From contig NZ_NKFP01000005.1 in NCBI RefSeq assembly GCF_002215035.1, forward strand, positions 1 through 54,047: DNA of 54,047 nucleotides, read 5' to 3'. Below the pieces are notes generated by a model, which did not search any database, was not told the origin of the DNA, and worked only from the letters and a program-made list of their open reading frames with translations. The position numbers and the translations under genes are program-made. This DNA comes from Leptolyngbya ohadii IS1. Its GTDB lineage: Bacteria; Cyanobacteriota; Cyanobacteriia; Elainellales; Elainellaceae. This document shows positions 1 to 54,047 of the stretch, one piece after another. Numbering within the stretch: the first letter of the stretch is position 1; every line of letters starts with the position of its first letter.

Positions 1-154
1 CAGACCGATTGCAGGACATCGCCATTTGAAAACGCTGTGCATCTGTTCGCTGTCGCAGCAGCATAAACTCAAAGGCATCTGCCTCAATGCTCTTGTCCTC
101 TGATTGGGGACGATACCCTGGCTTTGGTTTCGGTGGTGGTGAGGCTTTAATCAT
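1..154 (-). CDS. Hypothetical protein, 5' part only (runs off the left edge)
   Basis: An open frame starts at the ATG at 154-152 and stays open to base 1, giving 51 codons. The ATG lies 2 nt after the stop of the coiled-coil gene at 157-543, so the two are probably co-transcribed. The visible N-terminus begins MIKASPPPKPKPGY, a proline- and lysine-rich stretch, and then becomes helical and charged around EADAFEFMLLRQR. No motif or membrane segment is visible. Function is unknown, and the C-terminus is outside the window. Confidence 0.5.
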   Translation of the reverse strand, partial: MIKASPPPKPKPGYRPQSEDKSIEADAFEFMLLRQRTDAQRFQMAMSCNRS

Positions 155-156
155 TG

Positions 157-543
157 CTATGCGCTCGTCCGCCGAATCAGGAAATCAACTGTAGCCGCCT
201 GAGTTGCCACTAGCTTCGACAACTCTGAAATGTTGGCTGATTGCTGCTGCGACACCTGAAGATGCCCATTAATTGCCTGTATCTGCGTGTTGATAGTCTC
301 AGTCTGACGATCGATCGCTTCGACTAGACGGTCTAGTGACTTAGCGGTTTGCTTCACACCAGCATTCATCTGTACAACTTGGACGGTCAGTCCATCAATG
401 CTGTTGGTAATTGTTTCTATTCGACCACCGACTGTTTCCAAAGTCGCTGTAATGCGATCGAGCCGTTCGGTGATGCGCTGATCCATATTGTTGATCCGCG
501 CTTCATTTGCTTCGAGCTGGATTTGAATTGCGTCCCTAGCCAT
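157..543 (-). CDS. Small coiled-coil protein, function unknown
   Basis: The frame encodes 128 residues and starts at the ATG at 543. From about residue 10 to 110 it shows heptad-like spacing of I, L and V with many Q, T, E and R, as in an extended coiled coil (for example RLDRITATLETVGGRIETI). There is no signal peptide, membrane span or catalytic motif. It follows the 65-residue gene by 36 nt and is followed 2 nt later by the gene cut by the left edge, so the three probably form one minus-strand operon. Such proteins occur beside plasmid maintenance genes, but the sequence gives no specific role. Confidence 0.7.
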   Translation of the reverse strand: MARDAIQIQLEANEARINNMDQRITERLDRITATLETVGGRIETITNSIDGLTVQVVQMNAGVKQTAKSLDRLVEAIDRQTETINTQIQAINGHLQVSQQQSANISELSKLVATQAATVDFLIRRTSA

Positions 544-579
544 TGGTCTATCTCGCTAAAAATTGACGGCTGTGCAGCA

Positions 580-777
580 TTAGTTCGATCGTGCCTTACT
601 TTCCTCCTTAATTTGGTCAAGCCGCTCCCTAATCAGCACACGGATTTTTGACGAGAGTGGTAGCTCTCGCCATGCGGCATCATCACGACACTCCTCAATT
701 TCCTCCCTCATGTCGTTGATATCGACAGGGATTCGACCTTTTTGAGCCACTGATTCACCTAGTACATCTTCTTCCAT
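580..777 (-). CDS. Small acidic protein, possibly a DNA-binding or antitoxin-like plasmid protein
   Basis: The ATG at 777 is preceded by a good ribosome site (AAGGGGAA about 7 nt upstream), so it is preferred over an upstream TTG at 819. The product is 65 residues. The N-terminal half is acidic. The C-terminal half, around WRELPLSSKIRVLIRERLDQ, looks like a short amphipathic helix pair, which would fit a ribbon-helix-helix or antitoxin C-terminus, but no family is recognised. It is the first gene of a minus-strand operon that diverges from the gene at 968 across a repeat-rich region holding a palindrome and several CCGGATA repeats. Its promoter is likely there. Function unknown. Confidence 0.55.
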   Translation of the reverse strand: MEEDVLGESVAQKGRIPVDINDMREEIEECRDDAAWRELPLSSKIRVLIRERLDQIKEESKARSN

Positions 778-832
778 AAGTCTATTCCCCTTGTTTCTAA
801 AGATCTCGCTAAGAATCAAATAGATCCTACTT

Positions 833-847
833 GACTCTAATAGAGTC
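833..847. promoter_or_regulatory. Palindrome GACTCTA-A-TAGAGTC, candidate operator
   Basis: Two perfect 7-bp arms flank a single central A, 56 bp upstream of the minus-strand gene at 777 and 121 bp upstream of the divergent gene at 968. The size and place suit a dimeric repressor in a divergent promoter. The MerR-like protein at 968-1270 is one possible binder, which is inference. Confidence 0.4.
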
Positions 848-873
848 TAGTATGTTAGTATCCATTCATGCAA

Positions 874-940
874 CCGGATAATCCAGATCCGATAGCACTG
901 GATAGCACTCAGAGTGAGCCGGATAGGCGAAGCCGGATAG
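874..940. repeat. Cluster of five CCGGATA-like direct repeats
   Basis: Copies start at 874, 889, 899, 919 and 933. The last two lie in identical 10-bp blocks AGCCGGATAG at 917-926 and 931-940. The sequence GATAGCACT also repeats in tandem at 891-899 and 901-909. The cluster ends 27 bp before the ATG at 968. It could be an iteron-like or operator array; the sequence does not decide which. Confidence 0.45.
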
Positions 941-967
941 TAAAGGACTTCTAATCGGACAGCACTT

Positions 968-1270
968 ATGGAGGCAGTAATTCCCGACAAAGAGATAACT
1001 GGACTGACGATCGCTGACTTATGGATCGAACTTCGTATTGCTCATGGCAGTGCCCCTGGTCGATCGCAGTTTTATGAATGGCTAAAAGCTGCCTGGATAC
1101 ATCGCCCAATGAAGCGAGGAGGAATTAAAGCTAAGCAGACCTACAACGAATTCGACTTAAACCGCCTGAAACGGCTGCACGAACTCAAGACAGAACTCGG
1201 AAGTCTGCAAGCCGCCAAAGAACATCTGAAGACAGAAATTTTGCAGAACCCTGAACTTTATGGAGATTAG
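968..1270 (+). CDS. MerR-like helix-turn-helix protein
   Basis: The frame encodes 100 residues. The central part, with YEWLKAAWIHRPMKRGGIKA followed by YNEFDLNRLKRLHELKTELG, looks like a winged helix-turn-helix of the MerR/excisionase type followed by a helix. It is therefore probably a small DNA-binding regulator or excisionase-like protein. No clear ribosome site precedes the ATG. It is the first gene of a long plus-strand run and sits directly after the CCGGATA repeat cluster, so autoregulation through those repeats is plausible. The next gene starts 2 nt after its stop. The fold assignment rests on sequence pattern only. Confidence 0.6.
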   Translation: MEAVIPDKEITGLTIADLWIELRIAHGSAPGRSQFYEWLKAAWIHRPMKRGGIKAKQTYNEFDLNRLKRLHELKTELGSLQAAKEHLKTEILQNPELYGD

Positions 1271-1272
1271 AA

Positions 1273-1782
1273 ATGGGACTGAGCGCGAGAGAAATTCAAG
1301 AGATTAGCAGCAGCAACGGTACGCAACCGACTGCTCAAACTACAGAAACAACAACCCAGGAGGCAATTGCCCTTACTGTTCTATCGCAGGCTGCCGCAGG
1401 GACAATCCGCCAATCGATCGGAGCCGCAAACCAGTTCGCAGATAAGCTTGAAGACCAGCGTGATTTGGTCACGACCCACGCCGCCCAGCGCATTACTGCA
1501 ATTCTCAATCCCGTTTCGATCCAGGCTGAGATTGCGGCGAAAGCTGTTTCTGAATTGGAGGGACAGGCATTCGTCCCTTTCGAGGTAGAGGCGATCGAGT
1601 TACCCGAAGTGCAGCGATATGTGCCGCAATTACCAGCGTCCTATGTCTCCTTGTCGTCTCCGTCCCTACCATCCGGTTGCAATTCAAACAATGCCACCGG
1701 GAACGAAACGACCTCGAATGGGAGCTTCAGAACTCCAGTGCCAGCCGGGACGGGATTCGGAGAGCAGCGCAAAGCTTCTTAG
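1273..1782 (+). CDS. Hypothetical protein, helical N-terminus and low-complexity C-terminus
   Basis: The frame encodes 169 residues, begins 2 nt after the preceding stop and has GGAG about 8 nt upstream. Residues 1-100 are rich in A, Q, T and E and probably helical (TQEAIALTVLSQAAAGTI). The C-terminal 40 residues are rich in S, N, G, P and T and probably disordered. No transmembrane span, signal peptide or known domain is visible. Its place between a DNA-binding protein and a series of exported and membrane proteins suggests it belongs to the same operon. No function can be assigned. Confidence 0.6.
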   Translation: MGLSAREIQEISSSNGTQPTAQTTETTTQEAIALTVLSQAAAGTIRQSIGAANQFADKLEDQRDLVTTHAAQRITAILNPVSIQAEIAAKAVSELEGQAFVPFEVEAIELPEVQRYVPQLPASYVSLSSPSLPSGCNSNNATGNETTSNGSFRTPVPAGTGFGEQRKAS

Positions 1783-1875
1783 ATTGCAACAGATAATCGG
1801 TCGCCCTGCCAGAGATTGCAGCCAACGGCAGGGCATCACTCCAAAAACTACTCAAAGCCCGGAGCTATCTAAATT

Positions 1876-2208
1876 ATGAGACTTTCGACCTCAGTTTTGC
1901 TATTTGCCTCGGTTGTTTGCATGGCGGCTCCCGCAATTCCGACATTGCGAGCCTATGCTCTCCCCCCAACTGGGATTGAGCAGCTTCCCTTTGAAGCCCC
2001 TACAACCTTCCCAATTCACGAGCCAGTTTCAATCGAGCAACTGCCGCAATACAAGGAGCCGTTGCAACCGATTGACACGGGCACTTATATTGCACCTCCC
2101 CGCACAGTTCAGGTTCCTTCCGGTGGTGCTCCTCGTCCCTGGCGTGACTCATCCGGCAAGTTTGCAGGCAGCAATCCCTTCGGCTCTGCCCCGCGCAATT
2201 TGTATTGA
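1876..2208 (+). CDS. Exported proline-rich small protein
   Basis: The frame encodes 110 residues. The first 27 or so are a classic Sec signal peptide: MRLSTS, a hydrophobic core LLFASVVCMAAPAIPTL, and a plausible cleavage near AYA. The mature part is proline-rich (QLPFEAPTTFPIHEPVSI) and ends in a glycine/serine-rich tail around WRDSSGKFAGSNPF. It should act in the periplasm or thylakoid lumen. It follows an untranslated gap of 93 nt and precedes a row of membrane protein genes. No domain is recognised. A structural or linker role in an envelope complex is inference. Confidence 0.6.
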   Translation: MRLSTSVLLFASVVCMAAPAIPTLRAYALPPTGIEQLPFEAPTTFPIHEPVSIEQLPQYKEPLQPIDTGTYIAPPRTVQVPSGGAPRPWRDSSGKFAGSNPFGSAPRNLY

Positions 2209-2231
2209 TGTCCCGCGCAACGAAGACAAAC

Positions 2232-2263
2232 GCCCTGAGAATTTGGCGCATCAAACTCAGGGC
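2232..2263 (+). promoter_or_regulatory. Hairpin in the 2209-2295 gap
   Basis: Perfect 8-bp arms GCCCTGAG and CTCAGGGC are separated by 16 nt. No T-run follows, so it is not a standard intrinsic terminator. It could be a partial attenuator or an mRNA-stability element between the exported protein and the first membrane protein. Confidence 0.3.
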
Positions 2264-2295
2264 AACCACCTTCATCAGGGAGCTAAACCCCATCT

Positions 2296-2802
2296 ATGGA
2301 ACTCAAATCTTTTACCGCTAAAACAATTGAAGTCGCAGCCGCAGGCGGAGCCGGATTATTTGCAGCATCTGCCCTTTCCCTGACGATCAGCGGTGCTGCC
2401 CTATTTGCAGCCTCGCCGTTTGTGACTGATTCGATCGAATCTGCGATCGGTCAGTGGATGTTCAAAAGTGGCATTGTAGCAGGGGTGGGCGGATTGGTTC
2501 ATTTTGCTTGCTGGGAAGTGTACATCAATCTCGCTACCCCTCGTAGGCGATCGAACGAGGAAGAGCTGCTTCCTCTAATCCCAGAATCATCCCCCCCTGA
2601 CCCCGACGCGGATGATCAGGATTGGGATCTGGGTGCACTTCTTCAAATGCCCGATGAAGTGGCTGATACGCCTTCTATTTGCCTCGATTGCCAGCATCTG
2701 AACTGGGATCTTTTTTCTGAATCAGATCAGCACTGTTTAGTGCGAGATTTCCCAGAGCATCCTGATTTCTGCCCAGACTGGCAGTCGAGCGGGGAGGTCT
2801 GA
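2296..2802 (+). CDS. Two-span membrane protein with acidic linker and C-terminal cysteine cluster
   Basis: The frame encodes 168 residues. Two hydrophobic segments are visible, about residues 11-42 (AAAGGAGLFAASALSLTISG) and 58-80 (GIVAGVGGLVHFACWEVYI). A positively charged RRRSNEEE stop follows, then an acidic, proline-rich linker (PPDPDADDQDWDLG). The C-terminus holds four cysteines in the order CLDC, HCL and FCPDW, which could bind a metal such as zinc. The soluble tail should be cytoplasmic by the positive-inside rule. It is separated by 1 nt from the next gene, so the two are probably translated together. No family is recognised. Confidence 0.6.
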   Translation: MELKSFTAKTIEVAAAGGAGLFAASALSLTISGAALFAASPFVTDSIESAIGQWMFKSGIVAGVGGLVHFACWEVYINLATPRRRSNEEELLPLIPESSPPDPDADDQDWDLGALLQMPDEVADTPSICLDCQHLNWDLFSESDQHCLVRDFPEHPDFCPDWQSSGEV

Positions 2803-2803
2803 G

Positions 2804-3595
2804 ATGCAGCCTGACAAAACGAAAAGCCCGATCGCTGGACTCAACCTTTCTCCCGCTGGTGCATTAGCCCGTCGAATTCAAAGGTTAACGCTAAAGCAAT
2901 GGATGTTCGGTGTACTCGGTGTTGGCGGACTTGCCACCCTGGCGATCGGCATTCATCTAATGGTTACGGATGCGAAGCCGACCCGATCGAGCGCGAACAA
3001 CTCGATTCAACAGTGGATTCTCGATGCACACCCCGCAGTACTCGCAGGCGTGACGGACGCAAACGGCAAGCCCAGGGGGATGTCTCGATACGAGGCGTTG
3101 ACGAAGCTGTACAAGACTCTGCCGGAGTTCGAGCAGCGATTAGACCGCGCCTCCCAGCAACACATGAACGCCATGCTCACCCACGAAGCCGATCGCCTGC
3201 TTCAGCAAGCTCAGAAGGAAATTGCTGAGGGTATTGAGGCACAAGACGCAGTGATCGATATGGATGCCTGTAAGCAGCGTCTGGAGACGCAAAAGTGCAT
3301 CTTGCTCCGGTACGCCGGAGACGGAATTCGGGACATTGTAGTGGGCGACAAAGCAATGGACATCTATACCACGGCAAAGGGCTACATCAGGTTCAAAGCT
3401 GCGATTCTCGCTCTATTTCCCCCACCGATCGATCCAGACCCACAAGCCCCGACGATCGCCTACCAGAACTACCGGGATGCGGTCATGCTGTTGCTGCAAT
3501 ATCTTCCCCAGGCGGAGATGGGTGGGAGCTTGCCTGATGGATTAGCCAGCACCAACACAGCCCAAAACACGAAAGACGAAAACCCGATCGATTAG
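2804..3595 (+). CDS. Single-span membrane protein, function unknown
   Basis: The frame encodes 263 residues. After a basic N-terminus (RRIQRLTLKQ) comes one transmembrane helix at about residues 33-53 (MFGVLGVGGLATLAIGIHLMV). The remainder is a soluble, mainly helical domain, rich in Q, A, E and D around LLQQAQKEIAEGIEAQDAVI, and is predicted to be outside the cytoplasm. Starts and stops are tightly packed with both neighbours: the previous stop is 1 nt upstream and the next ATG is 7 nt downstream. No catalytic motif is visible. It is most likely a scaffold partner of the ATPase encoded next, which is inference from position. Confidence 0.6.
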   Translation: MQPDKTKSPIAGLNLSPAGALARRIQRLTLKQWMFGVLGVGGLATLAIGIHLMVTDAKPTRSSANNSIQQWILDAHPAVLAGVTDANGKPRGMSRYEALTKLYKTLPEFEQRLDRASQQHMNAMLTHEADRLLQQAQKEIAEGIEAQDAVIDMDACKQRLETQKCILLRYAGDGIRDIVVGDKAMDIYTTAKGYIRFKAAILALFPPPIDPDPQAPTIAYQNYRDAVMLLLQYLPQAEMGGSLPDGLASTNTAQNTKDENPID

Positions 3596-3602
3596 GTGCA
3601 TC

Positions 3603-5108
3603 ATGGACGGCAAGTATTTAAGCCTGAATCAATCTCGGATAGCAGCCCTAACCCTTGCCGTTGCTGGCTTGTGCCTTGTTGCTTGGGGAACGAGCAGCGC
3701 AACGAACATTCGATATCAGCTAAAGCCCGATCAAGTAGAGCAAATTCATCAAGCCGGGGAACGTTTGCAGGACGTGGAGGTTCCGATCGATCGACCTGCT
3801 CTCGTTGGCAGTTCCATGATCAAGGCATCACTGGGACTACTTGCCCTGGTCGGTGCTGCGATCGTTGCACCCGATCGCCCGAAAAAGCTACCGACGATCG
3901 CAATGGAAGATGAACTCGCCGAAGTTGCCGCTGGTGCTGCCCCAAAGCCGAGAAAGGATGAAATTCTCAGCCAAATTCGGCATTCCCTCGCGTCTTACCT
4001 GCAACAGCAGCCCTGGCTGATGCAGTGCGTGAAGGCAAAGATGATTATCATCACGGGGGCAAGTGGCTCTAAAAAATCTCGGACTGCTGCCGGAATTGCA
4101 TTTCTCAGAGCTATCCACGGAGATGAGGTAATTATTCTCAGTCCCCACGCTCAGCAGGATCAGGCAGCAGGCACCTGGATCGCCGGAGAATTATTTGACG
4201 AGAGCGACATTCTGGGAGAGCGCGATCGGGCACTGGGTGCAAATCGTACTCAGTTGTCCATGCCGCGACGAGTAGTAATCCTAGATGAGTTTACAGGCTG
4301 GTGCGACGGTAGCTATCCGCTGCTGGCTGAGTTTGGGCGAGAGATGATTTCTCACGGCTGCCGTGGCACTCGCAAGCAGAATGCCTGTGACATCTTCATT
4401 GCCCACAGCGCAGATGGAGCGATTAACAAAGGGTTATTTGGGGGTGATGCTCTTGAATCTGGCTTGCTCACTCTGTCTTTGCATACAGCAATGGTAATTC
4501 ATCTCGAAGCTGATACCGATCCGTTCGGTGAAACCATTCCAGCCGGAAGAGGCTGGTGGAAGCCCGCTAACACTCCCTTTGCAGATGAATCTGCTCGGAA
4601 ACCGCTCACCCTCCCGTCCTGGCTCGACCCTGCCTTTCTTCGATCGCAGTTTCAAGAATGGCTTTACGAGGCAGGCATCGGACTAAAAGCCGGGGTGATA
4701 GATACCAGCAAGCGTCCGCCCAAAATCGATCCACGCATCCAGGAAGCAGTCGATCGCCTCATCAATCCAGCCAATCCTGCTCTGGCAGACACGCTCGATC
4801 GCCTGTTTAACCTGTCTGATGATGATGCCCCGACCGATGGACTGGGAGCCAAAGAAATCGACTGGGAGACAGCCCCAGCGAAAGCAAAAGAGTTCCTGCA
4901 ATACTGCCTTAGCAAAGGAGCAAAATCGGCTGATACCTATGGCTGGTTTGAAGTCGATCGACTGTTCACGAATTATGGACGGAATCACAATTTCACTAGA
5001 CCTCAGTTCAAAGATTTTCTAGCAGCATTACAGGTTCGGAAACTGGGGCAGTTCAGGGACAAGACAGAAAAACACTGGAAGCCTCTAATCCATCCGTCCG
5101 ACCTTTAA
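3603..5108 (+). CDS. Membrane-anchored P-loop ATPase, coupling-protein-like topology
   Basis: The product is 501 residues. Two transmembrane helices lie at about 12-32 and 70-89, bracketing a loop of about 37 residues, with a large cytosolic domain behind them. That is the layout of type IV coupling proteins and related DNA-pumping ATPases. The P-loop at 152-159 reads GASGSKKS, with lysine where the usual glycine of GxxxxGK[ST] stands. A Walker B strand RRVVILDEF lies at 222-230, with acidic residues D228 and E229. The C-terminal 100 residues are helical and may bind DNA or a partner. It may power substrate movement across the inner membrane. No VirB4-like gene lies nearby, so a full type IV system is not shown. 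Whether the changed P-loop hydrolyses ATP is open. Confidence 0.65.
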   Translation: MDGKYLSLNQSRIAALTLAVAGLCLVAWGTSSATNIRYQLKPDQVEQIHQAGERLQDVEVPIDRPALVGSSMIKASLGLLALVGAAIVAPDRPKKLPTIAMEDELAEVAAGAAPKPRKDEILSQIRHSLASYLQQQPWLMQCVKAKMIIITGASGSKKSRTAAGIAFLRAIHGDEVIILSPHAQQDQAAGTWIAGELFDESDILGERDRALGANRTQLSMPRRVVILDEFTGWCDGSYPLLAEFGREMISHGCRGTRKQNACDIFIAHSADGAINKGLFGGDALESGLLTLSLHTAMVIHLEADTDPFGETIPAGRGWWKPANTPFADESARKPLTLPSWLDPAFLRSQFQEWLYEAGIGLKAGVIDTSKRPPKIDPRIQEAVDRLINPANPALADTLDRLFNLSDDDAPTDGLGAKEIDWETAPAKAKEFLQYCLSKGAKSADTYGWFEVDRLFTNYGRNHNFTRPQFKDFLAALQVRKLGQFRDKTEKHWKPLIHPSDL

Positions 5109-5299
5109 TCCGTGTGTGTCGCGTGTCGTGTGTCCCTGCCCTGCTTGAACTCTGCATACGCTCCAGCGTGTGTATTCCTGCCACATATTCCCCCTACACA
5201 GCCACCGTATCTCCCCGATCGCGTGTAATTTGTGTGCAAGGCAGAAATAGGTCAGGCGTATCAACAAATCACAGCAGTTTCTATTAGGAGAAAATCAAA

Positions 5300-5719
5300 A
5301 TGTCGAAAGCAGAAAAGATGGAATATAACCACGAAACTGGAGCTTATGAGAAGCGTGGCAAGCGCGGTTTTATCGGTGAACTTGCGCTCGGAATGTCCGG
5401 CATTTGGTGGGCAATTACTCACCCTCTCCAAGGTGGATTAAGAAGCTTTGGGGCATTCTCCGCAATCCTGGGATTAATTGCGCTGCTGTCAGGAGTCGCA
5501 CACCTAATAGCAGGGAGACCGGGCACAGCCCGTTTAACAACCAACCCCACCGACCTTGGCGCATGGGGAGCAGATAAGCTTGTCCGTCCGGTCATTACAG
5601 GTGGGGCTGCGGTTGTAGAGCAAACCGTTCGCCCGGTCAATTCAGATGAAGAACAACCTGTCATTGTGAATCTGAACCGCGATCGCCAGAACCAGCTAGA
5701 GCAGTCGGAGCAACAATGA
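5300..5719 (+). CDS. Small membrane protein
   Basis: The product is 139 residues. The ATG at 5300 has a strong ribosome site, AGGAG at 5286-5290. A charged N-terminus is followed by one or two hydrophobic segments, about 29-42 and 50-71 (FGAFSAILGLIALLSGVAHL). A soluble tail ends in a charged, asparagine- and glutamine-rich C-terminus. The 191-nt gap before it (5109-5299) holds no gene and may contain a promoter. Its stop overlaps the ATG of the next small gene (ATGA at 5716-5719), a sign of translational coupling. No family is recognised. Confidence 0.65.
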   Translation: MSKAEKMEYNHETGAYEKRGKRGFIGELALGMSGIWWAITHPLQGGLRSFGAFSAILGLIALLSGVAHLIAGRPGTARLTTNPTDLGAWGADKLVRPVITGGAAVVEQTVRPVNSDEEQPVIVNLNRDRQNQLEQSEQQ

Positions 5720-5874
5720 TGCATGGTGCAGCCCTAAGAATCTTCCTGATCTCAGTTTTTTGGGCTGCGGCTGCACTGGATGTTTTAAAGCCCGGTTATC
5801 TCACCTTCCATAACCCGCTCCAGTCAGAGCAGCCGCAGCCAAAGCTTGATGTTCCTTTCGTTCCCTTTATTTGA
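5716..5874 (+). CDS. 52-residue small membrane or exported protein
   Basis: The frame is short but well placed. The ATG at 5716 overlaps the previous stop as ATGA, and the TGA at 5872-5874 lies 7 nt before the ATG at 5882. The product begins MMHGAALRIFLISVFWAAAA, a hydrophobic segment at about 4-22 that could be a signal anchor, followed by a proline-rich soluble part (NPLQSEQPQPKLDV). Such small hydrophobic proteins are common components of envelope machines. Function unknown. The evidence is the tight coupling on both sides and the coherent hydrophobic segment. Confidence 0.5.
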   Translation: MMHGAALRIFLISVFWAAAALDVLKPGYLTFHNPLQSEQPQPKLDVPFVPFI

Positions 5875-5881
5875 GTTTGAA

Positions 5882-7609
5882 ATGACATCAACCCCAATCT
5901 TTATCCATATTGAAAACGATCACGGCATTCGTTGGGGAGCATGGATACTGACCGTACTACTCGCAGCACCAGCCGCCGCAGTTTTGACCGTCAAGCCGAT
6001 TAACGACTTCATTACCGCAGGATTCACGATTGGGCGGTGGATCGGCAAAGCGGGCAACGCTGTCACTATCCCAGCAGGGACAGCCGGACTAACCGATGTT
6101 CAAAGATCAAATGCTCAAATCATTATTGAGGAGGGATTAAAGCTGGGAGCCAGCCAGCGCGACTTAGAAGTGGCGATCGCGGCAGCGATGCAGGAATGTC
6201 AGCTTGAGAACTGCGACTACGGTGATCGAGATTCGCTCGGATTATTTCAGCAACGACCTTCCCAGGACTGGGGGAGCGAAGCTGAGATCATGAACCCGCA
6301 CTATGCAGCCCAAGCATTCTTCAAAGGCGCGGGCACAAATCCCGGCTTGCTCAACATCTCCGATCGCAGCAGTATGAGCCTGACGCAAGCAGCGCAGGCA
6401 GTACAGCGATCGGAATTCCCTAACAAGTATGCTAACCATGAGGCGGTTGCTAAGGAGGTTGTAGCCGCAGCCCTGGCGAACCGTGTTCCTGGTGCTGTGG
6501 GTGGTAAGACGGTTCCACTTAAAGGGGTTGTTGTCACTTCTGCAAAGGATGCTTCTGGTGAGCCGGGATTAGACTATGTGGTTTCCGACGGGCAGCGTGG
6601 TGCAGAATTTGGGGCATTGGCTGCTGGGGAGGTCGTTGAAGTTGTGGCTGATCAGGACTGGGAATCACACCTGGAGGCAGGAGATTCCCGTCGCGGCTAC
6701 GGCAACTTAGTCGTGGTTCGGACAAGAGACGATCAGGGCAACGAAATTGATATGCTCTATGGCCACATGGATACAGTTCTTGTTCAGCATGGGCAGCAGG
6801 TTTCGATCGGCACGATAATCGGAATTCAAGGCAGGACTGGATCGACCACTGGACCGCACGTATCGGTTGATTTCTTTGCTCCCGGAACCCGATCGGCGAA
6901 TGCCGCATCCCTGGCAATGCGCGATCGAATTGCTGAAATCCTCCAGTCCAATCCCGATGCGCTGAATCAGCAGATTCAATCTGCCACACCTCCCCTGCCC
7001 CAGCTTCCTCTAATTACCGAACTGGGGACACTGGCGAAAATTGAATTGCCGAAGGATTTGAGGTTGCCATCCTTCAACTCCGTCCCTGCTCTCCAGGCAG
7101 AAGCCAACGGCATCCCTACGTCTTTCGTCTCTGTTCAAACTCCTACCGGATTATGCTCTGGTTTTGCAGTTGCACTCGATCGCATCGTTACAGCCCGTCA
7201 CTGCATTCATGATCCAGATTCAGTAACAGTGGTTGACCAATCTGGGCAGTGGCTTAAGGGTGTAATGACTGCCAGTGCTGAGGATGCGGCGATCGTGCGG
7301 GTAGAGGGGGCACAGTTCTCACCCGCTCAACTGGGAACCACGCCACCGCCCGGAGCTGCCCTGGTTACTTGGGGACATCCTAATGGTGTGAAGGTGATCG
7401 AGCAATCTCAACTGACTCTACAGACCGTGAATGGCTCTACTTTTACAGCGCAGCCAGCCGGAGGAGCCAAGACTATCGGTGGTTTTTCTGGAGGTCAGGT
7501 ACAGGACGAATCTGGGCGTGTCGTCGGGTTCAATTCAGAGGCGAATCCTCAGGGCGTGGTCAAGATTCAGTCCATCGAAGTTGTTGAAAAACTTTTGAAT
7601 TTGAAATAG
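5882..7609 (+). CDS. Membrane-anchored fusion: lysozyme-like, degenerate M23-like and trypsin-like domains
   Basis: The ATG at 5882, 7 nt after the preceding stop, is preferred over 5846/5849, which overlap that gene. The product is 575 residues. An N-terminal transmembrane helix lies at about 18-37. A lysozyme-like domain at about 70-200 carries MQEC followed by GDRDSLGLFQQRPSQDWG (residues 114-131), a signature known from actinobacterial wall hydrolases, with E105 a candidate acid. A LytM/M23-like region at about 205-340 keeps YGHM and GPHVSVD but lacks the first zinc motif and the second histidine of HxH, so it probably binds rather than cuts peptidoglycan. A serine-protease domain at about 410-575 shows H440 in TARHC, D468 and S536 in GFSGG, a complete triad. 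It should act at the envelope with the neighbouring membrane proteins and ATPase. Confidence 0.75.
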   Translation: MTSTPIFIHIENDHGIRWGAWILTVLLAAPAAAVLTVKPINDFITAGFTIGRWIGKAGNAVTIPAGTAGLTDVQRSNAQIIIEEGLKLGASQRDLEVAIAAAMQECQLENCDYGDRDSLGLFQQRPSQDWGSEAEIMNPHYAAQAFFKGAGTNPGLLNISDRSSMSLTQAAQAVQRSEFPNKYANHEAVAKEVVAAALANRVPGAVGGKTVPLKGVVVTSAKDASGEPGLDYVVSDGQRGAEFGALAAGEVVEVVADQDWESHLEAGDSRRGYGNLVVVRTRDDQGNEIDMLYGHMDTVLVQHGQQVSIGTIIGIQGRTGSTTGPHVSVDFFAPGTRSANAASLAMRDRIAEILQSNPDALNQQIQSATPPLPQLPLITELGTLAKIELPKDLRLPSFNSVPALQAEANGIPTSFVSVQTPTGLCSGFAVALDRIVTARHCIHDPDSVTVVDQSGQWLKGVMTASAEDAAIVRVEGAQFSPAQLGTTPPPGAALVTWGHPNGVKVIEQSQLTLQTVNGSTFTAQPAGGAKTIGGFSGGQVQDESGRVVGFNSEANPQGVVKIQSIEVVEKLLNLK

Positions 7610-7619
7610 AGAGGTTTCT

Positions 7620-7868
7620 ATGGCAGCTACCAATTGCATCATTTACGTTGAAGCGTTTGATTCCCAGCGATCGATGTGGTTCCACATGGAACAGGCAGAC
7701 GAAGAGCTAGAAGGCAACGTTATCGCCTTCGAGAACCGCGTTCCCTGTATTGGCGAAGAGTTTAGATTTGCTGGAGCTTACTACAAAGTTATAAGAGTCA
7801 TCTGGTCTCCGTTTGACAATAATGATATTGCCGCTCAACTTTGTGTTCGCCAATGTGGAGCCGATTGA
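7620..7868 (+). CDS. Small soluble hypothetical protein
   Basis: The product is 82 residues. The ATG at 7620 follows the fusion protease by 10 nt and has AGAGAGG a few bases upstream, so it ends the plus-strand operon. The sequence is acidic, rich in aromatic residues and probably of alpha/beta type (YVEAFDSQRSMWFHMEQ). It has no membrane span and no recognised motif. Its last 34 bp overlap the 3' end of the convergent gene at 7835-8221, so the two genes meet tail to tail. Function unknown. Confidence 0.55.
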   Translation: MAATNCIIYVEAFDSQRSMWFHMEQADEELEGNVIAFENRVPCIGEEFRFAGAYYKVIRVIWSPFDNNDIAAQLCVRQCGAD

Positions 7869-8221
7869 TCCGTGGACGATAGTTCTGATTTGTCTGCCAA
7901 TAATTTTCCCAGTTCCAACGCAGCAGCATTAATAAAGCCGATCGCATTGCGTCGTGCAATCCGAGCAGCCCAGTCCTGATAAGCTTTGCTTCCCTTTTTG
8001 CCTAGATGCAGGTAGCGGGTTGCGCCCTTCTTGCCCTCGAAGATAGGGCGATCGGCTTGAGCTTTGTAGTAGTCAAATTCTTTTGTTGTGCCGTCTTTTC
8101 GCTTTTTCGTGACGGTATAGGGGACGATCGTAACCCCAGTCGGGGCAACTGCACCAGACTTCCTAATTCGATCCTCGACCTCAGCTAAGGCAACCCGCGC
8201 CTCGTTTAATTCCTTGCCCAT
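7835..8221 (-). CDS. Hypothetical basic protein with candidate autoregulation
   Basis: The ATG at 8221 gives 128 residues; a TTG at 8242 would add seven. The N-terminus is helical (ELNEARVALAEVEDRIRK). The middle is basic and beta-like (PYTVTKKRKDGTTKEFDY), and then comes a lysine/glycine-rich part (GKKGATRYLHLGKKGSKAYQ) ending in a helix, compatible with nucleic-acid binding. The gene is preceded by two identical-arm palindromes and a TATAAT box, described separately. One palindrome lies just upstream of the start and the other lies next to the -10 box, so control by a palindrome-binding repressor is likely, perhaps the product itself. No family is recognised. Confidence 0.6.
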   Translation of the reverse strand: MGKELNEARVALAEVEDRIRKSGAVAPTGVTIVPYTVTKKRKDGTTKEFDYYKAQADRPIFEGKKGATRYLHLGKKGSKAYQDWAARIARRNAIGFINAAALELGKLLADKSELSSTDQSAPHWRTQS

Positions 8222-8227
8222 GTCGAG

Positions 8228-8255
8228 TAGTTCTAGTAGCAATACACTAGAACTA
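8228..8255. promoter_or_regulatory. Operator-like palindrome, copy 1 (AGTTCTAGT-N8-ACTAGAACT)
   Basis: Ten-base arms (TAGTTCTAGT and its complement) flank an 8-nt spacer. The site ends 6 bp from the ATG at 8221 of the minus-strand gene, a position where a bound repressor would block early transcription or translation. Copy 2 has the same nine-base arms and spacer length 73 bp away, close to seven DNA turns. Confidence 0.65.
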
Positions 8256-8294
8256 TTTTACTTGTTCCATATCTGGCTGAGTGCCTGCTGCTGC

Positions 8295-8300
8295 ATTATA
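8295..8300 (-). promoter_or_regulatory. Candidate -10 box TATAAT for the gene at 7835-8221
   Basis: On the minus strand a perfect TATAAT follows palindrome copy 2 with only one base between. The palindrome therefore covers the region where the -35 element would lie. A start about 7-10 nt further down would give a leader of about 65 nt containing palindrome copy 1. No convincing -35 hexamer is visible. Confidence 0.45.
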
Positions 8301-8301
8301 A

Positions 8302-8327
8302 AGTTCTAGTATCAAACTACTAGAACT
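8302..8327. promoter_or_regulatory. Operator-like palindrome, copy 2 (AGTTCTAGT-N8-ACTAGAACT)
   Basis: Nine-base perfect arms flank an 8-nt spacer whose sequence differs from that of copy 1, so the arms rather than the spacer are conserved, as expected for a dimeric protein site. It lies next to a minus-strand TATAAT box and 184 bp before hsdM on the plus strand. The rest of the 8256-8510 gap shows only loose repeats of GGGTTYTATA near 8463-8490 and a GGAGTAGGG ribosome site before hsdM. Confidence 0.6.
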
Positions 8328-8510
8328 AATCAGGGTGAAGTGAGCCTGTATCGGCTGTCGCACTCCGGGCAGAAGGATGGATTATCAGGGAGAAGATTAG
8401 TTTGAGATGCCGTGTTTCTCAGGTCTCCCGGTACAATTGTTCGGATGAATTCGTCTAAAATCTGGGTTTTATAAGTCCGGGTTCTATAGGTTCGGAGTAG
8501 GGAAACGCAA

Positions 8511-10061
8511 ATGCTGACTGGCGAACTTCGATCGCAAATCGACGCTGTTTGGAATGCCTTCTGGTCTGGGGGAATTGCTAACCCGCTAGAGGTCATTGAG
8601 CAGATTACCTATTTGCTGTTTCTGCGGCGGCTGGACTCTCAGCATACGCTGGAGGAAAACAAAGCGAGAACCTTAAAACGTCCAATAGAGCGGCGTGTGT
8701 TTCCAGAGGGCAACGATGACCAGGGACGACCCTACGACGATTTGCGCTGGTCTCGCTTTAAGCACCTGGAAGCGCGAGAAATGTTCGAGGTGGTGAGTGG
8801 GCGGGTGTTTCCGTTTCTGCGGACGGAGTTTCTGAGCAGCTATGGCGAGGATTCGACCTATGCTCACCACATGAAGGATGCCCGCTTCACGATTCCAACC
8901 CCAGCGCTGTTGGCGAAGGTGGTGGATCTGATTGACCATCTGCCAATGGACGATCGCGACACGAAGGGCGATCTCTATGAATATATGCTGAGTAAGATTG
9001 CCAGTGCTGGACAGAATGGGCAGTTCCGCACGCCGCGCCACATCATTCAACTGATGGTAGAGATGATGGCTCCCACGCCGAAGGATGTAATTTGTGATCC
9101 GGCAAGCGGTACTTGTGGTTTTCTGGTGGCGGCTGGGGAGTATCTACGATCGCATCATCCAGAGGTATTGCGGGATGCCAAGCTGAAGCAGCACTTCCAT
9201 CATGGGATGTTTCACGGCTTTGATTTCGACGGCACAATGCTGCGGATTGGCAGTATGAATATGCTGCTGCATGGCGTGGATAACCCGGATGTGGTTTACC
9301 GCGATTCGCTGGCGCAGGATCACGCGGGGGAGGATGAGAAATATACGCTGGTGCTGGCAAATCCGCCGTTTGCGGGATCGCTGGACTACGAGAATACGGC
9401 AAAGGATCTGCTTCAGATCGTTAAAACCAAGAAGACGGAACTGCTGTTTCTGGCGTTATTTCTGCGGCTGCTGAAGCCAGGGGGACGGGCGGCGGTGATT
9501 GTGCCGGATGGAGTGCTGTTTGGCTCCTCGAAGGCGCACAAGGAACTGCGGAAGATTCTCGTTGAGGATCAAAAGCTGGATGCAGTGGTGAAGCTGCCGG
9601 GAGGAGTGTTTAAGCCCTATGCGGGGGTGTCTACGGCAATTCTGCTGTTTACCAAAACGAATTCGGGCGGGACGGAACAGGTCTGGTTTTATGAGGTAGA
9701 GGCAGATGGTTGGAGCCTGGACGATAAGCGTCAGTCGTTGCTGCCAGAGGAGAAGTTGGGAGCAGTGCCAAAACTGGAACTGGTGGACGAGGAACACGCC
9801 AAGAACAATCTGCCGGATGTGCTGGCACGGTGGGCGCAGCGGGAGGGCAGTGAACGGGATCGATCGCGCACCGCTCAGAGTTTCTGTGTGTCGAAGGCTG
9901 AGATTGCCGAGAATGGCTATGATTTGAGCCTGAATCGCTACAAGGAAGTGGTGCATGAAGAGGTGAATCATGTGCCGCCTCAGCAGATTTTAACGACGCT
10001 GGAGCAGCTAGAAACCCGGATTCAACAGGGCATGAAGGAACTGCGGGAGATGCTGGGATGA
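8511..10061 (+). CDS. hsdM: Type I restriction-modification DNA methyltransferase subunit
   Basis: The product is 516 residues, a normal HsdM length. The N-terminal helical domain (about 1-120) begins MLTGELRSQIDAVWNAFWSG, typical of HsdM_N. The N6-adenine methyltransferase domain has motif I DPASGTCGF at 196-204 and motif IV NPPF at 284-287. With HsdS it methylates adenine at a bipartite site, and with HsdR it forms the restriction complex. GGAGTAGGG lies a few bases before the ATG. The last bases, GGATGA, overlap the ATG of the next gene. In this locus the next gene is not hsdS but a small accessory gene, and diverged copies of the hsdM 3' end recur three times downstream before hsdS. Confidence 0.95.
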   Translation: MLTGELRSQIDAVWNAFWSGGIANPLEVIEQITYLLFLRRLDSQHTLEENKARTLKRPIERRVFPEGNDDQGRPYDDLRWSRFKHLEAREMFEVVSGRVFPFLRTEFLSSYGEDSTYAHHMKDARFTIPTPALLAKVVDLIDHLPMDDRDTKGDLYEYMLSKIASAGQNGQFRTPRHIIQLMVEMMAPTPKDVICDPASGTCGFLVAAGEYLRSHHPEVLRDAKLKQHFHHGMFHGFDFDGTMLRIGSMNMLLHGVDNPDVVYRDSLAQDHAGEDEKYTLVLANPPFAGSLDYENTAKDLLQIVKTKKTELLFLALFLRLLKPGGRAAVIVPDGVLFGSSKAHKELRKILVEDQKLDAVVKLPGGVFKPYAGVSTAILLFTKTNSGGTEQVWFYEVEADGWSLDDKRQSLLPEEKLGAVPKLELVDEEHAKNNLPDVLARWAQREGSERDRSRTAQSFCVSKAEIAENGYDLSLNRYKEVVHEEVNHVPPQQILTTLEQLETRIQQGMKELREMLG

Positions 10062-10405
10062 AATTGGGCGAGATTGTATCGCGTCTAATCATCGATCGAC
10101 GTAAGCTTACTGACTATGCTCTGAATCCTGATAATCCAGCGGGTGCAAATAAAGCTTTAATTTTTCGCCTTCGCCTGGGATATACCAGGGATAATTATGA
10201 GCCACTGTTGCAGCAGATTGAGATTCAGGCATTGGAGGCTGAAGCGTTACCGACCAAAGCAGACCAGCACGGACAGCGATATCAGTTAGATTTAGAGGTA
10301 GTCGGGGTCGAGGGACAGAGGGAGATCGTCCGGACTGGGTGGATTGTTGCACCAGGAGCGAATTTTGCCAGATTAGTGACGCTGTATGTGAGGAAGCAAC
10401 CATGA
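10058..10405 (+). CDS. DUF6883-type small protein, probable toxin-antitoxin partner
   Basis: The product is 115 residues. The ATG at 10058 overlaps the hsdM stop as ATGA, so it is translated behind hsdM. The sequence DRRKLTDYALNPDNPAGANK followed by a compact alpha/beta domain ending in TLYVRKQP resembles the DUF6883 family, known from small two-gene units thought to be toxin-antitoxin or defence accessories. The next gene overlaps it by 4 bp and is of the DUF4926 type, a frequent partner. The pair forms the first of three cassettes between hsdM and hsdS. The family call is from memory of the pattern; biochemical activity is unknown. Confidence 0.65.
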   Translation: MKLGEIVSRLIIDRRKLTDYALNPDNPAGANKALIFRLRLGYTRDNYEPLLQQIEIQALEAEALPTKADQHGQRYQLDLEVVGVEGQREIVRTGWIVAPGANFARLVTLYVRKQP

Positions 10406-10722
10406 CCAAACCTGAACTATTTGATGTGGTTGAGTTGCTGGTCAATCTGCCAGAGCAAAACTTGCAGGCGGGCGCACAGGGGGCGATCGTTGAGCAGTAT
10501 GCCGACGACACTTATGAGGTCGAGTTTGCCAATGCAGACGGAGAAACCCTTGCTTTAGTCAGCCTGCCTGTGCAGCAATTCGTGGTCGTTTGGCGAGCCG
10601 CGACAAAAACCTGGGTTCCTCTTTCGGAGAAAATTGAGGCTCTGATAGCAGTTTTGCCGGAAGAGACGCGATTGGAAGTGTTTGACTTTGCTCGATTCGT
10701 CTACAGCCGCAGAATGAGATGA
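10402..10722 (+). CDS. DUF4926-type protein with DUF2281-like C-terminal tail
   Basis: The ATG at 10402 overlaps the previous stop (ATGA), giving 106 residues. Residues 1-65 (LFDVVELLVNLPEQNLQAG, then GAIVEQYADDTYEVEFANAD) form a small beta-barrel-like domain of the DUF4926 type. Residues 75-106 (IEALIAVLPEETRLEVFDFA) resemble the short helical antitoxin-like DUF2281 motif also seen at 13476-13766. A fusion of the two is unusual, since DUF4926 proteins usually end after the first part. It probably works with the DUF6883 protein. An upstream extension to 10339 is ignored because it overlaps that gene in another frame. Confidence 0.65.
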   Translation: MTKPELFDVVELLVNLPEQNLQAGAQGAIVEQYADDTYEVEFANADGETLALVSLPVQQFVVVWRAATKTWVPLSEKIEALIAVLPEETRLEVFDFARFVYSRRMR

Positions 10723-10748
10723 TGGCTCACTGGGAGTATGAATCTGGG

Positions 10749-10822
10749 GCGATCGCCCACCATCAGCCCTACAAACCAAGATCCAGCAGGGGATGAAGGA
10801 GCTAAAGGAGATGTTGGGATGA
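10749..10822 (+). repeat. hsdM 3'-end remnant, copy 1
   Basis: Bases 10775-10822 can be read as TKIQQGMKELKEMLG and a stop, matching the last residues of HsdM (TRIQQGMKELREMLG). Over the last 41 bp it differs from true hsdM at 8 positions but from copy 3 at only 2, so it derives from another hsdM allele. The 26 bp upstream, starting with GCGATCGCCC, are shared with copy 2. It ends in GGATGA, where the next cassette begins. Confidence 0.75.
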
Positions 10823-10892
10823 GGCTAGAAGCGACCCCTTACGGATATCTCGAAGAACGCGTCTCATTTAGCGGAATGCGGGAGGAGGGTGT

Positions 10893-11216
10893 GTGAGGTC
10901 GTTTCCTTGTTCTTATTTAGGCGTAGACGTTGAACTAACGGATGAACGGGAACAGCACATTATTGAAACGCACCCAGGTACGCTACCTAATTACTTGGAG
11001 CAGTTAGCTGAAACCCTGGCTGATCCTGACCAGATTCGTCAAAGCGATCGCGACCCATCAGCACTTTTGTTTTCTAAATGGTTTGCTACGATTCGCACAG
11101 GACGGTATTTAGTCGTTGTGATGGTCAGCCAACCAGACCCACCAAGGTACTGGATCATTACAACCTACACGGCTCGCAAACTTGCTGGAGGAAAGGTGAT
11201 ATGGACAAAAACTTAA
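10893..11216 (+). CDS. Probable PBECR-type nuclease-like toxin
   Basis: The GTG start at 10893 has the strong ribosome site GGAGGAG at 10881-10887; the product is 107 residues. The pattern DEREQHIIETHPGTL, then a helix, DPDQIRQSDRD, VVVMVSQ and WIITTYTAR fits the phage-barnase/EndoU/colicin/RelE-like (PBECR) nuclease fold, often annotated as a toxin of small two-gene systems. The histidines of HIIETH and the T/Y of TTYTAR are candidate active-site residues. The partner gene, a DUF2283 protein, overlaps its 3' end by 16 bp. The pair is the second cassette between hsdM and hsdS. The toxin role is inferred from family and pairing. Confidence 0.6.
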   Translation: MRSFPCSYLGVDVELTDEREQHIIETHPGTLPNYLEQLAETLADPDQIRQSDRDPSALLFSKWFATIRTGRYLVVVMVSQPDPPRYWIITTYTARKLAGGKVIWTKT

Positions 11217-11434
11217 TCTTTCGCTACGACAAGGTTGGAGATATTCTTTACATTGACACTTGCCCTCCGTATGCTGACCAGGAAACTGAGGAATTGGGCG
11301 ATGAAATTATTGCGCGTCTGAACCCTGATTCCGGAGCGATCGAGAATTTGGAAATTCTTTTCTTCTCAAGCCGCCTGAATTCGAGTATGTCGCTGGAACT
11401 GCCGATTCAAGCTGCTCTCAAATTGGCAGGATAA
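11201..11434 (+). CDS. DUF2283 family protein, likely antitoxin partner
   Basis: The ATG at 11201, preceded by GGAGGAAAGGTGAT, gives 77 residues and overlaps the nuclease-like gene by 16 bp. The sequence FRYDKVGDILYIDTCPPYAD, DEIIARLNPDSGAIENLEI and a short C-terminus is typical of DUF2283. These proteins commonly sit behind BrnT-, RelE- or PBECR-like toxins and are presumed antitoxins. A longer frame from 11078 lies within the toxin gene and is not used. After its stop comes hsdM remnant copy 2. Confidence 0.75.
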   Translation: MDKNLIFRYDKVGDILYIDTCPPYADQETEELGDEIIARLNPDSGAIENLEILFFSSRLNSSMSLELPIQAALKLAG

Positions 11435-11443
11435 AAACTTGAT

Positions 11444-11517
11444 GCGATCGCCCACCATCAGCCCCACAAACCAAGATCCAGCAGAGAATGAAGGATCTAA
11501 AGGAGATGTTGGGATAA
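11444..11517 (+). repeat. hsdM 3'-end remnant, copy 2
   Basis: Bases 11470-11517 read as an HsdM tail ending in a stop (GGATAA here, where other copies have GGATGA). It shares about 74 bp with copy 1, including the GCGATCGCCC stretch upstream of the hsdM-derived part. It separates the nuclease/DUF2283 pair from the Uma2 gene. Confidence 0.75.
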
Positions 11518-11554
11518 TGGAGCTACTGCACCTCGATCGCCAGGAGGTAGGGGG

Positions 11555-12124
11555 ATGACTATTGCCGTTTCAAAGATGACTTTTGATGAGTTTCTGTCTT
11601 ATGACGATGAAACGGATAGCTGGTATGAGCTAGAAAATGGGGAACTGATTGCGATGCCTGCTGAGAGTGAAATTAATCGCCGCATTGCAATGTTTTTGGT
11701 GGCGACGTTTCTGAAGCTGGGCATTTCATTCAATCGCCTGTCGATGAAGACTGAGGTTGCAGTAAGCAGCACCCGAATATCCGTGCGTGTCCCCGATCTG
11801 GTGGTTTTCTCAGAAGAGGGAGTGGCTGCACTAGAAGGAGCCAGTCGATCGCTTGTGTTGCTCGATATGCCACCGCCGCTTTTGGTTGTTGAGGTGGTCA
11901 GCCCAGGGCAGGAAAGCCGAGATTATCGCTACAAGCGATCGGAGTATGCAGCACGAGGCATTGCGGAATATTGGATCGTTGACCCCATTCAGCAAAAGGT
12001 GACAGTTTTGGAGTGGGTTGAGGGCTTCTATGAGGAAAAAGCCTACACCGGAGATGAGCCGATCGCCTCGCCACTACTGGGTAATCTGGATCTGACAACA
12101 GCCCAGGTTTTACAGGGGAAGTAG
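11555..12124 (+). CDS. Uma2 family endonuclease
   Basis: The product is 189 residues, the usual Uma2 (DUF820) length. Landmarks are the N-terminal MTFDEFLSYDDETDSWYEL-type opening with ELENGELI, the central RVPDLVVFSEEG with the catalytic aspartate of the PD-(D/E)xK fold, LLVVEVVSPGQESRDY with the E, and YKRSEYAARGIAEYWIVDP. Uma2 proteins are greatly expanded in cyanobacteria. A restriction-endonuclease-like fold is well supported for the family, but the cellular role is not clear. It is the third unit between hsdM and hsdS and is followed by the third hsdM remnant. Confidence 0.85.
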   Translation: MTIAVSKMTFDEFLSYDDETDSWYELENGELIAMPAESEINRRIAMFLVATFLKLGISFNRLSMKTEVAVSSTRISVRVPDLVVFSEEGVAALEGASRSLVLLDMPPPLLVVEVVSPGQESRDYRYKRSEYAARGIAEYWIVDPIQQKVTVLEWVEGFYEEKAYTGDEPIASPLLGNLDLTTAQVLQGK

Positions 12125-12154
12125 AAGGGGCGATCGGGCAGTAATGGTAATAAG

Positions 12155-12202
12155 ACCAGGATGCAGCAGGGGATGAAGGAGCTAAAGGAGATATTGGGAT
12201 GA
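12155..12202 (+). repeat. hsdM 3'-end remnant, copy 3, overlapping the hsdS start
   Basis: It reads TRMQQGMKELKEILG and a stop; the final ATGA contains the hsdS start codon at 12199. This is the natural hsdM-hsdS junction, with hsdM and hsdS overlapping by 4 bp, but detached from the rest of hsdM, which lies 2.1 kb upstream. It also supplies GGAG before the hsdS start. Confidence 0.8.
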
Positions 12203-13392
12203 AAACTCTGTCTCTACCTATAAGTGCATTTTGCAAAACAGGCAGTGGAACAACCCCGTCGCGTAATAAGCACGATCGCTACTATGATGGCGATATTCCT
12301 TGGGTAAAGTCCGGTGAGCTACGAGAATCAGTTATTACCAAAACTGAGGAGACGGTTACAAGAGAAGCTTTAGCAGAAACACCACTAAAAATTGCTCCTA
12401 AAGGAGCCGTCCTTGTTGCGATGTATGGTGCTAATGTGGGGCGACTCGGAATATTAGGTATTGAAGCCACCACAAACCAAGCAGTTTGCCATATTATCCC
12501 TGACCAGGACAAAGCTGATTCTAGGTATCTTTTTCATGTACTGCGGCAAAAGCTTCCTGAATTCATCTCACGAAGTGTTGGTGGAGCGCAACCGAATATT
12601 AGCCAACAGATAATCCGAGAAACTGAAATTCCCCTACCCCCGATCGCTGAACAAAAACGAATTGCAGCAATTTTGGATAAGGCGGAAGAGCTTAGAGGAT
12701 TGCGGCGGAGGGCATTGGAGGAATTAGATGCGATCGTCCAATCCATCTTCCTCGATATGTTTGGCGATCCAGTAAGTAATCTAAAGGGTTGGAAACGTAC
12801 TCGTTTCAGTGACTTGCTTTCTGCTATCGAAAGTGGTCGCAGTCCAAACTGCCTTGATCGACCTGCTGAGGGTGCAGAATGGGGTGTTCTTAAACTGGGA
12901 GCAGTAACATGGTGTGAATATAATCCTTTAGAAAATAAAGCTCTGCCTTCAAACGAAACACCGGATTTGTTTCTTGAGGTAAAGCCTGGTGATTTACTGT
13001 TTACCCGAAAAAATACGTTTGAGCTTGTCGCTGCTTGTGCTTTGGTTCGTTCAACCCCTCCACGATTGCTTCTGCCAGATCTTATCTTTCGATTCCGAAC
13101 TAAGCCGGATGCTCCGATAAATTTGTCTTTTCTCCATCAGCTTCTGATTAATTCTGCAAAACGTCGTGAGATTCAAAAGCTTGCAAGTGGCTCTGCTAGC
13201 TCAATGCCAAATATTTCAAAGGCAAAATTGGAGTCTGTTTTAATTGAAGTCCCTCCACTTCACCTTCAAGAAGACTTTGCTCGACGGGTTGAGGCGATCG
13301 AACAACTGAAAGCGGTTCACCGCGAATCCCTTGCCCAACTCGATGCCCTCTTTGCCTCCCTGCAACACCGCGCCTTTCGGGGAGAGTTGTAG
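12199..13392 (+). CDS. hsdS: Type I restriction-modification specificity subunit
   Basis: The product is 397 residues, normal for HsdS. Two target-recognition domains, about 1-150 (SGTTPSRNKHDRYYDGDIPW) and 195-345 (KGWKRTRFSDLLSAIESG), each precede a conserved helix: PPIAEQKRIAAILDKAEELR at about 148-168 and LHLQEDFARRVEAIEQLKAV at the C-terminus. These helices form the coiled-coil spacers that set the distance between half-sites. It binds HsdM and decides the methylated sequence. The start overlaps hsdM remnant copy 3. Its 3' end (last 102 bp) is duplicated at 14117-14218. Confidence 0.95.
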   Translation: MKTLSLPISAFCKTGSGTTPSRNKHDRYYDGDIPWVKSGELRESVITKTEETVTREALAETPLKIAPKGAVLVAMYGANVGRLGILGIEATTNQAVCHIIPDQDKADSRYLFHVLRQKLPEFISRSVGGAQPNISQQIIRETEIPLPPIAEQKRIAAILDKAEELRGLRRRALEELDAIVQSIFLDMFGDPVSNLKGWKRTRFSDLLSAIESGRSPNCLDRPAEGAEWGVLKLGAVTWCEYNPLENKALPSNETPDLFLEVKPGDLLFTRKNTFELVAACALVRSTPPRLLLPDLIFRFRTKPDAPINLSFLHQLLINSAKRREIQKLASGSASSMPNISKAKLESVLIEVPPLHLQEDFARRVEAIEQLKAVHRESLAQLDALFASLQHRAFRGEL

Positions 13393-13475
13393 CGTGTAAT
13401 GAGTTTTAGCTTGAGTGATTGAAAGATGGTTGAGGTCTTGAATCTGATTTAGAGTGCAACAAAGGAGAGTGATTT

Positions 13476-13766
13476 ATGCAGAGTTCAGTTAACCTTGAAG
13501 AGATTATTTTAGAGAACTTGCGACAGCTACCTCCAGACAAACAGCAAGAAGTTCTTGACTTCACTGAATTTCTGCGACAGCGAATCACCCCAAAATTGCC
13601 AGCCGCTAAACCCTCTCTGCGGCAAATCGCCGCTATGTCCCTGCAAGAACGTCATCAATTTCTGGCTCAGTCTGTTGCTGAAATGACGAACGACTTCCTG
13701 ACTGACCCAGAACTTACAGAATTTGCTGTTCTAGATGCTGAAGATTGGGAAACTGAGCATGACTAA
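13476..13766 (+). CDS. DUF2281-like antitoxin of a MazF-type pair
   Basis: The product is 96 residues. The N-terminal part NLEEIILENLRQLPPDKQQE and VLDFTEFLRQRI is the short helical motif of DUF2281 and related cyanobacterial antitoxins. The C-terminal part (MSLQERHQFLAQSVAEMTND, then an acidic end) probably binds and masks the toxin. AAAGGAGAG lies just before the ATG. The toxin gene overlaps its 3' end by 8 bp. It lies directly after hsdS and forms a fourth small cassette in the restriction locus. Confidence 0.75.
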   Translation: MQSSVNLEEIILENLRQLPPDKQQEVLDFTEFLRQRITPKLPAAKPSLRQIAAMSLQERHQFLAQSVAEMTNDFLTDPELTEFAVLDAEDWETEHD

Positions 13767-14118
13767 TCCCAAACGCGGCGAAAATTGGCTTGTTGACCTC
13801 AATCCTACCAGAGGGCAAGAAATTCAAAAAACTCGCCCGGTGGTGGTCATCAGTTCTGATCTTTTCAGTCCCATCCCGCTCAGAATTATTATTCCCATCA
13901 CCAGTTGGCAGGAAAAATTTGGCGATCGTCCCTTTATGGTGCGAATTGATGCTACCTCAGAAAATGGGCTGGATCGAGATTCGGCTGGAAATGTTTTGCA
14001 GGTTCGCAGTCTCTCAACAGAACGATTTGCCAGAAAGCTAGGTCAAATTTCGCCTGAAATACTTCAAGAGCTACTGGCAGGTTTAATCATCTGCGTGGAT
14101 TATGAAGCAGCACCTTGA
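13759..14118 (+). CDS. MazF/PemK family mRNA interferase toxin
   Basis: The ATG at 13759 overlaps the antitoxin gene by 8 bp, giving 119 residues. The PemK/MazF barrel is clear from RGENWLVDLNPTRGQEIQKT, RPVVVISSD, RIIIPITSW and SAGNVLQVRSLSTERF. Family members cut mRNA at short sequences when freed from the antitoxin. The conserved arginine (TRPVVV) and the LQVRSLS strand with its serines fit an active enzyme. The longer frame from 13735 is not used. The stop codon at 14116-14118 is fused to a duplicated piece of hsdS. Confidence 0.85.
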   Translation: MTNPKRGENWLVDLNPTRGQEIQKTRPVVVISSDLFSPIPLRIIIPITSWQEKFGDRPFMVRIDATSENGLDRDSAGNVLQVRSLSTERFARKLGQISPEILQELLAGLIICVDYEAAP

Positions 14119-14218
14119 TGCGATCGAACAGCTCAAAGCCACTCATCGCGAATCCCTTGCCCAACTCAATGCCCTCTTCGCCTCCCTTCAACATCGCGCT
14201 TTCCGGGGAGAGTTGTGA
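14117..14218 (+). pseudogene. hsdS 3'-end remnant
   Basis: This 102-bp stretch matches the end of hsdS (13291-13392) at about 85 percent of positions and keeps its codons, reading AIEQLKATHRESLAQLNALF up to GEL and a stop. It begins inside the stop of the MazF toxin. It is the tail of a second hsdS allele, so the toxin-antitoxin pair is bracketed by two hsdS ends, parallel to the hsdM tails upstream. Confidence 0.8.
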
Positions 14219-14219
14219 T

Positions 14220-14600
14220 ATGGCTACAGAACAATATCGGCAATATATTCAGCAGCTTCTTACAGAGCGTGCCCAGCGTGTCTCAAAACAGCAAAACGCT
14301 GAAGAAGATGAGGTGCAAACTCTGTTTGATACCGAAAGAAACCATTACCAGTTACTCTATGTGGGCTGGCGAGGAAATAGACGGGAATTTGGGTGTATTC
14401 TGCATTTAGACATTAAAGACGGAAAAACTTGGATTCAACACGACGGAACAGAAGTGGGAATTGCAAATCAACTGGTGGAATTGGGTGTCCCCAAACAAGA
14501 TATTGTGCTGGCATTTCACGAACCCGATATCCGTCCGTTTACCGAGTTTGGCACGGGTAAAATAACTGACCCAAACGATCGAGGATTGGAACTTGTCTGA
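14220..14600 (+). CDS. xisI: XisI family protein
   Basis: The ATG at 14220 gives 126 residues. The pattern YRQYIQQLLTERAQRV, FDTERNHYQLLYVGW, then CILHLDIKDGKTWIQHDGTE and a tail with LGVPKQDIVLAFHEPDIRP is that of XisI, named after the fdxN-element excision factor of Anabaena. Many XisI copies occur in cyanobacteria paired with XisH; here no XisH is found beside it, so this is an orphan. Its role outside the fdxN element is not established. The start lies 2 bp after the hsdS remnant's stop, so it may be translated from that transcript. Confidence 0.8.
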   Translation: MATEQYRQYIQQLLTERAQRVSKQQNAEEDEVQTLFDTERNHYQLLYVGWRGNRREFGCILHLDIKDGKTWIQHDGTEVGIANQLVELGVPKQDIVLAFHEPDIRPFTEFGTGKITDPNDRGLELV

Positions 14601-14621
14601 TTTTATCAGGAGAGACAATTC

Positions 14622-14930
14622 GTGAACGCCACCCCATTGAGCCAAATCGAGCTAACGTCTGGCAGTGCCATTCGCATTGCAGGCGTGACCTGGGAAACTT
14701 ACGTTGCCCTATTACACGAGCTGGGAGGCGATCGCCCAACCCGTGTTGCCTATGAGAACGGAGTATTAGAGATCAGGATGCCGGGTCAACCCCATGAATC
14801 TGCCAATCGCGTTTTAGCCACTATTGCGCTCACCCTGGCGGACGAGTTTGGCTTTGAGTTCAACGATTTAGGCTCACTTTTAACCGTTGTTCGGGCAGTG
14901 GGACAATTTTGTCGGAGCTTATCGACCTAA
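14622..14930 (+). pseudogene. Truncated Uma2 family gene
   Basis: The GTG at 14622, preceded by AGGAGAGAC, opens a 102-residue frame. Residues 20-75 (IRIAGVTWETYVALLHELGG, then YENGVLEIRMPGQPHESANR) match the first third of Uma2 proteins. The frame then leaves the family pattern and stops, lacking the PD-(D/E)xK core seen in the intact copy at 11555-12124. It is most simply a decayed gene whose 3' part was lost when the next gene was joined. A short functional product cannot be excluded. Confidence 0.6.
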
Positions 14931-15595
14931 TGGATAAGGAAAAGCTCTTTCAGCAGTTGCAGAAGCAAAAGAAAGCCGTCTTGCTAGGGCTGCTGGACGA
15001 TGCCTACGAAGTCATGACCCCAAGCCAACGCCGCCAAATCTTTAGCCATCTGCTCCAGCAGATTCCCCCTACGGCGATCGATGGCAATCACCTATTGCAG
15101 CAAGTTCAGCAGTTCGATGCAGCCTCCCGTGCAGGCGAGTATTATGCCCCCTTCAGGGTCAACTCCAAAAACTTCATGGACATTCCAGAAGAAACAAGTG
15201 CCTGGTTCGATCGGCTGGGCGACCTGTTGCAGGACAGTTCCCGGCTGACTGTCCAAGGCGACCATGAGCAGGCAGTTGCCTGTTTTCAAATTTTGTATCG
15301 GCTCATTGATGTCATGGAGTCTGGAGAAGAGATTGTCTTTGCCGATGAACTGGGTAGCTGGATGATTCCGGGCGATGGAAAGCAGTACGTTGATGCCTAC
15401 CTGACCTCCCTGGCGGCGATCGCTACCCCCGAACAGTTCACCGAGCAGGCATTGCCCCTCATCCAACGCGATAGCTATTCCTCATTCATGCACCAGGTCT
15501 ATCAAACAGCCTGCAAGCTGGCAACTCCTGCCCAGAAGAAGCAGTTACAAGCGGAAGCAAAACGCCAGAATATCCGCACCCAGCCCAAATCTTGA
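14930..15595 (+). CDS. Helical hypothetical protein of the restriction locus
   Basis: The ATG at 14930 gives 221 residues; an upstream TTG at 14909 would add seven. The protein is almost wholly helical. An N-terminal basic segment (KEKLFQQLQKQKKAVLLGLL) is followed by repeats reminiscent of tetratricopeptide-like helices (VQGDHEQAVACFQILYRLID). No catalytic motif is visible. Its position between the toxin-antitoxin/XisI block and hsdR suggests a restriction-linked accessory, but no family is recognised. A loose resemblance to helical C-terminal regions of SWIM zinc-finger-linked proteins was noted and cannot be tested here. Confidence 0.6.
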   Translation: MDKEKLFQQLQKQKKAVLLGLLDDAYEVMTPSQRRQIFSHLLQQIPPTAIDGNHLLQQVQQFDAASRAGEYYAPFRVNSKNFMDIPEETSAWFDRLGDLLQDSSRLTVQGDHEQAVACFQILYRLIDVMESGEEIVFADELGSWMIPGDGKQYVDAYLTSLAAIATPEQFTEQALPLIQRDSYSSFMHQVYQTACKLATPAQKKQLQAEAKRQNIRTQPKS

Positions 15596-15693
15596 CCGAA
15601 TCTAGATAATTCCCGGCTGCCAAACCTCGATCACGGCTGTTAGCTTGGGAATAATCAGTACTTCTGGACAAGTTATGAGGGTAGTGGCACCCG

Positions 15694-18600
15694 ATGAGCA
15701 TTCATTTCGAGTTTCTTAAAACTGAATGGTCAAAAGTCTACGAAGCGGCTGCCAAAGCTGAATCCCTCGCCTATCCTGACCCTCGCACCGCCTGTTTCTA
15801 TAGCCGCCGTGCCCTGGAACTCGCAGTTGAATGGCTATTTCAGTGCGATCGCAGCCTGGTCGAACCCTACAAAAAAGATCTCAGTGCCTTCCTGTTTGAA
15901 CCCAGCTTCAAAGCATTAGTGGGTCCTGCCCTCCACACTAAACTCGACATTATCCGCAAAAACGGCAATTACGCTGTCCACAGCAGCAGACCCATCCGAG
16001 TCGAAGACGCGATCGCCACCCTGCGCGAACTGTTTCACTTCTGCTACTGGCTCGGTCGCAACTACGGGCTAAAACCTTCTGACAAGCCCGATTCCAAAGC
16101 CACCTTTGATCCCAACCAGCTTCCTCAAACCTCCCCGATTCCACCCCAGACGATCTCGCAACTGCAAACCCTGGCAGACCAGCTTGCCGCCAAAGATGCC
16201 CAACTTGCCGATCTTGCCGCCAGCAATGCCGCTCTCGATGCCGAACTGCAAAAACTCCGTCAGTCGATCGCCCAGGCAAAAGCCGAGAACTCAGCCCAAC
16301 CCGACACCCACGACTACACCGAGGCACAGACCCGCGACTACTTCATCGACCTTTTGCTAAAAGAAGCAGGCTGGGCACTCGATCAAGCCCGTGACCGAGA
16401 ATTTCCCGTTCAGGGAATGCCCAATGAGAAAGGCAAAGGCTTTGTCGATTACGTCCTCTGGGGCGACAATGGTAAACCTTTGGCAGTGGTCGAAGCCAAA
16501 CGTACCCGCCGCGATCCTCAAGTCGGGCAGCAGCAGGCAAAACTCTACGCCGACTGTCTGGAACAGCAGTTTGGTCAGCGACCCATCATCTTCTACACCA
16601 ACGGCTATCAGCACTGGATCTGGGATGATGCCAGCTATCCACCCCGCCCCGTTCAGGGCTTTTTCAAGAAAGTCGAACTCGATCTGATAATCCAGCGGCG
16701 CACCACTCGCCGATCGCTCCTGACCACAGAGATTGATAGCGCGATCGTCGGACGCTACTACCAGACCCGCGCCATCCGTCGCATCAGCGAAGCCTTTGAG
16801 CGTCAAAACGAGCGGAAAGCCCTCGTCGTCATGGCAACTGGCGCAGGCAAAACCCGGACGGTGATCGCCCTCTGCGATCTGCTGATGCGCTGCAACTGGG
16901 TGAAGCGAGTCCTCTTCCTCGCCGATCGGGTTGCTCTGGTGAATCAAGCAGCCAATGCCTTCAAAAAACACCTGCCTGCTTCTAGTCCCGTCAATCTGGT
17001 CACTGAGAAAAACACCGAGGGGCGAGTCTACGTTTCCACCTACCCCACGATGATGGGACTGATTAACGAAGTCGGCGAGGGACAGCGCAAGTTCGGCGTA
17101 GGTCACTTCGACCTGATTGTGATCGACGAAGCACACCGATCGGTTTATCAGAAATATCGCGCCATCTTCGAGTATTTCGATGCCTTCCTGGTCGGACTCA
17201 CCGCCACCCCCAAAGACGAGATCGATCGCAACACCTACAGCCTGTTCAACCTGGAGACGGGCGTACCCACCGACGTTTACAGCCTGGAAGAGGCAGTGAG
17301 AGACGGCTTCCTCGTCCCCTCCAAATCAGTCTCCGTGCCGCTCCGCTTCCAGCGCGAGGGTATCCGCTACGATGACCTCCCTGAAGATGAGAAAGAGCAG
17401 TGGGACGAACTGGACTGGGACGAAGACGGCAACGTACCCGATCGCATCGAGGCGGCAGCCGTCAACCAGTGGTTATTTAACACCGACACCGTAGACAAGG
17501 TACTAGAGCACCTGATGCTGCGGGGTTTGAAAGTTGCCGGGGGCGATCGCCTGGGCAAGACCATCATCTTCGCCAAAAACAACGACCACGCCAAATTCAT
17601 CTACGAACGATTCAACGCTAACTATCCCCACTACAAAGGCGAGTTTGCCCGCATCATCACCCACAAAACCGAATATGCCCAAAACCTGATCGACAGCTTC
17701 TCCCAGCCCGATAAAAATCCCCACATCGCCATCTCCGTCGATATGCTCGACACCGGGATCGATGTCCCAGAAGTCGTCAATCTCGTCTTTTTCAAGCTGG
17801 TGCGCTCCAAAACCAAGTTCTGGCAAATGATCGGACGCGGCACAAGACTCCGCCCTGACCTGTTCGGACCCGATCAGCACAAGGAATTCTTCTGCTTGTT
17901 CGACTTCTGCCAAAACCTCGAATACTTCAGCCAGAATCCCGAAACCACCGAAGGCGCGATCGGCAACTCCCTCAGCAAACGCCTCTTCACCACCCGCCTG
18001 GAATTGATCGGAGAACTCGACAAGCGCATAGTTCAGCACGGAACCGCTGCCGACCTCCCTGGCACTTACGGCAAGACGACGATTAACCCTGCCGCAGACC
18101 CCAGCACCGAGACAGAAGTGCGTCAGGCGATCGTCGCTGCTTTGCAAAACGAAGTGGCTGCAATGAATCTGGACAACTTCATCGTTCGCCCCAAACGGCA
18201 GTGGGTCGAAACCTACGCCCAGCCAGAAGTGTGGAACCAGTTGCAGTCAGAACAAATTAGCGAATTAACTGATCACGTCGCAGGTTTGCCCAATGAACTC
18301 CCTGCTGACGGTGAAGATGCAAAGCGGTTTGACATGATCATGCTGAAGCTACAGCTAGCCAGGCTCCGCCCTGATCCTCAGTACATGCGATTGAGCTATC
18401 AAGTCCGCGAAATTGCCGCTGCCCTAGAGGAGCGAGACGGTGTTCCGATCGTCCAGGAGCAAATGGAACTCATCCAGGAGATTCAAACCGATGCCTGGTG
18501 GGAAGATGTCACCGTTCCCATGCTGGAGCGTGCCCGCAAGCGACTGCGATCGCTGGTTCGCCTCATTGAGAAAACACGGCGGGAGCCGCTCTACACAAAC

Positions 18601-19128
18601 TTCGAGGACAAACTGGGAACTGAAACCGAAATTGAACTCTCCAGCTTCGGCAGCGGCACCGAGTTCGATCGATTCAGGGCAAAGGCAAGGCAGTTCCTCC
18701 TGGCACATGAGGATCACATCACAATTCACAAACTCCGCTTCAACCAACCCCTGACCCCCACCGACCTGAGTGAACTGGAACGCATTCTGCTGGAATCGGG
18801 CATCGGTACACCAGAGCATCTCGAATACGCCAAAGAAACCAGCCAGGGCTTAGGGCTATTTATTCGATCGCTGGTAGGGTTAAACCGGGAAGCCGCCAAG
18901 CAAGCCTTTGGGCAGTTCCTCTCCGGCTCTGCCACGTCCGCAAACCAGATTGAATTCATCAACCTGGTCATCGACTATTTAACCCACCACGGCATCATGG
19001 AGCCTGCCTTGCTCTACGAATCACCCTTCACAGACATCTGCCCAGAAGGACCAGAAGGCGTGTTCGACTCGGAGCAGGTAAGTGGATTAATCTCAGTTCT
19101 AGAAGACATTCGTGCAGCCGCAGCTTAA
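15694..19128 (+). CDS. hsdR: Type I restriction endonuclease, motor and nuclease subunit
   Basis: The product is 1144 residues. A DUF4145-like helical domain at about 1-125 is followed by a coiled coil at 150-200. The HsdR nuclease domain at 210-330 has D252, E267 and K269 (VVEAKR) and a downstream QxxxY-like QQQAKLY. The SF2 translocase has Walker A ATGAGKT at 381-387, DEAH at 478-481, SAT-like LTATP, and later motifs TGIDVP and MIGRGTRLRP. A C-terminal HsdM/HsdS-contact region follows. It translocates DNA and cuts at a distance when the site is unmethylated. The upstream gap contains no gene. An HsdR fused to DUF4145 is known in this branch of type I systems. Confidence 0.95.
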   Translation: MSIHFEFLKTEWSKVYEAAAKAESLAYPDPRTACFYSRRALELAVEWLFQCDRSLVEPYKKDLSAFLFEPSFKALVGPALHTKLDIIRKNGNYAVHSSRPIRVEDAIATLRELFHFCYWLGRNYGLKPSDKPDSKATFDPNQLPQTSPIPPQTISQLQTLADQLAAKDAQLADLAASNAALDAELQKLRQSIAQAKAENSAQPDTHDYTEAQTRDYFIDLLLKEAGWALDQARDREFPVQGMPNEKGKGFVDYVLWGDNGKPLAVVEAKRTRRDPQVGQQQAKLYADCLEQQFGQRPIIFYTNGYQHWIWDDASYPPRPVQGFFKKVELDLIIQRRTTRRSLLTTEIDSAIVGRYYQTRAIRRISEAFERQNERKALVVMATGAGKTRTVIALCDLLMRCNWVKRVLFLADRVALVNQAANAFKKHLPASSPVNLVTEKNTEGRVYVSTYPTMMGLINEVGEGQRKFGVGHFDLIVIDEAHRSVYQKYRAIFEYFDAFLVGLTATPKDEIDRNTYSLFNLETGVPTDVYSLEEAVRDGFLVPSKSVSVPLRFQREGIRYDDLPEDEKEQWDELDWDEDGNVPDRIEAAAVNQWLFNTDTVDKVLEHLMLRGLKVAGGDRLGKTIIFAKNNDHAKFIYERFNANYPHYKGEFARIITHKTEYAQNLIDSFSQPDKNPHIAISVDMLDTGIDVPEVVNLVFFKLVRSKTKFWQMIGRGTRLRPDLFGPDQHKEFFCLFDFCQNLEYFSQNPETTEGAIGNSLSKRLFTTRLELIGELDKRIVQHGTAADLPGTYGKTTINPAADPSTETEVRQAIVAALQNEVAAMNLDNFIVRPKRQWVETYAQPEVWNQLQSEQISELTDHVAGLPNELPADGEDAKRFDMIMLKLQLARLRPDPQYMRLSYQVREIAAALEERDGVPIVQEQMELIQEIQTDAWWEDVTVPMLERARKRLRSLVRLIEKTRREPLYTNFEDKLGTETEIELSSFGSGTEFDRFRAKARQFLLAHEDHITIHKLRFNQPLTPTDLSELERILLESGIGTPEHLEYAKETSQGLGLFIRSLVGLNREAAKQAFGQFLSGSATSANQIEFINLVIDYLTHHGIMEPALLYESPFTDICPEGPEGVFDSEQVSGLISVLEDIRAAAA

Positions 19129-19166
19129 CAGGGGCGGATAAAACATTTAATGTACTCCTCTAATTG

Positions 19167-19207
19167 CTAGGCATAGTGGTAGAATTACTGATTAATTCTA
19201 TACCTAG
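19167..19207. promoter_or_regulatory. Imperfect dyad before the Argonaute gene
   Basis: The core TAGAATTA-CTGAT-TAATTCTA (19180-19200) is a perfect 8-bp inverted repeat. It is nested in an imperfect outer dyad beginning CTAGGCATAG and ending TATACCTAG. It ends 40 bp before the ATG at 19247 and is a reasonable operator or promoter-proximal site. It is not followed by a T-run, so it is probably not the hsdR terminator. Confidence 0.4.
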
Positions 19208-19246
19208 TGTGCAGTACGCTAAATGCACTGGTCAGGTGGAAACTTA

Positions 19247-21409
19247 ATGGTAATCTACGAACTCAGCTTTCGCTCCACGGTTCCGATCCAAAGTATCCAA
19301 TTTCACCTCCACCAAGTCGATCTTCTACGGGCGATCGAACCGAGAGATTTGCCCAGTGAATTAGGCAAATTGGCAAATCAATTGCGTAAAGTTACAGGTT
19401 ATGAGGTTGTCTCTGGAAGGCGCGGAACCCTGCTCAGTTCGTCTCTATTGCAGACCTGTGCAGCTTTTCGGGTTATTGAAACAGAAACAATTGATCTCAC
19501 CTCACCAGAACATAGCTTCTCATTAAAGCAAGTCATTAACCGTTCGGTCGTTCGGTATTTTGAAAGTCGGAACTTAAAGGTCAACGCCTACCAACGCGAA
19601 GCGTTTGCTAGGAGGACAGTGCCCATCTCGAATGACATTGAGGCACAACGATACCTGAAGTGGGATGTTCGCGTTGATAGTGAAAATCATACTTTCCTGT
19701 CCCTTGATTACAGCAGCGAATACAACGATCGCTTGACTGTTCATGATCGAGGTGCTGCAACAATTCCCATTAATCAGCCTTTAATTCATACCTATGACGG
19801 TGCAAGTTGCCGCTTTTCCGGTATTTCAGACTTCACTGTCTCTGAGCCACTAGAAAGTCTTGGCAACATCAGCCTCGTAGAATACCATCGACGAAAAGGG
19901 ATAGTCTCGCCCAGTATCTTAAATGCAATCCCTGCACAGACTAGAGCAATTTGGGCTAACTATGGTTCTCAGGGTAGGGATGTAATTTATCCTCATATCC
20001 CTCAACTCCTTAAAAAAACATTCTCCAGGGACGATGTAGATGCGCGAAGATTCAATGAACAGGTCTGGACGATCGACCAAAGATTCAAAGAAGCCATTCA
20101 AATTATCGCAAAGCTAAACGAAGTTGGTGGTTTATTAGTTCTTGAACAGGCAATCTCCTTTGAGGATTCTCCTTACCGCCCGCAGCGGCAGATCAATTTT
20201 GTAGAGCTTGCTAAGAAAAAGAACTACGAACGGAATCTCGATTTTGGTAACAACGTAATAGGAAGCTTTCCTGCTCAAGGATTGAATCGCAAACAGCTTT
20301 TAGACAAGCCTGCTCAGATCAAAGCAATTGTTTTTCATCCTGAAGGGGAAAGCGTAAAAGCTTGGTGCCAAAGCTTTACTCAATATATTGAAAGCTTTGA
20401 TATTGGTGTTGACCTGATAGATTATCGTCCGTATCCACTGGGAAATACTTTAGGAATTCAGAGGGAATGCCGCAATCTACAGGAGGCTAATTTAGTTTTA
20501 ATGTGCGTTCCAGATAAGGAAGGCTATCGTAATAATCCCATTGCTGATCCTTACCCTGTTCTAAAACGTCAGTTCGTTCAGGCAATGTTGCCCTCTCAGG
20601 GAATTGAACTTAGTACAATCCATAGTCCTTTCAAACCCAGTACTGGGAACAACTTGCTGCTTGGAGTGCTTGGTAAATTAGGACATTCTCCCTGGCAACT
20701 GCGGCAGATGCCTGGTAATGCTCAGGCTTTTGTCGGGTTAGATGTAGGACGAAAAGACGGCAGAGCCGTTGGTGCAGCAGCTTTCGTTGTTAACCAGCTA
20801 GGGAGGGTGATTGGTTGGTCAGCAGCCGACTTTCAGGCTCATCGAGAAACTTTTGACTCCAATTCCCTGCGAAAAGTTATTTTCGATTTAATTAACCTGT
20901 TTGAACAACACGAACAAAAGCAGCTAGAACATCTGGTAATCCACCGCGACGGACTTCTCCAAGATGACGAGTTTAGCCTTTTCTCAGAATTGATGTCTGA
21001 GCTACACGCTAACGGAGTAAAAGAGGTTGATGTCGTCGAGGTGCTGAAATCGGGCTATGACCGAGCAGGGCAATATAACGAGAGAACCGAGATGTGGGAG
21101 AACCCCCAGCGGGGTTGGGGTTGGTCTCTCTCAGATGAAGAAGTTGCTCTCATGACCACCGGAGCTAAAGAGATTAAGGGTGGAACTAACTTTGTTCCTC
21201 GTCCCATTACGATCCGTCGTCGTATGGGAAACACGACTCCAGGTACTCTTGCTGCTCAGGTCTACTGGTTGAGCGAGATGCATATTGGATCGACCCAAAC
21301 TATACGACTTCCTATTACAACCTATTATGCAGATGCTGCGGCTGAATATGCGTTAGAAGGATTCTTGCCAACAGGAATTCAGATTGCACGTAGACTTCCC
21401 TTTTTATAG
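19247..21409 (+). CDS. ago: Long prokaryotic Argonaute with complete DEDD active site
   Basis: The ATG at 19247 has AGGTGG about 8 nt upstream and gives 720 residues; an ATG at 19223 lacks a ribosome site. Length and order fit a long-A pAgo with N, PAZ, MID and PIWI. The MID pocket for the guide 5' phosphate shows Y436, K440, Q451 (in PSQG) and K477, the YKQK-type set. The PIWI slicer residues are D499 (GLDVGRKDG), E534 (AHRETF), D568 (HRDG) and D696 (YYADAAAEY), a full DEDD set. It should use small guides, most likely DNA as in studied cyanobacterial pAgos, to cut DNA such as foreign plasmids or replication intermediates. It lies just behind the type I restriction genes. Confidence 0.9.
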   Translation: MVIYELSFRSTVPIQSIQFHLHQVDLLRAIEPRDLPSELGKLANQLRKVTGYEVVSGRRGTLLSSSLLQTCAAFRVIETETIDLTSPEHSFSLKQVINRSVVRYFESRNLKVNAYQREAFARRTVPISNDIEAQRYLKWDVRVDSENHTFLSLDYSSEYNDRLTVHDRGAATIPINQPLIHTYDGASCRFSGISDFTVSEPLESLGNISLVEYHRRKGIVSPSILNAIPAQTRAIWANYGSQGRDVIYPHIPQLLKKTFSRDDVDARRFNEQVWTIDQRFKEAIQIIAKLNEVGGLLVLEQAISFEDSPYRPQRQINFVELAKKKNYERNLDFGNNVIGSFPAQGLNRKQLLDKPAQIKAIVFHPEGESVKAWCQSFTQYIESFDIGVDLIDYRPYPLGNTLGIQRECRNLQEANLVLMCVPDKEGYRNNPIADPYPVLKRQFVQAMLPSQGIELSTIHSPFKPSTGNNLLLGVLGKLGHSPWQLRQMPGNAQAFVGLDVGRKDGRAVGAAAFVVNQLGRVIGWSAADFQAHRETFDSNSLRKVIFDLINLFEQHEQKQLEHLVIHRDGLLQDDEFSLFSELMSELHANGVKEVDVVEVLKSGYDRAGQYNERTEMWENPQRGWGWSLSDEEVALMTTGAKEIKGGTNFVPRPITIRRRMGNTTPGTLAAQVYWLSEMHIGSTQTIRLPITTYYADAAAEYALEGFLPTGIQIARRLPFL

Positions 21410-21571
21410 GTGAAAGAAGTTGTTGAAATAACCGTTCCAGTAGATGTAATTAGAATTATGATGGCATCTCTTTAATTATTTTACTAAGGCAGAATGGGCG
21501 GAGCGCAGACTAGCTCCTTGTGAATAATTAATAAAATTAAACTTAGCTCGGGCCTATTTAATCTCAGCAAT

Positions 21572-22504
21572 ATGATGCCAAATGAAGAAGTTTCAATTGA
21601 TATCATTTTACAGGACAAAACGGGCAAGAAAATTGATTCTGCAACTGTTGTCGCCACTACTGATATCCCTGGAGAACATACATTTCGAGATTTGCCTCCA
21701 GGGGAGTACATTGTTGATCGCATCCTTCCCAATGGGCACATATACATTGATGAGAATCCTTCAAAACACAATTTGATTAATGAGAAGAGTGACCTTTATG
21801 TAGGAATCTTTTTCATAGGCTCCTCATCTTCTGAATTAGGGGCAGTCAATGAAGCAGGACAGTCTGGGCAAGATGATAGATCTGAATCCCCTGTCCCAGA
21901 ACCAATTCTTATAGGTGTGGTTCTTGTAACAGCAGCAGCAATTTGGTCAACAGATGTAGCTGTTTTTTTAGGCTTTGCCCCATCTACTGCACCTTTTCAA
22001 TCTTCCCAGATGGCACAAATTGAGTATCAGCGATTAAACCGTTCTACTAGCACAACTGATCGTAATGTAAACCGACTCCCTCCTGACTTAGAGGAGAGTT
22101 TAAGTAAGTGCCTTGAGGAAGCAGTCAAGTCACAGAGTGAGTTGCTTGAAAAGGCAAAATTTCTTAATTTAACTCTTGACCCGTTTGGGGTAACTATAGA
22201 TCCGGCAAAAGTAGCACAATATTTAGTTAACGAAGCACGACAAAATTCAGGTAATTTAGATCAAGAACAGCAAGACTCCAGCGATCCAGCCGTAGTCCTA
22301 ATCCGTGGCTTGAAAGAAGCAATTGAAGACTGCAACCCTGGATTGATTCAGAAAATTATCGAAGCAGAAACGAGGGAAGATGTAGATTCAACGATCGTCA
22401 ACGATTCTCAAACAGCCAGTCCCCAAACAGTAAAAGAACCTGCTGCTTTGGAGTGTTGCCTTTGTGTTGATAACATACCCTTATCAGCAACAAATTGTCC
22501 CTGA
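21572..22504 (+). CDS. Membrane protein with N-terminal Cna-B-like domain, downstream of ago
   Basis: The product is 310 residues. Residues 6-60 (VSIDIILQDKTGKKIDSATV, HTFRDLPPGEYIVDRILPNG) resemble a Cna-B/carboxypeptidase-regulatory beta-sandwich. One hydrophobic helix follows at about 111-135 (PILIGVVLVTAAAIW). A helical charged region (PPDLEESLSKCLEEAVKSQS) then leads to a C-terminus with several cysteines (ECCLCVD and NCP). No signal peptide is visible. It starts 162 bp after ago on the same strand, so co-transcription is possible but not shown. Base composition is AT-richer than in the restriction genes. No family is recognised; whether it partners the Argonaute is unknown. Confidence 0.6.
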   Translation: MMPNEEVSIDIILQDKTGKKIDSATVVATTDIPGEHTFRDLPPGEYIVDRILPNGHIYIDENPSKHNLINEKSDLYVGIFFIGSSSSELGAVNEAGQSGQDDRSESPVPEPILIGVVLVTAAAIWSTDVAVFLGFAPSTAPFQSSQMAQIEYQRLNRSTSTTDRNVNRLPPDLEESLSKCLEEAVKSQSELLEKAKFLNLTLDPFGVTIDPAKVAQYLVNEARQNSGNLDQEQQDSSDPAVVLIRGLKEAIEDCNPGLIQKIIEAETREDVDSTIVNDSQTASPQTVKEPAALECCLCVDNIPLSATNCP

Positions 22505-22564
22505 AGTTCAAGCAATTCCCGACCTTGAACATTGAGTGAAAATAAATCTGAGCAATCTCCCAGC

Positions 22565-23110
22565 CTAACCCCAAACTGAAAGCAATGCCTGATCAGCTTC
22601 CTCTTTCTCCACGTCCAAATAACGAGCAAGATTACCAATATCTTGATGCTGAGTAATTTGCTGAAGCGTTCGCAAAGAATATCCTGCTCGGTGCAGTTTG
22701 GTGAGGAGCGATCGCCTAAACGAATGCGTTGACACCCCTTTCAGCCCAATGTAATCACAAGCTTTTCGCAGAGCCAAGTCTGCTGCCTGAGTTGTCATGT
22801 GCTCATTAGCGTTTCTGCCGGGGAAAATGCAGCCCTGCTGAGGAAGGTTAGCATCTAGCAGCAGTTGCGCCAGCGGCGGCGAGATAATCACGTCGCGCGT
22901 CTTTTTCGTTTTCGTATTCTTCGCCCGGTACAGGATACGTCCATTGATGATATCGGATCGCTGCAACTGAACCGCCTCCCCCACCCGCGCCGCTGTGTGA
23001 TAGCAAATTTGGAACAGCAGCCGATGGGGTTGGTCGAGCGTCTCGAAAAGTTCAGCCAGTTGATCATCGGTTAAGACTGCCGCCTGACCATTGCGATTTA
23101 CCTTCGGCAT
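22565..23110 (-). CDS. Short tyrosine recombinase, catalytic domain only
   Basis: The product is 181 residues. It has the catalytic residues of tyrosine recombinases: R42 (AARVGEA), H129 and R132 (THSFRRS), H155 (QHQD) and Y164 (RYLDV), plus a lysine-rich beta-hairpin (KNTKTKKTRD). It lacks the N-terminal core-binding domain of full integrases, so it resembles the short, XerD-like recombinases found on plasmids. It is transcribed away from a second recombinase at 23386-24090. A palindrome lies 19 bp upstream of its start. It may resolve plasmid multimers or move the flanking island. No substrate site can be named from sequence. Confidence 0.85.
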   Translation of the reverse strand: MPKVNRNGQAAVLTDDQLAELFETLDQPHRLLFQICYHTAARVGEAVQLQRSDIINGRILYRAKNTKTKKTRDVIISPPLAQLLLDANLPQQGCIFPGRNANEHMTTQAADLALRKACDYIGLKGVSTHSFRRSLLTKLHRAGYSLRTLQQITQHQDIGNLARYLDVEKEEADQALLSVWG

Positions 23111-23128
23111 AGAATAAGAATTGCCTTG

Positions 23129-23155
23129 ACTTGGTATTTTGTTATTTTACCAAGT
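23129..23155. promoter_or_regulatory. Inverted repeat ACTTGGTA-N11-TACCAAGT before a recombinase gene
   Basis: Perfect 8-bp arms are separated by 11 nt, 19 bp upstream of the minus-strand ATG at 23110. It could be an operator or a recombination (core) site. The rest of the 23111-23385 gap between the divergent recombinases shows no gene. Confidence 0.45.
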
Positions 23156-23385
23156 TAAGATCGCAGTAAAATCAACCTCTCTCGTCTCAACAGTGCAGAA
23201 GGTTCCCACTTGTTGAGAATGCTACCCGGCTTAATGCAAATACATGCTGAATTGAACCTGATTAGGAGTTAAGTTCGCCCGATTCTAAAGTCCGTTTTGA
23301 CGGAAAATAGGCATTTGAGGTTGATACATTAACTTATTGACCTTTCCTAATGTAGAATTGGCTGAACACCCGTACTGCTTCATCT

Positions 23386-24090
23386 GTGAAAATCAACCGC
23401 CATGACCAAGCCAAGATCTTGTTAGTGCAGGAGATCGCTTGGTTGTTTGATGGCAAAGTGGAGTTGGTTTCAGATTTGAAGCTGTTTCAGTTGCTGGTCT
23501 TGCTTGGAAAGATGCAAGGGATGGAGGCGGGAGCTTCGCTGTTGCCAAAGGCAATCGCCTCCCTGTCGTTGCTCTCTTATATAGAAGGCTTGCCGACTGA
23601 GCGCGACCGGGCGTTGTTTGGGATCTGCCTCTACACGACTGCGCGGGTTAATGAGGCATGTTCGTTGCATACCGCTGATGTGTATGGGACAGATGGGCGG
23701 GTGCGCGATCGCATCACCTTTCGGCGAGCAACGACGAAGGGAAAGCAGGAAACGCGATCCGTTCCGGTGTCGCCGGAGTTGAGGGAATTGTTGACGGGGT
23801 ATCGCAGCGATCACCCCTATTTGTTTCCAGGACGCTGGGGTAGAGGACACATCTGCCCGGAGTCTGCCGATGCCATTTTATGGGCAGCCTTTAAGCGGTT
23901 GGGGATTGAGGGAGCTAGCACTCACAGCTTCCGTCGCACAGCAATCACCTGGATGCACAATGAGCGCGTGCCGATCAAGCATATTCAGTCGATCTCTGGG
24001 CACAAGAGCCTGTCGGCGTTGCAGCGGTATATCGATGTGACTGAGAAGGATAAGGAAATGGCGATCGTAACCCTGAGCTTTCGATCGTAA
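23386..24090 (+). CDS. Tyrosine recombinase / integrase
   Basis: A GTG at 23386 gives 234 residues; internal ATGs near 23511 would shorten the N-terminus. The active site is complete: R87 (TTARVNEA), H180 and R183 (STHSFRRT), H206 (SGHKS) and Y215 (QRYIDV). A helical N-terminus of about 70 residues may be a reduced core-binding domain. It is divergent from the 181-residue recombinase and only distantly similar to it, apart from the shared THSFRR box. Two recombinases beside a defence island and a signalling block suggest an integration hot spot or plasmid resolution functions. Confidence 0.85.
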   Translation: MKINRHDQAKILLVQEIAWLFDGKVELVSDLKLFQLLVLLGKMQGMEAGASLLPKAIASLSLLSYIEGLPTERDRALFGICLYTTARVNEACSLHTADVYGTDGRVRDRITFRRATTKGKQETRSVPVSPELRELLTGYRSDHPYLFPGRWGRGHICPESADAILWAAFKRLGIEGASTHSFRRTAITWMHNERVPIKHIQSISGHKSLSALQRYIDVTEKDKEMAIVTLSFRS

Positions 24091-24230
24091 AACCTGTTCC
24101 TGTTGCTGCGTATTCATTTAATTGAATTGAGGTGCGGGAAAGGTAACTGTCTTGTTGAGGTAAACTCAACCCAGCGTGACATAAATCTGCCTATACTTTC
24201 ACTTAGGTAAGGGAGTAGAAGGGAGATCTG

Positions 24231-25352
24231 ATGGTACATCCAGCGTCTGAGCGTCTTCAGCAGAATGCAGAGCGAATCATGCAATTGTGGGAGGAGCGGG
24301 CACGAGAAGAGATCAGTGCCTCCCTGCATCATGACTCACTGATCTTGCAAAACTCACTACCGGAGTACCTCAACTTTCTCGTCACTGAACTGTCAACCAC
24401 CATCGATCGCACATCTGCCCGAATCGACGCTGATAAAGTGGAGAGCGATCGTATTGGCAGAAAGCATGGACGCGAACGCGCAGGGTATGCTGATTACTCG
24501 ATTACTCAACTGATCTTTGAGTATCACATTCTCCGCCAAGTGGTCTTTCAGGTGCTAGAGGAAGAAGCGCCACTAACCCCACGGGAACGAGACATTATCA
24601 TCAGTTCCATTGAGCAAGCTGTCAATGATGCGGCGACGCAATTCTCAGAAACGCTGAGCGAGATTCAAGAGTTGTTTATGGTAACACTCACCCACGATCT
24701 GAAGAATCCACTGAATGTCGTGAGGATGGGCACACAACTGGTTCTACGTCGATTTGAACGAGGGGATACTCATTTTGATGTCACCGCCCGAATGATCGGT
24801 GCGCTCGATCGCCTCGATGTGATGATTCAAAACTTGCTCGATGCAAGTCGGTTACGAGCGGGGCAAAGCTTGAATCTCACGTTCGTGAATTGCGATTTAG
24901 AGCAGCTAATTCAGGAAGTTATAGAGGATTTGAACTTCGCTTATGAAGACCGCTTCGTGCTGCTTTCCGATGGTGCAATTGAAACCTGTTGCAGCCGCAA
25001 AGAACTACGGCGGGTGATTGAAAACATTGCCACGAATGCGGTGAAATATGGTGCTCCACATACACCAATTACCCTCACACTTCGACATAATGCCACATCA
25101 ATCCATATCACTATCCACAATGAAGGTCAGCCAATTTCCCCAGAAGCGCAAGCGATTCTCTTTCAACAATTTCGTCGGACTAAAACTGCTGGAGAGCAAA
25201 AGGGGTGGGGCTTAGGCTTATTCTTAGCGAAGAGCTTAGTTGAAGCGCATCAAGGAACCATAGAGGTTGAAAGTGCAGAAGATAAGGGGACAAGCTTCAT
25301 CATCAAGTTGCCAATACTATCGGCTGAGACAACTCAGCCTCAGCAGAATTAG
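24231..25352 (+). CDS. Cytosolic sensor histidine kinase with RsbRD-like N-terminal domain
   Basis: The product is 373 residues, with the ribosome site AAGGGAG 7 nt before the ATG and a TATACT box near 24192. Residues 5-140 are all helical (LQQNAERIMQLWEERAREEI, YSITQLIFEYHILRQVVFQV), as in RsbRD/globin-like sensor domains. The HisKA box LTHDLKNPLNVVRMG has H155. The HATPase has NIATNAVKYG (N box) and GWGLGLFLAK (G box). No membrane span is present. It should autophosphorylate and pass phosphate to a response regulator not encoded beside it, unless the receiver proteins of the downstream kinases serve. Confidence 0.9.
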   Translation: MVHPASERLQQNAERIMQLWEERAREEISASLHHDSLILQNSLPEYLNFLVTELSTTIDRTSARIDADKVESDRIGRKHGRERAGYADYSITQLIFEYHILRQVVFQVLEEEAPLTPRERDIIISSIEQAVNDAATQFSETLSEIQELFMVTLTHDLKNPLNVVRMGTQLVLRRFERGDTHFDVTARMIGALDRLDVMIQNLLDASRLRAGQSLNLTFVNCDLEQLIQEVIEDLNFAYEDRFVLLSDGAIETCCSRKELRRVIENIATNAVKYGAPHTPITLTLRHNATSIHITIHNEGQPISPEAQAILFQQFRRTKTAGEQKGWGLGLFLAKSLVEAHQGTIEVESAEDKGTSFIIKLPILSAETTQPQQN

Positions 25353-25662
25353 ATGCATGAATAGTTGAAGTAATTTCTTCCGGGTCGAAGTGTTTGGGCA
25401 AGAATCGACCACACCTGGCTTCCAACACTTTGCTTGCGGTGACTTTTCGCGTGTAAGAAATAATAGCGATCTCAGAAATGTGAGCGAACTTCCTGATTCT
25501 GCCTGACAAATTTTTTGGATCAACCAGTCGCTATTACGGTCAGACGGCTTGATGTTGAAAAGCAGAATGTCTGGATAAAAGTGCAGAGCGAACTACCAAC
25601 AAAATCTTTGCGCCTTGCGGTAGACAACCGATCGCCATACCACGTGGTATGTCTAACTTAAA
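25353..25662. other. 310-bp gap with a 16-bp palindrome
   Basis: No convincing gene is seen. The notable element is a perfect palindrome CATACCACGTGGTATG at 25636-25651, with outer TAGAC and GTCTA at 25621-25625 and 25651-25655, ending 11 bp before the ATG at 25663. It is a likely operator for the XRE regulator that follows. A minus-strand frame at 25303-25509 has no ribosome site or family pattern and was rejected. Confidence 0.55.
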
Positions 25663-25914
25663 ATGCCAACACTGTACCCCATGCCTGAAATTAGCCATCC
25701 TCAGTTAGCCAATCTTGTACGGGAAACGCGGCAGCGTTTGGAACTCTCACAGGCAAAATTTGCTACGAAGTTAGGGGTTTCATTTCAAAGCATCAACCGT
25801 TGGGAGAATGGGCGGACAAAGCCTTTACCGATCGCACTGAAGCAGATTGAGTACCTATTGCATCAGATGGGCGAGGCGGGTCAGGATTTGCTGGTTAAGT
25901 ACTTCTCAGAGTGA
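25663..25914 (+). CDS. XRE-type helix-turn-helix regulator
   Basis: The product is 83 residues (77 if the internal ATG at 25681 is used). The helix-turn-helix is plain: LVRETRQRLELSQAKFATKL, GVSFQSINRWENGRTKP, then LPIALKQIEYLLHQMG. It is a small Cro/C1-type repressor. It starts 11 bp after a 16-bp palindrome, which suggests autoregulation, and ends 12 bp before the ATG of the large hybrid kinase, which it probably precedes in one transcript. Confidence 0.9.
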   Translation: MPTLYPMPEISHPQLANLVRETRQRLELSQAKFATKLGVSFQSINRWENGRTKPLPIALKQIEYLLHQMGEAGQDLLVKYFSE

Positions 25915-25926
25915 GATGGGGACCCT

Positions 25927-28900
25927 ATGACCGATCATCTCCGCCGCTCTATTTCCTCAGGGAATGGTTTATCTCAAAATATGCCTCAGGGTATGGCTGA
26001 AGCCCCCGACCCAACAACCGCAAACGGAGCAGATTCTTCAGATCGGCAGCCTGATTTAGCCCTAGACAGCCAGGCGCTGCAAATCCTCGACAGCAGCGAT
26101 GACTGTATCAAAGTGTTGGATTTGGAGGGGCGAATCCTGTTTATGAGTCGGGGAGGGCAGTTATTGCTGGGCATTGAGGACATAACCCCCTTCCTCAACA
26201 CCTCCTGGATAGAATTTTGGCAAGGAGAAGATCGGCAAGCGGCAGTTGAGGCGATCGCCCAAGCCAGAGCTGGTGAAGTTTGCACGTTTCAAGGCTATTG
26301 CCCGACATCTGGTGGTGAACCCAAGTGGTGGGATAGCAAAGTCAGCCCCATCCGGGGAATCAATGGGCAGGTTGAGCGGCTACTGTGCATCTCGCGTGAC
26401 ATCACAGAGCGCAGGCAAATTGAAGATGACCGCAAACAAGCAGAAGAGCGGTATCAAACCATTATTAATCAAGCTGTGACAGGCGTTGCCTGCACCGATC
26501 TCGATGGCAACCTGACGTTGGTGAATCAGACGTATTGCGATATCACGGGCTACTCAGCCGATGAACTGAGGCAGCGACGAATGCAGGACATGACCCATCC
26601 TGAAGACTTGCCGCGTAATGTTGAACTGTTTTATCGGATGCGGACTGAAGGTACACCATTTGAAATTGAGAAGCGCTATATCCGCAAGGATGGCTCGATC
26701 GTCTGGGTTAACAACAGTGTATCGGTGATCCGCGATCGCGATGGCAATCCTCAATCAGCAGTCGCGATCGTGTTAGATATTACCAATCGCAAACGCGCTG
26801 AGGAAACGTTGCGCGAAAGCGAGGAACAGCAGGCGTTTTTGCTCAAGTTCTCCGATGCGCTACGGGCAGAACCTGATGCAGATGCCGTCGCGAATCGTGC
26901 GCTCCGGATGCTCTCTGAGCAGATGCACCTCGATCGCTGTTACATCGGCGTTTATCGGCTCGCGGATGACCGTGGCGACTTCACCCATCAGGTGGGAAAT
27001 GACCGAGTGCCGCCACTGCCCGACGGAGTTCGCCTGTCGGATTTTCCTGAAGCCCTTAAGGTTGCATTTGCTCGGACCCTGGTGATCGACGACGTCGCGG
27101 AGATGGAAGGATTGTCCGACACGGACAGGCAAAACCTCGGTGCCCTCGGACTGCGGGCGCTCGTCGCTGCGACCCTGCGCGAGGGTGAAAACAATCCGCT
27201 CTGGGCGATTGTTGCTATCTCGGCAAGCCCCCGGTGCTGGGCGCGGGGCGAGGTCGCCTTGCTTGAAGAAGCCACCGAACGAACCTGGGTGGCGATGGAA
27301 CGTGCCCGCACCGAATCAGCGTTGCGCGCATCGGAAGCGAAGTATCGCTCGCTATTCACATCGATTGACGAAGGCTTTAACCTGCTGGAAATGATTCCTG
27401 ATGAGTCAGGTCATCCCACTGACTTTCGGATTGTGGAAACGAATCCAGCCTGGGAGCAACAAACCGGCTTAACCGATGCCACCGGCAAGACGCTGTTGGA
27501 AATCGCTCCCAATTTTGAGCAGCAGTGGCTTGAGTTCTACAGTGATGTCGTGATTTCTGGCAGAGGGCGGCGGACCGAATATTACACCGCATCTGTTGAC
27601 CGTTGGTTTACCGTCTATGCCTCCCGGATTGGCGCTGAAGGAAGCCATCAAGTTGCCGTGGTGTTCAACGACATCACTGATCGCAAACAGCGCGAATTGA
27701 GCACGGCTTTGCTCGACGAAATCGGCAAGGAGTTATCAGTGCTGTCCGCGCCGGACGAGATTATGCAAATGGTCGGCAAGCGCCTCTACGAATTTCTGGA
27801 ACTTTCGGGCTGTTATTTTGTTGACGTTGACGAAGCCAAAAATGAAGTCACCGTGCATTACGGCTGGGGAAGCGAACAATTGCCGAGCCTGATGCAAACG
27901 TTCAAACTCGAAGATTATTTGAGCGAAGATTTCATCCACACGATGCGGGCGGGAGAAGTGTTTCTGATGCGTGACACGGTGCAGGATGAGCGTGCGGAAG
28001 CGAAAAATTACGCCCGTCTGAACGTCGCAAGTTTCGTAACCGTTCCTTTCTTACGCAACGGGCGATACATCGGGCACATCGCCGTCACCAGCGAAAAGCC
28101 ACGCGATTGGCAGCCGCAGGAAATCGAGCTTTTGCGGGAAATTGCGAGCCGCATTTTCCCGCGCATCGAACGCGCCCGCGTCGAAGCAGCCCTGTGCGAA
28201 TCGGAGGAGAAATATCGATCGCTGTTTGAGTCGATGGATGAAGGGTTTTGCCTGATCGAAGTTTTGTTTGATGAGGGTGGGCAAGCGTTTGATTACCGCT
28301 TCCTGGAAGCCAATCCAGCTTTTGAGAAACATACTGGACTGGTGGATGCAATTGGCAAAACTATCCGTGAATTAGCACCGCAGCACGAGGCACACTGGTT
28401 TGAGATTTACGGCAGAATTGCGCGAACAGGAGTGCCAGAGCGGTTTGAAAACGCGGCTCAGGTACTGGGGCGGTTTTACGATGTTTACGCCTTCCGAACG
28501 GGTGAACCGCACGAGCATAAAGTAGCAGTTCTCTTCAACGACATTAGCGAACGCAAGCGCGTCGAAGACGAACGCAAACAAGCCGAAGCGGCGATCGCAG
28601 CCGACCTGAGAGATACCCAACTGTTGCGCGAATTGAGCGCACGACTGGCTACCGAAGAGAACATTCAGGCACTCTATCAAGAGATTATGGCAGCCGCGAT
28701 CGCCTTGACCCACGCCGATGCTGGAACGGTGCAAATTCTGGATGAAACGACGCAAGATTTGGTAATGATTGCCACCCAGAGCGTTGATCAGAAGATGGCT
28801 GAGCATTTCCATCGGGTCAAGGCTAGTTCTAATACGTCCTGCGGCATTGCTCTTAGGAGCGGCGTTCGCAGCTTTACTGATTTTGATGTCCCCGCAAGCG

Positions 28901-30282
28901 AAGACCCTGACGGATCGATGCGGCTCCACGTCGAAGGTGGGCTGCTCTCTGCCCAGTCCACCCCTCTGATCTCGCGATCGGGCAAGCCAATTGGGATGGT
29001 TTCTACCCACTGGCAAACTCGTCATCGACCCAGCGATCGCGAACTTCGGTTTCTTGATCTGCTGGCACGGCAAGCGGCTGACTTGATTGAGCAGCGGCAG
29101 GATGAAGCCCTACGGAAACAGCTTTTAGAACGCGAACAAGCTGCACGAGAAGAAGCCGAACGGGCTAACCGCATTAAAGACGAGTTTTTGGCGGTGCTAT
29201 CCCATGAATTGCGATCGCCGCTCAATCCCATCCTCGGTTGGTCTAAACTGCTCCAAGGCGGCAAATTAGACGAAACAAAGACGGCACAAGCGTTAGCCAC
29301 GATCGAACGCAATGCCAAACTGCAATCGGAATTAATTGAAGACCTGCTGGATGTATCGCGGATTCTACAGGGTAAATTGAGCCTCAATGTAGCCCCAGTG
29401 AATCTTGCCGCTACGATTAGAGGCGCGATAGAAACGGTACGACTGGCGGCAGAAGCCAAGTCCATTCAATTTGAAGCAACCCTTGCACCGGATGTCGGAC
29501 AGATTTGGGGTGATTCCACTCGATTACAACAAGTCGTTTGGAATCTTCTCTCCAATGCTGTGAAGTTTACATCCCCAGGCGGACAGGTCAACATCCGACT
29601 GGAACACGTTGACTCGTTTGCTCAAATCACGGTGAGTGATACAGGGCAAGGGATTGCGCCTGAATTTCTGCCCTATGTATTTGACTACTTCCGCCAGGCA
29701 GATGGGGCAACTACTCGCAAATTTGGTGGACTGGGATTAGGGCTAGCGATTGTGCGGCATTTGGTTGAACTGCATGGAGGAACGGTGAAAGCCGACAGCT
29801 TAGGAGAGAGGCAAGGAGCAACCTTTACTATTCGGCTCCCACTCTTGCACACTCCACTACCGGCGAATCAGGATGGGCGATCGCCTCAACAGTCTCTCGA
29901 CTTGAGTAACATCAAAATTCTAGTGGTGGATGATGAACCCGATACCCGAGACTTGGTGGCATTTGTTTTGGAGCAGCAAGGAGCACAGGTAACAGCCGCT
30001 ACATCTGCCCACGAAGCACTGCTTGTTTTACCTCAAGTCAAGCCCGATGTGCTGCTGAGCGACATCGGGATGCCAGAGATGGATGGGTATATGTTGATCC
30101 AACAGGTGAGAGCGTTAACCCCTGATCAGGGAGGACAGATTCCAGCGATCGCCTTCACCGCCTATGCTGGAGATACCAATCAACAACAAGTGATGGCCGC
30201 AGGCTTTCAAAAGTACATCTCGAAACCCATTGAACCAGAGGTATTGGTTCAGACAATTGTTCACTTAATTCATCCGAATTAG
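25927..30282 (+). CDS. Multi-sensor hybrid histidine kinase (PAS/GAF, HisKA, receiver)
   Basis: The product is 1451 residues. Domains in order: PAS at about 52-165 and 172-290, GAF 300-465, PAS 470-585, GAF 595-750, PAS 755-870, GAF 885-1050, HisKA with H1093 (LSHELRSPLNPI), HATPase around 1190-1300 (NLLSNAVKF, GLGLGLAIV), and a C-terminal receiver with D1379 (LLSDIGMPEMDG). No membrane span is seen, so it is probably a soluble redox, light or ligand sensor. No GAF cysteine pattern allows a safe phytochrome call. Its stop overlaps that of the convergent kinase at 30279 by 4 bp, and long parts of the two proteins are alike (VGNDRVPPLP and IGNDSVPPLP), which suggests domain duplication. Confidence 0.9.
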   Translation: MTDHLRRSISSGNGLSQNMPQGMAEAPDPTTANGADSSDRQPDLALDSQALQILDSSDDCIKVLDLEGRILFMSRGGQLLLGIEDITPFLNTSWIEFWQGEDRQAAVEAIAQARAGEVCTFQGYCPTSGGEPKWWDSKVSPIRGINGQVERLLCISRDITERRQIEDDRKQAEERYQTIINQAVTGVACTDLDGNLTLVNQTYCDITGYSADELRQRRMQDMTHPEDLPRNVELFYRMRTEGTPFEIEKRYIRKDGSIVWVNNSVSVIRDRDGNPQSAVAIVLDITNRKRAEETLRESEEQQAFLLKFSDALRAEPDADAVANRALRMLSEQMHLDRCYIGVYRLADDRGDFTHQVGNDRVPPLPDGVRLSDFPEALKVAFARTLVIDDVAEMEGLSDTDRQNLGALGLRALVAATLREGENNPLWAIVAISASPRCWARGEVALLEEATERTWVAMERARTESALRASEAKYRSLFTSIDEGFNLLEMIPDESGHPTDFRIVETNPAWEQQTGLTDATGKTLLEIAPNFEQQWLEFYSDVVISGRGRRTEYYTASVDRWFTVYASRIGAEGSHQVAVVFNDITDRKQRELSTALLDEIGKELSVLSAPDEIMQMVGKRLYEFLELSGCYFVDVDEAKNEVTVHYGWGSEQLPSLMQTFKLEDYLSEDFIHTMRAGEVFLMRDTVQDERAEAKNYARLNVASFVTVPFLRNGRYIGHIAVTSEKPRDWQPQEIELLREIASRIFPRIERARVEAALCESEEKYRSLFESMDEGFCLIEVLFDEGGQAFDYRFLEANPAFEKHTGLVDAIGKTIRELAPQHEAHWFEIYGRIARTGVPERFENAAQVLGRFYDVYAFRTGEPHEHKVAVLFNDISERKRVEDERKQAEAAIAADLRDTQLLRELSARLATEENIQALYQEIMAAAIALTHADAGTVQILDETTQDLVMIATQSVDQKMAEHFHRVKASSNTSCGIALRSGVRSFTDFDVPASEDPDGSMRLHVEGGLLSAQSTPLISRSGKPIGMVSTHWQTRHRPSDRELRFLDLLARQAADLIEQRQDEALRKQLLEREQAAREEAERANRIKDEFLAVLSHELRSPLNPILGWSKLLQGGKLDETKTAQALATIERNAKLQSELIEDLLDVSRILQGKLSLNVAPVNLAATIRGAIETVRLAAEAKSIQFEATLAPDVGQIWGDSTRLQQVVWNLLSNAVKFTSPGGQVNIRLEHVDSFAQITVSDTGQGIAPEFLPYVFDYFRQADGATTRKFGGLGLGLAIVRHLVELHGGTVKADSLGERQGATFTIRLPLLHTPLPANQDGRSPQQSLDLSNIKILVVDDEPDTRDLVAFVLEQQGAQVTAATSAHEALLVLPQVKPDVLLSDIGMPEMDGYMLIQQVRALTPDQGGQIPAIAFTAYAGDTNQQQVMAAGFQKYISKPIEPEVLVQTIVHLIHPN

Positions 30283-33200
30283 CTTTCACTGTTCTGTAGG
30301 AGCGGTAACCTGACGGTGAAGGTTGCCCCTTGTCCTTCTCCTGCACTATCAGCATGGATAGTCCCATCGTGGAGTTCGACAATGTGATGGGCGATCGCAA
30401 GTCCTAACCCCAATCCCTTCGCTGAATGCGCTTCTTCAGCTTGACGGAAGCGATCAAACACATGGGGCAGAAATTCAGCCGCAATCCCAATGCCTGTATC
30501 GGTAACTCGAATTTCGGCATAGGAATCGTCAGCAGAGTTGTCATTGTTCACGACTGATAGTTCAAGGGTGACGCTGCCAGATTCGGGTGTGAATTTGATG
30601 GCGTTGGTGAGGAGGTTGATCAGAACTTGACTGAGGCGATCGCCATCTCCCATCACGACAACGGGTTCCGTAACGGGTTCCTGCCAAGTCAGATTAATCC
30701 CTTTTTCTGCTGCGGATTGAGTGACTGTTGCGATCGCGGTTTCAATCACAGGCTGTAGTTCAATCGGTTGAGGATTCAGACGAAGTTTGCCTGCGGTAAT
30801 CCGTGATAGATCCAGCAGATCTTGAACCAGTTTGCCTTGCAGCGTGGCATTGCGCTCGATCGTGTCTAATGCTTTGTTCAGCATCACTGGGTTGGAAGGG
30901 CTACTTCGCAACATGCGCGTCCAGCCGAGAATGGACACTAGAGGAGTGTTCAGTTCATGGGAAACGACGGAGATAAATTCATCCCGGCTGCGAAGGGTGC
31001 TTCTGGCTTCTTGCAATGCCTCTCCGCGTAGCTGTGCCGTTTGGAGATGAGCTGTCACACGAGATATTAGTTCTTGCGCTGAGAAGGGTTTGATCAAATA
31101 GTCATCTGCGCCTGCTTCTAGTCCTTCGACGATCGCTTCTTCTCCGGCACGAGCTGAGAGCAGAATAATGGGAATTTCTCTGGTACGCGAATCTGCTCGC
31201 AACGCTTGGAGCAACTCAAACCCATCCAGTCCTGGCATCATCACATCGCTCACGATGAGATTGGGGACTTGTGCTTGAACTGCTGCCAGAGCCGCTGTTC
31301 CATCTGCAACGGCTTCGACTTGAACATGATCGCACAGGATACGGGTCAAATACTCCCTCATGTCGGCATTGTCATCGATGACAAGCACACGTGCTGAAGG
31401 GGGAGTAGGAAGTAGGGAGTAAGAAGTAGGGATAGATATTTCTTCCCCATTTCCCTCTGGCAACCATCGCTCTGCTTCTTCCACATAGGCAGTAGCCCCC
31501 ATTGCAGTAGATGCCAGGGTGCGAACGGCAGGGCGATCGCCTTCAAAGTGAAGGCGATCGCTGGGTAGATGGTCTGTCCCAAAGGGCAGGGCGATCGTAA
31601 AACAAGTGCCTTCTCCCACGGTGCTACTGACTTCAATGGTGCCGCCTTGTAGTCGAACCAGTTCATGTACCAAAGCAAGACCGATTCCTGATCCTTCATG
31701 GGTTCGTGCCTGGGTGCCTCGGACTTGATAGAACCGCTCAAATAGATGGGGTAGGTGTTCGGGGGCAATTCCGGCTCCCGTATCTTGAATTTGGAGAACG
31801 GCTTGATTGCGATCAGTCGAATGCAAACTGACTCTGATTTCGCCTTCAAAGGTGAACTTAAAAGCGTTAGAGAGCAAATTCAGAACAATCTTTTCCCACA
31901 TTTCCCGATCTACGAAAACGGGTTCGGGTAGGGGGGGACAATCAACAATTAACTGCAAACCTGCTCGTTCGATCGCAGACCGAAACACGCTGCTGAGTTC
32001 TGCGGTGAACGTTGCTAAGTCCGTGGGTTCATACACGGCTTCCATGCGTCCAGCCTCAATGCGGGAGAAGTCGAGCAGGGTGTTGACCAGTTTCAATAGG
32101 CGGAGGCTGTTACAGTGAACAAGTTCTAAGCGTTCTCGATGAACTGGGTCGAGGGGATGGGTGCGATCACTCAGGGCATCTTGCAACGGAGCCAATGATA
32201 GCGTTAGGGGTGTGCGGAATTCGTGGCTGACGTTGCTGAAGAAGAGGGTTTTGGCGCGATCGAGTTCTACCAGAGATTCGGCGCGTTGGCGTTCTTGTTC
32301 ACGGGCAGATTGTTCTCGCACTCGCTGAAGTTCCGCTTCACGCATGGCTGCTTCGGCTTTTGCGCGTTCGATCGCTGCCCAGATGCGTTCAGCCGCTTCC
32401 TCGACCAGAACTCGGTCATGTTCAGACCATGTGCGTGGGTTGCGATCGCCAACGTTCAGTGCCCAGATAGTATCGCGCGCTCCTTTGCGTAGTGGGCAGG
32501 TCAGTGCAGCCTGCATCCCCATTGCTGCAATTGATTGCTTGTCTGTTTCCGGCAGGCTGGAATCGTTCCAGAGATCGTGAATGATCAGCGGCTCGGTTTC
32601 CAGCCTGTGCATCACAATTGGAAAATCAGCGTAGCGATATTCCCCAGTCAGGTGCGGCAAATCGGGCGCGTGGCACTCAGGTCCAACCCAGCCCAGCCCT
32701 TGTGCCAGTGATAACCGGATGATGTGGCAGCGCTCCACCTCCATGTACTGAGCAAGCATTTGGGTAGCGAGTACGCCAACTGAGTCGGGATTGCTTTCGG
32801 CGCGCAAGGCATCGCTGAGCTTAAGCAGAAACGCTTGATGCTCTTCGGCGCGCTTGCGATCGGTGATATCTTGGAAAATTACGGCGACTCGACGGTTACT
32901 AGACTCCGCTGCCGCTTCGAGGCGAAAAACGAAGAAGTCATACCATCGCTGGAACGGTGTAGCATAGCGTTCGGTGCGTTCGCTGATGCCGCTTTGGGCG
33001 ACGCGATCATAAAGTTCCGCCCAATCCGTCTCCCAGTCCGGTGAAAGCTCACTCAGCCGTTGCTGGGTGAGATCGGGAACGCCAGTCAGTCGTGAAGCAG
33101 CGAGATTGGCTTCGAGATACAGAATATCAACGGGCTGCCCTGAGTCATCGTAAATCACTTCAGCAATGGCAAAGCCTTCATCGATTGTGTCGAACAGCGA

Positions 33201-36200
33201 TCGATATTTGGCTTCCGATTCGCGTAAGTCTGCTTCAGCGCGGGCGCGTTCGATGCGCGGAAAAACGCGGCTCGCAATTTCCCGCAAAAGCTCGATTTCG
33301 TCCACTCGCCACTCGCGCGGTTCTCGGCTCGTTACGGTGATGTTTGCCACCCAGCGTCCGTGCCGCTGAAATGGAACCGTGACAAAGCTGCCGATTTGCA
33401 GCCGGGCGTAAGCCTCCGCGTTCGCGCGTTCGTCGTGCCCGGTGTTGCAGACAATGACTGCTTCGCCAGCGCGACCGGCGCGGCTGAACTCTTCGCCAAA
33501 ATAATCTGCCAGCCGAAAGGTTTGCTTGAGGCTCGCAACGTCTGCGGTGTTCCAGCCGTGATGGATGGTGGCTTCGTTTTTGGCTTCGTCAACGTCCGCA
33601 AAAATGCAGCCCGAAGCTTGTAGGAATTCGCCGAGATGCGCGCCGACTGTTTGTATAATCTCGTCAGGTGCAGACAGTCGGGATAACTCCTTGCCGATTT
33701 CGTCGAGAAAAGCGACGTTCAGTTCGCGGTTTTTGCGATCGGTAATGTCGTTAAAGACGATCGCGAGTTGTTTTTTCTGCAAGTCACCGTGTCGATTGAC
33801 ACTGATTCGGTAATATCGCCCTAAATCCGCCATCTCGATCTCAAACTCAATCGGCTCACCCATGACCAGAGCCTGTTGATAGTTGGCGAAAAGTTCGGGA
33901 TCGTGATTGGGCGCGAAGGAAAGTCCCGTTTTGCCAAGGGGGTCACTCAATCCGCTTTGCCGTTCAAAAGCGGAATTCGCTTCTAGAAAGCGGTAGTCGA
34001 TCGGCTGCTGCTGTTCGTTATAGATGAGTTCGATGATGCAAAAGCCATCGTTCATCGATTCAAACAGCGATCGATATTTCGCTTCCGATTCGCGCAAGGT
34101 ATCTTCGGCTTTTGCGCGCTCGATCGCCGCCCACGTGCGTTCGGCAACTTCTTCGACCAACTTGATCTCAGCCGATGTCCAGCGACGCGGAACTGACGAG
34201 ATTGCGACCATTGACCAGAGCGGGTAGTTTTCCTTGCGTAAGGTTGCTGCTACCATTGCGCGCATTCCGAGATTACGACTGTTACGCCTCTCGGCTTCCG
34301 ACAATCCCTGTCTTTCCCAGTCGTCTTCAATCACGAGGGTTCCTTCAAACGTGGTCTTAAAAGCTTCGGGGTAATCGGACAAGACAAAGTAGTCGGGCAA
34401 CGGCGGCACACTGTCGTTGCCAATTTGATAATTGAGGTCGGCGCGGTTATCTTCCAGATAGTACGTTGTGATGTAACTGCGATCGAGCTGCAATTGCTCG
34501 ATGAGCATTTGGATAGCACGGTTCGCTATGGCATCCACATCTGGCTCTGTCCGCAGCGCGTCGGAGAACTTGAGTAGGAAAGCTTGCTGTTGCTCCCGTT
34601 GTTTGCGATCAGTGATGTTGTCGAAGACGGCAGCGATCAGGTTGCTGCCCGCGCCGCCGACACACGAATGATGCACGCTAAACCAGCGATCGAGGTCGGC
34701 AATGTAATCTTCTTCTCGAATTGGAATGCCCGTATCGGCAACTCGCTGATTTTTTTCAAACCACGAAGGCTCAAGATTCGGAACGAGTTCGCTTGCCCAA
34801 CGTCCGACTACGTTCGTCAATCCGGTAAGCCGCTCGTATGCTTCGTTGGTTTCGCGGTAAAGCATATCGACAACGTTTCCGTTTTCATCGCGCTTGAGTT
34901 CGTAGATGGCAAAACCTTCATCAATCGCCTCGAACAACGTGCGATATTTGACTTCCGATGCGCGCAATGCTTCCAGGGCGACCCGTTGCTCATGAATATC
35001 GGTCGCCGCACCATACATCTTAATCACCTTGCCACTTTCATCCTTGAGCGGCGAAGCCTTAACGACGAACCAGCGATAGGCTCCATCATGCCGCCGAATG
35101 CGGTGTTCTTGTTGCAGCGGTATTCCCTGTTCGACGGCTTCCTGGTAATGCCGCGCTGACCCTTCCTGATCGTCTGGGTGAATGACATTCGTCCAACCCC
35201 GACAGATCGCCTGCTCGAAGGTTTGCCCCGTGTATTCCATCCAGCGCTGGTTATACCAGTTGGTCGAGCCGCTCGGTTCGCTATCCCACAGCAGATCGGG
35301 AACGAGGTTGGCGATCGACTGCAAGCGGGCTTCCGACTCGCGCAGAGTAGCTTCGGCTTGCCGTTGTTCGATCAGGTCAGCCGCCTGCCGCGCTAGCAAG
35401 TCGAGAAACCGCAGTTCGCGATCGCTCGGACGGTGCCTCGTTTCACGCCAGTGAGCATTCAGCATTCCGAGCGGCGTGCCCGTGCGCGAAACCAACGGTA
35501 GCGCCAGCGCGGCTTGAATACCTTCGTTGATGAGCAATTGACAGCCAAAGTCCGCAACTTCGTCAGGGAAGTCAACGAATGCTCGCTGTCCCGTGTTCAT
35601 GGCGATACCACAGGCAGTGCGGCTGCTTGCGTCAACGTGGTGGAAATAGTCGGTGATGGTGCGCGAGAAGTTCTGGCTCGCGATCAGTTCGAGCGACTTC
35701 GTTTGCGGATCGTAGATCTGGATGGTTCCCGCATCGGCGCGGGCGATGGTAATGGTAGCAGAGAGGATCTCGTCATAGATCGTCGTGACATTCTCCTCGC
35801 TAATGAGGCGCACTGCGAGTTTACGCAGCAGTTCCTCGTTCGCGAGGTCGGCGGCGATCGCGGCTTCAGCCCGTTTGCGTTCGTCTTCGACGCGCTTGCG
35901 CTCGCTAATATCATAAGAAACCACCAGTACCGCATAAACCTCTCCGCTGTCAGTCCGAAGCGGTGTCCCCCGTGAGATGTAAGTATGCTCGTGAGCCTGG
36001 TGTTCATGCTCAAAGGGTTCTCCTGCCAGAGCTTGACGATACATCGGCTCGTAGCTTGCGGCTAGATCGGGCGGCAGCACCTCAAAAATCGTCCGCCCCA
36101 TAAAGTCCTCTGGTTTGAATCCGGCAGTTGCCAGTGCTTCCCCTTCCGCTAGCAAATAGCGCAGATTCCGATCAACGACAAACGTTGCCCCTCCCGGAAG

Positions 36201-36281
36201 ATTAGCAATCAAAGCCCGTGATAGCGCTTCGGTCGTAAAAATCGGGTTTGGCATGGTGGTCTCAGAATCAGGGTTTTGCAT
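30279..36281 (-). CDS. Very large multi-sensor hybrid kinase with HK-receiver-HK core
   Basis: The ATG at 36281 has GGGAG 10 nt upstream and lies 7 nt past the stop of the preceding kinase. The product is 2000 residues. A PAS at about 10-125, a GAF at 145-310, and alternating PAS and GAF modules to about 1330 precede HisKA 1 with H1353 (SHEFRTPLTL), an HATPase, a receiver with D1679 (IVSDVMMPGLDG), HisKA 2 with H1775 (SHELNTPLVS) and a last HATPase. Phosphate could flow between two kinase cores through the internal receiver. It is the third gene of the operon that starts with the response regulator at 40698. It is probably soluble. Signals cannot be named. Confidence 0.88.
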   Translation of the reverse strand: MQNPDSETTMPNPIFTTEALSRALIANLPGGATFVVDRNLRYLLAEGEALATAGFKPEDFMGRTIFEVLPPDLAASYEPMYRQALAGEPFEHEHQAHEHTYISRGTPLRTDSGEVYAVLVVSYDISERKRVEDERKRAEAAIAADLANEELLRKLAVRLISEENVTTIYDEILSATITIARADAGTIQIYDPQTKSLELIASQNFSRTITDYFHHVDASSRTACGIAMNTGQRAFVDFPDEVADFGCQLLINEGIQAALALPLVSRTGTPLGMLNAHWRETRHRPSDRELRFLDLLARQAADLIEQRQAEATLRESEARLQSIANLVPDLLWDSEPSGSTNWYNQRWMEYTGQTFEQAICRGWTNVIHPDDQEGSARHYQEAVEQGIPLQQEHRIRRHDGAYRWFVVKASPLKDESGKVIKMYGAATDIHEQRVALEALRASEVKYRTLFEAIDEGFAIYELKRDENGNVVDMLYRETNEAYERLTGLTNVVGRWASELVPNLEPSWFEKNQRVADTGIPIREEDYIADLDRWFSVHHSCVGGAGSNLIAAVFDNITDRKQREQQQAFLLKFSDALRTEPDVDAIANRAIQMLIEQLQLDRSYITTYYLEDNRADLNYQIGNDSVPPLPDYFVLSDYPEAFKTTFEGTLVIEDDWERQGLSEAERRNSRNLGMRAMVAATLRKENYPLWSMVAISSVPRRWTSAEIKLVEEVAERTWAAIERAKAEDTLRESEAKYRSLFESMNDGFCIIELIYNEQQQPIDYRFLEANSAFERQSGLSDPLGKTGLSFAPNHDPELFANYQQALVMGEPIEFEIEMADLGRYYRISVNRHGDLQKKQLAIVFNDITDRKNRELNVAFLDEIGKELSRLSAPDEIIQTVGAHLGEFLQASGCIFADVDEAKNEATIHHGWNTADVASLKQTFRLADYFGEEFSRAGRAGEAVIVCNTGHDERANAEAYARLQIGSFVTVPFQRHGRWVANITVTSREPREWRVDEIELLREIASRVFPRIERARAEADLRESEAKYRSLFDTIDEGFAIAEVIYDDSGQPVDILYLEANLAASRLTGVPDLTQQRLSELSPDWETDWAELYDRVAQSGISERTERYATPFQRWYDFFVFRLEAAAESSNRRVAVIFQDITDRKRAEEHQAFLLKLSDALRAESNPDSVGVLATQMLAQYMEVERCHIIRLSLAQGLGWVGPECHAPDLPHLTGEYRYADFPIVMHRLETEPLIIHDLWNDSSLPETDKQSIAAMGMQAALTCPLRKGARDTIWALNVGDRNPRTWSEHDRVLVEEAAERIWAAIERAKAEAAMREAELQRVREQSAREQERQRAESLVELDRAKTLFFSNVSHEFRTPLTLSLAPLQDALSDRTHPLDPVHRERLELVHCNSLRLLKLVNTLLDFSRIEAGRMEAVYEPTDLATFTAELSSVFRSAIERAGLQLIVDCPPLPEPVFVDREMWEKIVLNLLSNAFKFTFEGEIRVSLHSTDRNQAVLQIQDTGAGIAPEHLPHLFERFYQVRGTQARTHEGSGIGLALVHELVRLQGGTIEVSSTVGEGTCFTIALPFGTDHLPSDRLHFEGDRPAVRTLASTAMGATAYVEEAERWLPEGNGEEISIPTSYSLLPTPPSARVLVIDDNADMREYLTRILCDHVQVEAVADGTAALAAVQAQVPNLIVSDVMMPGLDGFELLQALRADSRTREIPIILLSARAGEEAIVEGLEAGADDYLIKPFSAQELISRVTAHLQTAQLRGEALQEARSTLRSRDEFISVVSHELNTPLVSILGWTRMLRSSPSNPVMLNKALDTIERNATLQGKLVQDLLDLSRITAGKLRLNPQPIELQPVIETAIATVTQSAAEKGINLTWQEPVTEPVVVMGDGDRLSQVLINLLTNAIKFTPESGSVTLELSVVNNDNSADDSYAEIRVTDTGIGIAAEFLPHVFDRFRQAEEAHSAKGLGLGLAIAHHIVELHDGTIHADSAGEGQGATFTVRLPLLQNSES

Positions 36282-36288
36282 GTACTGG

Positions 36289-38389
36289 TCACTCCCGCGC
36301 TTGAGGATCGGACTTGATTTGAGCCGCACGGGTCAGTGGCAGTCTGACAATCAAGGTTGCGCCTTGTCCTTCACCCTCACTGGCGACCTCGATCGTACCG
36401 TGGTGCAATTCGATGATGTGACGGGCGATCGCCAGTCCAATCCCGACTCCTCCAGGGGTATGACGACTGGGCACTTCTGCCTGGGTGAAGCGATCGAAGG
36501 CGAAGGGCAGAAAATCAGGACGGATGCCACTTCCGGTATCGCTGATAGTGAGTTGTATGTCAGAGTCAAAACAATCCAACTGAACAGTGACTTGTCCACC
36601 TTCTGGGGTAAATTTGATAGCGTTCTCTAGCAGGTTAGTAATGACTTGTTTCAGTCGATCGCCATCCGCAAACACATTGCTCGGCACCTGATTGGATATT
36701 GTTTCAACCAGTTGAATATTTTTTGCCTCAGCCGCTTCCTGAAAGGCTGTCGTCACGTTCCGAACGAGAGAAGCCAGATCAACAATTTGAGACTTTAGGC
36801 GCAGCTTTCCAGAGAGAATGCTTGCTACATCCAACAAGTTCTTAATCAGTTTTGCTTCAATCGTGGCGTTACGCTCGATCGTTGCCAGTGCTCGTGCCGT
36901 TGTATCAGGATCAAGGGATTTGGTTTGGAGAAATCGTGCCCATCCCAGAATGCTTGCCAGCGGCGATTGCAGTTCATGCGTGACTGTCATGAGAAACTCA
37001 TTTTTGAAGCGATTGGCGGATAGCTCCTGACGAAGTTGAGACATTTGCAGTTGGGTTTCGACTCGTGCCACCAACTCCCGCGCAGAGAAGGGTTTGATCA
37101 GGTAATCATCGGCTCCAGCTTCCAGCCCTTCCACTGTTGCTTCTTCGCCTGCTCGTGCTGACAAAAGAATAATTGGAATACTTTGAGTGATGGGGTCAGC
37201 CCGCAGTGTCTTGAGCAGTTGAAAGCCGTCCACCTCTGGCATCATCACATCGGTCAGGACGAGGTCAGGTAGCTGTTGTTGGATCATGTCGAGGGCGATC
37301 GCCCCATTTGCAGCCGTCTCTACTTGCCATCGCTGGGTCAATAACCGCTTCAGGTAGCCCCGCATATCGGCATTATCATCCACCAGCAGAATTCGACTGG
37401 ATGCCGAGGAGGAGGTATGGGCATAGGTTGGCGCAAAGGGTGTTTCTCGTTCTTCCTGACGTGTAATCGCTTGGGTGCTTTCATTCTCTTGAGGCAACCA
37501 CCGCAACGCTTCCTCCACATAGGGGGATGCTCCTGTTGCGGTTGATGCTAACGTTCGGGTTGCCCCAATTCGTTCAGCGGGTAAATGAGCGCAGCCAGTC
37601 GGAATCAACACGTGAAAGCAACTACCTTCCCCCTCAACACTGCTCACCTCAACCGTGCCGCTATGCAGTTTGACTAATTCCTGCACCAACGATAAACCAA
37701 TTCCTGATCCTTCAAAGGTGCGTCCCTGCGCTCCTTTGACCCGGTAGAATCGCTCAAACAGATGCCCCATTTCTACGGCTGGAATGCCAATGCCCGTGTC
37801 TTGTACCGCGAGTTCAACGTGGTTGCCAACGAGATGTAAACGAACCGTAATTGTGCCTGTAAAGGTAAATTTGAACGCATTGGAGATGAGATTGAGCACA
37901 ATCTTTTCCCACATCTCGCGATCGACATAAATTGGCTCATGTAAAGGGGGACAATCAACCACCAAGCGCAACTTTGCCCGCTCGATCGCAGACCGAAAGA
38001 CACTCGCTAATTCTGCGGTCAAGGTTGCTAAATCAGTCGGTTCATAAACGGCAGAGATTCGATCGCTCTCAATGCGGGAGAAATCCAGTAGGGTGTTGAC
38101 CAGCTTGAGCAACCGCAAGCCATTCCGTTGGATAACTTCAATTCGCTGCTGTTGATTGGGTAACAGTGGCTCATCTCGATCGCTTAACGCATCCTCCGCA
38201 GGACCGAGCATCAGCGTCAGCGGTGTACGAAACTCATGGCTGACATTGCTGAAGAAAGTGGTTTTGGCGCGATCGAGTTCTGCCAGTGCCTCCGCCCGTT
38301 TGCGCTCTGCCTCATAGCTGCGAGCCGTGGCAATGGAACTTTCAACTTGCTGAGCAACTAATTCCAGAAATGAACGGTATTCGGAATTG
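36289..38389 (-). pseudogene. Hybrid kinase, 3' fragment (split by the IS1-type element)
   Basis: This piece encodes the kinase core: the H box SHEFRTPLTLM (His codon at 38236-38238), HATPase with NLISNAFKF, a receiver with VLTDVMMPEVDG, a second HisKA with THELQSPLASI and a final HATPase. Across the insertion the frame joins the fragment at 39254-40222. With the element and one 8-bp target copy removed, the gene is 3057 bp, exactly 1019 codons with the stop, and the junction reads LQFNSEYRSFLELVAQQ. In the rejoined protein the first histidine is residue 370. As it stands the fragment lacks a natural start, although an internal ATG at 38211 exists. The kinase is probably inactive. Confidence 0.9.
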
Positions 38390-38435
38390 GGTAGTGCTCT
38401 TTAGTAAAGGGTAGAGAAAATTAGGAGTAGCTATC

Positions 38436-38507
38436 ATGGTTGAGTCTTCTATCATGCATCTCCTGTTTAACGTGTTCCATCATGAAGCCTTATCTCCTCT
38501 GCCCTAA
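38436..38507 (+). CDS. Possible 23-residue leader frame of the IS element
   Basis: An ATG at 38436 has a strong ribosome site (TTAGGAG, about 8 nt upstream) and opens a short frame beginning MVESSIMHLL that stops just inside the transposase gene, in a different frame. The transposase ATG at 38482 has no such site. The short frame may couple translation to the transposase or help limit it. It could equally be chance. Confidence 0.3.
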   Translation: MVESSIMHLLFNVFHHEALSPLP

Positions 38508-39216
38508 CTGTGGCTCAGACGACATCATGAAAAACGGCACCACTCGTCGTGGCAAGCAGAATTACAAATGCCGCGATTGTGGTCGTCAGTTCGTTGAAGA
38601 CCCGCAGTGGAGAGCTATCGACCCAGACCGCAAAGCAATGGTTGACTGTTTGTTGCTGGAGAAGATTCCTTTGGCGGGTATTGCTCGTGTGATGAACCTA
38701 TCGCAGGACTGGCTGCAACGCTATGTCAACCGTTGCTACGCTGGGGTGCGTCAAAGGGTTCAAGTGCATCCTAAAGCTAGGGGACCCTTAGAGGTGCAGA
38801 TGGATGAATTATGGTCGTTTGTGGATGATAAGGGCAACAAGCAGTGGGTGTGGTTGGCACTGGATGTTGCAACGCGTGAGATTGTCGGATGTTATGTTGG
38901 CGACCGTTCAGCAGAGGCTGCAATGAGATTATGGCAATCGATGCCTGCTGTTTATCGACAATGTGCCATCGTGTACACCGACTACTGGGAAGCTTATGCC
39001 AAGGTTTTACCGAGTAAACGTCATTGTGCAGTAGGCAAGGAGAGCGGCTTGACCAGCTACATTGAACGATTCAACAACACGCTGAGGCAACGAGTGTCAC
39101 GCTTAGTGAGGAGAACATTGTCGTTCTCGAAGAAGCTGGAGAATCACATTGGAGCGATTTGGTATTTCATTCATCACTACAACAAACTGATAGGTGCAGA
39201 GGTACTTAGTCGTTAG
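38482..39216 (+). CDS. IS1-family transposase, single frame
   Basis: The ATG at 38482 gives 244 residues. An N-terminal zinc-ribbon (CPNCGSDDIMKNG and CRDCGRQF) is followed by a helix-turn-helix and the IS1-type DDE domain: D in QMDELWSFVDD, D in VYTDYWEAY and E in YIERFNNTLRQR, then RRTLSFSK. Classical IS1 makes the transposase by frameshifting between insA and insB; here the whole protein is one frame, as in a known IS1 subgroup. It cuts and joins element ends. The gene is intact. Confidence 0.95.
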   Translation: MKPYLLCPNCGSDDIMKNGTTRRGKQNYKCRDCGRQFVEDPQWRAIDPDRKAMVDCLLLEKIPLAGIARVMNLSQDWLQRYVNRCYAGVRQRVQVHPKARGPLEVQMDELWSFVDDKGNKQWVWLALDVATREIVGCYVGDRSAEAAMRLWQSMPAVYRQCAIVYTDYWEAYAKVLPSKRHCAVGKESGLTSYIERFNNTLRQRVSRLVRRTLSFSKKLENHIGAIWYFIHHYNKLIGAEVLSR

Positions 39217-39253
39217 TAAAGGCTGCTTATTCTCTATCCTTTACTAAATAGGG

Positions 39254-40222
39254 CTACCCGGAATTGAACTGAAGGCGCGGACTAATGCCAGCCACCAGCA
39301 GACATTCCGCCTGTTCTTTACTGCCCGATAGGATCGGGAGAATCATTGCAGAACGGGGGCTTTCGGGCCACGGTCCTCCCGGTAACACTCCGAAGCGATC
39401 GCCCACGTCGGTCATCAGCAGAGGTTCACGGCTCTGAAGTACTTCAGTCAGTAACCAACCCTGCGACTGCTCCGTTGAATTGCTCGTGTCAGACCCCGGA
39501 GTTAGCGTCATCGTTGGAGGTGCAGCGGCACTATCTGCACTCAGTCCACTTGCAGCCACCAGTTCTGCCAAATTACCTTCAGAATTGACCTGATAGAACA
39601 AGGTGAAGGGGATATCGTAGGGGTTGAGCGTATCAGCGGCGGCAGTGCAAGCGGACTGTAGCGTTTTTGCCCCGCTTCCGGCTGTGGCTACCTCTCGCAA
39701 CATCGTCAGGCGACGGCGATCAATCACTTGCTGAGTGGTTTCAGTGTTCGTACAAAGTATTCCACTGAATTTGCCCACCTCATCCAAAATAGGGCTGTAG
39801 CACACCGTAAAATAGGCTTCTTCTAGGTCGCCAAAGCGCAAGAGCTGAAACAGCAGATCTTCCGCAAAGACGGCTTCACCCGTATCCTTAATTCCCTTAA
39901 ACATTGGCTTGATTTGGTCATCCCAAATTTCTGACCAAGTCTCGCGTAGGGGTAGCCCAAGTGCCTTTGGATGATTTCTCCCATAATTGGCAATGCAGGC
40001 ATCGTTGTAAAGCTGAATCAGGTCATCTCCCCAAAAAATGGTTTGGGAAAAGCGAGACGCAAGCATGGTACTGACCATGCTTCGTAGGGTTGGCGACCAG
40101 TTCTCGACCGGACCTAAAGGCGTGCTCGACCAATTGTGCGATCGCATCAAGGCTCCCATTTCGCCACCGCCTGCAAATAGGACCTCAGATAAGGGATTGG
40201 GGGATTCGGAAGCGATCGTCAT
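39254..40222 (-). pseudogene. Hybrid kinase, 5' fragment (split by the IS1-type element)
   Basis: This fragment holds the true start of the interrupted kinase (ATG at 40222) and its sensory part: a PAS-like domain at about 20-160 (MGALMRSHNWSSTPLGPVEN, DDLIQLYNDACIANYGR) and a GAF-like domain at about 170-320. It runs into the IS element and stops after FNSG. A product of 322 residues could be made but lacks any kinase core. Its start follows a tandemly duplicated ribosome-binding sequence. It is the second gene of the operon beginning at 40698. Confidence 0.9.
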
Positions 40223-40223
40223 A

Positions 40224-40255
40224 CCTGGCTCTCCTGGTTCCTGGCTCTCCTGGAT
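40224..40255 (-). repeat. Tandem 16-bp duplication carrying the ribosome site
   Basis: On the minus strand two 16-bp units containing CCAGGAGAGCCAGG stand side by side directly before the ATG at 40222. Each unit contains AGGAG; the nearer one lies about 8 nt from the start. Units differ at one position (40224-40239 and 40240-40255). Confidence 0.7.
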
Positions 40256-40293
40256 CGCGATGCAGCTTTACAGTAAACTCTACCAATTTTGGT

Positions 40294-40698
40294 TTAGGCT
40301 GATGCTCGCCCAGCCAATTTCGCGATCGTTTCAACCCACTCGTTGGGTTGAGCGAACTTGTGTAGAAAGGCATCAAACCCAGCCTTTAGAGATTTCTCCT
40401 TGTCCTCATCTTGGTAAGCCGTAATTGCGGTGGCGGGAAGATGCCCTCCCTCTTTTGCCTCGAACTGGCGGATCTGTCGAATCAGGTCATGACCACTGCC
40501 ACCCGGCATCCGAATGTCGCAGACCAACACATCGGGTTGATCTGCCTTTAATACCTCGAATGCCGCTGCTGCGCTGGCAACTGCCTTAACGCTCATCCCC
40601 TGCGCTTCCAGGACAATCGTGATAAATTCCCGGATGTCCGTTTCGTCATCGACAACCAGCACCCGTAACCCATCCAGAGATTGAGGCATTTGTGTCAT
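40294..40698 (-). CDS. Single-domain response regulator (receiver only)
   Basis: The ATG at 40698 has AAGGAG about 7 nt upstream; the ATG at 40704 would leave no spacing. The product is 134 residues, one receiver domain: VLVVDDETDIREF, phospho-acceptor D in VLVCDIRMPGGSG, T in ATAITAY and K in FLHKF. No output domain is present, so it acts through protein contacts, most likely with the hybrid kinases encoded behind it. It is the first gene of the minus-strand signalling operon; the next start is 71 nt after its stop. Confidence 0.9.
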   Translation of the reverse strand: MTQMPQSLDGLRVLVVDDETDIREFITIVLEAQGMSVKAVASAAAAFEVLKADQPDVLVCDIRMPGGSGHDLIRQIRQFEAKEGGHLPATAITAYQDEDKEKSLKAGFDAFLHKFAQPNEWVETIAKLAGRASA

Positions 40699-40905
40699 CG
40701 GCATTTCTCCTTTTGCTTAGATTCCTGCCCAGTGAGATGCCAGGAAAACGCAGGCAACTTTTTGCTGCACTGGACTCAAAGTACAGCACCTCAATCTGAA
40801 GGGGTCAACCCTCGTGTGGCTTATCTTAAGCAAGAGTTGGTGTATTCAAAGAAACAAGTTCACCAGCCTTGTCTTATGAGAGGTAAGGAGGGTTTTATCG
40901 GACCC

Positions 40906-40971
40906 AGTTGTCTGAGAATAATCAGATAGAGATAATTGCACTTATCTCTATCTGATTATTCTCAGACAACT
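40906..40971. repeat. Perfect 30-bp inverted repeat with 6-nt loop
   Basis: Left arm 40906-40935 and right arm 40942-40970/71 are exact complements (core GTCTGAGAATAATCAGATAG), with loop TTGCAC. A short T-rich run (TTTTCTT) follows on the plus strand only. It lies in the 560-bp gap 40705-41264, which holds no gene. It could be a bidirectional terminator between the mobilization and signalling operons, a transfer-origin element or a small non-autonomous mobile element. Confidence 0.8.
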
Positions 40972-41048
40972 TTTCTTCCCAATCTGCTCAAAATCTCTCT
41001 AATCAAGCTTTTGAAGGCAATCGAGGTCTTGCTAACCCTCAGTTCAAC

Positions 41049-41098
41049 TTGATGCGTGTCAGAATGAGGGCAAGCATGAGAAATTTGACACGCATCAA
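41049..41098. repeat. Inverted repeat TTGATGCGTGTCA-N24-TGACACGCATCAA
   Basis: Two perfect 13-bp arms lie 167 bp beyond the 3' end of the relaxase gene. A second small hairpin, GATCTGAAA-TAG-TTTCGGATC, lies at 41159-41179. Transfer origins usually contain such inverted repeats beside the nick site, but they more often lie upstream of the relaxosome genes, so oriT is only one option. The remaining bases of 40705-41264 show nothing else. Confidence 0.55.
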
Positions 41099-41264
41099 AA
41101 CTAAAGTACTTCCAACTGAAAGCCAGACTTGTAGAGTGTAGAAGTTCATTTAAATTGGGATCTGAAATAGTTTCGGATCTCAATTCTCAGAACGCTAGTT
41201 TGGCAACACTTCAGAAAGCTGAGTTGGACGTAATTATGTCTGCACAATCTTTTGATAAATCACT

Positions 41265-43151
41265 TCAAAGATCCAGGTCAACCCCCTTTTTCTGCTGGTT
41301 TGTCAGTTTCTGGGAGACTTCATTCGTCTGAGGCTGTACCTTATTTTCCGCATCATGAACGGTAGTATTCACGTAAGACTCCCATACCCCAATGCCCTGC
41401 TGGTAGGCGGCTCGACGAGCAAAATATCCCTGAGCAATCGCTCCACCCACCTCATGTCTTTCTGACCCTGCAGCAAGCATTGCTTTCGCAACCTCTACGT
41501 CAGAAACGTCAGCCCCCTCCGATGCATTAGCAAGCGAATCAAAGAACTCATAGTATTTCTGTCGATAATTCCGCCGCACATCCTGAGTAAAGCTGTACCT
41601 CAACTGCTCCTGGAGCAACCGCTGTAGCTGAGCCTGGGCAAGCTCAAGGGTGTTTTGAATATACGCAACTGCTTCAGTTTGCCCTGATTCATACTCAATT
41701 GATTTCGCTTGTGGACTATTCGTGAGCATCCAGAATAAATCATCCTCTGGCTTTTCATCGTCGATCGCAGCCATAGCAATCAAAACATCCCAGTTGTTCA
41801 GGTTGTCCAACTGCTCAGAATAGAAGCAGTAATCGCTGTAAAGCTGCTCTCTTTGCTGCCTTTGCTCATTCCAGTCATCCCAATCTAACTCTTCCACGGC
41901 TCCTGCTCCCATTAAGGGAGGGTTGGGTCCAGAGATGCTTGGGCTGGCTGTAAATTGCTCAGGTTTTGTCGCAACATATCGATCGAAGCTTTCAATTGCA
42001 CGTCGGACTGCATCTGTTGTGTCTGATTCTCTTTGATTGAATTTAAGGCTCCAATCAATTCCTTCAAAGTATCCTTCAAGGGACTCGACGGCTTCTTGCT
42101 CAAGAAACTCTTCAATTCTGCAATGTAGGTCTCTAGCTTCAGCCGCATATCGAGGTTGCTGGATTCCAATTGTTGTAGCCGTTGCGGAAGCGGCTGGAGC
42201 TGCGAAATTAAGACTGCGAATTGCTGCTTCAAGATCACCTGCTCCTGGCTCATCTTTTGCACTGTCCGCGTTAGCTCGCCCATCTGCTGCAATAACTGCT
42301 GCTGGGTCAGGTTCAGTTCGGTTAGTTTCGTCACAGAGTCGGCGGATTGCTGCATCATCTCTTTCGGGTTCATAGTCAATCTCCTGATATTTCTGTAATC
42401 CTTGAAACGTATAGCCCCTGCCTAACTGAGTGCCGCTATAGTGCTGACTTCCAAACCCATAGGTAATTCCAAGTTCCTGTCCCTTCGTTAAGCCAACCCT
42501 GATTTCGACTCCCCTGGCTTGCATCTGTTCAATAAACTGCGGCATTGTTAGCTTCTGTTGACTCAGGTGCTTGACCATTGATTGCAGCACTAGGCGAATG
42601 CAGGGGTCAGGTGGCTTGTCCCGACTGCCCTCCTCGAACTGACGCTGCTGTTTCTCGAATTTACGAATCTCACCCGTCGTCGGAGCGCGATCGATCTGCT
42701 CATAGCTAGGGGTGACCGGCTCTAAGTTGTAAATTCGCTCTAGTTCACGAATTACATTCTCCGATCGCACATAGTCCTGACTATCAGAAACGGTTTGAGC
42801 ATCAGGAATTTGAATGCGGCTGACAACGAGGTGAACATGGTCGTGCTCTTCATCGGTATGGCGAACCACAATATACTGACAATTGCCGAAGCCCATTCGG
42901 TTCAAGTAATCATGGGCGATCGCCAGCCATCGATCGTCAGACTGCCGCTCATGAGCAGGAAGTGCGAGCATTGCATGGTAAACTGCGACTTCCAGCCCCG
43001 GACGTAAACGGCGAATCGCGTTGAACTCAGCCGTAAGCTCATCAACTGACTCCCCCAGCATACTGCCGCCTAGAAACTGCGCTCCCTTCTTCTCCAGAAC
43101 GTACCGAAGGCAACCCCGAAAGCTTCTCCCTTTTTCCTGCTTACCAATCAC
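41265..43151 (-). CDS. Relaxase / mobilization nuclease (PF03432 type)
   Basis: The product is 628 residues. The N-terminal relaxase domain (about 1-150) has a candidate nicking tyrosine Y17 (LRYVLEKKG) and the histidine metal site H98-T-D100-EEHD-H105-V-H107 (HTDEEHDHVHLVVSRI). Residues 150-260 are a basic DNA-contacting region. The C-terminal half is acidic and glutamine-rich, with coiled-coil segments. It nicks at oriT and pilots the strand during conjugation. Its ATG overlaps the mobC-like stop by 4 bp. A second gene is nested within it in another frame at 41912-42373. No VirB4 or mating-pore genes are visible, so the replicon is mobilizable at most. Confidence 0.9.
   Translation of the reverse strand: MIGKQEKGRSFRGCLRYVLEKKGAQFLGGSMLGESVDELTAEFNAIRRLRPGLEVAVYHAMLALPAHERQSDDRWLAIAHDYLNRMGFGNCQYIVVRHTDEEHDHVHLVVSRIQIPDAQTVSDSQDYVRSENVIRELERIYNLEPVTPSYEQIDRAPTTGEIRKFEKQQRQFEEGSRDKPPDPCIRLVLQSMVKHLSQQKLTMPQFIEQMQARGVEIRVGLTKGQELGITYGFGSQHYSGTQLGRGYTFQGLQKYQEIDYEPERDDAAIRRLCDETNRTEPDPAAVIAADGRANADSAKDEPGAGDLEAAIRSLNFAAPAASATATTIGIQQPRYAAEARDLHCRIEEFLEQEAVESLEGYFEGIDWSLKFNQRESDTTDAVRRAIESFDRYVATKPEQFTASPSISGPNPPLMGAGAVEELDWDDWNEQRQQREQLYSDYCFYSEQLDNLNNWDVLIAMAAIDDEKPEDDLFWMLTNSPQAKSIEYESGQTEAVAYIQNTLELAQAQLQRLLQEQLRYSFTQDVRRNYRQKYYEFFDSLANASEGADVSDVEVAKAMLAAGSERHEVGGAIAQGYFARRAAYQQGIGVWESYVNTTVHDAENKVQPQTNEVSQKLTNQQKKGVDLDL
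41912..42373 (-). CDS. Coiled-coil protein nested inside the relaxase gene (MobB-like arrangement)
   Basis: The ATG at 42373 is preceded by AGGAG with a 7-nt spacer, a strong ribosome site lying inside the relaxase frame. The product is 153 residues and lies wholly within the relaxase gene in a different reading frame. It is almost entirely heptad-patterned coiled coil (LTELNLTQQQLLQQMGELTR, LPQRLQQLESSNLDMRLKLE), a composition unlikely for a chance frame. In plasmid RSF1010, mobB is nested in mobA in the same manner, where it stabilises the relaxosome. No sequence similarity to MobB is claimed. The host relaxase region is also low-complexity, so shared base composition could mimic such a pattern. 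Confidence 0.55.
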   Translation of the reverse strand: MNPKEMMQQSADSVTKLTELNLTQQQLLQQMGELTRTVQKMSQEQVILKQQFAVLISQLQPLPQRLQQLESSNLDMRLKLETYIAELKSFLSKKPSSPLKDTLKELIGALNSIKENQTQQMQSDVQLKASIDMLRQNLSNLQPAQASLDPTLP

Positions 43152-43552
43152 AGCGAAAACTCCTCGTCGTCAGTCTCTTCGTCGAGCGCCTCCTCAATAT
43201 TGGCAGCAATCAGCGATAATCCAATCTGCTTGAGTTCAGCCTTAATTTCATTCAACAACAAGAAATACTGCTGAATCTGCTCAGGATTCATGGTCCGAGA
43301 GCGATTAGAAATCGAACCTAATACCTGATTTGTTTGCTGAAGTGCAATAGTTAAGTCCTGAATTTTCCGATAGCAATCCAAATTAATCGAAGGAATGAGC
43401 TTGGGGCGCGATCGACGTAAAATCAGATTACGCAGATAGGTACTCAACGGGATAGGATTTGCTTGCTCCTCCAGCAAAGCTCTTTGCTCTGAAGTGAAGC
43501 GAATTCCAACCGTTGCCGAGTGGGAATCACGGTCTTTCTTACGCCGGGGCAT
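43148..43552 (-). CDS. mobC: MobC-like relaxosome accessory protein
   Basis: The product is 134 residues. The N-terminus is basic (PRRKKDRD) and followed by a ribbon-helix-helix-like segment, TVGIRFTSEQRALLEEQA and STYLRNLIL, typical of MobC proteins that bind oriT and assist the relaxase. The C-terminal 80 residues are helical (LTIALQQTNQVLGSISNRSR) and end acidic. Its stop overlaps the relaxase start (ATGA), the standard mobC-relaxase arrangement. A 26-bp repeat shared with the parA upstream region lies 23 bp before its ATG. Confidence 0.8.
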   Translation of the reverse strand: MPRRKKDRDSHSATVGIRFTSEQRALLEEQANPIPLSTYLRNLILRRSRPKLIPSINLDCYRKIQDLTIALQQTNQVLGSISNRSRTMNPEQIQQYFLLLNEIKAELKQIGLSLIAANIEEALDEETDDEEFSL

Positions 43553-43574
43553 ACTTTTATAATCAGAATTTGTT

Positions 43575-43600
43575 AAACAAAAACATGGCTTGCTTTCAGG
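43575..43600. repeat. 26-bp repeat, copy upstream of mobC
   Basis: It is identical over 26 bp to 48566-48591 (both contain AACATGGCTTGCTTTCAGG). It lies 23 bp upstream of the mobC-like start and about 85 bp downstream of the helicase stop. On the minus strand it ends in a T-rich run, GTTTTTGTTT. It may be a shared operator, promoter part or terminator. The gap 43553-43684 holds no gene. Confidence 0.75.
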
Positions 43601-43684
43601 AGCATGGCTCTTCTATTTCCTTTAGTATGTCCTGAAGAATAGAAGACGGAGTATTTCGCTTAACAGTTCGAGAAACTTACATTC

Positions 43685-46516
43685 CTAGTCCGGCAGGTTG
43701 CGAACTTCACCATACTGACGAATGTGGTTAATTAGCCTTCTTGCCTCACCGCCTACTGCCTCTAATTCAGCTAAGTTTCCAACAAGAATAAACAACTCCT
43801 CAGCACGACTAACCACCGTGTTGAGCAAGTTTGGAGAGTTGCTGATAAGCCCTAAGCTATTTCGATCGCATAAACAGGGAGAAAAGAGAATGACGGGTTT
43901 TTCTTCACCCTGAAACTGATAGACAGTGTTGACATCAGACCAAGGGAACTTCTGCGATCGAGATTGTAATTGTTGACGCAGAGCAGCGGCCTGGTGGAAA
44001 AACAAGCTCATAATGCCAATCTGGTTGTTTTTCTCCTGAGCAGTGAGTTTATATCCGGCAGCTAGAAGGTGCTGCACGAGAATATCGATCGCCCTAACCT
44101 CCCCTGGGTTTGTGTTCTGATCCTGACGACCGATTACATTAAACGCCAGTAGATTCGGACCCAGGGCAGAAGGGCGCGGCTGAACTAAACAATTGAGTCC
44201 GCCTGGATACTTAGGACTAGAAAAAGCGGCGATCGCAGGCACAGACCGATAGTGATTCCGCAGCACAATTGGGTTTCCAAGACTACCCTCCTCCCCAGTA
44301 GCTCCGGCTGCTCGGTGGTAAGCAGTCGCAGTGTTTTTCGCTGTTGGAGAGTATTTGGAATAATCTAAACCCTGATCAAGGAAGTAGGATTGCCGATAAG
44401 CTGCAACGGCATCAACCCCTAAGCTTAGAATTGGAAAGAGTTGATTGGGGTCACCAACTACTGCCGCCTGCTGAGAACGCACTAAGAGCGGAAACGCTTG
44501 GTGGAGGGCAGTGGCAGCCGCCTCGTCAATGATTGCCAATTGGATTAAATCAGCCTCTATTGTCGGAAATAGGTTAAACAGGGATTGAAGGCTTGAGCTA
44601 AAGACGGGAAAGACCAGACTGACCAGACGATAAACCGATTTTGAGTTGAGCTTCATTTCAAGACGGGCTTCTTCGTCTCCCAACAAAGCATCACAATAGG
44701 TTCTTAATGCACTCAGAACTTCTGATTTGTGGCGTAGGGATTCGTGCTGCAAAAGTGCCCAGGCAGCATGAAAAAGCTGCACCTGGCGATCGTGGTCTTC
44801 CTGATAAAAGCGAGAGTAAATGTCTTGTTGAGGATAGTTTTGTAACCGCGCTTGCAGCGAATCTCGATTCGCATACAGTTTATCGATCTGTTGCCGTGTT
44901 TCTTGCAGCGCCTGCCGCCGTTTCTGCTGCTGCTGCCACCGCTTAGACTGAGCAAGCAGTTGAGCAACCTGTTCGCGCCTCTCTGCAACCTGGGCAGGAT
45001 TGATCGGCAGTCGAAAGGGAAAGAGGGTTGTCTGTACATGGGTCCAGGCAGGACGAACGCGTCGCTCAAATTGCCTGATCACCATACTTTCAGTAGTGGG
45101 AAACAACAAATCAGAAGCTTTCTTTAACAGAGAGTTACTCGATTGAGAGAATTTTTCCCAGACTTTATCAAGTTCCTCCTGAATCTGTTCATACGCTTCA
45201 AGCGGGAATTGCGAAAAGTCCCGTTCAATTTCTTCAGCAGCGTCTAATGATTGTAAGGCTGCGATTTCCTCCAGAGTGGTAATATTACTATTGATTTCAG
45301 ATAGAGAGGCTTCATCAATAGTTTGCTGCTGGCGCAGGGCTGGCTCCTGATCAAATCTTTGCTGTAGCTCAGCTTCAAAAGCTAAAAACTTCTGCTTGAT
45401 CTCTTCATGCTCATCACAGTCATACTCAGCTTCCTCAAGTCGAGTGATCGCCTGCCGCAATTGAGGCACGGTCTGCCCCCGAATAATGGCAACCTTTCCG
45501 CCCTTCAGGTAAAAAAGATCATCAGGAAGTCTACTTCTGATTCGTGATTCAAAATTGTCGATCGCACTGTTGTTTGTGCTGGCAAAAACGCAAAGGCAGC
45601 TTTGATCAGGGTCTCCATGAGCCAGGGCTTTTGCTCGCTCGTAAATTGGTTGAGTGACAAGGTGAAGGCTCAATTCTGTTTTTCCAGAACCAGGACCACC
45701 TAAAACAGGGGTCAGAGGGTTTTCTTGAGCGTGCTTGATTGCCTCTGCCTGATACTCGTCTGGAACAGTCCCAGGGAAAGCAGCCCAAAACTGGACTTCG
45801 TGCCTTGACCGCTGGGGCTTCCCAAAAAGGTACTGATGGGCAGGGCGGTCTTCACTCATCCACTCACAGCCATTTTGTTGCTCGGCAACCTGTTGTTCAA
45901 GCTCCTGTATTTCCTTCCTTAGGTTGTAATTGAAGGGATTGAGGTTTGCCCGAACGATATAAGCTTCTCGTTTTGTCCGGTAGGGAGAAGGAGCCGTATC
46001 AACTTGATTCAGGAAATTTTGTACCGAGTCGAAGGGGCGATCGAAAGCATCAGCCAAAAATCGAAGAAGCCCCTCGCCTGTGAGCAGAGCATCGGCTTTC
46101 TGCTCATTCATTCCTCTCAATTCGATCAGGTTTGCCCGGACTGGATAAATATCAAATTCCAGTAAATCCCAGCCTGCTTCACGGTAAGCTCCTCGAAAGA
46201 TCCTTGATATGTCGATAGTGAACAGCGGACGATATTTAGATACCTGTTTGCCATTCTGAGTAGCAACACGATAGATATTGGGAAAAGCCAGAGCAATCGA
46301 ATGATGATCAGTGTCCGTATTTTCCTGCCGAATGCGACTCAGGCGTTTAACTTGATTAAACAGGCTGGCATCTCGCAACACCAACCTGTTACCAGATATT
46401 TGAACTCCCTCGTCAAAGACTTTCTGAAAATCGCCCTGTCCTTTGTCTATTTCAGAACTACTCAAGTCTTCGAGGCGAAGGTACTCCCGGCAGGCTTGAA
46501 GAAAAGCAGAAATCAT
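43685..46516 (-). CDS. Superfamily 1 (Upf1/DNA2-like) helicase
   Basis: The ATG at 46516 gives 943 residues; a TTG at 46543 is an alternative. Residues 1-230 form an uncharacterised N-terminal domain. Motif I is LGGPGSGKTE with the P-loop at 273-280. A long coiled-coil insertion follows (QQQQKRRQALQETRQQIDKL) with motif II IIDEAAA (D664, E665). Motif III VVGDPNQLFP and later VYQFQGEEKPVI and NVVSRAEELFILVG complete the SF1B set. Such helicases unwind DNA or RNA 5'-3'. It lies between parB and mobC on the same strand and could serve plasmid replication, transfer or defence; no partner nuclease domain is seen. Confidence 0.85.
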   Translation of the reverse strand: MISAFLQACREYLRLEDLSSSEIDKGQGDFQKVFDEGVQISGNRLVLRDASLFNQVKRLSRIRQENTDTDHHSIALAFPNIYRVATQNGKQVSKYRPLFTIDISRIFRGAYREAGWDLLEFDIYPVRANLIELRGMNEQKADALLTGEGLLRFLADAFDRPFDSVQNFLNQVDTAPSPYRTKREAYIVRANLNPFNYNLRKEIQELEQQVAEQQNGCEWMSEDRPAHQYLFGKPQRSRHEVQFWAAFPGTVPDEYQAEAIKHAQENPLTPVLGGPGSGKTELSLHLVTQPIYERAKALAHGDPDQSCLCVFASTNNSAIDNFESRIRSRLPDDLFYLKGGKVAIIRGQTVPQLRQAITRLEEAEYDCDEHEEIKQKFLAFEAELQQRFDQEPALRQQQTIDEASLSEINSNITTLEEIAALQSLDAAEEIERDFSQFPLEAYEQIQEELDKVWEKFSQSSNSLLKKASDLLFPTTESMVIRQFERRVRPAWTHVQTTLFPFRLPINPAQVAERREQVAQLLAQSKRWQQQQKRRQALQETRQQIDKLYANRDSLQARLQNYPQQDIYSRFYQEDHDRQVQLFHAAWALLQHESLRHKSEVLSALRTYCDALLGDEEARLEMKLNSKSVYRLVSLVFPVFSSSLQSLFNLFPTIEADLIQLAIIDEAAATALHQAFPLLVRSQQAAVVGDPNQLFPILSLGVDAVAAYRQSYFLDQGLDYSKYSPTAKNTATAYHRAAGATGEEGSLGNPIVLRNHYRSVPAIAAFSSPKYPGGLNCLVQPRPSALGPNLLAFNVIGRQDQNTNPGEVRAIDILVQHLLAAGYKLTAQEKNNQIGIMSLFFHQAAALRQQLQSRSQKFPWSDVNTVYQFQGEEKPVILFSPCLCDRNSLGLISNSPNLLNTVVSRAEELFILVGNLAELEAVGGEARRLINHIRQYGEVRNLPD

Positions 46517-46635
46517 TTCCACGTACACTTCACCCGACTGCAATAGTACTACCGTTTGCGTTTTTCTTAATCTAACGCAGACAAAATATAGTGCAGCCGA
46601 ACAAGAAGGTTAATTTTTAGCTTTCCTACAAACCT

Positions 46636-47670
46636 CTAATCTTTAGTGCCAGCTTCGCCCAACAGTTCATTTAGTTCAGTGAGTAGCTTCTCAAGCTGTT
46701 TCTGTTTGTCAGGCATATCCCAAACCTTCAGCTTCTTCGCCTTTTTATAAGTTGATTCAAATTGCTCTTTGAGGGGGATCTGCTTCGACACTGGCTTGAG
46801 ACGCTTTAAATGTTCTTTGATCTGTTGAAGCGACCAGTTCTCTACAATCGCTCTCTCCAAAACAGCAGTTCGTGCTTCTTGCTCCTTAACCTGAGCAATA
46901 GCTTTCGCTTTTGTGTACTCTAGCTTGCCAGAGCGAACCAATGCCAAAACGTCATCCGGCAACCTAAGTAAGGGTAAGCGATTTTTTACAAACGATCGCC
47001 AAGTCATCAAGCCCAAGTCGGTAAAAAGAGCCTCCACTGCTTGTAAATCTGAATTAGTCATAACGTTATGGTTAGCCTGGGCGTCCTCCGAGTTAGCCAT
47101 AACATTATGGTTATTCTGAAAATCTTCTGCATTAGCCATAACGTTATGGCTAGCTGCTACCTTTGGCTGACTCGCTCCATTGTTCAGACGATACAGCAGA
47201 GGGGGAACATCCTTAATATCTAGGTCAAGCCTGAATGCCAGCAGTTGCAGGATTCCTTCAGTCTCATCAACTGGGTTCAGGTTTTCCCGGAACAGGTTTT
47301 CAGTCAGGGCGATTTCAAAAGCTTCGACTTCATCCAATTCGCGCTCGACGATCGGGACTTCATCTAGCCCAATTTCCCGCGCAACCCTGAGGCGACGTTC
47401 TCCAGCAACTAACTCAAAATATCCTGCTTCAATTGGACGCACGACTAACGGCTGTAGAATTCCGTGCTGACGAATTGACGTAACGAGTTGCTGATATGCC
47501 TGAGGGTCAAAATAGCGTCTGGGTTGTCTTTCTGGCAGTCGAATTTGATTCAGTGCAATCGTCCTCTGTTCAGACAAAGCCTCAGCAGTCCCGTAGATGT
47601 CATCTAGCGGACTGAGTGAAGATGGTCTTCTAATCTGCGCTCCGTAGGATTTATCTCGCTTAGAACTCAC
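46636..47670 (-). CDS. parB: ParB partition protein with internal 13-residue repeats
   Basis: The product is 344 residues, starting in a 4-bp overlap with the parA stop. The ParB N-terminal domain has RQPRRYFDP, HGILQPLVVRP, the GERRLRVAREIG box and TENLFRENLNPVDE. A helix-turn-helix region and a C-terminal basic/dimer part (EHLKRLKPVSKQIP) follow. Between them residues 174-207 contain three repeats of SHNVMANxEDxQxN type. At the DNA level each repeat contains a palindrome around CATAACGTTATG at exact 39-bp spacing, described separately. It binds a centromere (parS) and spreads along DNA. Typical plasmid ParBs lack this insert. Confidence 0.92.
   Translation of the reverse strand: MSSKRDKSYGAQIRRPSSLSPLDDIYGTAEALSEQRTIALNQIRLPERQPRRYFDPQAYQQLVTSIRQHGILQPLVVRPIEAGYFELVAGERRLRVAREIGLDEVPIVERELDEVEAFEIALTENLFRENLNPVDETEGILQLLAFRLDLDIKDVPPLLYRLNNGASQPKVAASHNVMANAEDFQNNHNVMANSEDAQANHNVMTNSDLQAVEALFTDLGLMTWRSFVKNRLPLLRLPDDVLALVRSGKLEYTKAKAIAQVKEQEARTAVLERAIVENWSLQQIKEHLKRLKPVSKQIPLKEQFESTYKKAKKLKVWDMPDKQKQLEKLLTELNELLGEAGTKD
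47059..47152. repeat. Three palindromes inside parB, 39 bp apart
   Basis: Cores lie at 47059-47070 (CATAACGTTATG), 47098-47109 (CATAACATTATG, one mismatch) and 47137-47148 (CATAACGTTATG). The third extends to a perfect 20-bp palindrome, TAGCCATAACGTTATGGCTA, at 47133-47152. They encode the repeated HNVM peptide of ParB. They may be centromere (parS-like) sites, ParB autoregulatory sites, or inserted palindromic repeats. Confidence 0.75.
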
Positions 47671-48425
47671 GACAGCTTCTCCATCGCATCCGCCAACTGC
47701 TCAAGCGAATTCAGAGCACTCTTCTGCTTGGGATCGTAGAGAGCTAAAGGTAACCTTGCTTCAGCAGCATTTGGGAAGTTAGTAGTGTTGGGAATAGGAG
47801 GAAAAATGGGGGCAATGTCAGCAATCTGCTCCTGAATCGCTCCTAAGCACCGGATGTTTTGGGTTTTACGGGCATCGTGACGGGTAGGCACAAAACCAGC
47901 AATTTTGAGTTTGCGATTCGCTTTGCTTCGGACTCTCGCGATCGTTTCCAGCACCTTTTCAGTACCGTTGAACGCCTTGAATTCGGTTTCGATCGGAACA
48001 AGAATGTGCGTCGCTGCTACTAGGGAGAGATAGCTGAGAAGCCCCAGGCTCGGAGGACAATCGATCAAAATGAAATCGTACTCGTCTTGCACCGGTTCAA
48101 TCGCCGACTTCAAGCGGAATTCTCGTAGGTCTTCATTCACCAGCTGAATTTCAGCAGCACTAAGGTCGGTATTCGTGGGAGAAAAGTCCATGTCCAAGAC
48201 ATTTTCCAGGATGTGAAGCGGTTTCTCCTTGACCAGAACCTCAAACAAGCTCATCTCGATTTCGTGCGGATCAAGCCCCATAAACGTGGTCAGAGAAGAC
48301 TGGGGATCCATGTCTATGAGCAGAACTTTGTGGTTACGCCTTGCCAAGTGATATCCCAAATTTTGCGTGACAGTTGTTTTTGCCACACCTCCAGCCTGGT
48401 TAAAAACTGCAATAATTCGTGCCAT
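47667..48425 (-). CDS. parA: ParA partition ATPase
   Basis: The ATG at 48425 has AGGGAA 5-9 nt upstream and gives 252 residues; the longer frame to 48635 is upstream read-through. The deviant Walker A of the ParA/MinD family is FNQAGGVAKTTVTQNLG; Walker A' is VLLIDMDPQSSLTTF; Walker B is FILIDCPPSLG. No N-terminal helix-turn-helix is present, so it is a small (type Ib-like) ParA. With ParB it spreads plasmid copies to daughter cells. Its stop overlaps the parB start (ATGA). The upstream gap holds one copy of the 26-bp repeat. Confidence 0.95.
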   Translation of the reverse strand: MARIIAVFNQAGGVAKTTVTQNLGYHLARRNHKVLLIDMDPQSSLTTFMGLDPHEIEMSLFEVLVKEKPLHILENVLDMDFSPTNTDLSAAEIQLVNEDLREFRLKSAIEPVQDEYDFILIDCPPSLGLLSYLSLVAATHILVPIETEFKAFNGTEKVLETIARVRSKANRKLKIAGFVPTRHDARKTQNIRCLGAIQEQIADIAPIFPPIPNTTNFPNAAEARLPLALYDPKQKSALNSLEQLADAMEKLS

Positions 48426-48565
48426 TTGTTCCCTAGATGCTAAATAGCCTAATTGATCGAATAACGTGAAAACGAATGAATTGCCTTGGTCATGCGCTAA
48501 AAATTTTTTGTGCTTTTTGCCTTTACTGCTACAGAGTGCAGCTACTATATCCCTGCAAATCTGTA

Positions 48566-48591
48566 AAACAAAAACATGGCTTGCTTTCAGG
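48566..48591. repeat. 26-bp repeat, copy upstream of parA
   Basis: It is identical to 43575-43600. It lies 141 bp upstream of the parA ATG and 56 bp beyond the rep stop. The surrounding 48426-48646 gap contains no gene; the rest shows nothing else. Confidence 0.75.
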
Positions 48592-48646
48592 GAGTCGTAA
48601 CGGAAGATTCTAATATTTTGTGGCAGGAGCAGCAAAGTTTAATTTC

Positions 48647-51600
48647 TTAAAATTCCTGCAACAGCACATTCTCTAATTCCCACCAATTCACCTGCTGCCT
48701 GACATCGGGAAAGTCAAGATTAGAAATCATTGCTACTGATTCTTTCACTGCTTCGACAAGCCAAATACCAGTACGTTGAAGCCACCTTACAGTTGTCCCT
48801 GGAACCAGCCATTGAGGGATACTCTGTAGTTTATCCAGCTTTTCTCCCGGTGATCCTATCATCTCACCAATCCGCTGCTGGAGAAGGTTGTCCATTTCAG
48901 CCCACAACTGCTGCCGCTGCATCGACGTCCAGTGATCCCAGACCGATCGCAGATCAGAAGAATTGCCATCCTCAACAGCACATCGAATCCATAGTAGAGC
49001 CTCCGTCACATCTTCCAGCAACAAGGAGTAAGTTTCTTTCTGCCCTTTCTGTCGGGGAATTGGCTCGGTAGTCACAACCTCCCTTTTATTTAAATCTTTA
49101 TTCAAAATGCTTCCTGTGGCTACGGGATCGGAAGAGACTTCAAGGGTAGGCTGAATTGAAGTTCTACGCCTTTGGCTACGGTGCTGAAGGATAGACATTC
49201 CCAGTTGCCACTGCTCCTGATTAATTCGATAAATCCGGACCTGTTCTCCTCGTCTCCCTTTCCGGCGATCGCACTTCAGATCGATGCCCGCCTGCTCAAA
49301 TAACTGCTGTAGAACCTGGATTGGAGTCGCGTTGGTCCGGATCGTGATCCCCAGAAACTCCTTGATGGTTAGAGCATTCTGCTGTGCTTTCTTCGCTAGG
49401 GCGATGAGATCGGGGTCGTCATTACGAAATTCCCGCTCCGGGTTCAGAAGTTCGGGCAGCCCTAGCTCTACTCGCATTGCCCAGGCAACTGAGTAATTGC
49501 GCCAGTCCAGCGGGTGGAACTTGTCCCGCTCCAATTGATCGCGCTCGGCGATTAAGTCCGGTGGGAAAAAGAACCGCCTACCGTTGATCACCTGCACCGA
49601 CGCGGCTGGCTCCAGTAGGGACTCCAGTATCGCGAACTGGGCGATCGTCCTGCCCCGGTTGTCCAAAGCAATCAGATGCTCATCAATCTCCCTCCCCCAA
49701 GATTTCTCAATGCGATGACGTTCAAGCTGATAGTAGTCTTGCAGGGTCGGGCGTTCCTTTGCCTCTAGCTGCCGTGCTTCGGTCGCAGTGATTCGCTCTG
49801 CCTGCAAAATGCCTCGTCTGCGAACTGCCTCATTTGTCTCACGCGCAAACTTCAATTCTGCTTTTGCCATTTCGCTTACGGTATCGCCAGTGGGAATCAA
49901 TGTATGCCCCTGAACCTCAAGCCAGTAGCGAACATCTGCTCGAAGGTTATTCAGAGACTCATTTCTACGAGCAGTAAGGTGCGCCCAAGCATTCCAGGCA
50001 AACTCATCCTGTACAATCCGCTCTCCTGTGCCGGGGACGATCCCTAACAGGAAGCCACACAAATCGTTCTCCTTCTGTTTATTCGCCTTGACCCGCTCTG
50101 GGTTGATAGGGCGGTAGCCCCCGATCGGTTTGTCTCCCACCCAGACATGCCAGTTTATTTTGGGGCGATAACGGTTGAGGGCTTGCAGGCAATCAGTTGC
50201 AGCTAGAGTGCCGCCGATGAACACTCCAAAAACGCAGTCAAAATGCTCTACATCAATAGAGATACCCGTGTTGATTGAAGGAGAATAAATCAGGCAGTCA
50301 AGATGCACCACCTGCTCGTTAATCTTTTCTAGCAAAGCTTTTGCTCTGGATTCACCAGAGTTGTGGGAGTTAATGCACTCGATCACCTTTTCGGGAAAGA
50401 GGGTCTGAAGCATTTCGTACAGGTCTTTAGAGAATTCCAGACCATCACAGGCGACGATTACCTTGTCCCCGGCGTAGAGTGCCTGCTTGACGTTCTGAAC
50501 GATGCCCGATCGATCGTTCCCCTCATACCAGAACACATCGCGCCCACCGTTGCAGTAGTTGTTCTGAATGATAAAAGGCTGCTCATTGGGATCAGGGCGC
50601 ATCGCAAGAATGAACTGAAGCGACAGGTCTGACAAGTGCGCGTCGCTCAGAATAATGCATTTTGCAGAGTAGATAAAGTGTTTTAGAGCTTGCAGAATTT
50701 CATGTCGATGCTCCTTACATGTGTCTGAGCAGAGCAGGTGGTAGATAAATTGCTCAACTTCATCCAGGAAGATGAAGTCGTACTGGTTGCCCTCAGTTTT
50801 CAGCTTGTACAAACTATCGGCAGTTAAGGACAGCCACTGCTCGCGCCACATATTCCAGCCGTAATCTGAGTAGATTGCAGTGCCGATTCGGTTTGCCAAG
50901 TTCCGCAGCAAGGCAACGCGGTGTCCCAAGTTAAGGATGCGGGCTTTGGGATAGGCTTGCTTGATCTGGGCAAGCAATTCGGTTTTGCCGGTGCCCATAT
51001 CAGAGAGGATGCCGATTACACCAGATAGTTCTAGGTCAGCAGGGCGATCGTCGATCGGGGGAAGGGATGAGCTAAGTGATAAAGATTCAAGTTTCAGGGA
51101 TGAGCTTTTAGGTGATGCTGTGCTGAACTGCTGAGATGCCCACGCCTGTCGAATACCGTCAACGAGATAGCGGCAGTCTAATTCCATGTGAACAGGGTAA
51201 GTCAGGCGATGCCCGCTCATCCAGTGCCGTTTTTGCTGCTCATAAGCTGAAAGCGAAACTGCGTCTGCATACAGAAGGTCAAAAGCCGTTCTGCCTCGCA
51301 TGGTGATGAAGTCGTCTACCCCCTTCTCTGGTCCCGGCAGTCGAATTACCTTAACTGTGCAGCCTGCCTCTTCAAATAACTTCCCTGTCCGAACCAGGGC
51401 ATTGCCAACATGAAGGCGCGTCTTGAGCTTGGGATCGTGGTCGAAGCAGAAGAAGACTTGCCGCCCAGCCATTGCAAAATGCTGAAGGTCAGGGATAAGT
51501 TGTTCCGGGCGATCGCCTTTTCTTTTTCGTCGTCCGTTCCAGACACCCGGCAGCGCGATCGCGACGTAGCCTGCACAGAGTAGGGCAGCAGCCTTCTTTG

Positions 51601-52057
51601 CACCCTCGCATATAATGATTGGCAAGTTATGTTCCCAAACCCATTGCCAGAAGTGCGGCGACGGGTCTTTGTCCTGCAAGCGCAGTGCAAGTGGAGTGTG
51701 GGGAATTCGGTAGCGACGTGCGATGTGACTCCAGGCGACACGATCGACTTTCAGAAACAGAGCTAAGGTTGCAAAGCCTGCTGGATGCTCGTACTTTCGC
51801 GGCTTGCCTTTGCTGGTATCGACAATCGGGGAATCTGGTTTGAATGGACCCCAGTTTCGGGCTTCTCCAGTCCGGGGATCAAGCGTGTGGCAGTACCAGC
51901 CGGAGTCAAAGGGGCACTGTTTCCAGCGTTCATTCGGCTTCCAGTTTAGCCACTGGCGGATAAACCAGTTGTCGTCAGATGAGTGAAAGTTGAGTGCGGC
52001 AAAGTCTGGGGCGATCGCGCTCGCCTGAAATTCTTCGAGGTGATGGGAATGTAACAT
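48647..52057 (-). CDS. Plasmid replication protein, CyRepA1-like (DUF3854 plus helicase)
   Basis: The ATG at 52057 has CGGAGC 6 nt upstream, preferred over a TTG at 52075; the product is 1136 residues. The N-terminus, with NWKPNERWKQCPFDSGWYCH and LPIIICEGAKKAAALLCAGY, and a DHDPK acidic motif form a DUF3854/TOPRIM-like primase-type domain. A helicase part has Walker A ILSDMGTGKTELL (K358) and Walker B FIFLDEVEQF, followed by IYSPSINTGISIDVEHF and ALNRYRP, close to replication-origin-binding helicases. The C-terminal 400 residues are charged and may bind DNA. This matches the large cyanobacterial plasmid initiators named CyRepA1. It is expected to start plasmid replication; the origin is probably just upstream. 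Confidence 0.8.
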   Translation of the reverse strand: MLHSHHLEEFQASAIAPDFAALNFHSSDDNWFIRQWLNWKPNERWKQCPFDSGWYCHTLDPRTGEARNWGPFKPDSPIVDTSKGKPRKYEHPAGFATLALFLKVDRVAWSHIARRYRIPHTPLALRLQDKDPSPHFWQWVWEHNLPIIICEGAKKAAALLCAGYVAIALPGVWNGRRKRKGDRPEQLIPDLQHFAMAGRQVFFCFDHDPKLKTRLHVGNALVRTGKLFEEAGCTVKVIRLPGPEKGVDDFITMRGRTAFDLLYADAVSLSAYEQQKRHWMSGHRLTYPVHMELDCRYLVDGIRQAWASQQFSTASPKSSSLKLESLSLSSSLPPIDDRPADLELSGVIGILSDMGTGKTELLAQIKQAYPKARILNLGHRVALLRNLANRIGTAIYSDYGWNMWREQWLSLTADSLYKLKTEGNQYDFIFLDEVEQFIYHLLCSDTCKEHRHEILQALKHFIYSAKCIILSDAHLSDLSLQFILAMRPDPNEQPFIIQNNYCNGGRDVFWYEGNDRSGIVQNVKQALYAGDKVIVACDGLEFSKDLYEMLQTLFPEKVIECINSHNSGESRAKALLEKINEQVVHLDCLIYSPSINTGISIDVEHFDCVFGVFIGGTLAATDCLQALNRYRPKINWHVWVGDKPIGGYRPINPERVKANKQKENDLCGFLLGIVPGTGERIVQDEFAWNAWAHLTARRNESLNNLRADVRYWLEVQGHTLIPTGDTVSEMAKAELKFARETNEAVRRRGILQAERITATEARQLEAKERPTLQDYYQLERHRIEKSWGREIDEHLIALDNRGRTIAQFAILESLLEPAASVQVINGRRFFFPPDLIAERDQLERDKFHPLDWRNYSVAWAMRVELGLPELLNPEREFRNDDPDLIALAKKAQQNALTIKEFLGITIRTNATPIQVLQQLFEQAGIDLKCDRRKGRRGEQVRIYRINQEQWQLGMSILQHRSQRRRTSIQPTLEVSSDPVATGSILNKDLNKREVVTTEPIPRQKGQKETYSLLLEDVTEALLWIRCAVEDGNSSDLRSVWDHWTSMQRQQLWAEMDNLLQQRIGEMIGSPGEKLDKLQSIPQWLVPGTTVRWLQRTGIWLVEAVKESVAMISNLDFPDVRQQVNWWELENVLLQEF

Positions 52058-52225
52058 GATGCTCCGTTGTCCCAAATAAGTGAACTGGGACGGAGCAGCG
52101 CAGTATTAGCAATGTTTGTCACCCTCGCGGCGGCAAGGGCTTGAAAACAAAGTAGGCGAACCATACTCACGCTCTCCGTCTTGGATCGGGAGCGGGAGAA
52201 AGAGCCGTATCTGTAGGGAGACCCT

Positions 52226-52263
52226 AATTAATCATGTACATTGATAAATTAATCACATACATT
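52226..52263. repeat. Pair of iteron-like direct repeats upstream of rep
   Basis: AATTAATCATGTACATT at 52226-52242 and AATTAATCACATACATT at 52247-52263 differ at 2 of 17 positions and start 21 bp apart, two DNA turns. Phased AT-rich repeats upstream of a rep gene fit an initiator-binding or origin element, but two copies are few. Confidence 0.5.
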
Positions 52264-52291
52264 TCAAAAGCTCTCAAACCCGCTTGTAGAG

Positions 52292-52440
52292 CGGAACAGA
52301 GCAGGGTTGTATGTTTTGAATTTTTAAAAACACACTTGTCAGCATTTATCAGAACCCTTTAAGATAAACGCATGACAAATCGGAAGACCTAAACATCGTG
52401 CCGTCCAAGCAACCAGGTTAGAGTCTCCGGCTCTGTTCCG
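52292..52440. other. Probable origin or control region with inverted repeats
   Basis: CGGAACAGAGC at 52292-52302 and its exact complement at 52430-52440 bracket a second, imperfect inverted repeat: TTGTCAGCATTTATC at 52336-52350 with GATAAACGCATGACAA at 52363-52378. Together with the direct repeats at 52226-52263 this forms a structured block in the 52058-52748 gap, which has no gene. Beyond 52441 nothing distinctive is seen up to 52748. Confidence 0.45.
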
Positions 52441-52748
52441 AAACTAAAATGTAGATACGAAATCGAAAGTCCCTTCTGTTTGCCGCAGTTGGGATTTTTG
52501 ATTTCCAGGGTGTCCTAGAACATACGCTTCACCTCACGTCTTTCAAAAGAAAAAGCTGTGCGATCGCAGGCTGCCCCACAGATCTGGTGTCCTTCTAGCC
52601 AGAATGGGGAGGTTTGAGTCAGTGGGTAGGGTGCATCCGTCGTCGATCGTAAATCCATGCTGTTTAAGCTACCTGTAAAGCCAAGTAAAGATCAAGAGAT
52701 CGCAATAGAGCGTGAGCTTTGAGCATTGGTACAAGTTGGAACTGCATC

Positions 52749-53321
52749 TCATTCTTCCTCCTGCCCTTGATCTCCTGGCAGTGCCCACGGCTCTATGCCG
52801 TTGTCTCGAAGCTGCTGTTCTAGCAGCCGTTCCCGGTAGCGCGACAGGTCTGATTCAGCTAGAGCAGAAGCCACATCGTTTTCAAGCTGGACAATAATGC
52901 GCTCTGATAGCTGCTGGTTCCAGTCATCTTCGCTACGAGACACACCAAAGGCGCGGTCAAACCGACGCTCCAGCGTTTCGGTCAGCATTGCCCATACAAG
53001 GCTTGCTGCTTTTTCGTTACCCTGCCTTGCCTGAGTAAACCAGTAGGCTGTAACGACATTGAGAGGCAAAGCATTAATCCGAGTCTGCCCTCGGAGTTGA
53101 GCTGCTTCAACTTCGATACTGTCGGGCGTATAACCTCCGCCCAGCAAAGCTTTGATAGCTTTTGAGTCTAAAAACCGTCGGGCGTTAATTTCAGGCTTTT
53201 CAACAATCTCAGCCGCTTGAGTTTGGCTCATTCGGTAAGAGCCGTCCGGCAACATAAAGCCTTCAATCTCAATATCTCCCAGGACAACAGTTGCCCGTTG
53301 TGCCCTAATTTCATCTGCCAT
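52749..53321 (-). CDS. Hypothetical protein, possibly DNA-binding
   Basis: The ATG at 53321 has AAGGGAG about 8 nt upstream and gives 190 residues; ATG 53348 is an alternative. Residues 1-60 (TVVLGDIEIEGFMLPDGSYR, MSQTQAAEIVEKPEINARRF) have the feel of a phage antirepressor/KilA-N-like or P63C-like N-terminal domain, with a short helix-turn-helix-like segment. The rest is helical, ending with a glutamate-rich tail. It is near the rep origin and next to a nucleotidyltransferase gene. The family is not recognised with certainty. Confidence 0.6.
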   Translation of the reverse strand: MADEIRAQRATVVLGDIEIEGFMLPDGSYRMSQTQAAEIVEKPEINARRFLDSKAIKALLGGGYTPDSIEVEAAQLRGQTRINALPLNVVTAYWFTQARQGNEKAASLVWAMLTETLERRFDRAFGVSRSEDDWNQQLSERIIVQLENDVASALAESDLSRYRERLLEQQLRDNGIEPWALPGDQGQEEE

Positions 53322-53366
53322 AACCGTTGCTCCCTTCGTCACCCTCATACACCTTTGCCATCCCTA

Positions 53367-53939
53367 TCAAACTCCGGCTTCGATGAGTGCCTGATTCAAC
53401 GGCTCCAGCACGTCCAGGCAGTCTGCCCAAGCGATGAGGTAGGCATAATCAAGCCTTTCCCCCTGAACTTTCAATATCCCAAGAATGTCACGCCACTGCT
53501 TTTCTGATTGAGTGTCCTGCCGCCAGAGCAGCTTATTGAGAATAAGATCTTCGGGGGAACAGAAGTAAATTTCTCCAACTTCTGGGATCTCGATCGGCTT
53601 CCGTCGCTGAAACTGTCCCTGTGTGAATTCATTGATCGGCGCGATGACCAGATCTGCGTTGGCGATTGTCTCCATATGAGTAATGACGAGCGTACTCAAT
53701 CGTCCGGATTGGACATCTTCCACACCGGGGACATAAAAGCCTTCGGCTTCTAATCGCTGCACCAGTCTGGTGATATCTGCGGGAGCAATCTGCATCACAA
53801 TGTCGAGGTCACGAGTGCTTCTGGGATCGCCGAAGGTCGAGGACGCGACCCCGCCTGTGATGAAGTAGGGAACTTCCAATTCGCTAAAAATGCGGTGCAG
53901 CAGTCCTGCAAGACTAATGGAGTCCTGAATCCAGGTCAT
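53367..53939 (-). CDS. Nucleotidyltransferase, AbiEii/toxin-like
   Basis: The ATG at 53939 has AAAGGAAA about 5 nt upstream and gives 190 residues; a frame from 54005 is longer but has no ribosome site. The polymerase-beta-type nucleotidyltransferase motif GGVASSTFGDPRSTRDLD, with the two aspartates DLD and a later acidic strand, is clear. SPEDLILNKLLW is typical of AbiEii/AbiGii and similar toxin-like transferases. Such enzymes add nucleotides to RNA or proteins in abortive-infection systems. No obvious antitoxin partner is adjacent unless the gene downstream acts so. The bases beyond it, 53940-54047, hold nothing recognised. Confidence 0.8.
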   Translation of the reverse strand: MTWIQDSISLAGLLHRIFSELEVPYFITGGVASSTFGDPRSTRDLDIVMQIAPADITRLVQRLEAEGFYVPGVEDVQSGRLSTLVITHMETIANADLVIAPINEFTQGQFQRRKPIEIPEVGEIYFCSPEDLILNKLLWRQDTQSEKQWRDILGILKVQGERLDYAYLIAWADCLDVLEPLNQALIEAGV

Positions 53940-54047
53940 TTCGTTTCCTTTCGGCTCAAATCCTGCGGGGTAGCGATCGCCCAAAAATACCTGAGCCACC
54001 CGCAAAGCAGAAAGGTCAGACCCCGTTGCCTTCAGTCCACAAAGGGA

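Follow-up and report, generated by a model that had tools for sequence, protein, structure and literature searches.

The relaxase gene of Leptolyngbya ohadii IS1 contains a second open reading frame (ORF), shifted by +1, that the two most closely related relaxase genes also keep open and conserve. We consider it likely that this ORF is a genuine gene, overprinted on the stretch of the relaxase behind its conserved domain, and that its product is a MobB/MbeB-type accessory mobilization protein. The window analyzed here is a stretch of 54,047 nucleotides that forms part of a 65,858-base contig; its relevant features are collected in Table 1.

The nested frame and its genomic setting

By ORF reading, the nested frame comprises 153 codons and a stop; it begins with an ATG at position 42373, 259 codons into the relaxase, and lies wholly within the relaxase frame. 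The original prediction of a second gene nested in the relaxase in another frame holds in position, +1 frame and conservation, with the specification that the strand is minus.

Table 1. Features of the relaxase region of the window
Feature	Position	Strand	Basis or remark
Relaxase, 628 aa, GTG start	41265..43151	-	PF03432, E 5.9e-31
Relaxase domain layout	nuclease domain codons 17-143; overlap zone codon 260 to about 412	-	
Nested gene (MobB/MbeB-type candidate), 153 aa	41912..42373	-	+1 ORF, conservation, helical model
AGGAG, Shine-Dalgarno-like	42381..42385	-	spacer ATTGACT, 7 bases, to the nested ATG
Relaxase Tyr260 codon TAT	42372..42374	-	last two bases of TAT and the next G form the nested ATG
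LQPLPQRLQQLE segment of the nested protein	42164..42199	-	close match in the nested proteins of NIES-3755, LEGE 13415, FACHB-1515 and G487
Small MobC/NikA/MbpA-like accessory gene, 134 aa	43148..43552	-	weak matches below curated cut-offs
Superfamily I helicase-like gene	43685..46543	-	family match
Partition genes parB (46636-47670) and parA (47667-48635)	46636..48635	-	

The relaxase and the nested protein differ in predicted order across the overlap. The confidence of the relaxase model, built on an alignment of 12 sequences of which few reach the overlap zone, mostly lies between 75 and 96 for residues 11-270 but averages about 40 for residues 281-410. AlphaFold2 predicts the nested protein (alignment of 3) as an all-helical chain, with helices at residues 3-59, 61-91 and 97-146 and a mean pLDDT of 79; the best 19-residue hydropathy is 0.62, that is, the protein has no membrane helix. 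The drop in relaxase confidence together with the helical model of the nested protein places the end of the conserved relaxase core at about the start of the nested gene. In these models, the overlap looks like a poorly ordered stretch of the relaxase, yet it would form the body of the nested protein.

The MobC-like gene, which overlaps the relaxase start by 4 bases, the helicase-like gene, parB and parA all lie upstream of the relaxase in the same direction, and plasmid2 of NIES-3755 is arranged alike (ParA-type gene, parB, helicase, small gene, relaxase). Two inverted repeats lie on the downstream side of the relaxase gene. One is 33 nt long, loop-free and 97% complementary (40906-40971); the other, immediately behind the gene, is a perfect repeat of 13 nt, TTGATGCGTGTCA, whose arms are 24 nt apart (41049-41098), and is a possible oriT or regulatory site. 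The same contig carries Type I restriction-modification genes of the HsdM and HsdR families (8511-10061 and 15694-19128). A second relaxase with a 792-codon frame is encoded on another contig of this genome (L144, G000:C7:82900-86800) and has no long +1 ORF at the nested start site. A coupling-protein gene lies about 14 kb from it on contig C7, and the presence of both genes there makes mobilization by a resident system conceivable; a search of the genome with one VirB4-type family gave no match.

Conservation of the hidden frame

Two properties of the ORF were rejected as evidence for a gene. The longest +1 run in the window relaxase spans 169 codons, compared with a mean of 112 in synonymous shuffles, and 112 of 2000 shuffles contained a run as long, so that ORF length alone is only weak evidence; this null errs on the conservative side, since the overlap may have helped to shape the relaxase protein. 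The original prediction also pointed to AGGAG at ideal spacing. The motif is present, 7 bases from the ATG, but fails as evidence, being equally strong in relatives that lack the gene. Among 134 surveyed relaxases, 32 have an ATG at the aligned site, 14 of them followed by a long ORF (104 to 369 codons) and 18 by a frame of 8 to 45 codons. The median Shine-Dalgarno energies of these two groups (-4.75 and -6.45 kcal/mol, respectively) do not differ (p 0.51, a rough value because about 8 of the 18 short-frame relaxases are near-copies of one compact family). A strong ribosome site accompanies the conserved relaxase motif, with or without a nested gene. Both results would suit an ORF that is no gene at all and was left open by the codon bias and the helix-rich C-terminus of the relaxase, a reading that becomes highly improbable once the hidden frame is compared between relaxases.

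In this pairwise comparison, both relaxase proteins were held fixed, synonymous codons were resampled, and the similarity of the +1 translations was compared with the resulting null. Between the window and NIES-3755, the +1 translations of the overlap are 49% identical (null 18%), compared with 32% for the relaxase frame (z 11.4), without a single stop; the control regions before and after the overlap gave z values of 1.2, -0.4 and 1.7. Similar values were obtained for the window and LEGE 13415 (nested 46%, relaxase 30%, z 11.9), FACHB-1515 and G487 (44% and 34%, z 9.6), G571 and G582 (37% and 25%, z 9.9), and G573 and G518 (84% and 67%, z 19.9). For G573 and the second relaxase of G541 (G541:C2), the two parts of a split frame yielded 90% against 67% and 89% against 65% (z 19.2 and 12.2). 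NIES-3755 and LEGE 13415 are 80% identical in the nested and 74% in the relaxase frame (z 13.3), with control values of 4.8 to 6.9 that are raised because the two are close kin. Hence, in all seven pairs of this first set, the hidden frame is more identical than the relaxase frame over the same codons, with z values between 9.6 and 19.9; in the closest pairs, it is the relaxase frame that is the less conserved within the overlap.

Silent codons, counted as codon identity among amino acids identical in the relaxase frame, point in the same direction: between the window and NIES-3755, the same codon is used in 38/45 cases inside the overlap, compared with 35/89 and 33/84 before it and 34/58 after it. 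The +2 frame in the same overlap also reached a z of 5.7, as expected if the bases are frozen, but contains stops in 27 compared columns. An RNA or DNA element as the cause of the conservation would favor neither +1 amino acid similarity nor the absence of stops. The checks proposed with the original prediction, namely, whether the frame stays open in close homologs and whether synonymous sites are constrained, both came out in its favor, given that the frame is unbroken in both nearest relatives and that silent codons are most frozen within the overlap. We regard this conservation, far beyond chance, as decisive; these sequence comparisons show that selection acts on the amino acids of the nested protein.

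Among six further pairs, the hidden frame was the more identical in only two (L047-L048 and the Crinalium pair) and the relaxase frame in four; the z values were 5.9 for the two Bacteroidota relaxases L047 and L048, 6.6 for G449 and G436, and 9.1 for the two Crinalium plasmids. Serratia and Aeromonas, which represent the known MobB type, gave a z of 2.6 and showed no silent freeze (14/46 versus 38/94). The window compared with G487 and with FACHB-1515 gave z values of 3.1 and 0.6; the nested starts in these pairs are about 50 codons apart, so that an alignment in the relaxase frame need not bring the nested frames into register.

Distribution, start site and origin

Homologs were obtained by plasmid search and by reading the +1 frame of relaxase homologs. 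In 24 of the 134 distinct relaxases, a +1 ORF of at least 100 codons lies close to the site, and in two, such an ORF occurs in the +2 frame; nested or overlapping +1 genes were accepted in 19 of the 134, which leaves 115 with no accepted +1 ORF. These counts come from a biased survey and give no estimate of prevalence: three of the five rows of seed alignment A1 carry a nested gene, and 40 regions were hand-picked from one match list, mostly with long open frames. The accepted set consists of the window, NIES-3755, LEGE 13415, FACHB-1515, G487, G573, G518, G541:C2, G571, G582:C360, G449, G436:C3, G436:C2, two Crinalium plasmids, Serratia, Aeromonas and two Bacteroidota. Helical character was modeled for the window protein and judged by eye for the other accepted proteins, L047 and L048 excepted. 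The nested label was withheld from L069, L091, L094 and L084, in which the ORF lies mostly past the end of a short relaxase, and from L125, which by eye is not helical.

Individual members of the survey differ in the state of the frame. The two Bacteroidota relaxases (L047, Marinilabilia; L048, Plebeiobacterium) are about 400 aa long and have +1 ORFs of 126 and 123 codons, respectively, at the same site, conserved (z 5.9) and without a ribosome site. The frames in G436:C2 (L155) and G449 (L153) are 369 and 291 codons long and end in membrane-helix-like stretches; the +1 run of G449 was matched by none of 2000 shuffles. In G541:C2 (L128), a stop divides the frame into two parts (191 and 93 codons), which still share 89-90% identity with the G573 copy; the sister copies L118 and L119 are open for 309 codons. 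Remains of the nested frame were sought in 13 relatives without a long ORF and were clear only in G412 (L024, E 2e-14), being absent or at chance level in the others. L024 (G412:C116) is a degraded relic, with a shortened relaxase and the first 43 codons of a FACHB-type nested protein still recognizable, in a segment that sits out of the +1 frame.

Searches with the window's nested protein in 386 genomes of the phylum and 36 of the family found no stand-alone copy, only the protein itself and coiled-coil noise. A five-row LQPLP-type profile likewise detected none in 388 genomes of the class (the samples overlap); its five strong matches, each inside a relaxase gene, were the profile's own rows and hence are not independent evidence of spread, and there were, in addition, one degraded copy and two chance-level matches. 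Because the profile strongly finds only its own rows, the LQPLP-type subtype appears to be rare. The FACHB-1515 nested protein had no matches in the plasmid collection. Viral contigs contained no match to the window relaxase or to the nested profile, and alignment A1 matched one distant relaxase in them.

The lack of a relaxase-free copy in these three genome samples bears on whether the nested gene could be real but perform another job, such as repression of the mobilization operon, exclusion, or regulation of relaxase folding or of the partition genes. The protein exceeds no family cut-off and lacks a membrane helix, a helical character says nothing about function, and ColE1 nests two different genes, mbeB and mbeD, within one relaxase frame, all of which leaves room for another function. 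Nevertheless, we consider it rather unlikely, given also that the frame is the same and the site nearly the same as in known transfer helpers.

The start of the nested gene is tied to a relaxase motif. Tyr260 is invariant in the 12 relaxases of alignment A4 and variable across all 134 surveyed. Fourteen of the 19 accepted genes start exactly at the codon aligned with it (a tyrosine in 12 cases, a histidine in one and an asparagine in one), and in the remaining five the start lies elsewhere in the vicinity or the alignment is faulty at this point. The motif GLQKYxG[IV]xY tends to encode a purine-rich stretch followed by TAT-G, which contains an ATG in the +1 frame. Nested genes without clear mutual homology start at this spot in several relaxase branches, the nested start in ColE1 lies over a similar motif, and that in RSF1010 is at a similar place. 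The constant place and frame of nested mobilization genes suggest that the relaxase motif itself supplies the start site, so that the birth of overlapping genes becomes open to direct testing; this shared start site is the most interesting part of the finding. We tentatively propose, as a possibility we hold with some reserve, that the motif Gly-Leu-Gln-Lys-x-x-Gly-Ile/Val-x-Tyr, with its built-in ribosome site and ATG, has served as a nursery for repeated births of overprinted genes. A single ancient origin of the nested genes, followed by many losses and fast divergence, is also conceivable. When 95 relaxase cores are placed on a tree, the nested label requires at least 8 changes (17.6 with shuffled labels), 4 of them forced by well-supported branches, and the window relaxase groups with those of NIES-3755 and LEGE 13415 at 100. 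This tree was built by a quick method with SH-aLRT support only, contains several long branches, and uses 95 of the 134 relaxases, leaving out rows shorter than 250 aa and all but three of rows L051-L097.

Compatible with a MobB/MbeB-type gene is an origin in which the overprint is the C-terminal extension of the relaxase rather than the nested gene: a short ancestral relaxase, once its stop was lost, would have been extended across a downstream gene with which its end already overlapped. Several of the related relaxases are compact, at about 312 aa, G436:C3 looks like an intermediate, with a 203-codon +1 ORF that starts near the site and passes the relaxase stop, and the nested frame is the better conserved one in the closest pairs. 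However, by eye, the ORFs downstream of compact relaxases are unlike the nested protein, and the relaxase of the window extends about 215 codons past the end of the nested gene. On balance, this order of events is possible but not the one we would favor.

Comparison with known mobilization systems

Overprinted mobilization genes are a known kind: excerpts of PMC2200642 and PMC4655240 describe them in RSF1010 and in Aeromonas plasmids, respectively, and in ColE1, mbeB and mbeD are seen to be such genes from the annotation and the frames. None of the open-licence PubMed Central matches listed (titles and abstract starts) concerned overprinted mobilization genes in cyanobacterial relaxases; nested genes are not mentioned in the excerpts of PMC8683028 and PMC9791958, and MobB in the latter names a relaxase. 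The claim that such genes had been undescribed in this cyanobacterial group is consistent with the literature found, although the kind itself is well known; what appears to be new, because absent from the matches listed, is the occurrence in a cyanobacterial branch, the soluble form and the repeated use of one start site. Overprinted mobilization genes would thereby extend to cyanobacterial and, possibly, Bacteroidota relaxases, in which annotation seems to miss them: the gene tables of NIES-3755 and Crinalium, known to be incomplete, list only the relaxase at the overlap. Cyanobacterial plasmid mobilization gains a probable extra component.

The nested protein would be translated from the relaxase mRNA through its own start, so that relaxase and helper would be made together, in cis. 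As reported for RSF1010 MobB, the helical protein may bind the relaxase or the relaxosome and, by analogy with MobB, could help to present the relaxase to the coupling protein and the type IV channel; having no membrane helix, it would not serve as a membrane anchor but as a soluble adaptor or oligomerizer. The transport signals of the R1162 relaxase/primase reportedly require MobB, according to the title of a 2007 article by Parker and Meyer. We infer the MobB function from position, frame and helical character and not from sequence membership. For RSF1010, an excerpt of PMC2200642 places mobB within mobA/repB in a different frame and describes MobA, MobB and MobC as essential for mobilization; an excerpt of PMC4655240, citing Meyer 2011, reports that MobB is needed for efficient mobilization and interacts with the relaxase-primase.

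Like IncQ MobB, the window ORF is nested in a relaxase gene in another frame, namely, +1, and starts just after the relaxase domain, at about codon 250. It does not match the Mobilization_B profile (PF17511) at E up to 1 and lacks the C-terminal membrane helix, and for these two reasons is not filed as MobB; a C-terminal membrane domain is reported for RSF1010 MobB in an excerpt of PMC4655240. Membrane-helix-like stretches (hydropathy 1.87 to 2.82) are present in 8 of the 17 nested proteins scanned. Like ColE1 mbeB, the ORF is nested in the +1 frame of a MOBP relaxase, where the MOBP typing is that of the plasmid of the NIES-3755 homolog and not of the window; the MbeB_N domain is not matched at E up to 1. 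For the window protein, no Pfam or NCBIfam family scored above the cut-off, and matches of nested proteins to SMC, Rad50 and the like were rejected as coiled-coil noise. There is no detectable sequence match between RSF1010 MobB and the window protein. A tentative chain of protein matches runs from the window, by a weak link to the membrane-type protein of G436:C3, through Serratia MobB to RSF1010 MobB (E 4.5e-4, 5.2e-4 and 1.3e-6), to be read against coiled coils that reach 1.5e-3 by chance across whole genomes.

The direct homologs are the nested ORFs of NIES-3755 plasmid2 and Pseudanabaenaceae LEGE 13415, which are about 48-49 and 46% identical to the window protein, share its start MNPKEMMQ and likewise have no membrane helix, whereas their relaxases are longer (about 880 to 907 aa, compared with 628). 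Established members of the MobB type come close in architecture. MobB of a Serratia marcescens plasmid (NZ_OQ821182.1; annotated as IncQ-type, Mobilization_B E 4.3e-13) and a CDS of Aeromonas sobria pTM18-1, for which the annotation places the start further upstream, are nested in the +1 frame, with an ATG at the aligned tyrosine; their host relaxases can be aligned with that of the window. Unlike the window protein, both are gammaproteobacterial and have a membrane helix, and the Serratia relaxase frame continues into a RepB primase.

The geometry of RSF1010 was read on a copy in a Salmonella plasmid typed IncQ1, located with a MobA query sequence. The comparison with mobB inside mobA, drawn in the original prediction, is apt: mobB of RSF1010/R1162 lies in the same +1 frame and starts 249 codons into mobA, compared with 259 for the window ORF; it likewise has a ribosome site (GGGAGG) and a mobC gene nearby, on the other strand. 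The host relaxase, by contrast, is typed MOBQ, not MOBP. In ColE1, typed MOBP, two genes rather than one, mbeB (PF04837) and mbeD (PF04899), are nested in the +1 frame of mbeA; according to which start is taken, mbeB begins some 230 to 245 codons into the mbeA frame, with AAAGGAG-CATTTT-ATG over the relaxase sequence LKGAFYEQ. The window protein has no sequence match to the ColE1 families. Beneath the nested starts, all three relaxases display a similar motif: QEYREAIDHERN in RSF1010, LKGAFYEQS in ColE1 and LQKYQEIDYEPERD in the window.
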